Assembly: GCA_020740485.1 (NCBI GenBank)
Contig: DYMN01000006.1
Location: 27,840-91,839 of the forward strand
DNA: 64,000 nt
Source: Polaribacter sp.
GTDB taxonomy: Bacteria > Bacteroidota > Bacteroidia > Flavobacteriales > Flavobacteriaceae
Direction of reading: 5' to 3'
A program made the position numbers and the translations under genes. The notes under the pieces were generated by a model. The model searched no databases. It had not been told where the DNA came from and saw nothing but the letters and a program-made list of their open reading frames with translations. Below are positions 1-64,000 of the stretch, in pieces; the first letter of the stretch is position 1, and every line of letters starts with the position of its first letter.

Positions 1-1
1 T

Positions 2-619
2 TTTGAACACAAAAGAAAGCCTTTTTATGCTTTTGGATATGTAACGGACACCACTAAAAATAATTTCCAATATTACGATGAAGAAGGTCGAGAGTTGAAG
101 AAAATGTTTTTAAAATCTCCCATTGCCTTTGGACGCATTTCATCAAAATACAGTATGAGTCGTTATGTTTCCATTTATGGTCGCCTTAAACCGCATTTAG
201 GAACCGATTTTGCTGCTCCTATCGGAACTCCTATCACGACTACAGCAGACGGTGTTGTGGAAGAATCAGCCTACAAAGGTGGGAATGGAAATTATGTAAA
301 GGTAAAACACAATAATACCTATTCTACTCAATACCTGCATATGAGTAAGCGTGCTGTGGCAAAAGGACAACGCGTTTCGCAAGGTCAAGTCATAGGATAC
401 ATCGGAATGACAGGAAGCACCACCGGTCCACACGTTTGTTATCGTTTTTGGAAAAACGGCAAACAAGTAGATGCTTTAAAACAAAAAGAAACCAAATCTG
501 ACCCTCTTCCTGCAAAGGAAAAATCAGCTTACTTAGCTTTTATCAAACCTGTGAAAGCTGAATTGGACAGTCTGGGTTTTAAAAATATGGAGAAAAAGAA
601 AATGCTGAATGATAAATAA
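2..619 (+). CDS. M23 family metallopeptidase, 5'-truncated by the window edge
   Basis: Frame is open from base 2 upstream of the listed start (FEHKRKPFYAFGYVTD...). Contains the LytM/M23 motifs HLGTDFAAPIGTPI and GxxGxSTGPHVCYRF. Confidence 0.9.
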   Translation, partial: FEHKRKPFYAFGYVTDTTKNNFQYYDEEGRELKKMFLKSPIAFGRISSKYSMSRYVSIYGRLKPHLGTDFAAPIGTPITTTADGVVEESAYKGGNGNYVKVKHNNTYSTQYLHMSKRAVAKGQRVSQGQVIGYIGMTGSTTGPHVCYRFWKNGKQVDALKQKETKSDPLPAKEKSAYLAFIKPVKAELDSLGFKNMEKKKMLNDK

Positions 620-669
620 ATCAAAATACACCTTAGAGATAAATCATCGGTAGCATAAAAATTATAAAA

Positions 670-2229
670 ATGTCAAAATACATCAATCCAACCCAAACCG
701 CAGCTTGGTCTGCATTAAAAGCCAATGCCATAGAATTACAAAAAGTTCACATGAACGATTTGTTTAAAAGCAATCCCAATCGAAAAAAAGATTGCTCCAT
801 CCAAATAGATAGTTTACTATTTGATTATTCTAAAAATCTCATTAACCCACAAACCAAAGAATTGTTGCTGCAATTGGCTAATGAAGTACAATTAAAAGAG
901 TCAATACAACAATTATTTTCGGGCGAAAAAATAAATATGACGGAGCAAAGAGCGGTGTTACACACCGCCTTACGCGATTTTAAATATTCAGGCATAAAAG
1001 TGGATGACGTAGCGGTGTATCCATTAGTAAATGATGCGCGCAATCAGGTAAAATCTTTCTCCGAAAAAGTTATTTCGGGAACTTGGAAAGGCTATTCCGG
1101 AAAAGCGATTACCGATGTGGTGAACATTGGGATCGGAGGTTCAGATTTAGGTCCACAAATGGTGATGGAAGCTTTGAGTTTTTATCAAAATCATTTGAAA
1201 GTGCATTTCATTTCCAATGTAGATGGCGACGCTGCTCATGCGGTTTTGAAAAAACTGAATCCTGAAACCACTTTGTTTGTCGTAGTTTCAAAAACTTTCA
1301 CCACCATAGAAACTTTAACCAATGCTACAACTTGCAAGAATTGGTTGATGCAAACTGCACCGGAATCCGCTGTGAAAAACCATTTTGTGGCGGTTTCTAC
1401 CAATCTTAAAGCCATTTCTGAATTTGGAATTGATGCCGAAAACGCCTTCCCGATGTGGGATTGGGTTGGGGGTCGTTTTTCTATGTGGAGTGCTGTTGGT
1501 TTGGCTATCGCACTCGGATTGGGCTATGATCATTTTGAACAATTTTTACAGGGAGCCCACGCCGCAGATACACATTTTCAGAATGCTGATTTCTCTCAAA
1601 ACATCCCTGTTATCATGGGATTGTTGACTGTATGGTACACTAATTTTCGCGATGTAAAAGCTGAAACTATTTTGCCTTATGCAGAATCTCTGAATAAGTT
1701 AGTAGCTTACCTGCAACAATTGTTTATGGAAAGCAATGGCAAGTCAGTGGACAGGAATGGTGAAAAAATTGATTATCAAACCGGAACTGTGATTTTTGGT
1801 GCACCGGGAAGTAATTCGCAACATTCCTTTATGCAACACATCCACCAAGGAACGCAATTGGTTCCTGCTGATTTTATCGGTTTTGAACAACCTTTGTACG
1901 GTGATATGCACCATCATAAAATATTGATGGCTAATTTTCAAGCGCAAACTATGGCACTGCAAGAAGGAAAAAGCGCTGATGCAGTTCATTTAACTATGAA
2001 AATGGAAGGTAAAGAAAATGACATCAACCGATTATTGCCCTATAAAATATTCGAGGGAAATAGAGTTTCTAACACCCTTTTATTCAATAAATTAACCCCT
2101 TACGCATTGGGAATGCTCATTGCTTTATATGAACACAAGGTTTTTGTAGAGGGCGTAGTTTGGAATATCAATAGTTTTGACCAATTCGGAGTGGAATTAG
2201 GAAAGGAAATGGCGAAGAAATTAGGATAA
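670..2229 (+). CDS. pgi: glucose-6-phosphate isomerase
   Basis: 519 aa with PGI signatures: VNIGIGGSDLGPQM, VVSKTFTTIETLTN, GGRFSMWSAVGL. Confidence 0.97.
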   Translation: MSKYINPTQTAAWSALKANAIELQKVHMNDLFKSNPNRKKDCSIQIDSLLFDYSKNLINPQTKELLLQLANEVQLKESIQQLFSGEKINMTEQRAVLHTALRDFKYSGIKVDDVAVYPLVNDARNQVKSFSEKVISGTWKGYSGKAITDVVNIGIGGSDLGPQMVMEALSFYQNHLKVHFISNVDGDAAHAVLKKLNPETTLFVVVSKTFTTIETLTNATTCKNWLMQTAPESAVKNHFVAVSTNLKAISEFGIDAENAFPMWDWVGGRFSMWSAVGLAIALGLGYDHFEQFLQGAHAADTHFQNADFSQNIPVIMGLLTVWYTNFRDVKAETILPYAESLNKLVAYLQQLFMESNGKSVDRNGEKIDYQTGTVIFGAPGSNSQHSFMQHIHQGTQLVPADFIGFEQPLYGDMHHHKILMANFQAQTMALQEGKSADAVHLTMKMEGKENDINRLLPYKIFEGNRVSNTLLFNKLTPYALGMLIALYEHKVFVEGVVWNINSFDQFGVELGKEMAKKLG

Positions 2230-2273
2230 AAATATTTCTCGCAATCCCGATTGCTGTCGGAACTTAAAGACGT

Positions 2274-2313
2274 AAAAAATTCCAAAATCCTCGCAAGTAT
2301 TTTGGAATTTTTT
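2274..2313. terminator. bidirectional terminator between pgi and recX
   Basis: AAAAAATTCCAAAAT / ATTTTGGAATTTTTT inverted repeat between convergent genes. Confidence 0.8.
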
Positions 2314-2352
2314 TATGGTAAAAGGAATTTAATCCTTTACAATATTGATAAT

Positions 2353-2814
2353 TTACCCTATCGCTTGTCGGATTACTTCACTTTCAAATCCTTTTTGTGA
2401 GAGGTGGAAAAATAATTTTTGAAGCAATTGTTCTTTGTTTTGGGCTTTAATTTTGGGAATTTGTTTTTGTGCTAATTGCTGCGCTAATTGCAAATATGCT
2501 TCTTCATCAATTTGACTGAGTGCATTTTCTATAAAGAGATTAGCAACCCCTTTTTGATACAAACCGGCTTTGATTTTGTTTTTTCCCCATTGATTGATCT
2601 TGAATTTTCCGCTTACATATGCATTAGCAAAACGCTGTTCGTCAAAAAATTTTTCATCAATCAATTGTTGTAATAAGGCTTCCTTTTCATCGATAAGTAC
2701 GCCAATCTCCGACATTTTTTTTAAAACATCTTGCTTACATCGCTCTTGATAAGCACAAAAACGAGCCAAAGTATTGAGTTTATTCTTAATGTCTGACTTC
2801 ATTTCTAAATTCAT
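2353..2814 (-). CDS. recX: regulatory protein RecX
   Basis: 153 aa; RecX-type repeats (LARFCAYQERCKQDVLKKM, FDEQRFANAYVSGKFKINQWGKNKI). Confidence 0.85.
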   Translation of the reverse strand: MNLEMKSDIKNKLNTLARFCAYQERCKQDVLKKMSEIGVLIDEKEALLQQLIDEKFFDEQRFANAYVSGKFKINQWGKNKIKAGLYQKGVANLFIENALSQIDEEAYLQLAQQLAQKQIPKIKAQNKEQLLQKLFFHLSQKGFESEVIRQAIG

Positions 2815-2826
2815 TTTTCACTTATA

Positions 2827-5800
2827 TTAATTTCCCATCATTTTCATCATTTCAAATGCTTTTCGCACTGTTTTTATTTGGTCAAATCGGATGAGCAATC
2901 GCAAACCTTTCGGAGTTGTTTTCTCACTTATTTTGCACCATTGTGGGTTTTTTTGGGCAAATTGCATAATGTTTACAAATGTATCGGTCTGATAAAAACC
3001 AGATTGGGGGTCTGCAATAAAATAACCGAACAACGTGTCTTTTTTTAGAACAATTTTCTCAATACCCAAAGAAACTGCCAGCCATTTCATCCGTACGCTG
3101 ACCAACAAATCTTCCACTTCCGTTGGAAAAGGGCCAAAACGGTCTATCAAGTTTTTTTCAAAAACAGCTAATTCGGCTTCATTTTTTAGTTCGCCCATTG
3201 CGGTGTAAAGATTCATCCTTTCCGTAATGATATTGATGTAACTATCGGGAATCATCAATTCTAAATCGGTTTCTATTTGTACCTCATTGACAAATGGTTT
3301 CGCAATATGATTACCGGCAAATAGTTCTTTGTACTCGTTTTCTTTCAATTCTTCAATGGCTTCGTTCAATATTTTTTGATAGGTTTCAAAGCCAATATCG
3401 TTAATAAATCCACTTTGTTCAGCACCTAACAAATCGCCGGCACCTCGTATTTCCAAATCTTTCATAGCAATATTAAAACCGCTTCCCAAGTCGGAAAAAA
3501 CCTGAATGGCTTCTACCCTTTTGCGCCCTTCGGAAGAGATGGTATCCATCGGCGGGGTAATGAGATAGCAAAAAGCTTTTTTGTTGCTTCTCCCCACCCG
3601 TCCACGCATTTGATGTAAATCGGCTAAACCGAAACTCTGTGCATTATTGATAAAAATAGTATTGGCATTAGGTACATCCAATCCGCTTTCTATAATGGTG
3701 GTGGCAACCAAAATATCAAATTCATTATTGATAAATCCTAACATCAACTCTTCTAATTTTTGTCCATCCATTTGTCCATGTCCGATTCCGATTTTAGCAT
3801 CGGGTAACAAACGTTGGAGCATTCCGGCAATTTCTTTGATATTTTCAATCCGATTGTTGATAAAAAAAACCTGCCCACCCCTTGAAATTTCATAGTGCAC
3901 CGCATCGCGAATGGTTTCTTCATTCATACGGATTACTTGGGTTTCAATAGGATGCCTATTGGGTGGCGGTGTATTGATGATAGACAAATCGCGCGCAGCC
4001 ATTAGTGAAAACTGCAAGGTGCGCGGAATGGGAGTTGCCGTCAGCGTCAAAGTATCTACATTGGCGCGCAACGTCTTGAGTTTGTCTTTGATATTGACCC
4101 CAAATTTTTGTTCTTCATCAATAATGAGCAATCCCAAATTTTTGAATTTCACTTTGTCTTGCACCAATTGGTGTGTACCGATAAGGATGTCAATTTTTCC
4201 TTCTTCCAATGATTTGAGAATCTCCGTTCGTTGTTTTGCCGTTCGGAACCGATTGAGGTAGTCTACGCGTATAGGAAAATCTTTCAAACGCTCTCTAAAA
4301 CTTCGATAATGTTGAAAAGCCAAAATAGTAGTTGGCACTAAAACTGCCACTTGTTTTCCGTTGTCCACCGCTTTGAATGCAGCTCGCATAGCAACTTCGG
4401 TCTTCCCAAATCCTACATCGCCACAAACCAATCGATCCATGGTTTGTTCGCTTTCCATGTCAGTTTTTACATCTTGTGTAGATTTAAGTTGGTCGGGGGT
4501 GTCTTCATACATAAAACTCGCTTCCAATTCGGTTTGCAAATAGGAATCCGGTGCATATTGAAAACCTTTTTGCATTTTGCGTTTGGCATAGAGTTTAATC
4601 AAGTCGAAAGCTATTTCCTTGACCCGTTTTTTAGTCTTTTGTTTTAGATTTTTCCAAGCATCTGAACCCAATTTATACAACTTGGGCACAGCACCGTCTT
4701 TGGAATTGTATTTGGTGATTTTGTGTAGTGAATGTATGCTGATGTATAGAATATCACGGTCGCCGTAAATCAATTTGATAGCTTCTTGCGGACGACCTTC
4801 TACCTCTATTTTTTGTAACCCGGCAAATTTTCCTATCCCGTGGTCAATGTGTGTAACATAATCCCCGATTTCCAAATTTGACAATTCCTTTAAACTCACC
4901 GCTTGTTTTTTTTGATAACCTGTTTTGAGTCGGAATTTGTGATAGCGCCCGAAAATTTGGTGGTCTGTATAGCAAGCCAATTTCAGTTCATCGTCCACAA
5001 AGCCTTGATAAATTGGCACCACCAAAGTTTTATATTGTACCTCAGGACCTATGTCTTCAAAAATAGTGTGAAAACGCCTGGCTTGTTTTTCATTATCACA
5101 AAAGAGGTAATTGTCAAAACCACGGGCTGTATTCTCTTGAAAATTAGCAATCAACAATTCAAATTGGTTGTTAAAAGCCGGCTGTGGTAGCGTATTCCAC
5201 AATAATTTTGCATTTTCCAATTGAATTTTTACTACTTGGCGATTTCCCAAATCCTGTTGAAAATAAGTCGAATTGACAAATAAATTCTCAGGTTCAAGGT
5301 GATTTAATTCTGATTTTAAATGTTGAAACGCTTCGGTGGCTTTTTCGAATAAAGTGTCAATTTTGTGGTAAACTAACTTTTCATCTTTGAGCCACACTAG
5401 GGTTTTACTGCCAATATACTGCAAAAATGATTGACGACGTTCTTGAATGAGTTTATCCGCCACATTGGGCACAATTTGCATACGAGACACTTTTTCGGTA
5501 GAGAGCTGAGTTTCTATGTCAAACAGGCGAATACTTTCCACCTCATTTCCAAAAAATTCAATCCTATATGGAGCATCGTGGCTGAAAGAAAACACATCAA
5601 TAATACCACCACGCACGGCAAATTCACCCGGTTCGGATACAAAATCTACCTTGTTGAAACGGTATTCAAACAATGTTTCGTTAATAAAGTCCAACGAGAG
5701 TTTGTCTCCCACATGCACTTTAAGCGTATTGGATTCTAATTCAGCCTTGGTAACCACTTGTTCAAACAGCGCATCGGCATAGGTGACAATCAGGGCAGGT

Positions 5801-6153
5801 TTTCGTTGCGAATTGAGCCGATTAAGCACTTCTGTTCGCAACAAAATATTGATATTGTCCGTTTCTTCCACTTGATACGGACGACGGTAAGACCCCGGAA
5901 AAAACATAACCCTTTCTTTGTCAATAAGTTGCTCAATATCATTGAAATGATACGCCGCTTCTTCTTTATCGAGAAATACAACGAGAAAGGGATGATCTAC
6001 TTGTTTAAATACAGAAACGATAAAAAAAGACAAAGCAGATCCACTCAAATGTGGTACTGACATTTGATTTTCATGACCATTTATTTGCTGAACGAGTTGA
6101 AGCGTGCGTGTTGCTTGGTCGTATTTTTGAGCAATATTGGAAAGACTAAAAAT
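2827..6153 (-). CDS. mfd: transcription-repair coupling factor Mfd (N-terminus extended; start uncertain)
   Basis: CarD-like RID domain plus DEEQ helicase and TRCF C-terminal domain (GDVGFGKTEVAMRAAF, IDEEQKFGV). The listed ATG is at 6063. The frame stays open and protein-like upstream (IFSLSNIAQKYDQATRTLQLVQQINGHENQ-M) with ATT at 6153 as a possible start. Confidence 0.9.
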   Translation of the reverse strand: MFSLSNIAQKYDQATRTLQLVQQINGHENQMSVPHLSGSALSFFIVSVFKQVDHPFLVVFLDKEEAAYHFNDIEQLIDKERVMFFPGSYRRPYQVEETDNINILLRTEVLNRLNSQRKPALIVTYADALFEQVVTKAELESNTLKVHVGDKLSLDFINETLFEYRFNKVDFVSEPGEFAVRGGIIDVFSFSHDAPYRIEFFGNEVESIRLFDIETQLSTEKVSRMQIVPNVADKLIQERRQSFLQYIGSKTLVWLKDEKLVYHKIDTLFEKATEAFQHLKSELNHLEPENLFVNSTYFQQDLGNRQVVKIQLENAKLLWNTLPQPAFNNQFELLIANFQENTARGFDNYLFCDNEKQARRFHTIFEDIGPEVQYKTLVVPIYQGFVDDELKLACYTDHQIFGRYHKFRLKTGYQKKQAVSLKELSNLEIGDYVTHIDHGIGKFAGLQKIEVEGRPQEAIKLIYGDRDILYISIHSLHKITKYNSKDGAVPKLYKLGSDAWKNLKQKTKKRVKEIAFDLIKLYAKRKMQKGFQYAPDSYLQTELEASFMYEDTPDQLKSTQDVKTDMESEQTMDRLVCGDVGFGKTEVAMRAAFKAVDNGKQVAVLVPTTILAFQHYRSFRERLKDFPIRVDYLNRFRTAKQRTEILKSLEEGKIDILIGTHQLVQDKVKFKNLGLLIIDEEQKFGVNIKDKLKTLRANVDTLTLTATPIPRTLQFSLMAARDLSIINTPPPNRHPIETQVIRMNEETIRDAVHYEISRGGQVFFINNRIENIKEIAGMLQRLLPDAKIGIGHGQMDGQKLEELMLGFINNEFDILVATTIIESGLDVPNANTIFINNAQSFGLADLHQMRGRVGRSNKKAFCYLITPPMDTISSEGRKRVEAIQVFSDLGSGFNIAMKDLEIRGAGDLLGAEQSGFINDIGFETYQKILNEAIEELKENEYKELFAGNHIAKPFVNEVQIETDLELMIPDSYINIITERMNLYTAMGELKNEAELAVFEKNLIDRFGPFPTEVEDLLVSVRMKWLAVSLGIEKIVLKKDTLFGYFIADPQSGFYQTDTFVNIMQFAQKNPQWCKISEKTTPKGLRLLIRFDQIKTVRKAFEMMKMMGN

Positions 6154-6312
6154 AAGCTTATATTTGAGTGCAAAAATAATTTTTTTTAGTTATAATTTTT
6201 ATTTGTTTAGAGAACTTAATAGAAACGTAACCTATATTACATTTAAATTTTATGAAAGTCCAAAATATTTTCATATCATTGCATCTTGTAAAGTCTAATC
6301 CCAAGATTAAAA

Positions 6313-7038
6313 ATGAACGAATCAAATTTCGAATCCAACCCAAAGGTGAGAGATGTTGAAATTACGCTTGCCCCCTTATCTAATTTTTTTATCAAGTTAG
6401 ACCAAAACAACTTGATAGAATATGCTGATTTAGAATTCTGCAACATCATTGGTTATGACGAACACGAATTAATCGGAGAATCTTTTCATAAGATTTTACA
6501 TCCTTCTATGCCCAAGGTTTTTTTTGATATGTTGTATGAAAACCCATTAAACAGAGAAAAATTTTTAATGGTGATTAAACTATTATCAAAAGATGGCAGA
6601 TTTTTTTGGGTATTGAGCGAATACATCACTAAAACAAATAATTTTGGTGAGATTATTAATCAATATAACCGAAGTACAGCAGTGTCAAGTTATGTGGTGC
6701 AACAAATAGAACCACTTTATAAAATACTTTCGAGGATTGAGGCTAAAACAGGTAATACGGTAGTTTCGAGAAGGTATATCACCGGTTTTTTGGAGGAACA
6801 GATTACTACTTATCACGATTTTGCTAATAAACTATTTAGCAGTGTACCTAATACACCTGAAAATCAAGATTTTTTTGGAAACAATGCAACCAGCTTGAAA
6901 ATTTTCAATAACCGAGAAGCTCATTTTAATCAAAATAATTTCAATCCATTTTTAGAGAACCCAAAAAAGGAAGCTGAAGAAGTCCCACATCCTCCAAAAC
7001 GCGGATTTTTCAGTTTTTTATTCAATAGCAAGGAATAA
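6313..7038 (+). CDS. single PAS-domain protein with no recognised output domain
   Basis: PAS-like FFIKLDQNNLIEYADLEFCNIIGYDEHELIGESFHKILHPSMP; C-terminus low complexity. Confidence 0.75.
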   Translation: MNESNFESNPKVRDVEITLAPLSNFFIKLDQNNLIEYADLEFCNIIGYDEHELIGESFHKILHPSMPKVFFDMLYENPLNREKFLMVIKLLSKDGRFFWVLSEYITKTNNFGEIINQYNRSTAVSSYVVQQIEPLYKILSRIEAKTGNTVVSRRYITGFLEEQITTYHDFANKLFSSVPNTPENQDFFGNNATSLKIFNNREAHFNQNNFNPFLENPKKEAEEVPHPPKRGFFSFLFNSKE

Positions 7039-7061
7039 ACTTTTTAACTCGTTATTATTGA

Positions 7062-7532
7062 ATGAATTGGAACACCCAACTTTTCCTACTAATCACATTA
7101 ATTGTTGTCATCTATATTATTTGGCAATTGTTTGTATTTATTCTATTTGAGATTAAAAAGCAAATTAGAATTATTGATAAATACGAACAATATCTCGAAG
7201 CAGAGACCTCTTTTAAAAAAAGTGAAGAAGTGCTTTTATCACAAGTTGAAGGTGTTTTTGGGGCTGAAGTTTCTCAGCATTTGAAAGCCGGAACTATTTG
7301 GGAAAATATGCCAACTTATTTATTAGAAATAGCTTTGGGAGATCCAAAAAAAGTCGAGAAAACGGAACTTTTTTATACCTGTGTGTATGGGCCCTACAAA
7401 GACATATTCCAAGAAGAGTATTATCTTAAAGTTAATGTCGACAAAAAAGCAGTTAAAAATTGGAGAAAATGTGTTTCAGAAGAAATACAGATTGAAAACA
7501 AAGAAATCAATCAACTGAATGCTGCCTTATGA
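7062..7532 (+). CDS. hypothetical protein with N-terminal transmembrane helix
   Basis: 156 aa ORF in tandem with its neighbours; hydrophobic N-terminus [23 protein letters not shown]. Confidence 0.65.
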
Positions 7533-8587
7533 GTTTTAAAAATTACTATCACATAATGGGTGTTTCTAAAACGGCAACCTCTCAGGAAATCAAAAGAGCC
7601 TATAAAAAATTGTCAGCAAAATTTCATCCTGATAAAAACGAAAATGATATTTTTCTGGGTGAAATGTTTAAAAACATCAATGAAGCCTATCATATTTTAT
7701 CAGATGAGAAAAAAAGAGAACTCTTTGACAAACAATTAGATGAGTTAACAGAAACAGCAGAACAAATCAGTGATGACGAGTTACAGATACTCTCCAAGAT
7801 TATAAAAGATTATAAATTAAAAAAAAATAGTTATGAAGAAAAAAAATCAATTTATGTTAGGTTTCTCAATAAAAAATTTCCGAAAAGCAATTCTATCCGA
7901 AAAGTATTATTAGCTGCTATAATTATTTTAATATCCTATTTTAGCTTAAAACCTCAGTTTTATGTTGTCAAAAATATAATGTATAGCCGCATTGAAAAAG
8001 ATTCAGTATGGACTTCCATAAAATACACAAACGTTTATAGTGAATTAAATAAGAACAGTAAAATAATCGGAACTATTTTACCCAATAAAAAAATTAACTC
8101 AAAACTATATCGCGCCGGTTTTGTTAAAATTCAATTTATTGATAACAAAAATAATGTAAGAAAAGGATACCTTTATCAAACTGATTTGATGAAAAAAAGC
8201 AAAAGAGATGTTTTTCTCACCCAAATTTTCCATCCAAAATTAATTTTAAATAATCCTGAAAAAACAGATGAAATTTACAAAATTATTATTGAACACAATC
8301 CAAATTACCTTATAGAGCCTCAAGATATTGATTATTTGGTAAAATCAAAATCGGATCATTCAGAATATAAATACAGCATTGAGGACAAGACTATAGTAGA
8401 ATATAAGTCTAATGTGAATTTAAACATTGAAGCTGTGGCTGAAAAAATTAAGTCTTTTGGTTTTGTCCTCGATGCTTCCCAAAACATATACCAATTAAAA
8501 TACAACACAAATTATACCGTTGAAATAAAAAGCATAACCGATTCTAAAACCCAAATTATATACAGGTATTTTCCGGATAAACCTTAA
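7529..8587 (+). CDS. J-domain protein with TM helix and probable SH3-like region
   Basis: N-terminal J domain with HPD motif ([10 protein letters not shown]); [19 protein letters not shown]3b-like region ([22 protein letters not shown]...KGYLYQTD). Overlaps the preceding ORF by 4 nt. Confidence 0.8.
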
Positions 8588-9967
8588 TCATAATATTTTT
8601 TTTACCCAATTAAAATACCTAAACGGCACGTACTTCACAGGTAAATCCATCCAAGTAGGCGTAATGATTACAGAACGCGCGTTGCTAAATGCCTTAAAAG
8701 AATCAAAACCGTGATATTGACTCATCCCGCTATTGCCCACACCTCCAAAAGGCATATGATGGTTGGCTATATGCATTAAAGTGTCGTTAATACAAGCTCC
8801 TCCTGAAGTAGATTTAGATAGTATTTCTTTTGTTTTACTACTTTTCCCAAAATAATAAAAAGCCAATGGTTTTTCGTGAGCATTGACATAATCTAACGCT
8901 TCATCAACTTTATCAAAAGTTAAAATTGGAAATAGAGGTCCAAAAATTTCATCCTGCATAATGGGGAAATCAGGTTGCACTTCGTCAATAATAGTGGGAG
9001 CAATGTATTTATCATTACTATCTATTTTACCACCAAATACTATTTTGCCGTGTTGCATCAAGGTTTGTAAGCGTACCACATTTTGAACATTGACAATACG
9101 CGGATAAAATTCGGACTGCTGTGGGTCTTCGCCATAAAAAGCTGTGATAGCTTTGGGAAGCTCTTCTAATAATTTACTTTTTACTCTATTATTCACAAAA
9201 ATATAATCAGGAGCTATACAGGTTTGACCGGCATTGATAAGTTTTCCCCAAGCAATGCGTTTGGCAGCGACCATAATGTCAGCATCTTCATCCACAATAC
9301 AAGGGCTTTTGCCTCCCAATTCCAAAACCATAGGCGTCAAATGTTCGGCAGCGTATTTCATTACGATTTTTCCCAATGTAGGACTTCCCGTAAAAAAAAT
9401 CAAATCATAACGCTGTGCCAACAACATTTGATTGACCTCACGTCCGCCATTGAAATAAGCAATATAATGGCTTTCAAAAGTTTCTTTAACGATCTTTTCC
9501 ATTACCGATGAAGTGTTCGGAGTGTAAGGCGATGATTTCAACATTGCGGTACAACCGGAAGAAATAGCCCCAATTAATGGAGCAAACAACAAATGAAAGG
9601 GATAATTCCAAGGAGCTATAATCAATGAAACACCCAATGGTTCGTAATAAATTCGACTACGGGAAGGCAATAATTGAATAGGAGTATAAACCCTATGTGG
9701 TTTTGCCCATTGTTTCAATTTTTTAATGTGAAAATCGAGTTCCCCAAGCACAATGCTGATTTCTGTTAAGTAGGCTTCTTGATAGGATTTGCGTAAATCT
9801 TGCCAAAGGGCATCGGCGATCTCTTTTTCATATTTTAAAATAGCCTTTTTAAGATTTTTAAGTTGTAAAATCCTATATTTAATATCTTTAGTAGTGTTAG
9901 ATGCAAAAAATAGACGTTGCATATTTAATACAGTCTCTATGGATGGTTGTTCTATTTTATTTTGCAT
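8588..9967 (-). CDS. aldehyde dehydrogenase family protein
   Basis: 459 aa; LELGGKSPCIVDEDADI, GQTCIAPDY, FGPLFPI, PFGGVGNSGMSQYHG. Confidence 0.95.
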   Translation of the reverse strand: MQNKIEQPSIETVLNMQRLFFASNTTKDIKYRILQLKNLKKAILKYEKEIADALWQDLRKSYQEAYLTEISIVLGELDFHIKKLKQWAKPHRVYTPIQLLPSRSRIYYEPLGVSLIIAPWNYPFHLLFAPLIGAISSGCTAMLKSSPYTPNTSSVMEKIVKETFESHYIAYFNGGREVNQMLLAQRYDLIFFTGSPTLGKIVMKYAAEHLTPMVLELGGKSPCIVDEDADIMVAAKRIAWGKLINAGQTCIAPDYIFVNNRVKSKLLEELPKAITAFYGEDPQQSEFYPRIVNVQNVVRLQTLMQHGKIVFGGKIDSNDKYIAPTIIDEVQPDFPIMQDEIFGPLFPILTFDKVDEALDYVNAHEKPLAFYYFGKSSKTKEILSKSTSGGACINDTLMHIANHHMPFGGVGNSGMSQYHGFDSFKAFSNARSVIITPTWMDLPVKYVPFRYFNWVKKIL

Positions 9968-10029
9968 AATTTTTTTAATTTATAAAATTTCGTTAATTGA
10001 TATTATACAAATATTTTAGGCAATAATAC

Positions 10030-10833
10030 TCACACTCTTCCTTTAAAATGATCCATGGTGTGATAGATTCCCAATATTTTACCGGCGACAAAATCAAAAG
10101 CTTTCACCGGTAAAATGCCTTGCGTCAATCGAATAAAGTGCATTCCCAAGGGCATACTGACATATATTTTATCTTTTTCAATTCCTTTTAGAATCATTTT
10201 AGCGGCGTATTCCGGTTTTAATATAGGGATGATTTGCGATTTTACACCGTCGAACATACCGGTATTGATATAATAAGGGGTTACGGTAGTAACTTTTACA
10301 TTGGTATTCAAATACTCCATTTCGATACGCAAACTATCTGACCATCCGGTTGCTGCCCACTTACTGGCAACATAAACCGACATTTTTGGGTTGGAAATAA
10401 AACCTGCAGAAGAAGCAATATTGCAAATATGCCCTCCTCCATTTTGTATCATATCGGGTAAAAACTGTAGGGTAATTAACATCAACGAATTGGCATTAAT
10501 TGCCATAGTTTTATTGATTTCTTGCGTGGAATGTTCGTGAAAATATTTCCCGACCACCATTCCGGCATTGTTTATTAAGATGTCAATGTTGCCGTGATTT
10601 TGTTTCACCAACTGAGCAGTATTAATGATTTCGCTTTCACTACTTACATCTACTTTGTAGCCTGTGATTTTACCCAAATGAGTAAATTCATTAATAGTAG
10701 TATCAATTCCGTTTTGATTGATGTCCCAAATGATGAGTTCAGCTCCTTTTTCAAGCGCCCTACGCGTCATTATTTTCCCAATTCCCGAAGCGGCACCGGT
10801 AATGAGAACTTTGGTGTTAGAATGAATAAGCAT
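10030..10833 (-). CDS. SDR family NAD(P)-dependent oxidoreductase
   Basis: TGAASGIGK, NNAGMV, YVASKWA motifs. The internal ATG (MLIHSNTKVLITG) at 10833 is preferred over 10854. Confidence 0.9.
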   Translation of the reverse strand: MLIHSNTKVLITGAASGIGKIMTRRALEKGAELIIWDINQNGIDTTINEFTHLGKITGYKVDVSSESEIINTAQLVKQNHGNIDILINNAGMVVGKYFHEHSTQEINKTMAINANSLMLITLQFLPDMIQNGGGHICNIASSAGFISNPKMSVYVASKWAATGWSDSLRIEMEYLNTNVKVTTVTPYYINTGMFDGVKSQIIPILKPEYAAKMILKGIEKDKIYVSMPLGMHFIRLTQGILPVKAFDFVAGKILGIYHTMDHFKGRV

Positions 10834-10895
10834 TGTATGAAATATTTTCTCCAAATATACAATTTGTCAGGAGAAAAAGCAAAATCATTTGAAAT

Positions 10896-10929
10896 AAAAA
10901 AGTCCCAATCTAAAAGATTGGGACTTTTT
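10896..10929 (-). terminator. terminator downstream of tRNA-Phe
   Basis: AAAAAGTCCCAATC-taaaa-GATTGGGACTTTTT. Confidence 0.75.
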
Positions 10930-10932
10930 ATG

Positions 10933-11005
10933 TGGTACCCCCAGGAATCGAACCAGGGACACATGGATTTTCAGTCCATTGCTCTACCAACTGAGCTAGG
11001 GTACC
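10933..11005 (-). tRNA. tRNA-Phe (anticodon GAA)
   Basis: GGTACCCTAGCTCAGTTGGTAGAGCAATGGACTGAAAATCCATGTGTCCCTGGTTCGATTCCTGGGGGTACCA on the minus strand; complete cloverleaf. Confidence 0.97.
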
Positions 11006-11089
11006 GTATTACTTATTTCTTTTTTTCAATTTTCAGTCTCTTTGCTTTACCATCCCGATAGACCTGCCACGCAAGGCGTGGTATCGTGA

Positions 11090-11102
11090 GAGCTAGGGTA
11101 CC
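11090..11102 (-). repeat. 13-bp duplicate of the tRNA-Phe 5' end
   Basis: gagctagggtacc is identical to 10993-11005. Confidence 0.85.
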
Positions 11103-11143
11103 TTTTTGAATGGGGTTGCAAATATAAGAAGTTTTTTTAATTA

Positions 11144-11176
11144 ACAAAAAACATCCGAAAATTTCGGATGTTTTTT
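11144..11176 (-). terminator. terminator downstream of rplY
   Basis: AAAAAACATCCGAAA/TTTCGGATGTTTTTT inverted repeat. Confidence 0.8.
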
Positions 11177-11188
11177 GTTGAAAAAGTT

Positions 11189-11782
11189 TTATTCATCGTC
11201 TTCGTCGGCTTCTTCAGTTGCTACTGCAACGGCAGCTCCTCTTGCCATACGGACTTGACAAATCACGATATTGTCGGGTTGGTTTATTTTATACTCCTCA
11301 ACTCGGATGTCTTGAACAGTTACTTTTTCCCCAATTTTTAACTTCTCAATGTCAATGTTAATAACATCCGGAAGATTTTTAGGTAATGCTGTAACAGACA
11401 ATCTTGTGTTGGTAATTTTCAAAAGTCCTCCTGCTCTAACTCCGGCAGGGCTTCCATTTAGTTTTACAGGAATACTCATTGTAATCGATTTATCATCGTG
11501 CAATTGATAAAAATCTATGTGTAAAATTGCATCAGATACAGGGTGGTACTGAACATCTTGCTTGATAGCGTTAAACACCTTGTCACCACCTAAATCTAAA
11601 CTCACCGTATGTACGTCAGGAGTATAAATTAAAGGTTTTAATGACATTTCATCAACTGAAAAGTGAATTACTTCCTTCCCTCCGTATAATACGCAAGGGA
11701 CCTTTTCAGCATTACGTAGTGCCTTACTGTCTTTCTTGCCTACGCTTTCTCTTTTGGATCCTTTGATCGAAATAGATTTCAT
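11189..11782 (-). CDS. rplY: 50S ribosomal protein L25/general stress protein Ctc
   Basis: 197 aa; MKSISIKGSKRESVGKKDSKALRNAEKVPCVLYGG; conserved neighbour of prs. Confidence 0.95.
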   Translation of the reverse strand: MKSISIKGSKRESVGKKDSKALRNAEKVPCVLYGGKEVIHFSVDEMSLKPLIYTPDVHTVSLDLGGDKVFNAIKQDVQYHPVSDAILHIDFYQLHDDKSITMSIPVKLNGSPAGVRAGGLLKITNTRLSVTALPKNLPDVINIDIEKLKIGEKVTVQDIRVEEYKINQPDNIVICQVRMARGAAVAVATEEADEDDE

Positions 11783-12002
11783 TTGTTTATTGATTATTAA
11801 TTATTGATTATTTGGTTATTTGGTTAATTATTATTATCTTATTTATTTCAAAAAAAAATTCGATGATTACTTCGAAATTAATAATATCAATTGCAACGTA
11901 AATAAAAAAATTGATTACTCTAATTTATTCTTGTAAAACTCTGTTTAATAAAAAAAGTTCATCAAATAATAAAAATTATTCTTGCTTTTTACTTTTTACT
12001 TT

Positions 12003-12941
12003 TTACATTATAAATTGCCAACTCGTTGATTCATTGCCTTGAACATTATGCATCACCTGCGCAAATAAAGGGGCGCAAGATACAACTTTTATTTTATCAT
12101 TCGCAAATTTTAATGGAATTGTATCTGTAACCATTACTTCAGTCAATGGTGAAGTGGTAATTCTCTCATTAGCTTTACCTGAAAAAATAGCGTGTGTAGC
12201 AATGGCTCTTACGCTTTTTGCTCCTTTGTCTAACATCAATTCAGCTGCTTTTGTAATCGTTCCGGCAGTATCTATCATATCATCTACCAATATTACATTT
12301 TTTCCTTCCACGTTTCCAATGAGTTCCATTTTACTTACCACATTAGCTTTTTCTCTTTGCTTGTAACAGATAACCACATCTGAATCTAAATATTTTGAAT
12401 AAGAATGTGCTCTCTTTGATCCTCCCATATCCGGTGATGCAATCACTAAATTATCTAACTGTAATGATTGAATATAAGGTATGAATATTGCTGAAGCATA
12501 CAAATGGTCAACCGGTTTTTCAAAAAAACCTTGAATTTGGTCAGCGTGCAAATCCATCGTCATAATTCGTGTAGCACCAGCGCTTTGCAATAAATTTGCT
12601 ACCATTTTTGCCCCAATCGCCACTCTGGGTTTATCTTTTCTATCTTGGCGCGCCCATCCGAAATAGGGCATCACTGCCGTAACGTGGCGAGCCGATGCTC
12701 TTTTAGCAGCATCTAACATCAATAACATTTCCATTAAATTATCAGAAGGAGGCATGGTTGAGCCAATGATGAAAACCCTGCGTCCTCTCACAGATTCCTC
12801 AAAGGCAGGTTGAAACTCACCGTCGCTGAATCTTTGAACATTCACTTTACCTAACTCTAATCCGTAACTTTTTGCAATTTTAAGCGCTAATTCCTCACTT
12901 TGAGAACACGCGAAAATTTTGGGTGGCAGATCAAAACTCAT
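12003..12941 (-). CDS. prs: ribose-phosphate pyrophosphokinase
   Basis: 312 aa; ILVDDMIDTAGT PRPP loop, MTMDLHADQIQGFF, FSDGEFQP. Confidence 0.97.
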   Translation of the reverse strand: MSFDLPPKIFACSQSEELALKIAKSYGLELGKVNVQRFSDGEFQPAFEESVRGRRVFIIGSTMPPSDNLMEMLLMLDAAKRASARHVTAVMPYFGWARQDRKDKPRVAIGAKMVANLLQSAGATRIMTMDLHADQIQGFFEKPVDHLYASAIFIPYIQSLQLDNLVIASPDMGGSKRAHSYSKYLDSDVVICYKQREKANVVSKMELIGNVEGKNVILVDDMIDTAGTITKAAELMLDKGAKSVRAIATHAIFSGKANERITTSPLTEVMVTDTIPLKFANDKIKVVSCAPLFAQVMHNVQGNESTSWQFIM

Positions 12942-13074
12942 AAATTAGCATTAATGAAGTTATTTTGCAAAATTACATCTTTTTTACGGAAAACCTTACT
13001 AACATTTATAAAATCATTTTTTATTATTGTTTTTCAAATATTTTTTCTACTTTTGTCGTCCCTATTTCATTTAG

Positions 13075-13158
13075 GCCTTGGTGGCGGAATTGGTAGACGC
13101 GCTGGACTCAAAATCCAGTGCTAGCAATAGCGTGTGGGTTCGATTCCCACCCAAGGTA
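13075..13158 (+). tRNA. tRNA-Leu (anticodon CAA)
   Basis: GCCTTGGTGGCGGAATTGGTAGACGCGCTGGACTCAAAATCCAG...GTGGGTTCGATTCCCACCCAAGGTA with long variable arm. Confidence 0.95.
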
Positions 13159-13169
13159 CTTTAAAATCA

Positions 13170-13197
13170 ACATCCTCACGTGGGATGTTTTTTTTTG
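13170..13197 (+). terminator. terminator of tRNA-Leu
   Basis: ACATCC-tcacgtg-GGATGT followed by a T run. Confidence 0.7.
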
Positions 13198-14144
13198 TGA
13201 TTAGATATTATACCCTATTTTTGTATAAATTTTTTAAATTGAACGAATCATATCCTTCCATAATAGCACTTGGCACTTTTGACGGAGTGCATCTGGGACA
13301 TCAACAAATTATTCATCAGGTTTTGACAATGGCATTCGATGAAAAGTTAAAACCTATTTTAGTTACTTTTTTTCCGCATCCTTCACATATCCTAAATCCT
13401 GAAAAACCCTTAAAACTGATAAATTCCATAGATGAGCGGGTCAAACTGATAAAAAGTCATGGCATTGAATCAGTTTATGTTCAGGAATTTACACGCGAAT
13501 TTGCTAATCAGTCCGCTGCTGAATTTGTGGAAAACACACTACTCAAAGAGCTCAATATGAAAATATTAATCGTGGGGCATGATCACCAATTCGGCAAAAA
13601 TAAAGAAGGGGACTTTGAGTTTTTATCTCAATTAGGCGCGAAAAAAGGATTCAAAGTGATTCAAGTTAAGCCTTTCTATTATCAAGGCTACTTAATCAGC
13701 TCAACACTCATCAGAAATTTAATTCTAGAAGGGGATTTTGATAAAGCCAATTCATTTTTGGGTTATCCCTTCTGCTTATTTGGAAAAGTGGTACAAGGCA
13801 ATCAATTAGGAAGAAAAATCGGATTTAACACGGCTAATATCGTTTTAGACTTTTCCAATAAAATAGTCCCAAGATTGGGTGTTTACATCGTAAAAACAAA
13901 TATCCTCGGAGAAATCGTTTGGGGAATGATGAATGTTGGTTTTCGACCCACAGTAGATGGAAAAACCCAAACCATTGAAGTTCATTTTTTCTTTTTTGAT
14001 AAAGATTTGTATTTTCAACATTTGAAAATTAAAGTTTTACATTGGGTAAGGGAAGAAAGGAAGTTTTCTGATATTGACGAATTGAAGAACCAACTGAATA
14101 AAGATAAAAACACCGCTTTAACGTGGATTAATCAATATAAATAA
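13197..14144 (+). CDS. ribF: bifunctional riboflavin kinase/FAD synthetase (start uncertain)
   Basis: ALGTFDGVHLGHQQ, VGHDHQFGKN, GRKIGFNTANI. The listed GTG start (13134) lies inside tRNA-Leu and cannot be right. GTG 13197 or TTG 13239 are candidates. Confidence 0.88.
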   Translation: MIRYYTLFLYKFFKLNESYPSIIALGTFDGVHLGHQQIIHQVLTMAFDEKLKPILVTFFPHPSHILNPEKPLKLINSIDERVKLIKSHGIESVYVQEFTREFANQSAAEFVENTLLKELNMKILIVGHDHQFGKNKEGDFEFLSQLGAKKGFKVIQVKPFYYQGYLISSTLIRNLILEGDFDKANSFLGYPFCLFGKVVQGNQLGRKIGFNTANIVLDFSNKIVPRLGVYIVKTNILGEIVWGMMNVGFRPTVDGKTQTIEVHFFFFDKDLYFQHLKIKVLHWVREERKFSDIDELKNQLNKDKNTALTWINQYK

Positions 14145-14512
14145 TGGGAATCATTAAACTAAAAAACATCAAACTATATGCTTATCACGGATGCTTAAGA
14201 GAAGAAGCACTTATAGGCAGCGAATACAGAGTAGATTTAACTGTAAAGGCAAACTTAAAACCTTCAGCAAAATCTGATAAGTTAAAAGATACCATAGATT
14301 ATGTAACCCTAAATACCATTGTTAAGGAAGAAATGGCACTGCGCTCTGAACTATTGGAAAACGTTGCCAAAAGAATAATAGATCGTATAATGAAAAATTT
14401 TCCTACCGTAACAATGATAGAAGTAGATGTTGCAAAAACCAACCCGCCCATTGGGGGGAATGTGGAAAGTGTAAACGTGATATTGACAGAAAAACGCAAA
14501 CTAAAAAAATAA
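14144..14512 (+). CDS. folB: dihydroneopterin aldolase
   Basis: 122 aa; IKLKNIKLYAYHGCLREEALIGSEYRVDL; KTNPPIGGNVESVNV. Confidence 0.9.
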   Translation: MGIIKLKNIKLYAYHGCLREEALIGSEYRVDLTVKANLKPSAKSDKLKDTIDYVTLNTIVKEEMALRSELLENVAKRIIDRIMKNFPTVTMIEVDVAKTNPPIGGNVESVNVILTEKRKLKK

Positions 14513-14633
14513 TAGGTTTTTTTATTTTTTTATGTAAATTTGCATCCCCATAATGTTAGTAAGTGAGAGCTGAAAGGAAAAAATCATCCTTTTCCCTTTT
14601 AACTTTTTCCTTTTAACTTTTAACATTCTAATA

Positions 14634-14704
14634 GGCACTTTGGCCGAGTGGTCAGGCAGAGGTCTGCAAAACCTTGTACAGCGGTTCGAATCCGCTAGGT
14701 GCCT
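14634..14704 (+). tRNA. tRNA-Cys (anticodon GCA)
   Basis: GGCACTTTGGCCGAGTGGTCAGGCAGAGGTCTGCAAAACCTTGTACAGCGGTTCGAATCCGCTAGGTGCCT. Confidence 0.95.
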
Positions 14705-14711
14705 CTGAAAG

Positions 14712-14749
14712 AAAACCATCATTCAACGAAGTTGTTTGATGGTTTTTTG
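14712..14749 (+). terminator. terminator of tRNA-Cys
   Basis: AAAACCATCA-TTCAACgaaGTTGTT-TGATGGTTTTTT. Confidence 0.75.
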
Positions 14750-14887
14750 TTTTTCATCAAAGATTTTTATTTATTTGCTCAATAATTTAACAAAAAAAAT
14801 GAAATGAGCATAACAAAAAGTTGATACCAACCGAAAATGATTATGCGAATTCCATCTGACCTTTAAAAAACAATTAAACATAAGCGG

Positions 14888-17347
14888 ATGAAAGTATTAA
14901 AATTTGGTGGAACATCGGTAAGCTCTCAAATATCACTACAAAATCTCGTAAAAATTGTAAAAACAGAATACGCTATTGATAATGAATTGATTGTAGTGTG
15001 TTCTGCGCTTTCCGGGATTACCAATTTATTGCAAAAAATGGCAATAGATGCCTCTTTACAACAAAATTACACTATTGATTTAAAAGAAGTTGAATCGATT
15101 CACATCCAACTGATAAAAGAAGTGTTACCCATTCATTTTCAAAATGAAGTACTTATTCATCATAAACTATTACTCAATGAATTAGAAAATATTTTGGAAA
15201 GTGTGTCCTATTTGAGAGAAATATCTCCCAAAACGAACGACCGAATTATTTCTTTTGGTGAAAAATGGAGTAATCAAATTGTATACAATCTTCTCAAAGA
15301 AAATATAGACCCTATCATCTCCGTTAATACGAAAACTTTAATCAAGACGGACTCCAACTTTGGAAATGCACAAATAGATTTTGAACTCACTGAAAAAATC
15401 GTTCAAGATTGGTATCAAACCCTTAAAAATCAAAAACCCGTAGTAATAGCTACCGGATTTATTGCGTCTGACATCTCAGGAAATACTACCACTTTAGGAA
15501 GAGGAGGTAGTGATTACACAGCTTCTGTTTTGGGGGCCTTACTCAACGCATCTGAAATTCAAATTTGGACCGATGTCAACGGCTTTATGACCGCCGACCC
15601 AAAATGGGTTTCCAATGCTAAAAGTTTGCCTTTTTTGAGCTATGCAGAAGCGATGGAACTTTCCTATTTCGGGGCTAAAGTCATTTACCCACCCACGATG
15701 ATTCCGGTTATCAATAAGCAAATCCCCATTTTAATCAAAAACACTTTAAATCCTGAATTTATCGGAACTACAATACATAATTCCACTGAAAAGGGAAATT
15801 CTATGGCTAAAGGAATTGCTTCTGTTAATGACTTAGCTTTGATAAACATTGAGGGAAATGGATTAATTGGGTTTAAAGGTTTCGACGGTAGACTTTTTAC
15901 TGCATTGGCTAACCACGATGTTAATATTATTATGGTTACCCAAGCCGGCTCTGAACACAGCATCAGTTTTGCGTTAAGTCCCCAAGACGCCGAAAAAGCA
16001 AAAAAAATTATTTTAAAAGAGTTTAAATATGAATTTTTGATTAATAAAATTGAAAAAGTCAGTATAGAAAAAGACGTGAGTATAGTGGCGGTAGTAGGAG
16101 AAAACATGAAACACCGTAAAGGAATTGCAGGCAAAGTGTTTCACGCTTTAGGCAAAGCAGGGGTCAATATCATCGCTATTGCTCAAGGTTCATCTGAATT
16201 GAATATTTCGATGATTATAAAAAAAGAAACGCTCAAAAAAGCAATCAATGCTATCCACAATGATTTGTTTCTATCTGACATAAAAAATGCGCATCTATTC
16301 GTTGCAGGCATCGGGAATATTGGAGGAGAACTACTAAAACAATTGGACCAACAAAACACCAAATTAGCAACTAATCACAATTTACAACTCAATTTAATCG
16401 GGATTGCCAACTCTAAAAAAACCTTTATTGATATAAGTGATTTGCAATTTAAAAATTACAGAGAAAAATTAACTCAAAAAGGGGCAAAAATTTCTTTTGA
16501 TACCATATTGGAAAATCTAAAAAATACGCATTTACCTAATTTGATCTTTGTGGATAATACGGCAGATGCAAGTTTAGCTTTTTACTATAAAAAATTTTTA
16601 GAAAACAATATATCAGTGGTAACTTGCAATAAAATAGCTACCTCAAGTCAGCAATCAGAATATGATGAATTAAAGAAAATTACATTAGAAAAAAATATCA
16701 GTTTTCTCTACGAAACCAATGTGGGCGCCGGATTGCCTATCATCAAGACAATTCAAGATTTGATTGCCAGCGGCGATGAAATCATTAAAGTTGAAGCCAT
16801 TTTAAGTGGCACACTTTCTTATATTTTCAATCAATATTCCAAAGAAAAAACCTTTGCACAGGTTGTAAAAGATGCTCAAGAAAAGGGTTACACTGAGCCC
16901 AATCCGGTTGACGATTTATCTGGCAAAGATTTTGCGCGCAAAATGTTGATTTTAGCACGTGAATCAGGGGTAAAAATGGAAATGGACGAAATTGAAATAG
17001 AACCTATTTTACCGGAAGTAGCCTTAAAAGCCTCCAATTTAAAAGAATTCTATCAAAGCCTTGAACATAACGAAACGCTGTTTGCACATCAAAGAGATAA
17101 AGCTTTTGAAAACAAACAATTCCTGAGATATATGGGAACGTTTGAAAATGGGAAAGTGAAATTAGCAATCAAAGCAGTCGATCAAAATCATCCATTCTAC
17201 GGACTCACGGGAAGTGATAATATTATCGCCATTACCACAAATAGGTATTTAAACAATCCGCTTGTAGTAAAAGGACCCGGAGCCGGAGCTTGCGTTACAG
17301 CAGCCGGTGTTTTTGCCGATATTATGAGTGCCGCTAACCTGTTTTAA
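14888..17347 (+). CDS. thrA: bifunctional aspartate kinase/homoserine dehydrogenase I
   Basis: 819 aa; MKVLKFGGTSVS, TLGRGGSDYTASVLGA, ACT domains, C-terminal homoserine dehydrogenase (TNVGAGLPIIKTIQDL). Confidence 0.97.
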   Translation: MKVLKFGGTSVSSQISLQNLVKIVKTEYAIDNELIVVCSALSGITNLLQKMAIDASLQQNYTIDLKEVESIHIQLIKEVLPIHFQNEVLIHHKLLLNELENILESVSYLREISPKTNDRIISFGEKWSNQIVYNLLKENIDPIISVNTKTLIKTDSNFGNAQIDFELTEKIVQDWYQTLKNQKPVVIATGFIASDISGNTTTLGRGGSDYTASVLGALLNASEIQIWTDVNGFMTADPKWVSNAKSLPFLSYAEAMELSYFGAKVIYPPTMIPVINKQIPILIKNTLNPEFIGTTIHNSTEKGNSMAKGIASVNDLALINIEGNGLIGFKGFDGRLFTALANHDVNIIMVTQAGSEHSISFALSPQDAEKAKKIILKEFKYEFLINKIEKVSIEKDVSIVAVVGENMKHRKGIAGKVFHALGKAGVNIIAIAQGSSELNISMIIKKETLKKAINAIHNDLFLSDIKNAHLFVAGIGNIGGELLKQLDQQNTKLATNHNLQLNLIGIANSKKTFIDISDLQFKNYREKLTQKGAKISFDTILENLKNTHLPNLIFVDNTADASLAFYYKKFLENNISVVTCNKIATSSQQSEYDELKKITLEKNISFLYETNVGAGLPIIKTIQDLIASGDEIIKVEAILSGTLSYIFNQYSKEKTFAQVVKDAQEKGYTEPNPVDDLSGKDFARKMLILARESGVKMEMDEIEIEPILPEVALKASNLKEFYQSLEHNETLFAHQRDKAFENKQFLRYMGTFENGKVKLAIKAVDQNHPFYGLTGSDNIIAITTNRYLNNPLVVKGPGAGACVTAAGVFADIMSAANLF

Positions 17348-17421
17348 ATTAAAAGTATATTGATCAGGTTGAGTGAATGAATTCTTGACGCAATTTATAA
17401 CTCTAAAATCAATCTAAAATC

Positions 17422-17541
17422 GTAAATCGTGGTTTTGAGACTTCTACTTCCGCTAAATTCGCCACGCAAGTTGAAAATCACGACTTGGCGCGAGCGTCGT
17501 ATCGGAATCGACAAGCACACTGCAGGCAAGCTCAACCACCT
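17422..17541. repeat. intergenic palindromic repeat in the thrA-thrB gap
   Basis: Bounded by gtaaatcgtggttt (17422-17435) and caggcaagctcaaccacct (17523-17541). Both ends recur at 50129-50207; GTGGTT...AACCAC termini are inverted. Confidence 0.65.
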
Positions 17542-17569
17542 TTAATAAATCAAAAAAATTCAAAAAATT

Positions 17570-18505
17570 ATGTCTTCATCTACTGTAAAAGTGTTTGCAC
17601 CAGCGACCATAGCCAATTTATCCGTCGGATATGATGTATTAGGATTGGCTTTGCATCAACCCGGAGACGAAGTCATTCTTAGAAAAAACAAGACCGGAAA
17701 AGTTACTATCTCTAAAATTTCGGGTGACGAAGGTAAATTACCTTATGATCCCACTAAAAATACAGTGAGCACCGTAATAATAGACTACTTAAAACAGAGA
17801 AATCTCGATTTTGGTGTTGATATAGAATTGAATAAAAAAATGCCGTTTGGAAGTGGATTGGGTTCCAGTTCTGCCAGTGCCGTTGCCGGATTGGTTGCCA
17901 TCAATGCCTTGGCCGATATGCCTTGGGAGAAAAAATTACTACTACCCTTGGCTATGGAAGGCGAACGCGTGGCTTGTGGCATTGCACACGCCGACAATGT
18001 GGCGCCTTCACTACTGGGCGGTGTAACGCTCATCCGAAGTTACCATCCTTTAGAGGTCATCAAACTTCCTTTTCCCGAACATTTACATCTGGGCTTGGTT
18101 TATCCACACGTCAATATACCCACCTCGCAAGCCCGTAGGATTTTACCACAAAAAGTTACACTCAAAGACGCTTCCGTACAATGGGGTAACCTTGGCGGAT
18201 TAGTAGCCGGCTTTTGTCTTAAGGACGTTGAACTCATCGGTAACAGCATGAATGATATCCTCATTGAGCCCGTAAGGTCTTTATTGATCCCTTATTTTGA
18301 TGCATTGAAAAACATAGCTTTACATCAAGGCGCACTCAATTTTGGAATATCCGGTTCCGGACCGACTATGTTTATTCTGACCAACGACGAGCGCACCTCT
18401 TCTACTATCGCAGACCAAATTCAACGTTATCTCAAAGAAAGAAACGTCAATTCTAACACTTACCTCAGTAAGATCAATCCGGAAGGAGCCTTGGTTCTTT
18501 CCTAA
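17570..18505 (+). CDS. thrB: homoserine kinase
   Basis: GHMP kinase motif KKMPFGSGLGSSSASAVAG. Confidence 0.97.
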   Translation: MSSSTVKVFAPATIANLSVGYDVLGLALHQPGDEVILRKNKTGKVTISKISGDEGKLPYDPTKNTVSTVIIDYLKQRNLDFGVDIELNKKMPFGSGLGSSSASAVAGLVAINALADMPWEKKLLLPLAMEGERVACGIAHADNVAPSLLGGVTLIRSYHPLEVIKLPFPEHLHLGLVYPHVNIPTSQARRILPQKVTLKDASVQWGNLGGLVAGFCLKDVELIGNSMNDILIEPVRSLLIPYFDALKNIALHQGALNFGISGSGPTMFILTNDERTSSTIADQIQRYLKERNVNSNTYLSKINPEGALVLS

Positions 18506-18519
18506 TATTACCAAAATAA

Positions 18520-19824
18520 ATGAAACTATACAGCACCCGCAATCCCAAGCACATCGTTAGTCTACAAGAAGCCGTTTTCAAAGGGTTAGCCGATGATGGC
18601 GGTCTTTATTTACCTACGGAAATTCCCGTTTTTGAAGCCGATTTTTTTAAACAAATACATCAAATGCACTTGCAGGAAATTTATTTGGAAGTGGCAAAAA
18701 AATGGATAGGAAGTGCGGTACCGGAAACGGAGTTACGAAAAATCATCAAAAGAGTTTTTTATTTTGATATCCCGATAGTCCAAATTCACGATAATATATT
18801 CACATTGGAACTGTTTCACGGACCTACGCTTGCTTTCAAAGATGTAGGCGCCGGTTTTATGGCGGGTTTAATGGCTTATTTTATCAAAGATCAAAATAAA
18901 GAAATTAATATTGTGGTAGCCACTTCCGGCGACACTGGAAGTGCTGTAGCTGCCGGTTTTTATGACGTGCCGGGCATCAATGTTTTTATTCTCTATCCAA
19001 AAGGTAAGGTAAGCCCATTGCAAGAAAAACAATTGACCACGTGGGGCAAAAACATCAAAGCAGTGGAAGTAGAAGGCACTTTTGATGATTGTCAAGCTTT
19101 AGCAAAAAAACTCCTTTCTGACAGAGCGCTCAATACCCAAATCAACATTAGCTCAGCTAACAGTATCAACATAGCCCGCTTAATTCCGCAATCATTTTAC
19201 TACTTCAGTTCTTACGCCGATTTAAAATTATTTGGAAATAGTTTTGCTTATTCCGTCCCCAGTGGTAATTTCGGAAATCTCACTGCCGGATTGTTAGCCA
19301 AAAAAATGGGCTTACCTATTGATTTCTTTATAGCGGCAACTAATGTCAATGACGTATTTCCTAATTATTTACAGACCGGAACTTACACCCCAAAGCCTTC
19401 CGTAGAAACCATAAGCAACGCTATGGACGTGGGAAATCCGAGTAATTTTGAGCGTATGATGGATTTATACCCTGAATTTGAAAAATTAAAACAAAATATC
19501 AAAAGCAAACATTATACGGATGATGCCACGCGGGTTATTATCAAAGAAGTGTTCGAAAAATACAGCTATACAATGGACCCACACGGCGCAGTGGGTTATT
19601 TGGCTTTACGAGATAAGATAAAGGAATTAGGTGTAGAAGTCGGTGTTTTTTTAGAAACCGCACATCCCGCTAAGTTTAAAAGTGTGTTAGATAGCACTTT
19701 AAACACTTCTATTGAAGTACCGGAAAGATTAAATGTATTTGACTCAAAACCAAAAGTAGCCATTCCTATTCGTAACAATTACGACGAAATAGTGCAAATC
19801 ATCAAAGTAGTTAATGGAATTTAA
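18520..19824 (+). CDS. thrC: threonine synthase
   Basis: 434 aa; HGPTLAFKDVGAGFMA, VATSGDTGSAVAAGF. Confidence 0.97.
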   Translation: MKLYSTRNPKHIVSLQEAVFKGLADDGGLYLPTEIPVFEADFFKQIHQMHLQEIYLEVAKKWIGSAVPETELRKIIKRVFYFDIPIVQIHDNIFTLELFHGPTLAFKDVGAGFMAGLMAYFIKDQNKEINIVVATSGDTGSAVAAGFYDVPGINVFILYPKGKVSPLQEKQLTTWGKNIKAVEVEGTFDDCQALAKKLLSDRALNTQINISSANSINIARLIPQSFYYFSSYADLKLFGNSFAYSVPSGNFGNLTAGLLAKKMGLPIDFFIAATNVNDVFPNYLQTGTYTPKPSVETISNAMDVGNPSNFERMMDLYPEFEKLKQNIKSKHYTDDATRVIIKEVFEKYSYTMDPHGAVGYLALRDKIKELGVEVGVFLETAHPAKFKSVLDSTLNTSIEVPERLNVFDSKPKVAIPIRNNYDEIVQIIKVVNGI

Positions 19825-19914
19825 ATTACATTTGTCAATAAGATTCATTTCTGCTTACTGACTCAAAATGATTTTTTTAATTTCTAACTACTACTCTATA
19901 CCATTCACTTTAAA

Positions 19915-20775
19915 ATGAAAATATATCCCATTAACACCGGTAATTTTAAACTCGACGGGGGAGCCATGTTTGGCGTAGTTCCTAAAAGTTTGTGGAATAA
20001 AACCAATCCTGCCGATGACAACAATATGATCTCAATGGCGCTGCGCTGTATGCTTATAGAAGACGGTAAGAGGTTAACGTTGATTGATACCGGAATGGGC
20101 AACAAACAATCGGAAAAATTCTTTGGTTTTTACGATATGTATGGCGATGATACTTTAGATCTGTCATTAGCCAAGTACGGTTTTCATCGCGACGATATCA
20201 CCGATGTTTTTTTAACGCACCTTCATTTTGACCACTGTGGAGGTAGTATTCAATGGAACAAAGAGAGAACCGGATACGAACCTGCTTTCAAAAATGCAAA
20301 ATTTTGGACAAATAAAGACCATTGGCAATGGGCTACCGTGCCTAATCCACGCGAAAAAGCCTCTTTCTTACCTGAAAATACCCAACCTATGCAAAGCAGC
20401 GGTCAACTCAATTTTATCGACCTGCCTAATAAGGAATATAATACGAACAGCAAATTGGGTTTCGATATTTTGTTTGTTAATGGACATACTGATAAAATGA
20501 TGATTCCCCACATTCAATACCAAGGAAAAACTTTGGTTTATATGGCAGATTTACTACCTACCACCGGACATATTCCACTTCCTTATGTTATGGGTTACGA
20601 CACCCGACCGCTCTTGACTATGGATGAAAAGGCTAAATTCTTGCAGAAAGCAGTGGATGAAAATTACTATTTATTTTTGGAACACGATGCCTATACTGAA
20701 GTTTGTACGCTTCAAAACACCGAAAAAGGAATCAGACTTGGAGAAAAATTCAATTTTTATGAAATATTTAAATGA
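19915..20775 (+). CDS. MBL-fold metallo-hydrolase
   Basis: THLHFDHCGG metal-binding motif; GHTDKMM. Confidence 0.9.
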   Translation: MKIYPINTGNFKLDGGAMFGVVPKSLWNKTNPADDNNMISMALRCMLIEDGKRLTLIDTGMGNKQSEKFFGFYDMYGDDTLDLSLAKYGFHRDDITDVFLTHLHFDHCGGSIQWNKERTGYEPAFKNAKFWTNKDHWQWATVPNPREKASFLPENTQPMQSSGQLNFIDLPNKEYNTNSKLGFDILFVNGHTDKMMIPHIQYQGKTLVYMADLLPTTGHIPLPYVMGYDTRPLLTMDEKAKFLQKAVDENYYLFLEHDAYTEVCTLQNTEKGIRLGEKFNFYEIFK

Positions 20776-20794
20776 TTTATTGTAACTTAAAAAC

Positions 20795-20802
20795 TATTTT
20801 TG
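20795..20802 (+). promoter_or_regulatory. Bacteroidota -7 promoter element (TATTTTTG)
   Basis: Matches TAnnTTTG about 30 bp upstream of the S8 peptidase start. Confidence 0.5.
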
Positions 20803-20833
20803 CAACTTATAAATTTATTGTAAATTATTAATT

Positions 20834-22513
20834 ATGAAATTAACTAAAATAGTACTCGGGATGGGTTTAGCTATAAGCTTAACAGCTTGTGGAACTCAAA
20901 AAACCGCCACCCAAACTCAACCCAAAAATGATTTTATTACTACACAAGGAGTCGTTGCAAAAAAAGTGCCCTTGACAGACGAGCAAATGAAGGCTTGGCC
21001 CCACATGGACTTGATAAAAGACTCTGTTCCGGGAATAAGTGTGGAAAGAGCTTACGAATTTTTAAAAGGCAAAACACCCACTACAGTGATTGTGGCAGTA
21101 AATGACTCCGGAATAGATATTGAACATGAAGATTTGAATTATGCCGTTTGGACCAATGAAGATGAAATACCCAACAACGGAATAGACGATGATAAAAATG
21201 GCTATGTTGATGACATTCACGGTTACAACTTTTTGAGTGGTGCACCGGGTAAGTCAGCTCCCGAACAATTGGAAATTACGCGTTTAGTAGCTAAACTAAT
21301 GCCTTTATACGAAGGCAAAACTATTGATCAAGTTGCTGATAAGGCTGAATTTGAGAAATATAAGAAAATGAAGGCGGAAGTAGACCAAAAATACCAAGAA
21401 GCCAAAGGACAATTAGAGTTTTATGGAACAATACAAAAAAATTTAATCGCTGCTGACAAAGCCATTCAAGAAAAATTAGGCAAAAAAGACTACACCGTAG
21501 ATGAAATTATGACCTTAGAATTAGGTGATGATGATGCCAATATGGGTAAAATGATGATGACGCGTTTGTTAGCTGCCGGCTTGACTCCTGAAGATGGCAT
21601 AAAAGAAATTCAAGGCGCAGTAGATCATTTTAAAAATCAAGCTGAAAATAATTACAATTTAAGCTTTAAAGGTCGTTTGTCCAATGACAACGTTGATGAC
21701 ATAAATGACAGAAATTACGGTAACGGCAATGTCATGGGCTCAAAAGAAGTTGAAACACACGGCTCGCACGTTTCCGGTATTATCTTGGCTCAAAGAAACA
21801 ATGGGAAAGGTATGAATGGCGTAACTAACGATGCTAAATTAATGACGGTTCGTTGTGTGCCTGATGGTGATGAATATGATAAAGATGTTGCTTTAGGTAT
21901 TCGTTATGCTGTAGATAATGGAGCTAAAGTGATTAATATGAGTTTTGGAAAATCTTTTTCAGCACATCCTGAATGGGTTTACGATGCTATCAAATATGCT
22001 GAAAGCAAGGATGTTCTTTTGGTTCACGCTGCCGGAAATGACGGTGCTAATATTGATTTAGCAGAAAATTTCCCCAATGATTCTAAAGATAAAATTAAAG
22101 AAATAGCAGACAATGTACTTACTGTAGGAGCCATGACCTATAATTTTGATGAAAATTTACCGGCTTCTTTCTCAAACTATGGTAAATTAAACGTAGATAT
22201 TTTCGCCCCAGGTTTTGCCGTTTATTCCACCACTCCAAATAATACCTATGATTCTTATCCGGGGACTTCAATGGCTTCTCCGCAAGTAGCGGGAGTGGCT
22301 GCATTGATTCGTGCCTACTATCCTCAATTAACAGCGATCCAAGTGAAACACATCATTATGGATTCAGGGGTTGCTATGAATTTTGAGGTGATGCAACCTA
22401 ATGAAGAAGGTGAACCTAAAAAAGTATTATTTAATACTTTAAGTGTTTCAGGTAAAGTTTTAAATGCCTATAACGCTGTTAAATTAGCCGAACAAATCGC
22501 AAAAGGAAAATAG
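20834..22513 (+). CDS. S8 family (subtilisin-like) serine peptidase, lipoprotein
   Basis: Lipobox LTAC; catalytic Asp (VNDSGIDIEHEDL), His (HGSHVSGI), Ser (GTSMASPQVAG); long insertion between Asp and His. Confidence 0.93.
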   Translation: MKLTKIVLGMGLAISLTACGTQKTATQTQPKNDFITTQGVVAKKVPLTDEQMKAWPHMDLIKDSVPGISVERAYEFLKGKTPTTVIVAVNDSGIDIEHEDLNYAVWTNEDEIPNNGIDDDKNGYVDDIHGYNFLSGAPGKSAPEQLEITRLVAKLMPLYEGKTIDQVADKAEFEKYKKMKAEVDQKYQEAKGQLEFYGTIQKNLIAADKAIQEKLGKKDYTVDEIMTLELGDDDANMGKMMMTRLLAAGLTPEDGIKEIQGAVDHFKNQAENNYNLSFKGRLSNDNVDDINDRNYGNGNVMGSKEVETHGSHVSGIILAQRNNGKGMNGVTNDAKLMTVRCVPDGDEYDKDVALGIRYAVDNGAKVINMSFGKSFSAHPEWVYDAIKYAESKDVLLVHAAGNDGANIDLAENFPNDSKDKIKEIADNVLTVGAMTYNFDENLPASFSNYGKLNVDIFAPGFAVYSTTPNNTYDSYPGTSMASPQVAGVAALIRAYYPQLTAIQVKHIIMDSGVAMNFEVMQPNEEGEPKKVLFNTLSVSGKVLNAYNAVKLAEQIAKGK

Positions 22514-22540
22514 AACTTTCACCTATTTTTAAAAATTCAT

Positions 22541-22575
22541 AAAGCTGTTTACAATTTTTGTAAACAGCTTTTTTT
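22541..22575 (+). terminator. terminator downstream of S8 peptidase
   Basis: AAAGCTGTTTACA...TGTAAACAGCTTTTTTT. Confidence 0.85.
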
Positions 22576-22667
22576 AGTTTAAATTTTGATTTTTATATCA
22601 AACCTATTTTCAAAAATCAATGATAACTCTTTAAAAAAATTAAGAACCATTCTGTCAGAAAAAATGC

Positions 22668-23267
22668 TTAAGGTTTAGATTCTTGAATTAATCGTGCTCC
22701 TGTATTTTTAAATAGGAATGAATTTTCTATCAATTGTTGATCTTTTTCATAGAGGTAATATGTATCTGCAGCGCTAATAAACATAATACTATACACATTG
22801 GGATGAAGATAATAATAGTGAATTTTGAAAAATTGTTTTTTCGCTATATCTGAATTAAATGTGTTCGTATCATAATACAATAAATAATGATTTTCACTTT
22901 TTTTCAATAGTTTTTGATAATGATCGCTTTCTGTATTTATTTTGATTTTATTGTTGATGAATTCTTCAAAATTTCCAACTATGCTGTCCTTATAAATGCA
23001 AAAATAAGTACTAGAATAAATCCCTGCCTTAGTTTTATCTCCAAAAGTCATTGATATATTATCATTTGTTTCTTTAAAAGGTGCAACATAAACACTAGGA
23101 TCATCAACTACTAATGGATCATCAATTATACGCCAATTTTTGGGATATTTAAAATTGAAATCTTGGTTTTCGAAAATTTTAACTTAGGTTTGAAGTTCAG
23201 CATCCTTAACCGACCTTGGTGAAGTGCATGAAACCATTAGTAAGATTATAGGAATAAACTTGTGCAT
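22668..23267 (-). pseudogene. lipoprotein gene interrupted by one in-frame TAA
   Basis: Minus-strand reading from ATG 23267: MHKFIPIILLMVSCTSPRSVKDAELQT*VKIFENQDFNFKYPKNWRIIDDPLVVDDPSVYVAPFKETNDNIS-MTFGDKTKAG... The same frame continues into the listed ORF; TAA at 23184-23186. Confidence 0.8.
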
Positions 23268-23300
23268 ATAATTGAGATTAACAAAACAAATATAATAAAA

Positions 23301-23325
23301 AAACCGTTCAAATCTGAACGGTTTT
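23301..23325. terminator. hairpin terminator
   Basis: AAACCGTTCA-aatc-TGAACGGTTTT downstream of the rhodanese gene. Confidence 0.6.
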
Positions 23326-23353
23326 AATCAAGAAAAACAAAGTTTTAAAAAAG

Positions 23354-24220
23354 TTATTTTACACTTGGTTTACCCAGCGCATCCCATTCAGCATAAGCTC
23401 CTTCGTAATTTTTTACATTTTTGAATCCCATCATATTTACCAAATATGCATAAAGTGTTGCTCCTTTTACACCGGTTTTACAATAAACTAAATAAGTTTT
23501 TTCGGGATTTAATTCTATTCCCGCTAATTTTGTAAATTCTTCAGGTGAAATAAAAATATTTGTTTCTTTCTGAACCAAACTTTCATAAGGAATGTTAATA
23601 GCGCCTTCTATATGACCCTTGCTGTAAGTGTTTTTATCATCCAAAATGCCTTTAAATTCGTTTTCCGGACGTGCATCGATTATGATTACATCAGGATTTC
23701 CGATTGCAGATTCAACAAAAGCAGCATCGGCATAAACTTCAGGATTTAGATTTACAGTAAAAGTTTTAGCTTTTACTGTTGGGACAGCAGAAGTTAATTT
23801 GACGCGTGCATCACGGAAACCTGCATTTTCGCGATGTAATAATTTCACATCTTTTGCACCGAGATATTTCAAAATCCAATATACTCTGGTTGCATATTTT
23901 TGACTTCCTTCATCATATACCACGATGGTATCTTCATTTGAAACGCCTTTTGTGCCTATAATTTTAGCAACTTCTTCTGTGGGAAGCAGAAGCCCTTCCA
24001 CCTTGTTTTCTTTATCGTTTAAAATAGCATAAGGAATATTGATGGCGCCATCCACGTGGGTTTGAGCGTACAATTTATCCTTACTAGCGTCAATAACCAC
24101 TATGGGTTTTTCTTTTTGAAGTGTAACAAAATCTTTGGCTGAAATAATTTCTTGTGCAAAAGATTTGCCAACAAATAACAAGGCGATGATTAATAATCCG
24201 AATATTTTTTTTGTGATCAT
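23354..24220 (-). CDS. exported tandem-rhodanese sulfurtransferase
   Basis: Signal peptide MITKKIFGLLIIALLFVGKSFA; first domain lacks Cys (VVYDEGSQKYATR); second domain has a Cys loop (LVYCKTGVKGAT). Confidence 0.92.
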   Translation of the reverse strand: MITKKIFGLLIIALLFVGKSFAQEIISAKDFVTLQKEKPIVVIDASKDKLYAQTHVDGAINIPYAILNDKENKVEGLLLPTEEVAKIIGTKGVSNEDTIVVYDEGSQKYATRVYWILKYLGAKDVKLLHRENAGFRDARVKLTSAVPTVKAKTFTVNLNPEVYADAAFVESAIGNPDVIIIDARPENEFKGILDDKNTYSKGHIEGAINIPYESLVQKETNIFISPEEFTKLAGIELNPEKTYLVYCKTGVKGATLYAYLVNMMGFKNVKNYEGAYAEWDALGKPSVK

Positions 24221-24253
24221 TTTAGTTTAGTTTATTAAGTTTATTTGAGAAGA

Positions 24254-24285
24254 GTGTGAGTAATATATTGCTACATTACTCACAC
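24254..24285. promoter_or_regulatory. 11-bp inverted repeat between porin and rhodanese genes
   Basis: GTGTGAGTAAT-atattgctac-ATTACTCACAC, perfect arms. Confidence 0.6.
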
Positions 24286-24350
24286 AAAAACAATACCATT
24301 ATTGAGTGTTTCTAAAAAAATAGCAAGTAGAAAACTATTTACAATCATGT

Positions 24351-25481
24351 TTATTTAATAATGGCTTGTAGTTGAATTTGTAATACATCTTGATATGCTT
24401 GAGTAGGCAAGTATTTTGCTTCTTTTGTATTATATTGATAGTTAACTTGTAGTCTGGTCCATTCGTTAAAATGGTAATTAAATCCTGCAGTCCATCTTAA
24501 GGCATGACTATTATCAACTGCAACATCATTCAATTTGTCAATACCATATGATTCATATTTGAATACAGGTTCGAATTTATCTTTAATTCTATAAAGAGCA
24601 GTTAAATAATAGCCGCTTCTTTCTGTAGAACCATCCACAACACTTACTGCTCCTCCGCAGCCACCACCAGTTGTATAGGAACCGTTATCTGTTCCAGAAA
24701 TATATTCGCCTTGTAATATGAATTTTTTATATTTTACAGCTGCATCAAAGCCTAATCTGGTTCTACTGTCATCTTCTGTAGCTGTTGGAGAATCAGGTGT
24801 GAATTTACCGGTTTTATAGCTACCACCCAGAGTAAAATATTTACTGGGCGAAAAAGTTAAACGAGCCACATACGTTTTTAAATTGTCAGACAGAGAATGA
24901 AATTCATAATCGTCGCCCATTACATCTCTTCCTTCACCGTTCATCAAGGCTAATTGATAAGTAAACACATCTTTAACCCCTTCAGAAATTTTTATTTTTT
25001 CACCTGTACTACCTGATAACATAAATCCCATATCGCGGATAGGTCCGGCTAATTCGTTTACCACATCCGACCTATCAATAGTATAGAGTTTATGACAACC
25101 TTGCATTTGTTCTGCACCAAACGGAGCTTTAAATTGTCCAACTGCTGCTGTTAAAAATGGTTTGTATCTGTCGTAAGAAACATAAGCATCGCAAATTCCG
25201 AATCCGGCTGCAGGGGCATATTCCATGATAAAATAGTAAGAAAAATCATAAGGAATATTTCCCATCACACCCAAACGGGCACGGTTAAAGAAAAATCCAC
25301 TTTGATCTAAATCGGGCGTGTGTTCTTTATTCATTCCTGTTATTGCGTATTCGTATTGTGGTTGAATAAAACCGAATATTTTTATGCCGTCTCCTTCGCC
25401 GGGACCTTCACAACCTTGTGAATAGGAAAATTGAAAAGCAATTGCAACAGCTAAAATTATTATATATTTAATTGATTTCAT
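24351..25481 (-). CDS. OprP/OprO-like outer-membrane porin
   Basis: Signal peptide; GIKIFGFIQPQYEYAI...FFFNRARLGVMGNIPYDFSYYFIMEYAP...AAVGQFKAPFG; amphipathic beta-strands; aromatic-rich C-terminal half. Confidence 0.85.
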   Translation of the reverse strand: MKSIKYIIILAVAIAFQFSYSQGCEGPGEGDGIKIFGFIQPQYEYAITGMNKEHTPDLDQSGFFFNRARLGVMGNIPYDFSYYFIMEYAPAAGFGICDAYVSYDRYKPFLTAAVGQFKAPFGAEQMQGCHKLYTIDRSDVVNELAGPIRDMGFMLSGSTGEKIKISEGVKDVFTYQLALMNGEGRDVMGDDYEFHSLSDNLKTYVARLTFSPSKYFTLGGSYKTGKFTPDSPTATEDDSRTRLGFDAAVKYKKFILQGEYISGTDNGSYTTGGGCGGAVSVVDGSTERSGYYLTALYRIKDKFEPVFKYESYGIDKLNDVAVDNSHALRWTAGFNYHFNEWTRLQVNYQYNTKEAKYLPTQAYQDVLQIQLQAIIK

Positions 25482-25548
25482 TTTTTGTGTATTTTAAATA
25501 AAGATATTATTGATATGATTATAGTCAGGTATTAGTTTCAAATATGTT

Positions 25549-26631
25549 TTAAGGAGCAACGTATATACCATCGGTGTTGGCGCCATCTGTTTTATAATAC
25601 CCGTATCCTGAACCACTGTTATAAGAACTGGCACTGCCGGCACCGCCCCATGTGACAGCTTGTAAGTTTAATGGGTCGCCTGCAACATTTGGGCTTGCTA
25701 ACATATCGGTGTGAATGATACCATTTGCACCAAATGATAAACTACGGGCGTTGTTGTAACCCAAAACTTGTAACCAAGTGGTAACAATTGACGATGTTTG
25801 TCCGGTATAACAATAGGTTAACACGTTACTTGCTTCAGGATTATAATGTTTTAGATTATCAAAAGTAATATCATTCATATTGTAAGCCCCGTTAATATGT
25901 CCAAAATGGTTGTATTGGGCTACAGTCCATTTATTGATAATTTGATAATTTGATGGGGTTGTCAATACATCTACTTTAGAAACATTCCAAGGCATTGCTA
26001 AAATTGCATTTAAACGAGCATTTAAAATTTCTTGACCGGTTGTTTTACCTGTGGATAAAGTAGGACTATCAAAATCTGTTAATGTCGGTGCAGCTGTAGT
26101 TACCCAATTAGTGGTAGCATACTGCGTTGCATTAGTAGTATTCCAAGAATTTGCAGCAGTAGTAAAAGCAGGATTCCAAGATGACATTCCCCATTTTAAA
26201 AATTTAGCATTGGGATAACCAGCCATTCTTAGAATAGTAGCAGCACGTGATGCAGTTTGACCTGAAAAACAAACCACTAAAATTTTTGTTGTTTTTTCAG
26301 CCGGTGCAGCCGTTAGAATATTTGCCAATGGAATATTTTGAGCACCCTTGATATGTCCATTATTGAATGTAGTAGCATCTCTAATATCTATAACTGTCCA
26401 ACCCGGGATGCCATAATTATTGGTAGCATCAACGATACCACTATCAGTAGTAAGTTTTGCCGGTGTAACCAAACCGTTCGAAATAGTGTTGAAATCCAAG
26501 TTATTAGCAGTCATATAGTCAACGAGTACTGAGAACTCATCGGTTGACAATTCCTCATATTTTCGGCAACTTGTGGTAACAAATAACGGTATTATTACCG
26601 CTAATAATAAAATTGAAATTATTTTTCTCAT
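25549..26631 (-). CDS. lipoprotein with two Cys-containing rhodanese-like domains
   Basis: Lipobox VTTSC; VIDIRDATTFNNGHIKGAQNIP...VVCFSGQTASRAATILRMAGY and FGHINGAYNM...LTYCYTGQTSSIVTTWLQVLGY. Confidence 0.88.
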   Translation of the reverse strand: MRKIISILLLAVIIPLFVTTSCRKYEELSTDEFSVLVDYMTANNLDFNTISNGLVTPAKLTTDSGIVDATNNYGIPGWTVIDIRDATTFNNGHIKGAQNIPLANILTAAPAEKTTKILVVCFSGQTASRAATILRMAGYPNAKFLKWGMSSWNPAFTTAANSWNTTNATQYATTNWVTTAAPTLTDFDSPTLSTGKTTGQEILNARLNAILAMPWNVSKVDVLTTPSNYQIINKWTVAQYNHFGHINGAYNMNDITFDNLKHYNPEASNVLTYCYTGQTSSIVTTWLQVLGYNNARSLSFGANGIIHTDMLASPNVAGDPLNLQAVTWGGAGSASSYNSGSGYGYYKTDGANTDGIYVAP

Positions 26632-26797
26632 GATGATTAAAAATTTAATTAATTGTTAATGTATTCTACTTTGCTTTGGAAATAATGAAATATTTAGAAC
26701 TATTTCCGTGTACAAATTTCCGATTTATCAAAATAAAGCTCAATTTTTTGGATATGTATTAAAACAACTTTATTATTACATCCTATCAACTTTTTAA

Positions 26798-26811
26798 TTG
26801 ATAAAAATCAA
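26798..26811. promoter_or_regulatory. FNR-type palindrome TTGATAAAAATCAA
   Basis: Perfect TTGAT-N4-ATCAA between divergent rhodanese-lipoprotein and Crp/Fnr genes. Confidence 0.7.
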
Positions 26812-26821
26812 CTTTTTATTG

Positions 26822-26829
26822 TAAATTTG
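26822..26829 (+). promoter_or_regulatory. -7 promoter element (TAAATTTG) of the Crp/Fnr gene
   Basis: Matches TAnnTTTG, 20 bp upstream of ATG 26849. Confidence 0.6.
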
Positions 26830-26848
26830 TAACCCAAATACTAGTTAT

Positions 26849-27526
26849 ATGTTAGATTGTTTAAAAGATATTCAACATCAAGAATCTTTTAATTTACTGA
26901 ATAATAGCGAATTAGATGTCTTAAACCAAAATAAGATTACAGTCCATTACAAAAAAAATGATACCATTGTCAAGCAAGGCACCTTTGTAAACAATATCTT
27001 TTTTAGTCAAAGCGGTTTGTTTAAATTGCACGTAGAAGGCAACCAAAAGAATATAATTCTGACTTTTAAAGGAAGTAAGGTGTTTTTGGGAATTTCGAGT
27101 ATTTACCATTCCACGGGGATGCATTTGTACTCCGTAACGGCGCTGGAAGATTGCATTGTGGATATGTATGATATGTCAGCGTTTAAGCAAGTACTTCAAA
27201 CTAATGTGGCATTTGCCAATGAGATTCTAAAGTATGTCAATCACAATTCCGGTAGAATTTTCCGTCGTTTTATTAATATGACTGAAAAAAATGCACGCGG
27301 GAAAGTGGCAAATATGATATTATGTCTTTCCAATAGTGTTTACTTCAGTCCTGAATATACCTTAAATATTACAAGAAAGGAAATGGCAGATTTTTTAGGG
27401 ATTTCTATGGAAAATATTGTGCGTATTCTCAAAGAATTTAAAAATGACGGATTGGTAATAGTGGAAGGGAAGCGAATTCAGATAATTAATGCTGATTCTT
27501 TAATTAAGGTATATGATTTCGGGTGA
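26849..27526 (+). CDS. Crp/Fnr family transcriptional regulator
   Basis: cNMP-binding-like N-terminal domain; HTH TRKEMADFLGISMENIVRILKEFKNDG. Confidence 0.93.
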   Translation: MLDCLKDIQHQESFNLLNNSELDVLNQNKITVHYKKNDTIVKQGTFVNNIFFSQSGLFKLHVEGNQKNIILTFKGSKVFLGISSIYHSTGMHLYSVTALEDCIVDMYDMSAFKQVLQTNVAFANEILKYVNHNSGRIFRRFINMTEKNARGKVANMILCLSNSVYFSPEYTLNITRKEMADFLGISMENIVRILKEFKNDGLVIVEGKRIQIINADSLIKVYDFG

Positions 27527-27538
27527 TTCGGACTTAAA

Positions 27539-27569
27539 GTAAGGGTTTGACTAACAGTCAAGCCCTTAC
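27539..27569. terminator. hairpin between convergent Crp/Fnr and cytochrome genes
   Basis: GTAAGGGTTTGACT / AGTCAAGCCCTTAC inverted repeat. Confidence 0.6.
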
Positions 27570-27588
27570 TCTTCCAACCCATACTCTG

Positions 27589-29367
27589 TTAAGGAATGAT
27601 ACATTTTTTGGTTCTGTTTTTCAGCATTTTTTGGTATTCTCCTTCAACCATTCTGTTTAAAAAAGCCTTATCTTTTCCGTGACATTCAATACAAGCCCCT
27701 ACTTGCAGCATCTTTTTTTGGTCTTTTAAATCCAAAGGTTTTAGATAATCGTGTGCAGAATAGGTTTTTTTTGGATTTACATCTTTTAAAAATCCGATCC
27801 AAGCATCTTGTGGCAATCCGTCCTGTGGCGCATCGGCGTAATAGGAATCAAATTTCCATTGAGCTTTGCTGTTTTTAACTTCATAGATTAATTTGCCACG
27901 TCCAAAACCCAGTGCTTGCGGATTATTGTGGCAGGAGGCACAGTCTCGAACTTCTTTTGTAGTAGTATGGGCAGCATTGGGTGCATACCAGCGGATAAAT
28001 TTTTCAACAAACTTTTTGTTTTCATCAGGAAATTTTGAGGCATCCAAGGTCATGATCATACCCGGAATGGTAGGCACGTATTCTTTGGTTTTACCGGCGG
28101 CACTAACTCCTATCGTAGGTGGCAAGTAACCAAATTCGGCGATGTGTTCTACCCAACGTCCTTTAATTTGGTCCTTATTAGTTAAAGTTGGATCAAAATC
28201 GGTATGACAACCTATACAAGTGGGAGACCAAGCTGTGTGACACATACTGCAAGAAAGGCTATTATGCACTTCATCTCGTTTACAAGCTGAGGATATTTTG
28301 AATTCTTTTTTTGATATTTTGGAGGTGAGATATCCGTTTCCTTCTTTATCAACTCTGGTATTAACTAATGGTATATTATTTTTTTCTGTAACAACAAATG
28401 AATAATGAGGATTCTTATAGCCACGCAACGCATAATCTTTTACAGAAATATAATCCATTTTAGCAGTCTTTTTCTGAAATTTTCCTTGGGGATGACAATC
28501 TTTACATTGAATCTTTACGGCTTGCGCTTCGTGTTTATACAAGGTGCCATCACCCATAATTTCTTGTGAGGTATGGCAATCTATACATTGCATTCCTAAG
28601 GTATGGTGTACATCAGGCGTTGTTTTTTCAAAGATACGTCCATCCATCAATTCGCGATACCCTTTTTTACCTTTTACATCTTCCGACGTGTAAAGGGTTT
28701 CGCTCCAACCCTCGTAATTGGTAGATATTCTACCGGAACGGCTGTGGCATCCGAAACACTTGTCATTGCCAACATTGAGATTGATTTGCGGGTGTATGTT
28801 GTCGTGAATATTGGGTTTAGCCCCATTTTCATAGTTTAAATGGCACGCCAAACATCCACCGCCACGTGTAAGCTCTGTAACTTCTGCATACTGTTTTTTT
28901 TCATTGCCCAAATGACAAGTTCCACATTTGTTTTTCAAATGCACGTCTGCTGCCGTATGTTTCAAATGGGCTATATAAAAAAGTGAATCGGTGTGATGCA
29001 CTTCTTCAAAGAGAAACTTATCCACGCTTACAATTCCACTGTTAGTGGTCATCAGCGATTTGCTGATTCTTTCATATTCATTGGCGTGGCACTGTGCTGT
29101 GGCACAAGTTTGTTGGGCATTTTGCAAGTTACCGGGAATGAGAATCATGCCTTTGTGCGCTTCGTCTTTATCGCTAGATTTTGTGTTTCCCAAATGACAA
29201 GCAGCACAACCTATGGTCTTTGGGTCGTGATATTTACTGAAACCACTCATTTCTGCATGACAAGAGGTGCATGACTCACCTTGAGCCATAGCTGTGTAAT
29301 CTCCTTTATTTTTTTTACAACTCGAGAGAATAATTAGTAGCAGTAATATGTAGTAAGTGGATTTCAA
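27589..29367 (-). CDS. multiheme c-type cytochrome lipoprotein (11 CXXCH + 1 CX4CH)
   Basis: Lipobox ILSSC. Motifs: CTSCH, CAACH, CATAQCH, CGTCH, CLACH, CFGCH, CIDCH, CKDCH, CSMCH, CIGCH, CASCH, CIECH. TTG start. Confidence 0.95.
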   Translation of the reverse strand: MKSTYYILLLLIILSSCKKNKGDYTAMAQGESCTSCHAEMSGFSKYHDPKTIGCAACHLGNTKSSDKDEAHKGMILIPGNLQNAQQTCATAQCHANEYERISKSLMTTNSGIVSVDKFLFEEVHHTDSLFYIAHLKHTAADVHLKNKCGTCHLGNEKKQYAEVTELTRGGGCLACHLNYENGAKPNIHDNIHPQINLNVGNDKCFGCHSRSGRISTNYEGWSETLYTSEDVKGKKGYRELMDGRIFEKTTPDVHHTLGMQCIDCHTSQEIMGDGTLYKHEAQAVKIQCKDCHPQGKFQKKTAKMDYISVKDYALRGYKNPHYSFVVTEKNNIPLVNTRVDKEGNGYLTSKISKKEFKISSACKRDEVHNSLSCSMCHTAWSPTCIGCHTDFDPTLTNKDQIKGRWVEHIAEFGYLPPTIGVSAAGKTKEYVPTIPGMIMTLDASKFPDENKKFVEKFIRWYAPNAAHTTTKEVRDCASCHNNPQALGFGRGKLIYEVKNSKAQWKFDSYYADAPQDGLPQDAWIGFLKDVNPKKTYSAHDYLKPLDLKDQKKMLQVGACIECHGKDKAFLNRMVEGEYQKMLKNRTKKCIIP

Positions 29368-29372
29368 ATTTT

Positions 29373-29507
29373 GATGAAGTTGATGCTGTTGATACTATTG
29401 ATGCTGTTGATGCTGTTGATGCTGTTGATGCTGTTGATACTATTGATGCTGTTGATGCTGTTGATGCTATTGATGCTATTGATACTGTTGATACTATTGA
29501 TACTGCT
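29373..29507. repeat. 9-bp minisatellite (GATGCTGTT and GATACTATT variants), 15 units
   Basis: Read directly: gatgaagtt gatgctgtt gatactatt (gatgctgtt)x4 gatactatt (gatgctgtt)x2 (gatgctatt)x2 gatactgtt gatactatt gatactgct. Confidence 0.95.
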
Positions 29508-29520
29508 TGCACTGAGCGTA

Positions 29521-29588
29521 GTCGAAGTGTTGATACTTGCACCTAACTTGCATGCCCTTAGCGAAGCCGAAGTGTCGAAGTGTTGATA
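29521..29588. repeat. 15-bp direct repeats gtcgaagtgttgata flanking a Bacteroidota-type intergenic repeat
   Basis: Copies at 29521-29535 and 29574-29588. The adjacent cactgagcgtagtcgaagtg resembles dispersed repeats common in Bacteroidota. Confidence 0.6.
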
Positions 29589-29608
29589 AAACTAAAAACA
29601 GTAATATT

Positions 29609-30934
29609 CTACTTGATTTTTTTATGCAATGCAATAGCATTCCTGTCACTCATTCCGGCAATAAAAGTGCAAATTCCCAGCAGTCTTTCATAAAGATTGT
29701 CTTTTTGATAATGAAATTCTTCCGGCAAAAGGGCTAAAACCAATTTGTCGAAACCGGTGGTTTTGCCTTCGTAATCATTATTTACGGCTGTAGTAAAAAC
29801 ATCTAATAAATCTGTCAATACGTGATAACCGGTTATTTCCTTTTCAATTACTTCTTTTGAACGATACATCTTTTCGATGCTAATATCTAATATATCATCT
29901 AATTGGGCTTCGTATTTGCATTTATCGAGCAATGAATGTTCGAATATACCCTCCAGAATTGCTTCTTCTTGATCAATAAAAACTTTAACGGCTTCATCTA
30001 TCAAAGATTGAATTGCCAAGGCACGCAAGTAGCTCACACGATCTTTTTGAGTTTTCAATCCGTAATATTTTTCTGTAATTAAGTTATTGCGAACCAAGTT
30101 CAGTAAATATTCCAAGGCTTTATCTTCGGGAATCAGCCCCAAATTGATTCCGTCTTCAAAGTCAATGATGCTGTAACAAATATCGTCGGCAGCTTCTACT
30201 AAATAAGCTAAAGGATGTCGATAAAAACCGAGTTCCTCTTCTCGAATGGATTTTAATCCCAATTCTGTTGCTACCTCTTTTAAAAAGGCTTGATCTTTGT
30301 AAAAAACACCAAATTTTTTTTCAGCGATATGTTTGGTTTTCTTAACCGGAACGGACAATTTGGGATATTTCATAAAGGCACCCAAGGTAGCATAGGACAA
30401 ACGCAATCCTCCTATGATTCCCTCTCTGCTTTCCGTGAGAATACGGAATCCGTTAGCATTACCTTCAAAACTGACTAAATCTTGCCATTGGGTTTCATTG
30501 AGATGCAATTTGTATTTCCTACCGTTGCCATTGAGAAAAAAATCGCCCATAGCTCTTTCGCCACTATGCCCAAAAGGTGGATTACCTATATCGTGCGCTA
30601 AGGCGGCAGCGGCTACAACAGCTCCAAAATCATTGGTTTTAAAGCCGTTTTCTAACAAATCGGGATGTTTTTTCAATAATTTTTGCCCTACAATTCTTCC
30701 TAAAGAACGTCCTACAACACTAACTTCCAAACTATGGGTCAAACGTGTATGTACAAAGTCAACATCAGACAAAGGCACTACTTGCGTTTTGTTCTGCAAG
30801 CTGCGAAAATGGTCGGAAAATACGATACGATCATAATCCACTTCAAAACCCAAACGGGTTTCATCTTGCATCAATCGTGGACGTGATTCTTTGTCACCAA
30901 AACGTTTTAAAGATAGAAGTTGTTGCCAATCCAT
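29609..30934 (-). CDS. dgt: deoxyguanosinetriphosphate triphosphohydrolase (HD domain)
   Basis: 441 aa; RDEx-like N-terminus (DETRLGFEVDYDRIVFSDHFRSLQNKTQV), HDIGNPPFGHSGE. Confidence 0.92.
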   Translation of the reverse strand: MDWQQLLSLKRFGDKESRPRLMQDETRLGFEVDYDRIVFSDHFRSLQNKTQVVPLSDVDFVHTRLTHSLEVSVVGRSLGRIVGQKLLKKHPDLLENGFKTNDFGAVVAAAALAHDIGNPPFGHSGERAMGDFFLNGNGRKYKLHLNETQWQDLVSFEGNANGFRILTESREGIIGGLRLSYATLGAFMKYPKLSVPVKKTKHIAEKKFGVFYKDQAFLKEVATELGLKSIREEELGFYRHPLAYLVEAADDICYSIIDFEDGINLGLIPEDKALEYLLNLVRNNLITEKYYGLKTQKDRVSYLRALAIQSLIDEAVKVFIDQEEAILEGIFEHSLLDKCKYEAQLDDILDISIEKMYRSKEVIEKEITGYHVLTDLLDVFTTAVNNDYEGKTTGFDKLVLALLPEEFHYQKDNLYERLLGICTFIAGMSDRNAIALHKKIK

Positions 30935-31096
30935 GAAATGAGATTTTAAAGTACAAAAGTAAGTTTTTTGTGGTGTTTATTCGACTTTTATATAAAGTTT
31001 ATCATTACAAATAATGTGAAAATTTGGTATTCAACTCAATCGATTTAGTTGGAAATAAATTAGATTCTTTTTAAGAATTGATCCGCTAATTTAGCC

Positions 31097-31104
31097 TATC
31101 TTTG
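31097..31104 (+). promoter_or_regulatory. -7 promoter element (TATCTTTG)
   Basis: Matches TAnnTTTG about 28 bp upstream of ATG 31132, with TTG at 31078-31080. Confidence 0.6.
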
Positions 31105-31131
31105 CCTATAATTTTAATAAAATCGGAACAC

Positions 31132-32064
31132 ATGTCTGAAAAAATATTAGTAATAGGAGCTTGCGGACAAATAGGGTCGGAGCTTACTATGAAATTGCGT
31201 GAAAAATATGGGAATCAAAACGTCATTGCCTCTGACATCAGAGAAGGAAATGATGAACTGATGAATTCCGGCCCCTTTGAATTTATTGACGCCACAGACA
31301 AAGCTTCAATTTTGATGGTCATTCACAAGTATGGTATTACTACGATTTATCTGATGGCAGCAATGCTTTCTGCCACCGCAGAAAAACAACCCAAAAAAGC
31401 TTGGGACATCAACATGAACACCTTGTTGTACATATTGGATTTTGCCAAAGAAAAAATAATCAGCAAAATATATTGGCCCAGTTCCATTGCTGTATTTGGT
31501 GAAACCACCCCAAGAATTGACACCCCGCAACAAACCATTTTAGAACCGGCTACCGTTTACGGAATCAGTAAATTAGCAGGAGAAAGATGGTGTGCCTACT
31601 ATCATCAAAAATTTGGAGTAGATGTGCGTACCTTACGTTATCCGGGAATCATTAGTTGGAAAACGCCACCCGGTGGTGGTACTACAGATTATGCGGTAGA
31701 GATATTTCATAAAGCATTATCCGATGGTAAATACGAATGTTTTTTAAGTGCTGAAACTACATTACCTATGATGTATATGGACGATGCACTCAAAGCTACC
31801 TTAGATGTGATGGACGGACCAAAATTTGACACTTATATTGCTTATAATGTAGCTGCCGTTAGTTTTAATCCCAAAGAACTAACATCAGAAATTCAGAAAC
31901 ACTTACCCAATTTTACCATTAGTTACAAACCTGATTTTCGGCAAAAAATTGCCGATACCTGGCCACAAACCATCAACGATTCGTTGGCACGTAAGGAATG
32001 GAGTTGGAAACACGAATACGAAACATCAGATTTGGTAAGTGTAATGTTGGAAAATTTGAAGTAA
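31132..32064 (+). CDS. NAD-dependent epimerase/dehydratase, L-threonine 3-dehydrogenase-like
   Basis: ILVIGACGQIGSELTMKLREKYG; YGISKLAGERW. ATG at 31132 preferred over 31102. Confidence 0.88.
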   Translation: MSEKILVIGACGQIGSELTMKLREKYGNQNVIASDIREGNDELMNSGPFEFIDATDKASILMVIHKYGITTIYLMAAMLSATAEKQPKKAWDINMNTLLYILDFAKEKIISKIYWPSSIAVFGETTPRIDTPQQTILEPATVYGISKLAGERWCAYYHQKFGVDVRTLRYPGIISWKTPPGGGTTDYAVEIFHKALSDGKYECFLSAETTLPMMYMDDALKATLDVMDGPKFDTYIAYNVAAVSFNPKELTSEIQKHLPNFTISYKPDFRQKIADTWPQTINDSLARKEWSWKHEYETSDLVSVMLENLK

Positions 32065-32162
32065 ACCGCCTAAAGAGCTTTACAAAAATCGGTAAAAATC
32101 GGTTTGTAAGTGTTTTCAGCGTTATAAGTTACATTTACTACAATTTATTATTAACATTTTTG

Positions 32163-32170
32163 TAATTTTG
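32163..32170 (+). promoter_or_regulatory. -7 promoter element (TAATTTTG)
   Basis: Matches TAnnTTTG 58 bp upstream of the following CDS. Confidence 0.5.
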
Positions 32171-32227
32171 CGAACTAATTTTAACCGTTAAGTGGTAATT
32201 ACTTAACCTTTATTTAAATACAATAAA

Positions 32228-33451
32228 ATGGATTTATTTGATAAATTAATTAAAAAATCAGGACCTCTTAAAGATTATGCGCTATCAAGCGAAGGTTATT
32301 ATATGTTTCCTAAGTTAGAAGGGGAAATAGGACCCAGAATGCATTTTCAAGGAAAACCGGTAATCACTTGGAGTTTGAACGATTATTTGGGGTTAGCCAA
32401 CCGACCTGATGTAAGAAAAGTAGATACGGAAGCAACCGCAAAATGGGGTTTAGCCTATCCTATGGGAGCCAGAATGATGAGTGGTCAAACCGATTTACAC
32501 CAACAATTAGAAAGAGAATTAGCTGCATTTGAAGGAAAAGAATCAGCTTTTTTATTGAATTACGGGTATCAAGGTATCATGTCCATTGTACATTCATTAG
32601 TAGACAGACACGATGTGATTGTGTATGACTACGAAGCGCACGCCAGTATTGTTGATGGTGTTTCATTGCACATTGGAAAGCGCTTCGTTTACCAACACAA
32701 TGATATGGAAAGCTTTAAAAAAGCATTGGACAAAGCCACAAGAGTAATTGAAGAAACCGGCGGTGCTATTTTAGTAATCACTGAAGGGGTTTACGGCATG
32801 CGTGGCGATCAAGGTAAAATCAAAGAAATTGTCTCTTTTAAAAAAGATTATAACTTCCGCCTATTAATTGACGACGCTCACGGCTTTGGTACTTTAGGAC
32901 CTAATGGACAAGGAGCCTCGTTTGAACAAGGGGTACAAGACGAAGTGGATATTTATTTTGCAACATTTGCCAAGAGTATGGCAATGATTGGGGCGTTTGT
33001 CGCTTCTAAAAAAGAAATTATATTGCATTTGCAATACACCATGCGCAGTCAAATTTTTGCAAAATCACTTCCCATGCCTTTTGTAGAAAGCGCCTTGTAT
33101 AGATTAAACATTTTTAGAAGTTCAACCGAACAAAAAGACAAACTTTGGAAAGTGGTAAATGCTATGCAATCCGGATTAAAAGCTGTGGGCTATGAAATAG
33201 GCGTAACTAACTCTCCTGTAACGCCGGTATATTTAAAAGGAAGTATAGAAGATGCTCGTAATATTGTTGAAGAAATGAGAGAAAAATACGGTATCTTTAC
33301 TTCAATGGTTGTGTATCCTGTAATTCCGAAAGGAATGATTATTCTCAGAATTATACCGACAGCTGCTCATACCATGCAAGATGTTGAAGAAACTTTAGTT
33401 GCATTTGAAAAAATGAAACCTTTTATCAAAGCATTAGAATCAAATTCATAA
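32228..33451 (+). CDS. PLP-dependent alpha-oxoamine synthase family (KBL/serine palmitoyltransferase-like)
   Basis: NDYLGLANRPDV, YDYEAHASIVDG, LLIDDAHGFGTLGPNGQGA, TFAKSMAMIGAF. Confidence 0.88.
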   Translation: MDLFDKLIKKSGPLKDYALSSEGYYMFPKLEGEIGPRMHFQGKPVITWSLNDYLGLANRPDVRKVDTEATAKWGLAYPMGARMMSGQTDLHQQLERELAAFEGKESAFLLNYGYQGIMSIVHSLVDRHDVIVYDYEAHASIVDGVSLHIGKRFVYQHNDMESFKKALDKATRVIEETGGAILVITEGVYGMRGDQGKIKEIVSFKKDYNFRLLIDDAHGFGTLGPNGQGASFEQGVQDEVDIYFATFAKSMAMIGAFVASKKEIILHLQYTMRSQIFAKSLPMPFVESALYRLNIFRSSTEQKDKLWKVVNAMQSGLKAVGYEIGVTNSPVTPVYLKGSIEDARNIVEEMREKYGIFTSMVVYPVIPKGMIILRIIPTAAHTMQDVEETLVAFEKMKPFIKALESNS

Positions 33452-33458
33452 AACAAAA

Positions 33459-33486
33459 AACCTGATGAAATCATCAGGTTTTTTTG
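33459..33486 (+). terminator. terminator
   Basis: AACCTGATGA-aa-TCATCAGGTTTTTTT. Confidence 0.85.
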
Positions 33487-33508
33487 TTAAAATAGCAAAC
33501 TAAATTTT

Positions 33509-34171
33509 TTAAAAATACAATGTCACTCCGATTGGAAACATTAAATGATGTATGTAACTATCTTTATAAACCTCATTAAAACTTAGTACCGCTTTTGTTT
33601 CTAGTGCTATCTTTTCATCGAGTTTTACACCAAGATTAACAAAAGCAACTGTGTTTGTACTTTCCGGCTTTTTATCTCCTGAGTAGGAAGTGAGAAAATC
33701 CAATCCCGCACCCACTCCAAAATACAATTGAGGTTCACGAGCTATAAACAGATTAAACGATGTTGATACGTCGAGATAAGTATATTTTCTATCTAATGTC
33801 TTTAGAGAATAACTACCTAATAACCCACCATCATAGGTAGATTCTTTATAAATTTGGGTTGAAACGTATTCTGTAGATAATGCTATAAATCCGTTTTCCC
33901 CTTTTGCTTCTCCGGTAAAGCCAAATCTATAACCTATCTTTAGATCAGCCAATTGTGGAACTCCTTTTACCACATCGTCTCCGTTTAAAACAGACTCTAA
34001 ACTTCTATTTCTCTCTAAATCAGGTAAAATTGCTGAATTAATTTGAAGGGAAGCTTTGACGCCGGGCTTAAAAACCATTTGCGAAAAACCCACTACAGAA
34101 AGCATAAAAAATAAGCCAAAAATTTTTGTTTTCATTTTAAATTGAATTAATTTAACTGCAAAAGTAGACAT
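33509..34171 (-). CDS. outer-membrane beta-barrel protein (PorT-like)
   Basis: Signal peptide MKTKIFGLFFMLSVVGFSQ; beta-barrel pattern; C-terminal LMFPIGVTLYF. True start is probably the internal Met. Confidence 0.75.
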   Translation of the reverse strand: MSTFAVKLIQFKMKTKIFGLFFMLSVVGFSQMVFKPGVKASLQINSAILPDLERNRSLESVLNGDDVVKGVPQLADLKIGYRFGFTGEAKGENGFIALSTEYVSTQIYKESTYDGGLLGSYSLKTLDRKYTYLDVSTSFNLFIAREPQLYFGVGAGLDFLTSYSGDKKPESTNTVAFVNLGVKLDEKIALETKAVLSFNEVYKDSYIHHLMFPIGVTLYF

Positions 34172-34229
34172 TAAAACGCTCCGTTTTGTAACAAATCGTA
34201 CATTTGCGTTATTTAAATTTACATTTTAC

Positions 34230-34667
34230 ATGAATTGGTTTCATAAAAATTTTGAAGAATTAACCTTAAGAGAATTATACTCCATTTTAAGATTGCGCGC
34301 CGAAGTTTTTGTGGTAGAACAAGCAGCTGCCTATCAAGATGTAGACAATAAAGACCCTTTGGCTGAACATATATTTGCCATAGCGGATGGAGAAGTGGTG
34401 GCTTATACGCGTGTTTTCAAAAAGGGAGATTATTTTGATTTGGCTTGTATAGGAAGGGTTGTGGTAAAACCCAGTCACAGAGGGCTGAATTTGGGTCACG
34501 AATTGATGAAAAGAGCCACTTCCTATATGGACAAACTAAATTATGGTTCTATACACATTAGTGCTCAGGCCTACCTTCAAAAATTTTATGAAGGTTATGG
34601 TTTTAAAATAGTATCAGACCTTTATTTAGAAGATGGTCTACCACATTACGGCATGGAAAGAGATTAA
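34230..34667 (+). CDS. GNAT family N-acetyltransferase, ElaA-like
   Basis: LRLRAEVFVVEQAAAYQDVDNKD; IGRVVVKPSHRGLNLGHELM. Confidence 0.88.
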   Translation: MNWFHKNFEELTLRELYSILRLRAEVFVVEQAAAYQDVDNKDPLAEHIFAIADGEVVAYTRVFKKGDYFDLACIGRVVVKPSHRGLNLGHELMKRATSYMDKLNYGSIHISAQAYLQKFYEGYGFKIVSDLYLEDGLPHYGMERD

Positions 34668-34672
34668 TAAAA

Positions 34673-34698
34673 AAACCGCCATTTATAAATGGCGGTTT
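34673..34698. terminator. bidirectional terminator
   Basis: AAACCGCCATTTATAAATGGCGGTTT between convergent genes. Confidence 0.85.
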
Positions 34699-34713
34699 GA
34701 ATAAATATATTTT

Positions 34714-35469
34714 TTAATTAATTTCAAATTTAATAGGCAAACTATAATTAACTCTAACTGCCTTGCCATTCATTTTGCCGGGTTTCATTTTTGGTAATTT
34801 ATTCACAACCCTTATAGCTTCATTTTCCAAACTTTTATGCGTACCTCTTGCAAATACGCTTTTTATTTGTCCATTAGCATCTACTTTAAAGGTAACGTTA
34901 ATTCTTTGAACACCTTCAAGTCCTAAAGTCTGTGCAATTTCAGTATCGAAGTTTTGGTTGATATATTCCGTAACTTTCTGACTAAAACATTTTTTTAGCT
35001 CATCATTATTTCCTTTACAACCCGGAAATACGGGAGCTTCGTCTACAAGTATCAAAGAAACCTCATCTTCGGGCTTCAAATCTTCCGGCACAATTTGTTC
35101 CGGTATATTCGTAATTAGTAGTCGTGTATTTTTTGTGGGATCTAAAACATCTGTGTTAATAACCGGTTCATCAATAGGAACATCATCCTCTTTTATATCA
35201 AATTGATCCAAGACCAGAATTTCGGGTTGCTTGTAATCCTGCTTTTGTGGTTCATCTTGATTTGTTTCCGGTGGAAATTCATCTAAAGGAGAAGATGTAT
35301 CGGGAAAATAATCCACAGTAACTTTATTGTCATACGTTTTAGATTCAATAGCTAAGTATGCCATGAGCAAAGCAAAAACAAATCCTAATTGTATAAAAAT
35401 ACCGGATGATTTGCGTTGTACCTCATCTTTTTGAAGATTTGGTTTGTTTTGGTTTTGTGTATTATTCAT
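34714..35469 (-). CDS. TonB family energy transducer
   Basis: N-terminal TM, acidic/Pro-rich middle, TonB C-terminal domain. Confidence 0.85.
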   Translation of the reverse strand: MNNTQNQNKPNLQKDEVQRKSSGIFIQLGFVFALLMAYLAIESKTYDNKVTVDYFPDTSSPLDEFPPETNQDEPQKQDYKQPEILVLDQFDIKEDDVPIDEPVINTDVLDPTKNTRLLITNIPEQIVPEDLKPEDEVSLILVDEAPVFPGCKGNNDELKKCFSQKVTEYINQNFDTEIAQTLGLEGVQRINVTFKVDANGQIKSVFARGTHKSLENEAIRVVNKLPKMKPGKMNGKAVRVNYSLPIKFEIN

Positions 35470-35585
35470 ATTATATTAGTTTTTATTGCTTTTTTATTGC
35501 ATAATCCACGTGTAAAATAGGAATGAAACAACAAATAAAGCAAATTGTTAATAATATGTTAAACACAAACTTTGTGCCAAAAACA

Positions 35586-35614
35586 AACCGCTATGAGGTA
35601 TGCTCATAGCGGTT
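35586..35614 (-). terminator. hairpin between tandem tonB-like genes
   Basis: AACCGCTATGAG-gtatg-CTCATAGCGGTT. Confidence 0.65.
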
Positions 35615-35639
35615 CAATTATATATCATGTATTTGGAAA

Positions 35640-36368
35640 TTACTCCACTAAAAAGGTAATAGGTAAATTATAAGGAACCGCAACCGCTCTTCCTCTTTGT
35701 TTTCCTGGACTTAGTTTAGGTAATAATCCGGTAACTCTAACAGCTTCTGCTTCTAAACGTTTGTGAGGGGCTCTTGCTTGAATATTGGTAATATTACCGG
35801 TTTTATCAACTTTAAATCCAACGTTTATTTTGTATTTCCCGGGTTCCAAACCTACTTCATTGGTTAAATCAGTATTAAATTTACTGGTTATAAAGTCTTT
35901 CACCTTTTCAGAAAAACATTTTTTTAGTGCTTCTTTATCTCCTTTACATCCGGGATAAACCGGTACATCTTCGATTATATTGAAGGGTACGTCTTCCACC
36001 ACATCTTCTTCTTCTTCCACTTCTTGAATATCGTGAATTACCACAGCCTGCTTTTCATTGGTTTCTGTAGATTCCACCACTACTTCCTCAATTTTCTTAT
36101 TGTCTTCAACCACTTTAATGTCTTCAATCACAGGTGGTGGTGGTGGTAAATTTTCAGGTTTGTTTTCTTCTATTTTTTGCTCAGTTTCAGGAATATCTTC
36201 CTCGTTATTCAATTGTTTGCTGTCTTCAGCTTGAGCGGTTGTTTCGGCTTCTTTTGATTTCATTTCAATTGCTGCGTAAGAAATGATTAAGGCTAATACA
36301 AGTCCTAATAACATGAATATCTTGCTGAAACTCTCTAAATTGGCTTTTGGATTTTTTTTTGCTTCCAT
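35640..36368 (-). CDS. TonB family energy transducer (paralog)
   Basis: Same architecture as 34714..35469; shared VPVYPGCKGD...KKCFSEKV and C-terminal domain. Confidence 0.85.
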   Translation of the reverse strand: MEAKKNPKANLESFSKIFMLLGLVLALIISYAAIEMKSKEAETTAQAEDSKQLNNEEDIPETEQKIEENKPENLPPPPPVIEDIKVVEDNKKIEEVVVESTETNEKQAVVIHDIQEVEEEEDVVEDVPFNIIEDVPVYPGCKGDKEALKKCFSEKVKDFITSKFNTDLTNEVGLEPGKYKINVGFKVDKTGNITNIQARAPHKRLEAEAVRVTGLLPKLSPGKQRGRAVAVPYNLPITFLVE

Positions 36369-36512
36369 CTTTTTAAAGATTGTTTAATTGAGTTGCTAAA
36401 ATATAAAATTTTATAAAACAAAAAATAATTTTAGTGTTTTTTTATTTAATTGTTTTTTATTATTAATTTTTGTGCGATATATTGTTAATTATAATGCTAA
36501 TAATGCACTCAT

Positions 36513-36914
36513 TTACTTTAAATACTGATTATTTTTTTTAAAATTCTTTTCACGAGTTACGTAATAAAGTAATGAGCCTATTAATAAACCAAGTGCATTA
36601 GCCAAAGCATCTTTCCAATCCATACTTCTGTAATTAGTTAGATACCCTTGCAATAGTTCAATAATTATACCAAATAGCACGAGAATTAAAAAAACTTTCC
36701 ATTTTTCAAAAGGTGTTTTTATGTTTTCATTGGCAAATAACCATACCATCATTAAAATAAAATAGGCTGAAAAGTGAATAATTTTATCTTTAACTAAGGT
36801 ATTTAATGGTATGTCCTCTCCTTTGACTAAACTCAAAATAGTAATTACAATTGTAAATGCTAATGCTATTAGCAGTGAATTACTTCTCAACCAATTCACT
36901 ATACGCTTCTGCAT
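36513..36914 (-). CDS. VanZ family protein
   Basis: [18 protein letters not shown]...[28 protein letters not shown]. Confidence 0.85.
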
Positions 36915-37260
36915 CCATTAATTCGGTTAATTCGTTAGGATTTGAGATTTTTATTTTTACTATCCAACCCTTTCCGTAAGGATCTTTATTTACATTTTCT
37001 GGTACGCTTTCCAAATCTGTATTAAATTCTAAAATTTCGCCTGATACGGGTAAAAACAAATCGGAAACTGTTTTTACAGCTTCTACTGAACCAAAGACAT
37101 CATTCTTAGCAATAATTTCTCCGATAGACGGTATATCTACATAAACAATGTCTCCCAATTCTGATTGCGCAAAATCTGTGATTCCAACTGTTCCAATTGC
37201 TCCGTCAACTGAGATCCATTCGTGGTCTTGAGTGTATTTTAAATTACTAGGAATATTCAT
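36880..37260 (-). CDS. gcvH: glycine cleavage system protein H
   Basis: 126 aa; [27 protein letters not shown] lipoyl-Lys motif. Confidence 0.96.
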
Positions 37261-37326
37261 TTTATTTAATTAATAATTGATAGGTTAATATATGATTTAA
37301 AAAATAAAAACTTAAAATGTAAACGC

Positions 37327-40300
37327 TTAGTTACCTAAAGTATATTTAAAACTCACTCCTGCACTTATGGATTGCCTTGGAAAAGAAGTTGATATTTGGT
37401 AACTTGAAGCATCTTGAATATAATACATTCCTGCTTGCAAATATTTAGTTAAATTATAATCGGCAATAAATCGCAGATTAAACATTTTTTGACCTCCGGT
37501 TACTTGATCATTTTCAATGAGTTCTTCGCCAAAATAACGAATTAGCAATAAATCGTTGCGCAAAGATACATCAAATTTTAGATTTATATCACCACTGAAT
37601 TTTATCTTTTGTCCTTGTAAACGCAAATTTGTTTTTACATCTTTAATACGATACCCAAAACCCAGTACATATTCTTTACCACTATCTTGTGTCATCGTGT
37701 TATTGTTTAAATTCAAAGTTAGAGATCTATTCACGTTAACTCTGCCGGATAATGACATTGAATTTTTTAATTTCATTTCTATTTTTACTAATGGGGAAAA
37801 TTCTTCAATCAAATTGACGTTAGTATATACTTTATCACTAAAATAGTTGCCTGACAAATCAGTTGCTAATGGATTAGCTACATTATATAGTGAATTATTA
37901 GCAAAATTAGCAATTGTATAGGCTGATTTATAGCCGTGAGTAACAGAAAAACTACTGAAATTTTTCTTAAACCAATCTAATTTCATCAAACCACGATAGT
38001 TGATTTGCCAGTTTGGCAAAGGAATTTCTCGGAATGGATGTAATTTTACAGCTGATGAAGACTGTCCTGAATAGGCAGCCAAAAAAGCAGGCAGAAGTAT
38101 CTGTTGACTTGTTTTTCCGTAACCGCCTACCGGCAAACCTGTTTGATCGGAAAATCGCTGGGCTATAATTTGTCGGTTTTGTTTAAAATTCTCAAACAAA
38201 ACATCTGCATCTTGAAAACTAGTACCTAACATAAAATAACTCATACTAAAATTTCCGGTTTCATTTCTTACTGATGGGGCATAGTAAGGTTGTTGACCGG
38301 CAAAATCAGATACAATGTCTATTTGCTCCGAATTGTTTTTTGTATAAATTTTAATGGCTTTAACATCAATATCAAAATCTTTAAAAGGCGATACTTTAGC
38401 CTGTATATCTAATTTATTATAATGGGTTTTACTGAATATTTTACTGTAATAATCTTCTGAAGCCAAACGCGAAACCATCCATCCTTTCTCTAATGCATAA
38501 TTACGAATATCTACTTGACTGCCGAAAACGAATCCGAATGTTGGCGCTAACGAACCTGAGTAATTATCTCTTCCCAGCAAACCTACTGTTGGACTGTAAC
38601 CGGGCAGCAATGTTCCATTATTTTCAGAATAACTGATTTTTATATTCTTAACAGAAGTTACTACATTGTAAATTCCTAATTTGAGTTTCTGTCCAAAATC
38701 AGCTTTTTTACTATTAGACAATAAATTAGGTTGTTTTTGATTGATTTTAGTTACAACCTTTTTTTGTTGCGCTTTTTCTTTATTATTTTCTTTATTGAGC
38801 TTATTCGCTTCGCGGGCTTTTTTATCTTTAGATCGCTCGCTTTTTGTGCGCATCAAACTTTCAAAACCAATTTCTTTATAGAATTTTTTCACATCTAAAT
38901 CTACTGATAAATTGTGCGTATTGGCATTTTGTATGATATTTCCGACTACTTCTGAATAAGCGGGTGGTGCGCCCATCCAATCGAAATCCGCAGTGTAGGA
39001 ATAATTGGATTTTACAAAACTCAACAAGGGTGTTTTATCAATAGGAATTTGGTATGAACCATCCAATACTTGATGATAGTGGGTGGGTCTTCCTAAATTG
39101 AAAAAATTAGTGTACAAGCTAATATCGTCTTCGTATCCAAAATCGTCATAAATTTGGTTATTCAGTGCTCTAAAGTCGAGTTTTATAGATTTTGTTGGTT
39201 TGAACCCGATTTTGTAATCCCAATCAAACAAGAAATTACGCTGTTTTAAAATGGGTAATTCCGGCAAACCATCGACAAGTGTTCTAGAGAGTTGTTCGTT
39301 ATAAGTCCTGAAAATATTTGAATTGAAAGAAACGTTAGTTGGAATAGGATTTATATTAAGGTCTTTTATCAATTTTAAATAAGCTCCATCAAGTGTTGTT
39401 GAATTTTGAAAAGGATTCCATTCCAAAGGTTTAAAACTATAATTATAACCTAAAGAAGTTTTCACATCTTGATTTAGATATTTCTTTACATTGTAATCGC
39501 GATGATAGATTTGGTTGTAAGCATAAGAAAGTGAGAGATTCTCTACATCGTAAAAACGCTGTTTTTTTTCGGATTTTGGGTTTCTGTTTTTCTTAAAATT
39601 GATAAGGCTAAAACTGCTTCTTTTAGTATAATCTTGTGCATCATAACGATGTGGGCTATTCTGCGCGTTGGTGTCTGCAAGTAAAATATCTTGAAACTGT
39701 GCATCGTATTTTGGGTCTCTGACTTCTTGGCTGCTACTCAAATTGACAGGAATTTGTAATGCTACTTTTTCCGGTAAAAATTTACCAGCATTAATTGAAG
39801 CCACGGCATCATATTGTTTCACGTCTTCTTGACTTCGTTCGTTTACTGATTGGTCTACATTGCCATAGCCCATCGTAGACATTCTACCACTAACCGATAC
39901 ATCCATCACATCAGACAGATTAGCATCAGCAGAAACAACAGCTGCCCAACCCCCTTCATTATCAAATTCGGAAACACGCAATTCATTGAACCATAATTCG
40001 CCTGATTTAGCATTAGCTGATTTGTTTTTTACGCCAAGCATAATGGTTTTAATTTTACCCAAATTAGGGTTCCCTTTTACCCTCACTCGGTAAGCCGCAT
40101 TTTCTCCTGAAATAGGCAATGGATATAATTCATTTAAAGCTAAACCAGCCTCAGCTCTTTGTAATTTTAATTTTTTCAACGCATCTAAATCAACGTTTAA
40201 TTCATTGGCTTGAGGCCAAACTTCATAAGGCGAGGAATTGTTATAGGGCGAAATTTTCAAGGGTTGTTCTATTTGATAATAGTTTTCGCTTAAATCACTG

Positions 40301-43300
40301 CCCAAACGTATGATGGCAACCATTTCATCATCACTAACTCCTAAATCATCCTCGGCTTCGGCGTGTATAAACATTTGTAATTTTTTAAACATACGCATGT
40401 CAAAATTTACATTTTTATACAATGCACGTCCGTCTTCCGAGCCTATTTCCCTGACTTTTAGCACTAAAGATTGTTCGTTTTGAAGTTGAATCGTAGTAGT
40501 GCCTTGCAAACGTTCGCGTACTATTCCCTGTGGTAAAACATAAGGAATGGGCTTACGGGTATCATTTTCTTCGATATTTACCACTCCGGATTCAAAATTG
40601 TTTTGATCTGACAGAGGAACGTTTCCATTTGCTAATTCATATTTGTATCTGCGCCATTCGCCACGCACCATCTCTATTTGCCCAAAACGCAAAACAATAG
40701 GCATCTTAAAACGAGAAATAAACATCCTCATAAAACGAATGGAATTAAAATTATTGATTCCTCCTATTGATTCACCATCAGAAATAGGAACCCGAAATTG
40801 ATACCATTTCGCTTGTTTTTGTATTCCATTCACATTGACATTTGTTATTCTTTCATCCACAACGTAATTTTGACCTACCACCAAATCACTCTTTTTGAGT
40901 GAAATTGAATATTGAAAATAACTTTCCACGGTACTCATGGTTTGATCTTTATTGAGGTCTTCTACATCAGGATACTGCGTAGCTGATGAATTAATTCCTC
41001 CCGGCATATTTGCAGTAGGCGAATTTCCTTGTGGTAAATTATACTTTTTATATCTCGTTAATATACTGGCATCTTCATTGTCATAAGCAGCATCTTTGAA
41101 ATATCTGTAATTATCAGAAGCCGGGTCTAATAATGCCTTTGCTTGAAGGTTAGACGGCAAAGCTTGGATGTAATCCGTATAAAAAATTCCTGTTTTCTCA
41201 TCTTGATCATTCAATCCGTCTAATCCTACGTCTTGATTTTCTCGGTGTGCCTCAACGTCATCAAAGGCGTAAAGTAAAGATTGATTGGTAGCCACTTTGC
41301 CCCAAATGCTGGGTTGCGTGTTCATAGTGCCTCCATTTTCCGGCAATCCGTTTTCATAAGATTTCAGATTGTCTTTTAAAATATCTTCAGAAATATTTCC
41401 CAAATTTAAATAAAGCGTCCCTTGGTTGCTATCTAATTGAGGGTCAAGTCCGTTAGGTAGTCCTTCGGCGTTTGTCATAGAATAGTTCAAATAAGGGTCC
41501 ATCAACCAAAATTGAATGTACTCAATGTTAGAATTTTCAAAATCGGTTACAGTCAAAGCTCTGGTAATACCTGCCCACCTATTTTCAGGGTCAGAGAAAG
41601 TTCCATCCGGGTTTAAGTTATTCGTTTCGTAATTGTATGAACCTCTTTCATTGGGATAATAAGCTAAATCCAGCGTTCTGATCGTTGATAATTCGGTAAG
41701 ATCTTGTTCATCATTAGGGAATAATTCTGATACATTAATCGTTCTTATTTCATCACGCGCTAATTCATATACGTCAACATTGGCGGGTTTGTTTTTGCCT
41801 TGTAAACCATCGTCTATGTTATACCAAGCCAGCAGAGCTCTTTTTTTACCATAGTCCCAAGAATTAGAGCTATTTCCACCCAAATCCCAAATGGGTTGAT
41901 GTTGCGGAGTGGCTGCCAAGTACCATAATTGTTGAGAGCGTAAATCCAATGGAATTTGAGAACCCTCAAAATCATCTACATAAGAAGCCGCATTCCCATT
42001 AATGTCAATGCTTTTTGGGGTTCCTGGAAGTAAATAAGCAATATCACCGCGTATAGAATAATTTGATTCTGCCTTTGTCTCGCCAAACGAAATCTTATTG
42101 GCTAATTTTGTTAAAAAATCGGATTTGTTGTTGTAGGATCCATTGAGTCCGAAAACCCAGTTTTGAATAGGCTCTTGACCATAGAGTACTTTATTAGTAT
42201 AAGGTTGTTCGGTTATATTCAAAAAAGAAGCTCCCGCTATGAGTTTGTCTGAAAACTTGTGTTCAATATCCAAACCAAAAAAACTTCTGCGTTGTTGGCT
42301 AAAGATAGAGTTTTGTTCTACAGATACTTCGATAGGCGCATTAGAGGCTTCTAAGGAAGGATTGATGATTTTTACGCGTCCTATTTGATAATCGACTACA
42401 TAATCTACCCCTTCGACTAATTCACGACCTCCACTGGTTACTCTAACGGAACCTTGAGGTACATTGAATGCTCCTAAGGCAATTCCTTGAGCACTATCTG
42501 TTTTATAATACCCTTTGATTTCATATTTATCTTTTTGTTGGTAGTTATTTTTTACTTCTGATTGGGGATATTGATATAATTCATTAAATATAAAGCCATT
42601 GTCAGCAGTTGCCGTCAGTTTAGAAGCTAAGTAAGAACCAAAGGGTTGCACTTTTGGAAAAATGACCAAACCTTTCTCCGGAATAATTGTAATACCACGT
42701 ACAAAGTCAAAATAGCCATCTCCTCCCTCTTGCGTAGATGCGCTTGAATCTAATCTATCTAAATATAATAAATTAAGCAGTGTTACATCTGCAATACCGG
42801 GCGTTTGCGCATTTTGAAGGGAATTTAAAGGTACTCCTGTATTGTCATCAGCATATAACAATTCAAATCTGAAACCTTCGGGATTTAATTGATAAGCTTG
42901 TAAGTTATACACGTTTTTCATCATCAAATTCCACATAGGAATATTAGTGTATAAAATTTCGCTACGCAATAATTTTACAACCAAATTTCCCGGCATTCCA
43001 AAGTCATTTTCCGGTATTCCATCCGATGACAATTCGCCCACTTTATATATATTAGAACTTCCATTGATCGTATATTCATAAGCAACCGCCAGCACTTCAC
43101 TATCGGCTAATCTTCTATTCAATGAAAGAAAACCCAATTCTCTATTGATATAAAAATCTGTACCTTCAACCAATCGCCTAGCGCTCTCTAGATAGGCGTA
43201 ATCTTTGCCTTGTTCCATATTAGGAGCAACAGCACTCAAAGCGTTTGAAATGGTAGCTATATTCCGTATTTCCGGATTAGCAAATACTTGATCAATGGTA

Positions 43301-44445
43301 TTCACCTCATTATCAGGTATGAAATTAGGCAAAGGATTAACCGGCACTATATTAGGGTTTCCAATATTACTACTGACGGATTCTCCTAAATCAGCAAGTC
43401 CTACTATGTTTCTCACATTTTCTGTGGAACGATTGGTATTGGTAACCCATAATTCAATTTTGGTTATTTGTACAGATGAGTTTACCAAAGGATAATTTTC
43501 TAAAGATTGATCATAGTGGTCTTTAAAGTACTGCGCCAGAAAAAAATGCCTATTAGCATCATAATCACTGGCTCTTAGTTCAAATTCTTCGATGATAGCG
43601 CCTCCTTGTGCTGTTACACTTTTAGATTGGGATTGTTGTTTAGCAAACGCTGTGGTAATGGTAGTGGGGCCGAATTGCAATTCGGTTTTAAAACCAAACA
43701 AATTTTGAGCCCCTGCAATTAAAGAATTCCGTATGGGCATACTTACATTACCGACTTCAATTTTTCTGATAATTCCATCGTCATCATAGCCAATGCTGGG
43801 ATCGAATTCTAATTTTACAATATTCTGAAAATCAAAAGTGGATTGTGTGTCATAGTTAGCCGACACTTTTAATCTCTTCCCAACCTTGGCAGCAATACTG
43901 GCACCTATATTCTGATTAAAATCAGGTATAGTAGTAGCTCTAAGAGACTCAATAATTTGAGGATTTTCTACTTTTTGATAAAGTAAACCCAATTTAACTT
44001 CAATATTCCCCTGCACATTTACCTCAATTTCATTACTTCCAAAAAGGGTTTCAAACAATTGCGAGTTTAAATAATATTTGGGTAACAAATCTTTTTGTTG
44101 TTTATCACTGTCTTTTTTGTTACCGGTCATTGCACTTACCCTATTTTTGTAGTAATCGTGCATTTCTTTTTTTAACCTGTAATTTTTGTACTCTTCTTGC
44201 GTCATTACTATCGGAAACCGAATATCGTAATTTCCGATTTTTGATACAACGATGTACTTCTTATTTTCAGCATCGTAAATCACTTCATAATTATCAAAAT
44301 CAGATAAATAAAGACTTCCGGATTGCTGTGCATTGAAGGGATAAGGTAATGGAGGAATGCTATCATTATCTACTTGTGCTCTTGCAAAACTGTATATAAA
44401 AAAAGCAAAAAAGAGAGCTGAAATTTTCAGAAAATAGTTGTTCAT
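37327..44445 (-). CDS. sprA: T9SS translocon/cell-surface protein SprA (Sov)
   Basis: 2372 aa; signal peptide; SprA features (GDIAYLLPGTPKSIDINGNAASYVDDFEGSQIPLDLRS); conserved gcvH-sprA-ruvA context. Confidence 0.93.
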   Translation of the reverse strand: MNNYFLKISALFFAFFIYSFARAQVDNDSIPPLPYPFNAQQSGSLYLSDFDNYEVIYDAENKKYIVVSKIGNYDIRFPIVMTQEEYKNYRLKKEMHDYYKNRVSAMTGNKKDSDKQQKDLLPKYYLNSQLFETLFGSNEIEVNVQGNIEVKLGLLYQKVENPQIIESLRATTIPDFNQNIGASIAAKVGKRLKVSANYDTQSTFDFQNIVKLEFDPSIGYDDDGIIRKIEVGNVSMPIRNSLIAGAQNLFGFKTELQFGPTTITTAFAKQQSQSKSVTAQGGAIIEEFELRASDYDANRHFFLAQYFKDHYDQSLENYPLVNSSVQITKIELWVTNTNRSTENVRNIVGLADLGESVSSNIGNPNIVPVNPLPNFIPDNEVNTIDQVFANPEIRNIATISNALSAVAPNMEQGKDYAYLESARRLVEGTDFYINRELGFLSLNRRLADSEVLAVAYEYTINGSSNIYKVGELSSDGIPENDFGMPGNLVVKLLRSEILYTNIPMWNLMMKNVYNLQAYQLNPEGFRFELLYADDNTGVPLNSLQNAQTPGIADVTLLNLLYLDRLDSSASTQEGGDGYFDFVRGITIIPEKGLVIFPKVQPFGSYLASKLTATADNGFIFNELYQYPQSEVKNNYQQKDKYEIKGYYKTDSAQGIALGAFNVPQGSVRVTSGGRELVEGVDYVVDYQIGRVKIINPSLEASNAPIEVSVEQNSIFSQQRRSFFGLDIEHKFSDKLIAGASFLNITEQPYTNKVLYGQEPIQNWVFGLNGSYNNKSDFLTKLANKISFGETKAESNYSIRGDIAYLLPGTPKSIDINGNAASYVDDFEGSQIPLDLRSQQLWYLAATPQHQPIWDLGGNSSNSWDYGKKRALLAWYNIDDGLQGKNKPANVDVYELARDEIRTINVSELFPNDEQDLTELSTIRTLDLAYYPNERGSYNYETNNLNPDGTFSDPENRWAGITRALTVTDFENSNIEYIQFWLMDPYLNYSMTNAEGLPNGLDPQLDSNQGTLYLNLGNISEDILKDNLKSYENGLPENGGTMNTQPSIWGKVATNQSLLYAFDDVEAHRENQDVGLDGLNDQDEKTGIFYTDYIQALPSNLQAKALLDPASDNYRYFKDAAYDNEDASILTRYKKYNLPQGNSPTANMPGGINSSATQYPDVEDLNKDQTMSTVESYFQYSISLKKSDLVVGQNYVVDERITNVNVNGIQKQAKWYQFRVPISDGESIGGINNFNSIRFMRMFISRFKMPIVLRFGQIEMVRGEWRRYKYELANGNVPLSDQNNFESGVVNIEENDTRKPIPYVLPQGIVRERLQGTTTIQLQNEQSLVLKVREIGSEDGRALYKNVNFDMRMFKKLQMFIHAEAEDDLGVSDDEMVAIIRLGSDLSENYYQIEQPLKISPYNNSSPYEVWPQANELNVDLDALKKLKLQRAEAGLALNELYPLPISGENAAYRVRVKGNPNLGKIKTIMLGVKNKSANAKSGELWFNELRVSEFDNEGGWAAVVSADANLSDVMDVSVSGRMSTMGYGNVDQSVNERSQEDVKQYDAVASINAGKFLPEKVALQIPVNLSSSQEVRDPKYDAQFQDILLADTNAQNSPHRYDAQDYTKRSSFSLINFKKNRNPKSEKKQRFYDVENLSLSYAYNQIYHRDYNVKKYLNQDVKTSLGYNYSFKPLEWNPFQNSTTLDGAYLKLIKDLNINPIPTNVSFNSNIFRTYNEQLSRTLVDGLPELPILKQRNFLFDWDYKIGFKPTKSIKLDFRALNNQIYDDFGYEDDISLYTNFFNLGRPTHYHQVLDGSYQIPIDKTPLLSFVKSNYSYTADFDWMGAPPAYSEVVGNIIQNANTHNLSVDLDVKKFYKEIGFESLMRTKSERSKDKKAREANKLNKENNKEKAQQKKVVTKINQKQPNLLSNSKKADFGQKLKLGIYNVVTSVKNIKISYSENNGTLLPGYSPTVGLLGRDNYSGSLAPTFGFVFGSQVDIRNYALEKGWMVSRLASEDYYSKIFSKTHYNKLDIQAKVSPFKDFDIDVKAIKIYTKNNSEQIDIVSDFAGQQPYYAPSVRNETGNFSMSYFMLGTSFQDADVLFENFKQNRQIIAQRFSDQTGLPVGGYGKTSQQILLPAFLAAYSGQSSSAVKLHPFREIPLPNWQINYRGLMKLDWFKKNFSSFSVTHGYKSAYTIANFANNSLYNVANPLATDLSGNYFSDKVYTNVNLIEEFSPLVKIEMKLKNSMSLSGRVNVNRSLTLNLNNNTMTQDSGKEYVLGFGYRIKDVKTNLRLQGQKIKFSGDINLKFDVSLRNDLLLIRYFGEELIENDQVTGGQKMFNLRFIADYNLTKYLQAGMYYIQDASSYQISTSFPRQSISAGVSFKYTLGN

Positions 44446-44488
44446 GAGATATTTAATCTTTTTACGACTTCAATTAACAAACCTTACT

Positions 44489-45070
44489 TTACAAATTTTT
44501 TAATGCTTGTTTGATAAGCGTTTCCACATCAAATTTAGGATTTTCTTTCAATAAAATATCTATTACTCGCTCGGTTTGTTTGCGAGAAAATCCTAAGACG
44601 TCTAAAGCTGATAACGATTCTTCTCTAATTGTATTGTCTGAAACAGCAGAAACAGCATCAATTTCAACTGTTTTTAATATTTTATCTCTTAAATCTACAA
44701 TCACACGTTCAGCGGTTTTCGCTCCAATTCCCTTTACTTTTTTGATCAAAACTACGTTAGCAGATGCAATAGCTTGTTGAATTTCTTTCGGGCTCATAGA
44801 GGATAGCATGACCATAGCTGTGCCAACTCCAACTCCGGAAACGGATATCAGTTGCCGAAAAACCTCTCGTTCTGTTTTAGTATAAAATCCGTATAAAGCA
44901 TGTGCATCTTCTCGGATATGCAAATGGGTGTAAAGTTTTAAAGATTCTTCATCGGGAATTTCAGTAAAAGTATTCAGGGAGATATGAATAAAATAACCTA
45001 TACCATTGGTTTCAATGACAGCTTGAGTGGGGGTTTTTTCGATTAATTTACCTTTTACGTATGATATCAT
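44489..45070 (-). CDS. ruvA: Holliday junction branch migration protein RuvA
   Basis: MISYVKGKLIEKTPTQAVIETNGIGYFIHI; VKGIGAKTAERVIVDLRDK. ATG at 45070 preferred over 45088. Confidence 0.95.
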   Translation of the reverse strand: MISYVKGKLIEKTPTQAVIETNGIGYFIHISLNTFTEIPDEESLKLYTHLHIREDAHALYGFYTKTEREVFRQLISVSGVGVGTAMVMLSSMSPKEIQQAIASANVVLIKKVKGIGAKTAERVIVDLRDKILKTVEIDAVSAVSDNTIREESLSALDVLGFSRKQTERVIDILLKENPKFDVETLIKQALKNL

Positions 45071-45168
45071 ATATGAACTCGTTTTCAAATAAATATAATT
45101 TACAAAGATAAAAAATATTTAATTATATAAATTTGGATTTCAATAAAATAAGTACCGATGAATAATGA

Positions 45169-45489
45169 TTATAAAAACCGCCTGAACGACCAAAACTTTC
45201 TATTTTTTAAGTAATTTTCGTCTTTTTCAAAAGTATACGCTTCTTTTTCAAAACTGATAGAACGATAAGCTTTATCCCATTTTTTATGTTGCATCAACCT
45301 AATCAAAAACTCGGTCATATACCAAAAAAAGAAAAATACCCACAACATTTCTACTTGTTGACGAAAGTGAATTTTTTCGTGATTAATCAGTGTTTTATCA
45401 AATTGTATATCCTTGTCCTTTACAAAAATAAAGGGCCAAATCGCCATTGCAACATATTTTTTCGGGAAAAATTTGAAAAGAATAATCAT
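45169..45489 (-). CDS. small membrane protein with HExxH motif
   Basis: 106 aa; LINHEKIHFRQQVEML followed by a hydrophobic segment. Confidence 0.65.
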   Translation of the reverse strand: MIILFKFFPKKYVAMAIWPFIFVKDKDIQFDKTLINHEKIHFRQQVEMLWVFFFFWYMTEFLIRLMQHKKWDKAYRSISFEKEAYTFEKDENYLKNRKFWSFRRFL

Positions 45490-45646
45490 TATACAAAGAT
45501 ATGGAAGTTTTGAAAACTTAATTTGGTTTAAAAAATTTACAAAAAAGCTCTATTAGAGTACTTTTATAAAGCATCGATTACAAAAAAACAAAAAAAAATT
45601 TCTTTTTTAAAAAATAATTGTATTATTGCACCATAAATATTCAAAA

Positions 45647-45694
45647 GTGAAATTATCTCAACTACATCATCACCATTTTCATACTTGCGTTTAG
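45647..45694 (+). CDS. his operon leader peptide VKLSQLHHHHFHTCV (GTG start)
   Basis: GTG AAA TTA TCT CAA CTA CAT CAT CAC CAT TTT CAT ACT TGC GTT TAG; five His in six codons, upstream of a terminator and hisG. Confidence 0.88.
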   Translation: MKLSQLHHHHFHTCV

Positions 45695-45728
45695 GCGAGG
45701 AGGAAGTGATATGTAAAAATATATTAAT

Positions 45729-45762
45729 AACCCGTCTGAACTAAAATCAGACGGGTTTTTCT
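45729..45762 (+). terminator. his attenuator terminator
   Basis: AACCCGTCTGA-actaaaa-TCAGACGGGTT plus T tract, between leader ORF and hisG. Confidence 0.88.
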
Positions 45763-45798
45763 TTGTACTGATTTTAGTTTGGTTTAAATTTAAAAATA

Positions 45799-46656
45799 AT
45801 GACTAAAATCAAAATTGCCATCCAAAAAAGTGGCAGATTAAGCGAAAAATCCATTGAATTACTGAATGAGTGTGGCATTAATTTTTCTAATTCTGACCGA
45901 AAATTAAAAGCCGAAGCCAAAAATTTTCCTGCCGAAATCCTGTTTTTAAGAGACGACGATATTCCGCAATATGTAGAGCGCGGTGTTGCGGATTTGGGTA
46001 TTATTGGGGAAAATGAAGTGTGGGAAAAAGATAAAAACGTAAACACAATCGATGCTTTGGGCTTTGCTAACTGCAGGCTCTCTCTCGCGATTCCGAAAGA
46101 TGAAAATTTTGATTCTATCGCTTACTTTCAAAACAAAAAGATAGCCACGAGCTATCCCAAAATTTTAGAGACTTATTTTAAGGAAAATAAAATCAAGGTA
46201 GAGATAGAAGAAATAGGCGGCAGTGTGGAAATTGCAACCAGCATAGGTTTAGCCGATGGTATTTTTGATATAGTGAGTACCGGAAGTACTTTGCTTACCA
46301 ACGGATTGAAAGAAGTGCAAGTAGTAAAAAAATGTCAAGCGGTACTGATTGCCAACAAATTTTTAAATTCGGAAAAAACCGACTTAGTCAATCAATTGTT
46401 GTTTAGATTCAAAACTGTTCGGGATGGCAAAGACCGTAAATACATTTTATTAAACGCTCCTAATACTGCCATTTCCGATATTGTAAAAATCCTACCGGGC
46501 ATGAAATCACCTACGGTTTTGCCATTAGTAGAAACGGGTTGGAGCAGCATACATTCTGTGGTCAAAGACAATGAATTTTGGGATATTGTAGATCAACTCA
46601 AGGCTTTGGGCGCCGAAGGTATTTTGGTAACGCCAATTGAAAAAATAGTTTTGTGA
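45799..46656 (+). CDS. hisG: ATP phosphoribosyltransferase
   Basis: 285 aa; KIAIQKSGRLSEKS; GIFDIVSTGSTL; C-terminal regulatory domain. Confidence 0.96.
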   Translation: MTKIKIAIQKSGRLSEKSIELLNECGINFSNSDRKLKAEAKNFPAEILFLRDDDIPQYVERGVADLGIIGENEVWEKDKNVNTIDALGFANCRLSLAIPKDENFDSIAYFQNKKIATSYPKILETYFKENKIKVEIEEIGGSVEIATSIGLADGIFDIVSTGSTLLTNGLKEVQVVKKCQAVLIANKFLNSEKTDLVNQLLFRFKTVRDGKDRKYILLNAPNTAISDIVKILPGMKSPTVLPLVETGWSSIHSVVKDNEFWDIVDQLKALGAEGILVTPIEKIVL

Positions 46657-46695
46657 TGTTTGGCAAATCTTAAAAATTCAACAAAATTTAAACGT

Positions 46696-47994
46696 ATGAA
46701 AACCTATAAAAATCCGGATAAAACCTCTTGGGATCTTCTATGTAAAAGACCTCAATTAAAAAGTGATGACTTAACACAATTAGTTCAAACGGTTTTTACC
46801 CAAGTAAAAAAGGAAGGAGATAAAGCCCTCATTCGTTTTACTGAGCAATTTGACCGCGTAAAGCTAACTGCGTTGAAAGTTACAGAAGACGACTTAAATT
46901 CATCAGTTGCTTTTATTCCCGATAATCTCAAAGATGCGATTTTAACCGCTAAGACCAACATTGAGAAATTTCATAAAAATCAGTGGCAAGCAACTGAAAT
47001 TATAGAAACATCAATAGGCGTGAAATGTTGGAGGGAAAATAGGGCGATTGAAAAAGTGGGCATTTACATTCCCGGAGGTTCTGCTCCACTTTTTTCTACT
47101 ATCTTAATGTTGGGAATTCCGGCAAAAATAGCCGGTTGCGAAGAAATTGTGCTCTGTACACCACCCAATGCTTCCGGTGATATTGATCCGGTGATAAAAT
47201 ATGTAGCCCATTTGATAGGAATAACACAAGTATTCAAAGTAGGCGGCATTCAAGCCATAGCTGCTATGACATTCGGAACAGAGCTTATTCCTAAAGTCGA
47301 TAAAATTTTCGGTCCCGGCAATCAGTACGTTACTGCAGCTAAACAGTTTGCGTTGCAATACGGTGTAGCCATAGACCTACCGGCGGGACCCAGTGAGGTA
47401 TTGATCATTGCCGACCAAAATGCCAACCCTGTTTTTGTAGCAGCTGATTTGTTAGCCCAAGCTGAACACGGTGCGGACAGTCAGAGTATTTTACTTTCAA
47501 ACAGCTTAACTTTATTAGAACAAGTTGAAGAAGAAATAAAAAAACAAATTGTATCTTTATCACGCAAAGACATCCTCTCTAAGAGTTTGCAAAACTGCCG
47601 GCTTATCTATTTTGAATCACTATCCACTGGTTTTGAATTTAGTAATTCCTATGCTCCTGAACATTTGATTTTATCCATTGAAAATTTTGAAAAATATCTT
47701 TCTATAATAACCAATACCGGTTCTGTTTTTCTGGGAGCTTATACTCCGGAAAGTGCAGGCGATTACTTGTCCGGTACCAATCACACTTTGCCTACCAATG
47801 GTTATGCCCGTAATTATAGTGGTGTGTCTCTAGATAGTTTTGTAAAAAAAATTACCTTTCAAAATATTTCAAAGGAAGGTCTTATGAATATTGGAAATAA
47901 AATTGAAATAATGGCTGCCACTGAACAATTGACAGCGCACCAAATGTCAGTTACTTATCGTTTAAATTATCTTAAGAAAAATGTCAATCCATAA
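46696..47994 (+). CDS. hisD: histidinol dehydrogenase
   Basis: YIPGGSAPLFSTILMLGIPAKIAG; DLPAGPSEVLIIAD. ATG 46696 preferred. Confidence 0.96.
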   Translation: MKTYKNPDKTSWDLLCKRPQLKSDDLTQLVQTVFTQVKKEGDKALIRFTEQFDRVKLTALKVTEDDLNSSVAFIPDNLKDAILTAKTNIEKFHKNQWQATEIIETSIGVKCWRENRAIEKVGIYIPGGSAPLFSTILMLGIPAKIAGCEEIVLCTPPNASGDIDPVIKYVAHLIGITQVFKVGGIQAIAAMTFGTELIPKVDKIFGPGNQYVTAAKQFALQYGVAIDLPAGPSEVLIIADQNANPVFVAADLLAQAEHGADSQSILLSNSLTLLEQVEEEIKKQIVSLSRKDILSKSLQNCRLIYFESLSTGFEFSNSYAPEHLILSIENFEKYLSIITNTGSVFLGAYTPESAGDYLSGTNHTLPTNGYARNYSGVSLDSFVKKITFQNISKEGLMNIGNKIEIMAATEQLTAHQMSVTYRLNYLKKNVNP

Positions 47995-49015
47995 TTTAGT
48001 AAGAAAAAATATCCTCGAAATGCAATCGTATGCGTCAGCACGTAAAGAATTTGACGGGTCCGATGCCATATTCTTAGATGCCAATGAAAATCCCTTTGGC
48101 ATCTACAATCGTTATCCCGATCCATTTCAGATACCATTGAAACAAACGCTATCTGAGCTAAAAAACATCCCGATAGAACATATTTTTTTGGGTAATGGCA
48201 GCGACGAAATTCTCGATTTAATCGTGCGGGTTTTTTGCGAACCGCATCAAGATCAAATTATACAATGTCCGCCTACTTTTGGCATGTATGAAGTAGTGGC
48301 AGCACTCAATGCAGTGCCTTTGGTAAACATTCCACTCACCGAGTCTTTTCAATTGGATGTTGACCGAATTTTAGCCAACATCACTGAGCATAGTAAAATG
48401 ATTTTTTTATGTTCTCCCAACAATCCTTCCGGAAATGTGTTATTGGATATTCCTATAATATTGCAAAAATTCAAGGGAATAGTAATAGTAGACGAAGCTT
48501 ATATCGATTTTAGTGCGCAACCTTCTTTACTTTCCGAACTGAAAAACTACCCTAATCTGATTATCGTGCAAACCTTGAGTAAAGCTTGGGGTGCTGCCGG
48601 CTTGAGATTGGGAATGGCTTTTGCTTCGCCTGAGATAATCGCACTGCTCAACAAGGTAAAATATCCTTATAACATCAGTGCCGCCAATCAAAAAGCAGCC
48701 TTAGATATATTACAAAATAAAGTAGTTTTTCAAAATGATGTTGCAGTCCTCCTCGAGCAAAGAGATCGCGTAATTGAGAAACTAAACCAATTTCCTTTTA
48801 TAGTAAAAATCTATCCCACCGACGCTAACTTTGTCCTTGTGAAAGTAGAAAACGCAACCCAATTATACCAATTTCTCAAAGATCGAAATGTAATTGTGAG
48901 AAACAGAAGTAAGGCAGTAACCAATACTTTGAGAATAACCATAGGAAGCGAAGCCGAAAATACAGCACTGATAGAAAGTTTAGAACAATACAACCTAATA
49001 AAAACCACTCACTGA
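47981..49015 (+). CDS. hisC: histidinol-phosphate aminotransferase
   Basis: [39 protein letters not shown]; overlaps hisD. Confidence 0.96.
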
Positions 49016-50106
49016 TGAAAAAAGTATTATTTATTGACAGAGACGGTACCTTAATCCTAGAACCTCCAATTGATTTTCAAGTGGACAGCTTAGAAAAACT
49101 CGAATTTTATCCGGAAGTTTTTCAATTTCTTTCCCGTATATACAAAGAATTAGATTTTGAATTGGTCATGGTTTCCAATCAAGACGGATTGGGCACGGCG
49201 AGTTATCCTGAATCCGCTTTTGAATTAGTTCAAAACAAAGTAATCAAAGCCTTTGAAAACGAAGGAATATTTTTCTCAGAAGTCTTGATAGACCGTTCAT
49301 TTGAATATGAAAATCTTCCCACGCGCAAGCCCGGAATCGGGATGCTGAAAGGCTATCTCAACGGAATGTATGATCTTGAAAACTCCTATGTGATCGGCGA
49401 TAGAAAAACCGATGTCCTATTAGCACAAAACTTGGGTTGCAAGGCTATTTATCTCAATCAAATTCCCTTTGAAGACGCATTCACTACTACAAAGTGGTCG
49501 GAAATTTATCAATTTTTAAAACAAAAGCCCAGAACCGCTTCCGTAAGCCGAAAGACCAAAGAAACGGATATTCACATAGCACTCAATTTAGACGGTAGCG
49601 GACAGGCCCAAATCGACACAGGTATTAGTTTTTTTGACCATATGTTAGAACAAATCGCCAAACACGGACAATTGGATTTGAGCATCGATGTAAAAGGCGA
49701 CTTAGAAGTTGATGAACATCACAGCATTGAAGATACCGCCCTTGTGCTGGGACAGTGTTTTCGCGAAGCCTTAGGGAGTAAAAAAGGAATAGAACGTTAT
49801 GGCTTTTTATTACCTATGGACGATTGTTTGGCACAAGTGGCTCTAGATTTTGGTGGGAGACCTTGGTTAGAGTGGCAAGTCCACTTCAAGAGAGAAAAAA
49901 TTGGAGCTATGCCCACAGAGCTATTTAAACACTTTTTTAAATCGTTTACCGATACGGCAAAATGCAATTTAAACATCAAGGCAGAAGGCGAGAATGAACA
50001 TCACAAAGCGGAAGCTATATTCAAAGCCTTCGCTAAAGCAATAAAAATGGCTGTCCAAGTTTCAGATAAAAATTTCGGCGTTCAAAGCACAAAAGGGATG
50101 TTATAA
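49015..50106 (+). CDS. hisB: bifunctional histidinol-phosphatase/imidazoleglycerol-phosphate dehydratase
   Basis: N-terminal HAD (FIDRDGTL), C-terminal IGPD ([27 protein letters not shown]). Confidence 0.96.
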
Positions 50107-50128
50107 AAAAGTATTCAAGGTAAAAAAT

Positions 50129-50207
50129 GTAAATCGTGGTTTCAATACTCTATTTTTTAAGCACTTCGACAATTCAACAAACTCAGTACAGGCAAGCTCA
50201 ACCACCT
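50129..50207. repeat. intergenic palindromic repeat in the hisB-hisH gap
   Basis: Same ends as the thrA-thrB element: gtaaatcgtggttt (50129-50142) and caggcaagctcaaccacct (50189-50207). Confidence 0.65.
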
Positions 50208-50233
50208 AATTATAATCGTAAATCTAAAAAAAT

Positions 50234-50815
50234 ATGGTCGCAATTTTAAAATACAATGCCGGTAATATCACTTCGGTGCGTTATGCCCTTCAAAGATTGG
50301 GTTTTGACAGTATCATTACCGATGAACCTGAACATTTGGCAAGCGCCTCGCACGTTATTTTTCCCGGTGTGGGCGAAGCCGGTTCGGCGATGTCCTATCT
50401 GAAAGAACGAAAATTGGATGAAGTCATCAAAAACCTAAAACAGCCCGTGCTGGGTATTTGTTTGGGCTTACAATTACTGTGCACCCATTCGGAAGAAGCT
50501 GACACAATAGGCCTTAGTGTTTTTCCAACTATAGTTCGAAAGTTTCCTGATACAGACCTCGTGCCGCATATGGGATGGAATAATCTCACTGCTATTCACG
50601 GAAGTCTCTTAGAAGGCATTACCACCGCAGACAACTTTTATTTTGTACACAGCTTCTACGCTGAACCTTGCGAAAACACAGTAGGGTTTTGTGAATACAT
50701 TTTGCCATTCAGTGCCGTGTTGCAAAAAGATAATTTTTTTGCTACCCAATTTCACCCTGAAAAATCAGGAAGTGTGGGTGAAAAAATCCTTCTCAATTTT
50801 TTAAAAAATTCCTGA
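50234..50815 (+). CDS. hisH: imidazole glycerol phosphate synthase, glutamine amidotransferase subunit
   Basis: GICLGLQLLC nucleophile; TQFHPEKSG. Confidence 0.96.
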   Translation: MVAILKYNAGNITSVRYALQRLGFDSIITDEPEHLASASHVIFPGVGEAGSAMSYLKERKLDEVIKNLKQPVLGICLGLQLLCTHSEEADTIGLSVFPTIVRKFPDTDLVPHMGWNNLTAIHGSLLEGITTADNFYFVHSFYAEPCENTVGFCEYILPFSAVLQKDNFFATQFHPEKSGSVGEKILLNFLKNS

Positions 50816-50855
50816 TTTATAACAAAAGTATTTTACTAAAAAAACAAGAAATAAA

Positions 50856-51584
50856 ATGAATTTTAACATCATACCGGCTATTGATATCATTGAAGGAAAA
50901 TGCGTGCGGCTTACTAAGGGCGATTATTCCACCCGCAAGGTTTATTATGAAAACCCATTAGATGTGGCATTGAGTTTTCAAGAATATGGATTTAAAAGAT
51001 TGCATATTGTAGATTTAGACGGAGCGAAAGCTAAACACCTTGTAAACTATAAAGTAGTGGAACAAATTGCATCAAGAACCCATTTTGAAATGGAATTGGG
51101 TGGTGGCATTAAAACCAATGAAGATGTAAAAATCGCCTTTTTATCCGGTGTACATAAAATCATTGTCGGAAGTATTGCCGCAACAAACCCCGAGACTGTT
51201 GCACTTTGGTTAGCTGCTTATGGAAGCAACAAAATCATTTTAGGCGCTGATGTGCAAAACCGTAAAATAGCCATTCACGGTTGGGAAGAACTCACCGCTC
51301 TCGATCTCATTTCATTTGTGCAGTCTTATCAAAACAAGGGAATAAAAGAAGTGATTTGTACTGATATCAGTAAGGACGGGATGTTACAAGGACCGGCTTT
51401 TGCATTGTATGAAGAAATATTGACTCAAACCCAGGTACAATTGATAGCCAGCGGTGGAGTTTCAAGTATTGAAGATATTGAAAAATTAGAAAAAATGGGT
51501 TGTAGCAGTGTCATAGTAGGAAAAGCCATTTACGAAAACAAAATCAGTTTAAAAGACCTTAAAGCCTTCCAAGAAAAATGTTAA
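50856..51584 (+). CDS. hisA: ProFAR isomerase (HisA)
   Basis: IIPAIDIIEGKCVRLTKGDY; GGIKTNEDV. Confidence 0.96.
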   Translation: MNFNIIPAIDIIEGKCVRLTKGDYSTRKVYYENPLDVALSFQEYGFKRLHIVDLDGAKAKHLVNYKVVEQIASRTHFEMELGGGIKTNEDVKIAFLSGVHKIIVGSIAATNPETVALWLAAYGSNKIILGADVQNRKIAIHGWEELTALDLISFVQSYQNKGIKEVICTDISKDGMLQGPAFALYEEILTQTQVQLIASGGVSSIEDIEKLEKMGCSSVIVGKAIYENKISLKDLKAFQEKC

Positions 51585-52330
51585 AAAAAAGAATTATTCC
51601 CTGTCTCGATATTAAAGATGGGAGAACCGTAAAAGGAGTCAATTTTATTAATTTAAGAGATGCCGGGGACCCGATAGCATTGGCTAAATATTACTCGCAA
51701 CAAGGCGCTGATGAACTTGTTTTTTTAGACATCACTGCCAGCCACGAAAACCGCAAAACCTTACTTCACCTTGTAACGCAAATAGCCCAAAACATTAACA
51801 TTCCCTTTGCTGTGGGCGGGGGTATTACCAGTGTAGAAGATGCGCAAAGAGTAATCCAAGCCGGTGCTGACAAAGTGAGCATCAACTCGGCTGCCGTTAA
51901 AAATCCGAAATTAATCAAAGAAATAGCGGATGTATTGGGTAGTCAAAGCGTGATCGTAGCGATTGACATTAAGCAAGTAGAAAATCAATGGACGGTTTAT
52001 ATCAACGGAGGCAGAGTAGCAACCCATAAAGAAGCCGTGCATTGGGCACGAGAAGCGGAACAATTAGGAGCCGGAGAAATATTGCTCACTTCTATGAACC
52101 ACGACGGGTCAAAAAGCGGATTTGCTTATGATATTACAAACCTAATAGCACAAGCGGTTAATATTCCGGTCATTGCTTCAGGCGGAGCAGGCACGTATCA
52201 ACATTTTTCCAAATTATTTACAAATTCCAAAATAAGTGCAGCATTGGCAGCCGGAATTTTTCACGACAACGAAATACAGCTAACCGAACTTAAAAATTAT
52301 CTCCAACAAAATAATATTCCAATAAGATAA
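51578..52330 (+). CDS. hisF: imidazole glycerol phosphate synthase cyclase subunit
   Basis: RIIPCLDIKDGRTVKGVNFINLRDAGDP. Confidence 0.97.
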   Translation: MLKKRIIPCLDIKDGRTVKGVNFINLRDAGDPIALAKYYSQQGADELVFLDITASHENRKTLLHLVTQIAQNINIPFAVGGGITSVEDAQRVIQAGADKVSINSAAVKNPKLIKEIADVLGSQSVIVAIDIKQVENQWTVYINGGRVATHKEAVHWAREAEQLGAGEILLTSMNHDGSKSGFAYDITNLIAQAVNIPVIASGGAGTYQHFSKLFTNSKISAALAAGIFHDNEIQLTELKNYLQQNNIPIR

Positions 52331-52342
52331 CAATTTAAAAAA

Positions 52343-52936
52343 ATGGTAAAACTCGATTTTAACAAAAACAAAGACGGTCTAATTCCCGTCATTATCCAAG
52401 ACTACTACACCCTTCAGATTTTGATGTTGGGCTACATGAACGAAGAAGCATATCAAAAAACACTTGCAGAAAAAAGAGTGACGTTTTATTCTCGCAGCCG
52501 TCAAAAACTTTGGTTAAAAGGAGAAACTTCGGGGAACTTTCTCATTGTGAAAGAAATGATTAGTGACTGCGATGACGATAGTTTATTGATTAAAGCGGAA
52601 GCCATGGGACCTACTTGTCACTTGGGAAATACTTCGTGTTTTGACAAAAAAGAAGACAAAGGATTTTTGTATAAATTAGAAAAAATTATTAGACAACGCA
52701 TCGACGACAAAGTAGCAGAATCGTACACTAACAAACTCTTCAACAAAGGAATCAATAAAGTAGCCCAAAAAGTGGGAGAAGAAGCTGTGGAGCTGATTAT
52801 TGAAGCCAAAGATGACAATACGGACTTGTTTAAAAACGAAGCAGCAGATTTACTGTATCATTTTCTTATTCTATTGCGTGCCAAAAATTTAGAATTAGCC
52901 GACATCGAGGCTGTTTTGGAAACAAGAATGAAATAA
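52343..52936 (+). CDS. hisIE: bifunctional phosphoribosyl-AMP cyclohydrolase/phosphoribosyl-ATP pyrophosphatase
   Basis: HisI (MLGYMNEEAYQKT, SRSRQKLWLKGETSGN, CDDDSLL) fused to HisE (KVGEEAVELIIEAK). Confidence 0.95.
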   Translation: MVKLDFNKNKDGLIPVIIQDYYTLQILMLGYMNEEAYQKTLAEKRVTFYSRSRQKLWLKGETSGNFLIVKEMISDCDDDSLLIKAEAMGPTCHLGNTSCFDKKEDKGFLYKLEKIIRQRIDDKVAESYTNKLFNKGINKVAQKVGEEAVELIIEAKDDNTDLFKNEAADLLYHFLILLRAKNLELADIEAVLETRMK

Positions 52937-52967
52937 GTTATAAACCAAAAAGGTGGTTTTTATAACT
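52936..52967 (+). terminator. putative his operon terminator hairpin
   Basis: AGTTATAAACC-aaaaaggt-GGTTTTTATAACT; imperfect. Confidence 0.5.
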
Positions 52968-53020
52968 GAATCATTTGATGAAGGTGGATTAGCTGTAAAT
53001 TTTAAAAAGTTAAACAAACT

Positions 53021-53043
53021 TTGTTTACTTTTGTTTTTATTTT
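53021..53043 (+). promoter_or_regulatory. palindrome overlapping the panB -7 promoter element
   Basis: TAAACAAA-C-TTTGTTTA (53021-53037) overlaps TACTTTTG (53036-53043). Confidence 0.45.
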
Positions 53044-53056
53044 AAATTTTACAACC

Positions 53057-53875
53057 ATGTCAGCCATCAGCAAAGAATACAAAAGAGTGACCGTAAAATC
53101 ACTTGTAGAAATGAAAGCCAACAAGGAAAAAATTGCCATGCTTACGGCTTATGATTACACGATGGCTAAAATCGTAGATCATTCTGGAATAGATGTCATA
53201 TTAGTTGGCGACTCTGCTTCAAATGTTATGGCAGGTCACGAAACCACACTACCGATAACTTTAGATCAGATGATTTATCATGCGAGTTCAGTAATCAGAG
53301 GTGTAGAAAGAGCGTTAGTTGTAGTCGATTTGCCTTTTGGTTCTTATCAAGGGAACTCTCGCGTGGCTTTGGAAGCTTCTATCCGGATTATGAAAGAATC
53401 TGGCGCACATGCCGTAAAAATGGAAGGCGGGAGTGAAATACAGGAATCGGTGACGCGTATTCTTTCTGCGGGAATTCCCGTAATGGCGCATTTGGGTTTA
53501 ACCCCTCAATCCATCTATAAATTCGGGACTTATACCGTGCGTGCCAAAGAAAAAGAAGAAGCCGAAAAACTGAAACAAGATGCTAAACTACTACAAGAAT
53601 TGGGTTGTTTCGCCTTGGTTTTAGAAAAAGTTCCTGCCAAATTAGCCGAAGAAGTTGCTAAAAACTTGAGTATTCCGGTCATTGGAATCGGTGCCGGTGG
53701 CGGTGTAGACGGACAAGTATTGGTAACCCACGATATGCTGGGAATGACCCACGAATTCAGCCCTCGATTTTTGAGACGCTACTTGGATTTGTTTGATGCG
53801 ATGAATCAAGCATTTTCTAAATATATTGAAGATGTGAAAAAAGGAGATTTCCCAAGTAAGGAAGAGCAGTATTAA
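53057..53875 (+). CDS. panB: 3-methyl-2-oxobutanoate hydroxymethyltransferase
   Basis: [44 protein letters not shown] 53057 preferred over 53021. Confidence 0.96.
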
Positions 53876-53982
53876 GGAAGTCATTTTTCACAAAACTTTA
53901 ATTTTTTATTATCATTTTATTAGGAAGGTAAGGTCTTAGTTTTGAATCTGTTTACAGTTTCAAAACAAAACTAACCTTTTAT

Positions 53983-54708
53983 ATGAAGGGAAAATTACTT
54001 TTACTCTTTCTGCTTACAACCCTAACCCATTTTGGGCAATCCAATATAACCGGAACTGTATTGAATAGCGATGATTTAACCACGCTTCATGGAATTAAAA
54101 TCATCAATCTTAACAGTAAGCAGTTTTGTTATTCTAACGAATACGGTGGGTTTAGTGTCAAAGGGGTTGCGAACGATACCCTATCGTTTGAATCAACCTT
54201 TTTTAATCCTTTACAAGTTGTGGTAACTCAATATTTGATAGATAAAAAGGATAACAAATTTGAAATGAAAGAAACTGTTTTTGATCTTGCCGAAGTAAAT
54301 TTAATAAAGTTTAATAAAGAAGTATTTAATTTAAAATTGAATGAAGAAATTCAAAACGACATTAAAAATAGACCCTATTTATACTATCCGAAACCTGAAC
54401 TAAGTTTTAACATCGCTGGAGTTATTGGATTTGTAATCAAACCTTTGATGAAAAAAGAAATTGTTGACAATCGGGTTACTTTAAGTTATGAATTTTTTGA
54501 AAGCCTTTTTGAAAATAATCCCTTATTTAACGATGTTTTTTTAACACAACGATTAGGATTAAATTGGGAAGAAAAATCTTTGTTTTTTGAGTTTTGCTCT
54601 TTTCAAAATTTAAAAGTTTCCAAAGAAACCTCGACCGATAATTTTCAATTGATGGATATGCTCATTAAACAAAGTGAAATTTTCAAAAAAAGGAAAACTG
54701 AAAATTGA
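53983..54708 (+). CDS. carboxypeptidase-like regulatory domain protein
   Basis: Signal peptide; NITGTVLNSDDLTTLHGIKIINLNSKQFCYSNEYGGFSVKGVANDTLSF. Confidence 0.75.
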   Translation: MKGKLLLLFLLTTLTHFGQSNITGTVLNSDDLTTLHGIKIINLNSKQFCYSNEYGGFSVKGVANDTLSFESTFFNPLQVVVTQYLIDKKDNKFEMKETVFDLAEVNLIKFNKEVFNLKLNEEIQNDIKNRPYLYYPKPELSFNIAGVIGFVIKPLMKKEIVDNRVTLSYEFFESLFENNPLFNDVFLTQRLGLNWEEKSLFFEFCSFQNLKVSKETSTDNFQLMDMLIKQSEIFKKRKTEN

Positions 54709-54829
54709 ACAAACCTATTGTTATATGTTCGCCTAAAATTTATATATATTTGTTTGTGATTAAAAATAACTCGATATTAATGTAAAACGGACTTCAAATA
54801 TACAAGTCGATTGAAACTAAAATAAACTC

Positions 54830-57313
54830 ATGAATTACAAGATCGCTTTATTTACTTTTATTCTTTTCCCCATCGTAGTTTTCTCTCAAATCAAAGGCAC
54901 CGTAAAAGATGAAAAAGGAAATGCCTTGTCTTTTGTAAACGTTTATATAGAGGGGACTTACACCGGAACCACTACCAATGAATTGGGAAAATTTGAATTG
55001 TTTCTAAAAAAAGACCAAACCAAAGGCACCCTAGTTTTTCAATCCTTGGGATTTAAAACTCAAAAAATCACTTTTGATACACCCCATCAAATCTTTGAAG
55101 TTGTGATGGTGGAGGAAAGTTATGAGTTGGCGGAAGTTGCTATCACCTCCAAAGAAAATCCGGCTAATGCTATCATTCGAAATGCTATAAAAAACAGAGA
55201 AAAAAATAGTATGATTTATAAAAAATTTACCGCTGACTTTTATTCTCGCGGCATATTTAAATTGAAGAATATGCCTAAAAAAATCTTTGGGCAAGAGATA
55301 GGCGACTTAGACGGCGCTTTGGATTCTACCGGGACCGGAATCATTTATCTTTCAGAAACTGTATCGAAGGTGGCTTATGACCATCCAAATCAATTTTCAG
55401 AAACTATCATCGCTTCTAAAGTAAGTGGCGACCACAAAGGTTACTCGTTCAACACAGCCGATGGAGCCAATTTTGATTTTTATATGACTACGCTGAGTTT
55501 AGGCGGGATGAAAATGATTTCACCTATCGCCAACAATGCTTTTGCCTATTATAAATTCAAATTGGAATCTTCTTTCAAAGACAACAACGGATTCTTAATC
55601 AACAAAATACAACTAATTCCCAAAAGAGACAATGAACCGGTTTTTGATGGTTACCTATTTATCGTAGAGGACACGTGGCAGATCTACGGCGTTGATCTCA
55701 CTACTAAAGGAAAGAGAATTGCTAATGAGTTTACTAAAACCTTAGGAATTACCCAAAACTACACCTACAATCCCACAGATAAAATTTGGTCAAAAAATTC
55801 ACAAATTATAGATATTAATGCAGGCGCATTCGGAATTGATTTTTTTGGAAAATTCAATCACGTGTTCTCCAATTACAATTTTGAAAAGGTTTTTGAAAAA
55901 AAAGACTTCACAAAGCAAATGATTAATTATGAAAAAGAATCCAATAAAAAAACAGATGATTATTGGGGTAACCATCGGCAAGTGCCACTCACCGACGAAG
56001 AACAAAATGATTACATTCGCAAAGACAGCATTCGCGAAGTCAGAACGTCAGAAAAGTATTTAGACTCATTAGATAAGGTAAATAACAAACTCAAAATATT
56101 AGATTTGGTTACCGGCTATACTTACAACAATTCCTTTGAAAAATGGGGTTGGGGTTATGATGGAATGCTCAATTTCGGTAATTTTAATACGGTGCAAGGT
56201 TGGATTATCAGCAGTGGATTTTCTTTCTTTAAATCAAAAGAAGAACCCAATCAAAAAATGCGCATCAATACCAATTTAGAATACAGTTTTTCGGAGAAAA
56301 AATTAAGACCTACCTTGAGCTATTATAAGCGTTTTAACAATATTAATTACAAAACTTTACGTGTAGAAGGGGGTTGGAAAACCCAACAATTCAATGAAAA
56401 CAATCCGATTTTACCGATAACTAATTCATTTTCTACCTTGTATTTCAAAGACAATTTTTTAAAAATCTATGATAAAAAATTTGTAACCGTGAAGTTTTCA
56501 CAAGATCTAATTACAGGATTGCATTTGAAAACCGGATTGGAATTTGCAGCAAGAAGTCCGTTGCGCAACACCGATTTTCGCAGTTGGACCAAAAAAGACA
56601 AAATTTACACCTCAAACAATCCGCTACAACCCTTCAATGAAAATTCCGATGCGTTTGAAAAACATCATTTGTGGGTATTTAACCTTTCAACCCATATTAC
56701 TTTTGGTCAAAAATACATCAATCGTCCGGACGGAAGAATCAATGTTTCGACTAAAAACTATCCGAAATTTCAATTGACGTACAAAAAAGGATTATTAGGA
56801 AGCAAGGAAAATTTCAACTTTGATTATGCGGAAATTCACACCAATTACCATAAAAAAATGAGTAACAAAGGTGATTTTGGAATGAGTATTACCGCAGGGA
56901 AATTTCTAAATGCAGCTAATATCGCCTTGGCTGATTACAAGCATTTTAACGGGAATCAATCTTATGTGTCGGGAATAGGTGAAAACTTGGATAGTTTCAA
57001 TCTACTGCCCTATTATTCGCACAGTACATCAAAACAGTTTTTTGAACTGCACGCCGAGCATAATTTTAAAGGTTATATTATGAATAAAATACCGCTAATC
57101 AACAAGTTGAGAACCCAATTGGTAGTAGGTTATCATCAACTCTCATTACCGGAACAGAAACCATTTATGGAATTTACAGCCGGGTTGAGTAATGTAGGAT
57201 TTGGGAAATTTCGCCTTTTCCGAGTAGATTATGTAAGAGCCTATCAAGGCGATTTTATCAAAGATGGTGTTGTTTTTGGATTAGCGTTCATTGATGCGTT
57301 TGAAAGGAGATAG
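54830..57313 (+). CDS. DUF5686 and carboxypeptidase regulatory-like domain outer-membrane protein
   Basis: Signal peptide, QIKGTVKDEKGNALSFVNVYIEGTYTGTTTNELGKF; large C-terminal beta-barrel. Confidence 0.85.
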   Translation: MNYKIALFTFILFPIVVFSQIKGTVKDEKGNALSFVNVYIEGTYTGTTTNELGKFELFLKKDQTKGTLVFQSLGFKTQKITFDTPHQIFEVVMVEESYELAEVAITSKENPANAIIRNAIKNREKNSMIYKKFTADFYSRGIFKLKNMPKKIFGQEIGDLDGALDSTGTGIIYLSETVSKVAYDHPNQFSETIIASKVSGDHKGYSFNTADGANFDFYMTTLSLGGMKMISPIANNAFAYYKFKLESSFKDNNGFLINKIQLIPKRDNEPVFDGYLFIVEDTWQIYGVDLTTKGKRIANEFTKTLGITQNYTYNPTDKIWSKNSQIIDINAGAFGIDFFGKFNHVFSNYNFEKVFEKKDFTKQMINYEKESNKKTDDYWGNHRQVPLTDEEQNDYIRKDSIREVRTSEKYLDSLDKVNNKLKILDLVTGYTYNNSFEKWGWGYDGMLNFGNFNTVQGWIISSGFSFFKSKEEPNQKMRINTNLEYSFSEKKLRPTLSYYKRFNNINYKTLRVEGGWKTQQFNENNPILPITNSFSTLYFKDNFLKIYDKKFVTVKFSQDLITGLHLKTGLEFAARSPLRNTDFRSWTKKDKIYTSNNPLQPFNENSDAFEKHHLWVFNLSTHITFGQKYINRPDGRINVSTKNYPKFQLTYKKGLLGSKENFNFDYAEIHTNYHKKMSNKGDFGMSITAGKFLNAANIALADYKHFNGNQSYVSGIGENLDSFNLLPYYSHSTSKQFFELHAEHNFKGYIMNKIPLINKLRTQLVVGYHQLSLPEQKPFMEFTAGLSNVGFGKFRLFRVDYVRAYQGDFIKDGVVFGLAFIDAFERR

Positions 57314-57919
57314 ATGAAAAACCAAAAAATCATTCTGATCATATTATTAATCTTGTTGGCAATTATAACTACCGCCATCAAACCTTTGTTCCCTCAAGAC
57401 CAATTATTGCAACATATTGGGACTTTTTGGTTACTTATACTCTTGTATTATGATATAAAAAAAATTCAAAAATGGTCAGGATTCATTGGAATATACTTAT
57501 TTACTATTTTACACATCATAGGAGCGCGCTATGTTTATTCCAATGTGCCTTATGACGAATGGTTCCCTTTCATTTTTGACCCTATTGTCATTAACGAACG
57601 CAACCATTTTGACCGATTCGTACATTTTAGTTTTGGTGTTTTATTTTTCCCTTTTTTAATGCAATGGATTAAGCGTTGGAATTTAAAAAGCGTTGGGAAA
57701 ACTATTTTAATCACTTGGTTAATGATACAAAGTATGAGCTTAATTTATGAGCTTTTGGAATGGAATTTAACACTAATGGCATCTCCCGAAGACGCTAATA
57801 CCTACAATGGTCAGCAAGGCGATATGTGGGATGCTCAAAAGGATATGACATTAGCGATGTTTGGTTCTACAATTATGTCAATTTATTATTTTTTAACCTT
57901 TAAAATCTTAAAAAAATGA
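57314..57919 (+). CDS. DUF2238/YjdF-like membrane protein
   Basis: Multiple TM helices; NHFDRFVHFSFGVLFFPF; GDMWDAQKDMTLAMFGS. Confidence 0.75.
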   Translation: MKNQKIILIILLILLAIITTAIKPLFPQDQLLQHIGTFWLLILLYYDIKKIQKWSGFIGIYLFTILHIIGARYVYSNVPYDEWFPFIFDPIVINERNHFDRFVHFSFGVLFFPFLMQWIKRWNLKSVGKTILITWLMIQSMSLIYELLEWNLTLMASPEDANTYNGQQGDMWDAQKDMTLAMFGSTIMSIYYFLTFKILKK

Positions 57920-58530
57920 AACCTTTATTTCAAATCTCGATTCTAATTTCGCTCTTCTTCATTTCTTGTACCCAATCACCAAAACCTGTTGAAAATACTG
58001 AAACAACAGCGGAAGTTTTCAATGAAGATGCAAAACTTGAATTAGACTCCTACTCCAAAAGAAGTTATGAAGATTTAATTGAAAAATTATTTAACGAAGC
58101 AATTAAAAACGATCCAAACCTAAAAAATTTGATGGCAGACATTAATTCATTTGATAAAAAAAAGGAAAATGATTTAAAAAAATATGATGACTTTAAAAAC
58201 TATGATAAAAGTTATAAAGATGCTTATAATGATATACTAAATCAGATTAAAGACAGTACATTAAAAAAAGAAACACAAAAATTATTTGATGAACTTATAA
58301 AACAACAAGATGTTAAAAACAGTCCTTTATGGGCAAAAGAAACAGCTTTGGATGCAAAACAATCTATGCTTCAAGATAAAGTTCTATTGATGAAGTTATT
58401 CGTAACATTTCCTATGATGCAAAAATATTGGGTAAATAAAAACCCGACAATCAAAATTTTTGATAAATCCAACAACGCAATTGATTCATTGTTAGAGAAA
58501 ACCCAACCCTACACAACCCTTGTAAAATGA
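57916..58530 (+). CDS. putative lipoprotein
   Basis: Lipobox-like LISLFFISC; overlaps the upstream gene by 4 nt. Confidence 0.65.
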   Translation: MKPLFQISILISLFFISCTQSPKPVENTETTAEVFNEDAKLELDSYSKRSYEDLIEKLFNEAIKNDPNLKNLMADINSFDKKKENDLKKYDDFKNYDKSYKDAYNDILNQIKDSTLKKETQKLFDELIKQQDVKNSPLWAKETALDAKQSMLQDKVLLMKLFVTFPMMQKYWVNKNPTIKIFDKSNNAIDSLLEKTQPYTTLVK

Positions 58531-58536
58531 TTTAAT

Positions 58537-58860
58537 TTGACCGATTCAGAAAAAATACAACTCCTTCAAAAAGAGATTATTAAAACAAAAAAAATCATCA
58601 AGCAATATCAAGAGCAACTCAAACCCATTGCTCCCGATTGCGCTGTAGATGCGCTTTCGCGTATGGATACTATGATGGATAATAAGATAGTGGAACAATC
58701 ACTATCACAAAATATTATAAGGTTAAACCAACTCGAAATAGTATTGGAAAGCGTTGGTAAAAAAGGATTTGGTATTTGTAGAAAATGCGGTCAACCCATT
58801 GCCATCGGTAGAATATTGATTCGCCCGGAGAGTTTGTATTGTGTGCGATGTGCGGAGTAA
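58537..58860 (+). CDS. TraR/DksA-type zinc-finger protein
   Basis: C-terminal CRKCGQPIAIGRILIRPESLYCVRC; TTG start. Confidence 0.82.
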   Translation: MTDSEKIQLLQKEIIKTKKIIKQYQEQLKPIAPDCAVDALSRMDTMMDNKIVEQSLSQNIIRLNQLEIVLESVGKKGFGICRKCGQPIAIGRILIRPESLYCVRCAE

Positions 58861-59000
58861 AAATAATTTACAGACTAAGAATGTTTTGAAAAACTTAGGG
58901 ATTAATTTTTAAAATCTCAATTTCTCATCTCAAAGCATATTTTTAGAAATTCATTTGAGATTTTTATTTAGGCTAAAGCCCGTCTTTAGTTTTTACTGTT

Positions 59001-59038
59001 GCCCCGCCCTTTGCCCCGCCCTTTAGGGCGGGGGCAAA
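59001..59038. repeat. GC-rich palindrome TTGCCCCGCCCTTTAGGGCGGGGGCAA with duplicated half
   Basis: Strong hairpin in an AT-rich genome; extra half copy gccccgcccttt at 59001-59012. Confidence 0.75.
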
Positions 59039-59131
59039 TAATTTGAATCTGTTTTTTAGCCAAAACAATTGACTATATCCTAAAGGATTTGAAAACCTTC
59101 CAGGTTCTACTCACCCCAAAAATAGCGCAAA

Positions 59132-59236
59132 ATGAACGGCAATCACCTTTCCATAGTAGAAATACTGCGTGCGTGGATCGGCAGAGAGGATAAAAGATTG
59201 CCGGATGGGTTATTCCAAATTTTACGCCATTTGTAA
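59132..59236 (+). CDS. possible 34-aa small ORF
   Basis: ATG...TAA encodes MNGNHLSIVEILRAWIGREDKRLPDGLFQILRHL; no homolog recognised; may be a gene remnant. Confidence 0.25.
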   Translation: MNGNHLSIVEILRAWIGREDKRLPDGLFQILRHL

Positions 59237-59240
59237 ACCC

Positions 59241-59261
59241 CGAAGGTTTTCATAACCTTCG
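59241..59261. repeat. intergenic hairpin repeat CGAAGGTTttcatAACCTTCG
   Basis: Perfect 8-bp arms. Confidence 0.6.
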
Positions 59262-59304
59262 CAGTTTGAACTTGAAACCTAAAACTTGAACCTCTGAAAA
59301 CCCA

Positions 59305-59631
59305 TTAAGGTTCCCAAAATAGCTCTTTAAAATTCACAATTTGATTGTCTACAATCACAGCACCTTCGTTTTCAAGGAGTTGTTGCATCAAGTTGGTGCC
59401 TTCAAAATGATGTTTTCCGGTGAGAATTCCTTTGCTGTTTACCACTCTGTGTGCAGGAACATCCTCCATGCCGTGTGATGCATTCATCGCCCAACCCACC
59501 ATACGCGCACTGCGAGTGGTTCCCAATTTTCTAGCAATTGCACCATAACTCGTCACACGACCAAAAGGAATTTGTCTGGCGATTTCATAGACTTTTTCAA
59601 AGAAGTTATCAGTTGTCGGAAACATTATCAA
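59305..59631 (-). CDS. MGMT-family alkyltransferase-like protein lacking the catalytic Cys
   Basis: IPFGRVTSYGAIARKLGTTRSARMVGWAM with VPAHRVVNSKG in place of the canonical PCHRV. Confidence 0.88.
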   Translation of the reverse strand: MIMFPTTDNFFEKVYEIARQIPFGRVTSYGAIARKLGTTRSARMVGWAMNASHGMEDVPAHRVVNSKGILTGKHHFEGTNLMQQLLENEGAVIVDNQIVNFKELFWEP

Positions 59632-60293
59632 ATAGGAAATTTAAACTGCAAATAGGTTATATCCTTATGCGAGAACATTTTTTCGTAGAAGGTTTGCACT
59701 TCGGTTACAATCGCCGGAGCACCTTCTTGATGATATACATCGTTATTAGAATACAAAATGGGATAACCCAAACCGGATAGTAATCCCAACGTGTAACCGT
59801 GAAGAAATTCGCTATCGGTTTTTAGGTGAACAATACCATTGGGTTGAAGAATGAGTTGGTATTTGTCTAAAAAAGATTTGTTGGTCAAGCGGTGTTTGGT
59901 ACGTTTGAACTTGATTTGCGGGTCGGGAAAAGTGATCCAAATTTCAGCTACTTCATTGGTTGCAAAACAAAGGTCAATCAACTCTATTTGAGTACGAAGA
60001 AAAACGACATTTGTTATATTTTCTTCAACAGCCGTCTTAGCTCCACGCCAGAAACGCGCGCCTTTGATATCAACGCCGATGTAATTAAACTCGGGATTGC
60101 GTTTTGCCATAGCAATAGTGTATTCACCTTTGCCACAACCTAACTCTAAAATGATGGGATGATTATTGTTAAAAAAAGATTGCCATTTCCCTTTCCATTG
60201 AAATCCGTTCAGAACTTCATCTCTAGAAGGTTGAATGACATTTTGAAAGGTTTCGTTTTCGCGAAATCTATTGAGTTTATTTTTGCTCCCCAC
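59628..60293 (-). CDS. trmB: tRNA (guanine-N7-)-methyltransferase
   Basis: ILELGCGKGEYTIAMAKRNPEFNYIGVDIKGARFWRGAKTA; WITFPDPQIKFKRTKHRLTN. Confidence 0.95.
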   Translation of the reverse strand: MGSKNKLNRFRENETFQNVIQPSRDEVLNGFQWKGKWQSFFNNNHPIILELGCGKGEYTIAMAKRNPEFNYIGVDIKGARFWRGAKTAVEENITNVVFLRTQIELIDLCFATNEVAEIWITFPDPQIKFKRTKHRLTNKSFLDKYQLILQPNGIVHLKTDSEFLHGYTLGLLSGLGYPILYSNNDVYHQEGAPAIVTEVQTFYEKMFSHKDITYLQFKFPI

Positions 60294-60297
60294 AGAA

Positions 60298-60531
60298 CTA
60301 TGCTACGTCTTCTTTACCTTCTCTTTTGTATTTAAACATCTGCCCCATCCAATAAAATAGCGCTACAAAGCCTGTAAGAATAAGCACCCAACTGATTACA
60401 TTGGAGGTCCACCATCCTGAAACGTCTTTTCTAAAAAAATCATAAGGCAAGAAAAGTACGTTTTCAAAAAGACTTGCTAATAAAGTCCAAATATTATTTG
60501 CTAACATAAGTTTGTATTGTTTACTTTGCAA
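60298..60531 (-). CDS. small conserved membrane protein (DUF6341-like)
   Basis: 77 aa; NNIWTLLASLFENVLFLPYDFFRK...; one to two TM helices. Confidence 0.65.
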   Translation of the reverse strand: MQSKQYKLMLANNIWTLLASLFENVLFLPYDFFRKDVSGWWTSNVISWVLILTGFVALFYWMGQMFKYKREGKEDVA

Positions 60532-60580
60532 ACGTAATTATTTTTTTTAATTTTTACTAAAACTCACTTTATTTTTTTAC

Positions 60581-61504
60581 ATGTTAGCCAAATTTTTTCA
60601 TCGTTCCGAACCTATTAGTTTTGTCTTTTTGATGATCTGGTTGGCTTTTTTGGTTTTCACTCATACCGAGAAAACAAATGTAAGTGGTATTGGCATCTCC
60701 TATTTTTTGTATTCTATTGGGCTTTTCTTTTTTTTTGTAGGACTGATGTTTTATGTTGATTTCTTAATTCAACGCTATAAGCTATCGCCCGCAAATTACA
60801 ATGCTCATTTCTTTTTTTTAATTTTATTAGGCTTGTTTCCCGATGTCATAGCCTTCAAACCAGTATTAATTTCATTGGGATTTATATTATTGGCAACCGG
60901 CAGTATTCTGAACCTCAGAAACAAAAATCTACTTTCTATAAAACTATTTAACAGTGGCTTTTTTTTAGGGATTGCTTATTTAATAGCCCCTATAAGTATT
61001 CTATATCTTGTTTTGATTTATATTGGTTATTTCGTCTATCTTAAAATCATAGATAAGAGATTGCTTATCCCTATCATAGGGTTTATTACACCCCTATTTT
61101 TAGTTTTCGCTTATTTTTATTGGAAAGACCAAGTGCCGATTTTTAAAAATTGGACTGAAATAGATATCACAACCAGTTTTTGGTGGGTAAGCGATTTTAA
61201 AACCGCTATACCCATATTCATTTACAGTGTTATTTTGGCTTTATTGACGCTCAAATATATTAGTATTGGTTCATTTTCAGAGTTGGATGAGGAAAGAAAC
61301 TACAAAATAATAATAGCTTTTTTGTTTGTAACTATCACTATACTTTTAATAAATAGCCATGCAATAAAATACCAAATCATTTGGTCTTTTTTCCCAGCCA
61401 TTTTTTTAATTGGCAATACAGTCCAGAAAATAAAGAGAAATTGGCTGAAAGAAAGTATATTCTATCTATCACTAATTACTTCTTTAATTGTATTTCTGTT
61501 ATAA
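60581..61504 (+). CDS. multi-pass membrane protein (DUF6427-like)
   Basis: MLAKFFHRSEPISFVFLMIWLAFLVF; many TM segments; next to upp. Confidence 0.75.
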   Translation: MLAKFFHRSEPISFVFLMIWLAFLVFTHTEKTNVSGIGISYFLYSIGLFFFFVGLMFYVDFLIQRYKLSPANYNAHFFFLILLGLFPDVIAFKPVLISLGFILLATGSILNLRNKNLLSIKLFNSGFFLGIAYLIAPISILYLVLIYIGYFVYLKIIDKRLLIPIIGFITPLFLVFAYFYWKDQVPIFKNWTEIDITTSFWWVSDFKTAIPIFIYSVILALLTLKYISIGSFSELDEERNYKIIIAFLFVTITILLINSHAIKYQIIWSFFPAIFLIGNTVQKIKRNWLKESIFYLSLITSLIVFLL

Positions 61505-62149
61505 CTTGTCTCCAAAGGACAAATCTCCTGCATCACCCAATCCAGGAACAATATAGCCCTTTTTATTAAGTTGATGGTCAATGGCTGCCACCCAAAGATG
61601 GGTGTTTTCGGAAAAGTGTTTTGAAATATAGTCTATTCCGTCCGCTGATGCGATAACTGACATTATATGAAGTTCATTAGGAGATCCGTGCGTTTTTAAT
61701 CCATCAAAAGTTTTAACTAAGGATTGTCCGGTAGCCAACATCGGGTCAGCTAAAATTAAGGTTTTATTATCCAAAGCCGGTGAAGCAAAATATTCCACTC
61801 TGATATCAAAACTACCGTCTTTTTCTACTTTCCGGTAAGCAGAAATAAAGGCATTTTGGGCGTGATCAAAAAAATTCAACACTCCTTGATGCAAAGGTAA
61901 ACCGGCTCTTAAAATGGAACAAATCACTAAATCATTTTCAGGTAAAAACACCTCTTTTATTCCTAAGGGTGTAACAATGTCTTTTTTTTCATAATTCAAG
62001 GTTTTGCTCATTTCATAGGCTAATATTTCTCCGATTCTCTCAATATTTTTTCTAAAGCGCATCGAATCTTTTTGAATGTTTTCATCTCTGATTTCATAGA
62101 TGAAATTATTGAGGATTGAATTTTGCTCGCCTATGTGATGAACTTGCAT
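61499..62149 (-). CDS. upp: uracil phosphoribosyltransferase
   Basis: LILADPMLATGQSLVKTFDGLKTHGSP; SILRAGLPLHQGV. Confidence 0.93.
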   Translation of the reverse strand: MQVHHIGEQNSILNNFIYEIRDENIQKDSMRFRKNIERIGEILAYEMSKTLNYEKKDIVTPLGIKEVFLPENDLVICSILRAGLPLHQGVLNFFDHAQNAFISAYRKVEKDGSFDIRVEYFASPALDNKTLILADPMLATGQSLVKTFDGLKTHGSPNELHIMSVIASADGIDYISKHFSENTHLWVAAIDHQLNKKGYIVPGLGDAGDLSFGDKL

Positions 62150-62170
62150 ATAAGACTTTTTTAGATGCGT

Positions 62171-63220
62171 TTATTTATGTAAATCTGCTGCATTTTCCGC
62201 AGGGCTGTCTGATTTGTATAGTTTCCCCATGTATTTTAAACCGTGATCCGGAAAACTCAATACAGCAAAACCTATTTTTTCATCGGGATGCAACATTTTG
62301 TATTTGATAAGAGCATCAATGGCTGCACCTCCGCTTCCCCCTATAAAAATACCTTCATTTTTCAACAAATCTTTGGCATTTTGAATACTGCTGTCATTGT
62401 CTATCTCTACACATTCGTCAATAAATTCTATTTTGAAAACACCGGGAATGATGTCTTTCCCAACCCCCTCTAAGGAAGTTGCTTTTTTCAAATCCGTGCG
62501 ATAAATTCCGGTTTCGCGAAAGGGTTTTAAAACAGAGCCTGCACTGTCAGCACAGATAATTTTTATATTTGGATTTTGAGATTTAAGAAAAGAACCCACT
62601 CCGGACACCGTTCCTCCAGTGCTGGCACTAGCAAAAAAGTGAGTAATTCTACCTTCGGTCTGTTCCCAAAGTTCTTTACCTAAACCGTTGTAATGGGCTA
62701 AATAATGATTTTCATTGTAGTTTTGATTCAAATAAAAAGCATTCGGATCTTCGGCTACAATTTTTTTTGCTACTGAATAATAGGATAACGGATCGTCCGG
62801 TTTTGCCTCTGCGGGACATTTGATAACCCGAGCTCCGAAAATTTGCAATTGTTCTATCTTAGCAGGAGCTGAACTGTCTTTTACGGTAAGCGTGCATTTG
62901 TAGCCTTTCAGCAAAGCCAAAAAAGCGATAGAAAGCCCTGTATTGCCACTGGTAGCATCTACAATGGTCATGCCCGGTTTTAACGTGCCCTCTTTTTCAG
63001 CTTGATCAATGATGTAATTTACAATTCTATCTTTTATAGAACCGGATGGATTATAAGACTCCATCTTTCCGTAGATATCACAGCCTAATTTTTTACTTAA
63101 ATGGTTTAATCTGATTAGAGGCGTATTTCCAATTATATCTAATAAACTAGCATAAACTTCTTTTGTGCTTTTGGAAATAAATAGTTCCGAATCGTTCATT
63201 TCTAAATAAAATATATACAT
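62171..63220 (-). CDS. PLP-dependent cysteine synthase family protein
   Basis: GNTPLIRLNHLSKKLGCDIYGKMESYNPSGSIKDRI; DATSGNTGLSIA; TGGTVSGVG. Confidence 0.9.
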   Translation of the reverse strand: MYIFYLEMNDSELFISKSTKEVYASLLDIIGNTPLIRLNHLSKKLGCDIYGKMESYNPSGSIKDRIVNYIIDQAEKEGTLKPGMTIVDATSGNTGLSIAFLALLKGYKCTLTVKDSSAPAKIEQLQIFGARVIKCPAEAKPDDPLSYYSVAKKIVAEDPNAFYLNQNYNENHYLAHYNGLGKELWEQTEGRITHFFASASTGGTVSGVGSFLKSQNPNIKIICADSAGSVLKPFRETGIYRTDLKKATSLEGVGKDIIPGVFKIEFIDECVEIDNDSSIQNAKDLLKNEGIFIGGSGGAAIDALIKYKMLHPDEKIGFAVLSFPDHGLKYMGKLYKSDSPAENAADLHK

Positions 63221-63260
63221 AAAGAGCTGTTTAAAAGGTGGTTAACTCTTCATGGGTTGA

Positions 63261-64000
63261 TTAATCAAACTTCTCTGTTTTCATCACTTTTTGACGCATC
63301 AAATTTACATACATTTTTGGAAAAAATTGATACATAAGTTTAGAGAGTTTTGCTGTTTTACCGTAATAGACTCTTTTTCTTTTATTTGAGAAATCTCTAA
63401 AAATCCAATTAGCTACTTCTTGAGCACTCAAAACTTCGTTAATTTCGTGTTTTCTTTCTGTTTTTTCTCTAATTTGGGTAGCGATAAACGTAGGATAAAC
63501 CATCATAATATGTATTTTATTTTCTTGTTCCGCTGCTAAAACACTGAAAAAACCTTCCATGCCAAACTTAGAAGCAGCATAAGCCGTCCTGCCTATAACC
63601 GGTGCAAAGCCTATAACACTTGAAATGTTGATAATACTTCCTTGATTTTGAATGATATCGGATAAAAATAGTTTGGTCATGTAAACCGGTCCATTCAAAT
63701 TGGTATTGATAAGATTTTGATATTTTTCTATTTCATAATCTTTGTCAAATGATTGAATATAAGTTATACCGGCATTGTTTATTAACACATCTATCGAAAT
63801 ATTTGACGCCTTTATCAATCCGCGCGCTTTAACACAGCTTTCCCAACTGCTTACATCACATTGAACGGACAAAACCGATGTTTGTGTGGTTAATTGTGTT
63901 TCTAAAGTATTTAATTTAGCGGTATCTCTCCCCAACAAAACCAAACCAAAACCTTCTTGAGAAAATTTCATCGCCATGGCTTCACCCAATCCACCGTAAG
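63261..64000 (-). CDS. SDR family oxidoreductase, 5'-truncated by the window edge
   Basis: NNAGITYIQSFDKDYEIEKYQ, YAASKFGMEGFF; frame open to the window end. Confidence 0.88.
   Translation of the reverse strand, partial: YGGLGEAMAMKFSQEGFGLVLLGRDTAKLNTLETQLTTQTSVLSVQCDVSSWESCVKARGLIKASNISIDVLINNAGITYIQSFDKDYEIEKYQNLINTNLNGPVYMTKLFLSDIIQNQGSIINISSVIGFAPVIGRTAYAASKFGMEGFFSVLAAEQENKIHIMMVYPTFIATQIREKTERKHEINEVLSAQEVANWIFRDFSNKRKRVYYGKTAKLSKLMYQFFPKMYVNLMRQKVMKTEKFD

Follow-up and report, generated by a model that had tools for sequence, protein, structure and literature searches.

The hisG upstream region in the window, meaning the whole analysed stretch of 64,000 nucleotides from Polaribacter sp., contains the parts of a histidine attenuator. 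From its sequence and that of its relatives we are confident that this leader would act as a ribosome-mediated transcription attenuator of the his operon. Between its terminator and hisG lies element F, an apparently undescribed extra RNA strand in the window's own order, for which the terminator and the hisG start are alternative potential partners. The analysis provides an anatomy for a histidine attenuator that is apparently the rule in the class Bacteroidia, which lies outside the Rfam His_leader family and is scarcely covered in the accessible attenuation literature. It also corrects gene maps that omit leader peptides.

Leader peptide and terminator upstream of hisG

All parts of the region lie on the + strand. 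A promoter box of the Bacteroidota -7 type (TATTATTG, 45621-45628), with one mismatch to TANNTTTG, is located 26 nt upstream of the leader start. The leader ORF (45647-45694), identified by its sequence and conservation, starts with GTG, encodes VKLSQLHHHHFHTCV and ends with a TAG stop at 45692-45694; its regulatory codons, CAT CAT CAC CAT TTT CAT (45665-45682), include five His codons in six. Downstream of the leader, the terminator scan detected one site, AACCCGTCTGA-ACTAAAA-TCAGACGGGTT (45729-45757) followed by TTT, compared to 0.1 expected from shuffles. The hisG gene, encoding ATP phosphoribosyltransferase, spans 45799-46656 with its ATG at 45799, and is followed by hisD, hisC, hisB, hisH, hisA, hisF and hisIE (46660-52936; ORFs named by protein sequence and order). 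The initial annotation had placed the promoter-like box, the GTG leader, the terminator and hisG at these same coordinates, and its claim of a GTG-initiated VKLSQLHHHHFHTCV peptide with five His in six codons was confirmed.

The same annotation had named conservation of the His codons beforehand as a test by which attenuation could be refuted. This test was run, and the His codons turned out to be conserved across the class. Under a strict rule, a short ORF with at least four His in six codons, a leader was found in 226 of 288 Bacteroidia hisG upstream regions, compared to none in any of three shuffled sets. Dinucleotide shuffling of the window's upstream region produced no such ORF in 3000 shuffles. 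About a fifth of the loci failed the strict test, and with a looser rule (three His in six) a leader was present in 198 of 212 non-redundant loci. The usual leader in the window's family reads M-x-F-I-Q-L-H-H-H-H-F-H-T-C-T-Q-A-S/R. In the window, TAG stands at the position of the Gln codon of most relatives, and the peptide is therefore three codons shorter.

Leader and downstream terminator occurred together in 250 of 293 loci. Sorting the loci with both parts by their terminator arm yielded a CCGTYTGAG type with 183 loci, the window among them, a GGCTTACC type with 31 loci and other types with 36. In loci of the window's type, the box TANNTTTG was present in 98 of 182 compared to 8.8 expected, mostly 25-28 nt upstream of the leader start. 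The spacing of 26 nt in the window matches this conserved distance.

Antiterminator pairing and the attenuation model

Five segments can be distinguished between the leader and the end of the terminator. Segment A (45663-45673, from the fold) comprises the first His codons and pairs with segment B (GTGATATGTA, 45706-45715, from fold and duplex). Segment C (GTTTAGGCGAGG, 45689-45700), defined by its duplex with D and by covariation, is the antiterminator strand and extends across the leader stop codon. Segments D (45729-45739, from the terminator scan) and E (45747-45760) are the 5′ arm of the terminator and its 3′ arm with the T tract, respectively.

In the window, C pairs with D at 45731-45741 over 11 bp (-15.1 kcal/mol). 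This antiterminator pairing excludes the terminator and is both conserved and covarying in relatives. The C:D duplex was stronger than in shuffled sequences (p<=0.02) in 171 of 249 loci, and when own partners were compared to swapped ones the mean rank was 0.14. Across the 183 loci of the window's type, 95% of cells were paired and 67 cells were compensatory; at D+4, for instance, T-A was found in 89 loci and C-G in 55. The A:B duplex reached p<=0.02 in 114 of 249 relatives; on its own in the window it was not significant (p 0.15). In relatives, C extends from a median of 23 nt past the first His codon to the leader stop codon; in the window, it begins 24 nt past the first His codon. With a ribosome footprint of the generally known size, C would be left free by a ribosome stalled at the first His codons and covered by a ribosome at the stop, which is the textbook geometry of an attenuator.

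From these parts, their conservation and the covariation of C:D and of D with element F (see below), we infer ribosome stalling, a readthrough response and their timing. RNA polymerase would initiate shortly past the -7 box (45621-45628), and the His-rich leader would be translated by a ribosome. Under a shortage of charged His-tRNA, this ribosome would stall on the His run and leave C uncovered; free C would then pair with D, the D:E terminator would be blocked and the operon transcribed. With ample histidine, the ribosome would proceed to the TAG within C and cover it, so that D:E could form and transcription would stop. If the leader is not translated, A:B would trap C, which would lead to termination as well.

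It is very improbable that the leader ORF is untranslated and that the terminator is constitutive or merely insulates the operon from upstream transcription. The GTG start and the length of only 15 codons would fit such a reading, but the His run and the antiterminator are conserved across the class, and the promoter box is conserved just upstream of the leader. Ribosome-mediated attenuation also has counterparts in the same relatives, in which FFF-rich leaders precede pheA and WWW leaders precede trpE, each with a terminator. Leaders with a Phe-codon run were seen at pheA in L305, L308, L314, L321, L322 and L325, and WWW leaders at trpE in L330, L332, L336, L337, L339, L340, L342, L344, L348, L352 and L356. 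These Phe and Trp leaders suggest that leader-peptide attenuation is in general use in this family.

Element F and its pairing partners

Element F (CTGATTTTAGTT, 45768-45779) is located between the T tract and hisG and was defined by complementarity, conservation and covariation. It is the reverse complement of the apical half of the terminator; in the window, 45768-45779 and 45739-45750 match in 12/12 bp. F was present (p<=0.01) in 135 of 176 testable loci of the window's type, and none of the 21 testable GGCTTACC-type loci had it. The idea that F is a general feature of flavobacterial attenuators was rejected, as 0 of 12 testable pheA/trpE attenuators have it. The end of F lies a median of 15 nt upstream of the hisG ATG (IQR 14-17), and its distance to the T tract is less fixed (IQR 6-14 nt).

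Pairing of F with the terminator arm and loop (D/loop:F) gave a mean rank of 0.076 for own versus swapped partners. Because the positions of F were chosen by best fit, shuffled spacers served as a control: over the twelve columns, 93% of cells were paired compared to 70% with shuffled spacers. A total of 214 compensatory cells was observed, in both arm and loop. In the arm, D+4 is T-A in 76 loci and C-G in 42; in the loop, D+9 is T-A in 55, A-T in 34 and C-G in 24.

The second partner of F is the hisG start (segment S), with 45799-45811 as the alternative pairing region in the window. The terminator loop ACTAAAA (45740-45746) is the opening part of the 10-mer ACTAAAATCA, which is found at 45740-45749 and again in the hisG start at 45802-45811. 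Within F, TGATTTTAGT at 45769-45778 is a 10-bp complement of this second copy. Many loci have a terminator loop similar to the hisG start (TGAGTAAATC and ATGAGTAAATT), and F is then complementary to both. The window is altered at the loop, at F and at the start, yet their mutual relation is kept.

Among relatives, F:start pairing was significant (p<=0.01) in 45 of 116 loci, compared to 5 of 116 when codons 8-15 were used. In the testable loci of the window's type without F, the whole spacer was significant against the start in 0 of 31. An ATGAG start was found in 97 of 135 loci with F compared to 8 of 48 without F, and CTCA occurred in the F region of 88 of the 97 ATGAG-start loci compared to 12 of the 38 others. 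Among the 21 independent pairs on the HisG tree whose starts differ, CTCA shifts in the same sense in 15 and in the opposite sense in 1. The ATGAG and CTCA labels were picked after inspection of the data, so these counts are strong leads rather than a blind test. A one-nucleotide test of hisG codon 4 against F was dropped (p 0.02 overall, 0.43 within one loop type).

Complementarity to hisG alone was rejected as the explanation of F. As duplexes, D/loop:F was stronger than F:S in 115 of 116 loci, and the D/loop pairing holds where the start differs; in some loci (e.g. L025 and L062) F is kept without complementarity to the start. By energy, D:E ranks above D/loop:F, which in turn ranks above F:S, and a terminator-sensing strand would need this ranking. 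The D:F state is less stable than D:E by about 14 kcal/mol. On this ground, F was rejected as a simple stable cis alternative to the terminator, and D:F needs a kinetic window.

One reading of these pairings, to which we give somewhat less than an even chance, is that F adds a translational layer and passes the state of the terminator on to hisG translation. F would be made only in readthrough RNA and would there read the terminator state. Where D:E has formed, free F would pair with the hisG start region and lower the translation of leaky transcripts; where D and the loop are open, F would pair with them instead and the hisG start would be free. Because E precedes F in the transcript and is the tighter binder of D, formation of D:F would be a kinetic step, limited to the time in which C holds D. 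A more specific two-level form is tentative and we rate it slightly lower: F would sense the terminator hairpin through its start-mimicking arm and loop and would otherwise block the start, such that transcription and translation would both follow from a single histidine decision. For the window, the hisG start was predicted to be unpaired to a fraction of 0.60 when D is sequestered, compared to 0.29 when D:E has formed. Across relatives, the computed accessibility of the start increased by more than 0.1 in only 24 of 116 loci and decreased in 5. With D:E formed, shuffled spacers left the start more accessible than the real spacer did in 86 of 116 loci. If F acts as the covariation suggests, the terminator would double as a decoy of the start codon, a compact design.

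Other explanations accept attenuation and assign F differently. The most serious of these, which we nevertheless consider unlikely, is that F acts on the RNA and not on translation, with the D/loop:F structure at the 5′ end altering the processing or decay of the hisG message. The conservation of D/loop:F even where the hisG start mismatches F would suit such a role, whereas the position of F is fixed to the ATG more than to the T tract, and F tracks the sequence of the start codon. It is less probable still that the inverted repeat of D/loop and F has no function and is kept alike by mutation. Template-switch correction at quasi-palindromes yields matched changes without selection, and the two arms are close together. 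This mutational origin is countered by the constant spacing to the ATG, by the involvement of the hisG coding sequence and by the distribution of F, which is common in the window's type and was found in none of the testable loci of the GGCTTACC type or of pheA/trpE. We consider more improbable still a trans action of the terminated leader RNA, in which its terminator loop would pair with F on the hisG mRNA and lower translation. F does complement the loop and arm and adjoins the start codon, but every such mRNA carries the same hairpin in cis, and opening D:E costs more than D:F returns.

Relation to known attenuators and other leaders

Element F appears to be new, as no description of it was found in the literature searched. 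Vitreschak et al. are said to have mentioned candidate attenuators in Bacteroidetes/Chlorobi in 2004. The Rfam model RF00514 (His_leader) aligned to the window at 45667-45763 with 33.3 bits compared to a gathering score of 49, and this gathering score was reached by none of ten sources from the class, the window included. The his leader of E. coli and Salmonella shares with the window a run of His codons, an intrinsic terminator, a competing antiterminator, a position upstream of hisG and the same logic. In contrast to these leaders, the antiterminator described here overlaps the leader stop and forms its duplex with the terminator arm itself, and the terminator is followed by element F.

The attenuator belongs to a known kind and has already been reported in part. 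Our search for his attenuators in Bacteroidota yielded only one direct precedent: Guerin et al. (2021; PMC9723704) described a structured 5′ element upstream of hisG that is shared by Flavobacterium psychrophilum and other Flavobacteriaceae and had no Rfam match, and their transcriptome gave strong indications that leader-peptide attenuation operates ahead of amino-acid operons. Given the same gene, the same family and the lack of an Rfam match, this element is very probably the attenuator of the window; the main text of that study presents it without anatomy, antiterminator or element F. The attenuator reading of the initial annotation is supported, and what it had overlooked is the antiterminator over the leader stop, element F and this 2021 report.

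Elsewhere, the accessible text of Naville and Gautheret (2010; PMC2965389) contains no discussion of Bacteroidetes, and that of a 2022 study on histidine regulation (PMC9413887) names Proteobacteria and some Firmicutes as the groups with RNA attenuators. According to the available portions of both, the Firmicutes His leaders (PMC9413887; hisZ/hisS in bacilli, PMC2965389) resemble the window in their His runs, terminator and antiterminator, and in belonging to a phylum without RF00514 matches. They differ in phylum, and no element after the terminator is mentioned in these portions. Translational attenuators that sequester the ribosome-binding site, as covered in the accessible part of PMC9413887, resemble the way in which F would act on the hisG start; in those, the structure replaces the terminator, whereas F would here be added to one.

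A His leader that ends in HHSS and is followed by GGAGGAAT, with no terminator, was seen in several Cytophagales-like loci. In nine of them (L086, L094, L149, L150, L153, L160, L173, L176 and L196), ..HHFHHSS-like leader ends are followed by GGAGGAAT-like sequence, and no intrinsic terminator was found upstream of hisG in these nine. These leaders are perhaps translational His attenuators. In L210-L213, hisG starts with GTG or TTG and is preceded by a His/Arg-rich leader (e.g. MKITRTYHHCFHHRHCGDR) with no clear terminator.

In the thr operon of the window (thrA-like gene from 14889), no obvious leader peptide or attenuator was seen by eye in 14700-14890. A hairpin at about 14716-14749, upstream of the thrA-like gene, directly follows a tRNA gene. 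The HisG protein of the window shares 66-71% identity with proteins of other orders (e.g. Proteiniphilum, L109-L114) but only about 50-56% with most members of its own family. It is possible, judging from such comparisons, that the his operon of the window was acquired by horizontal transfer.
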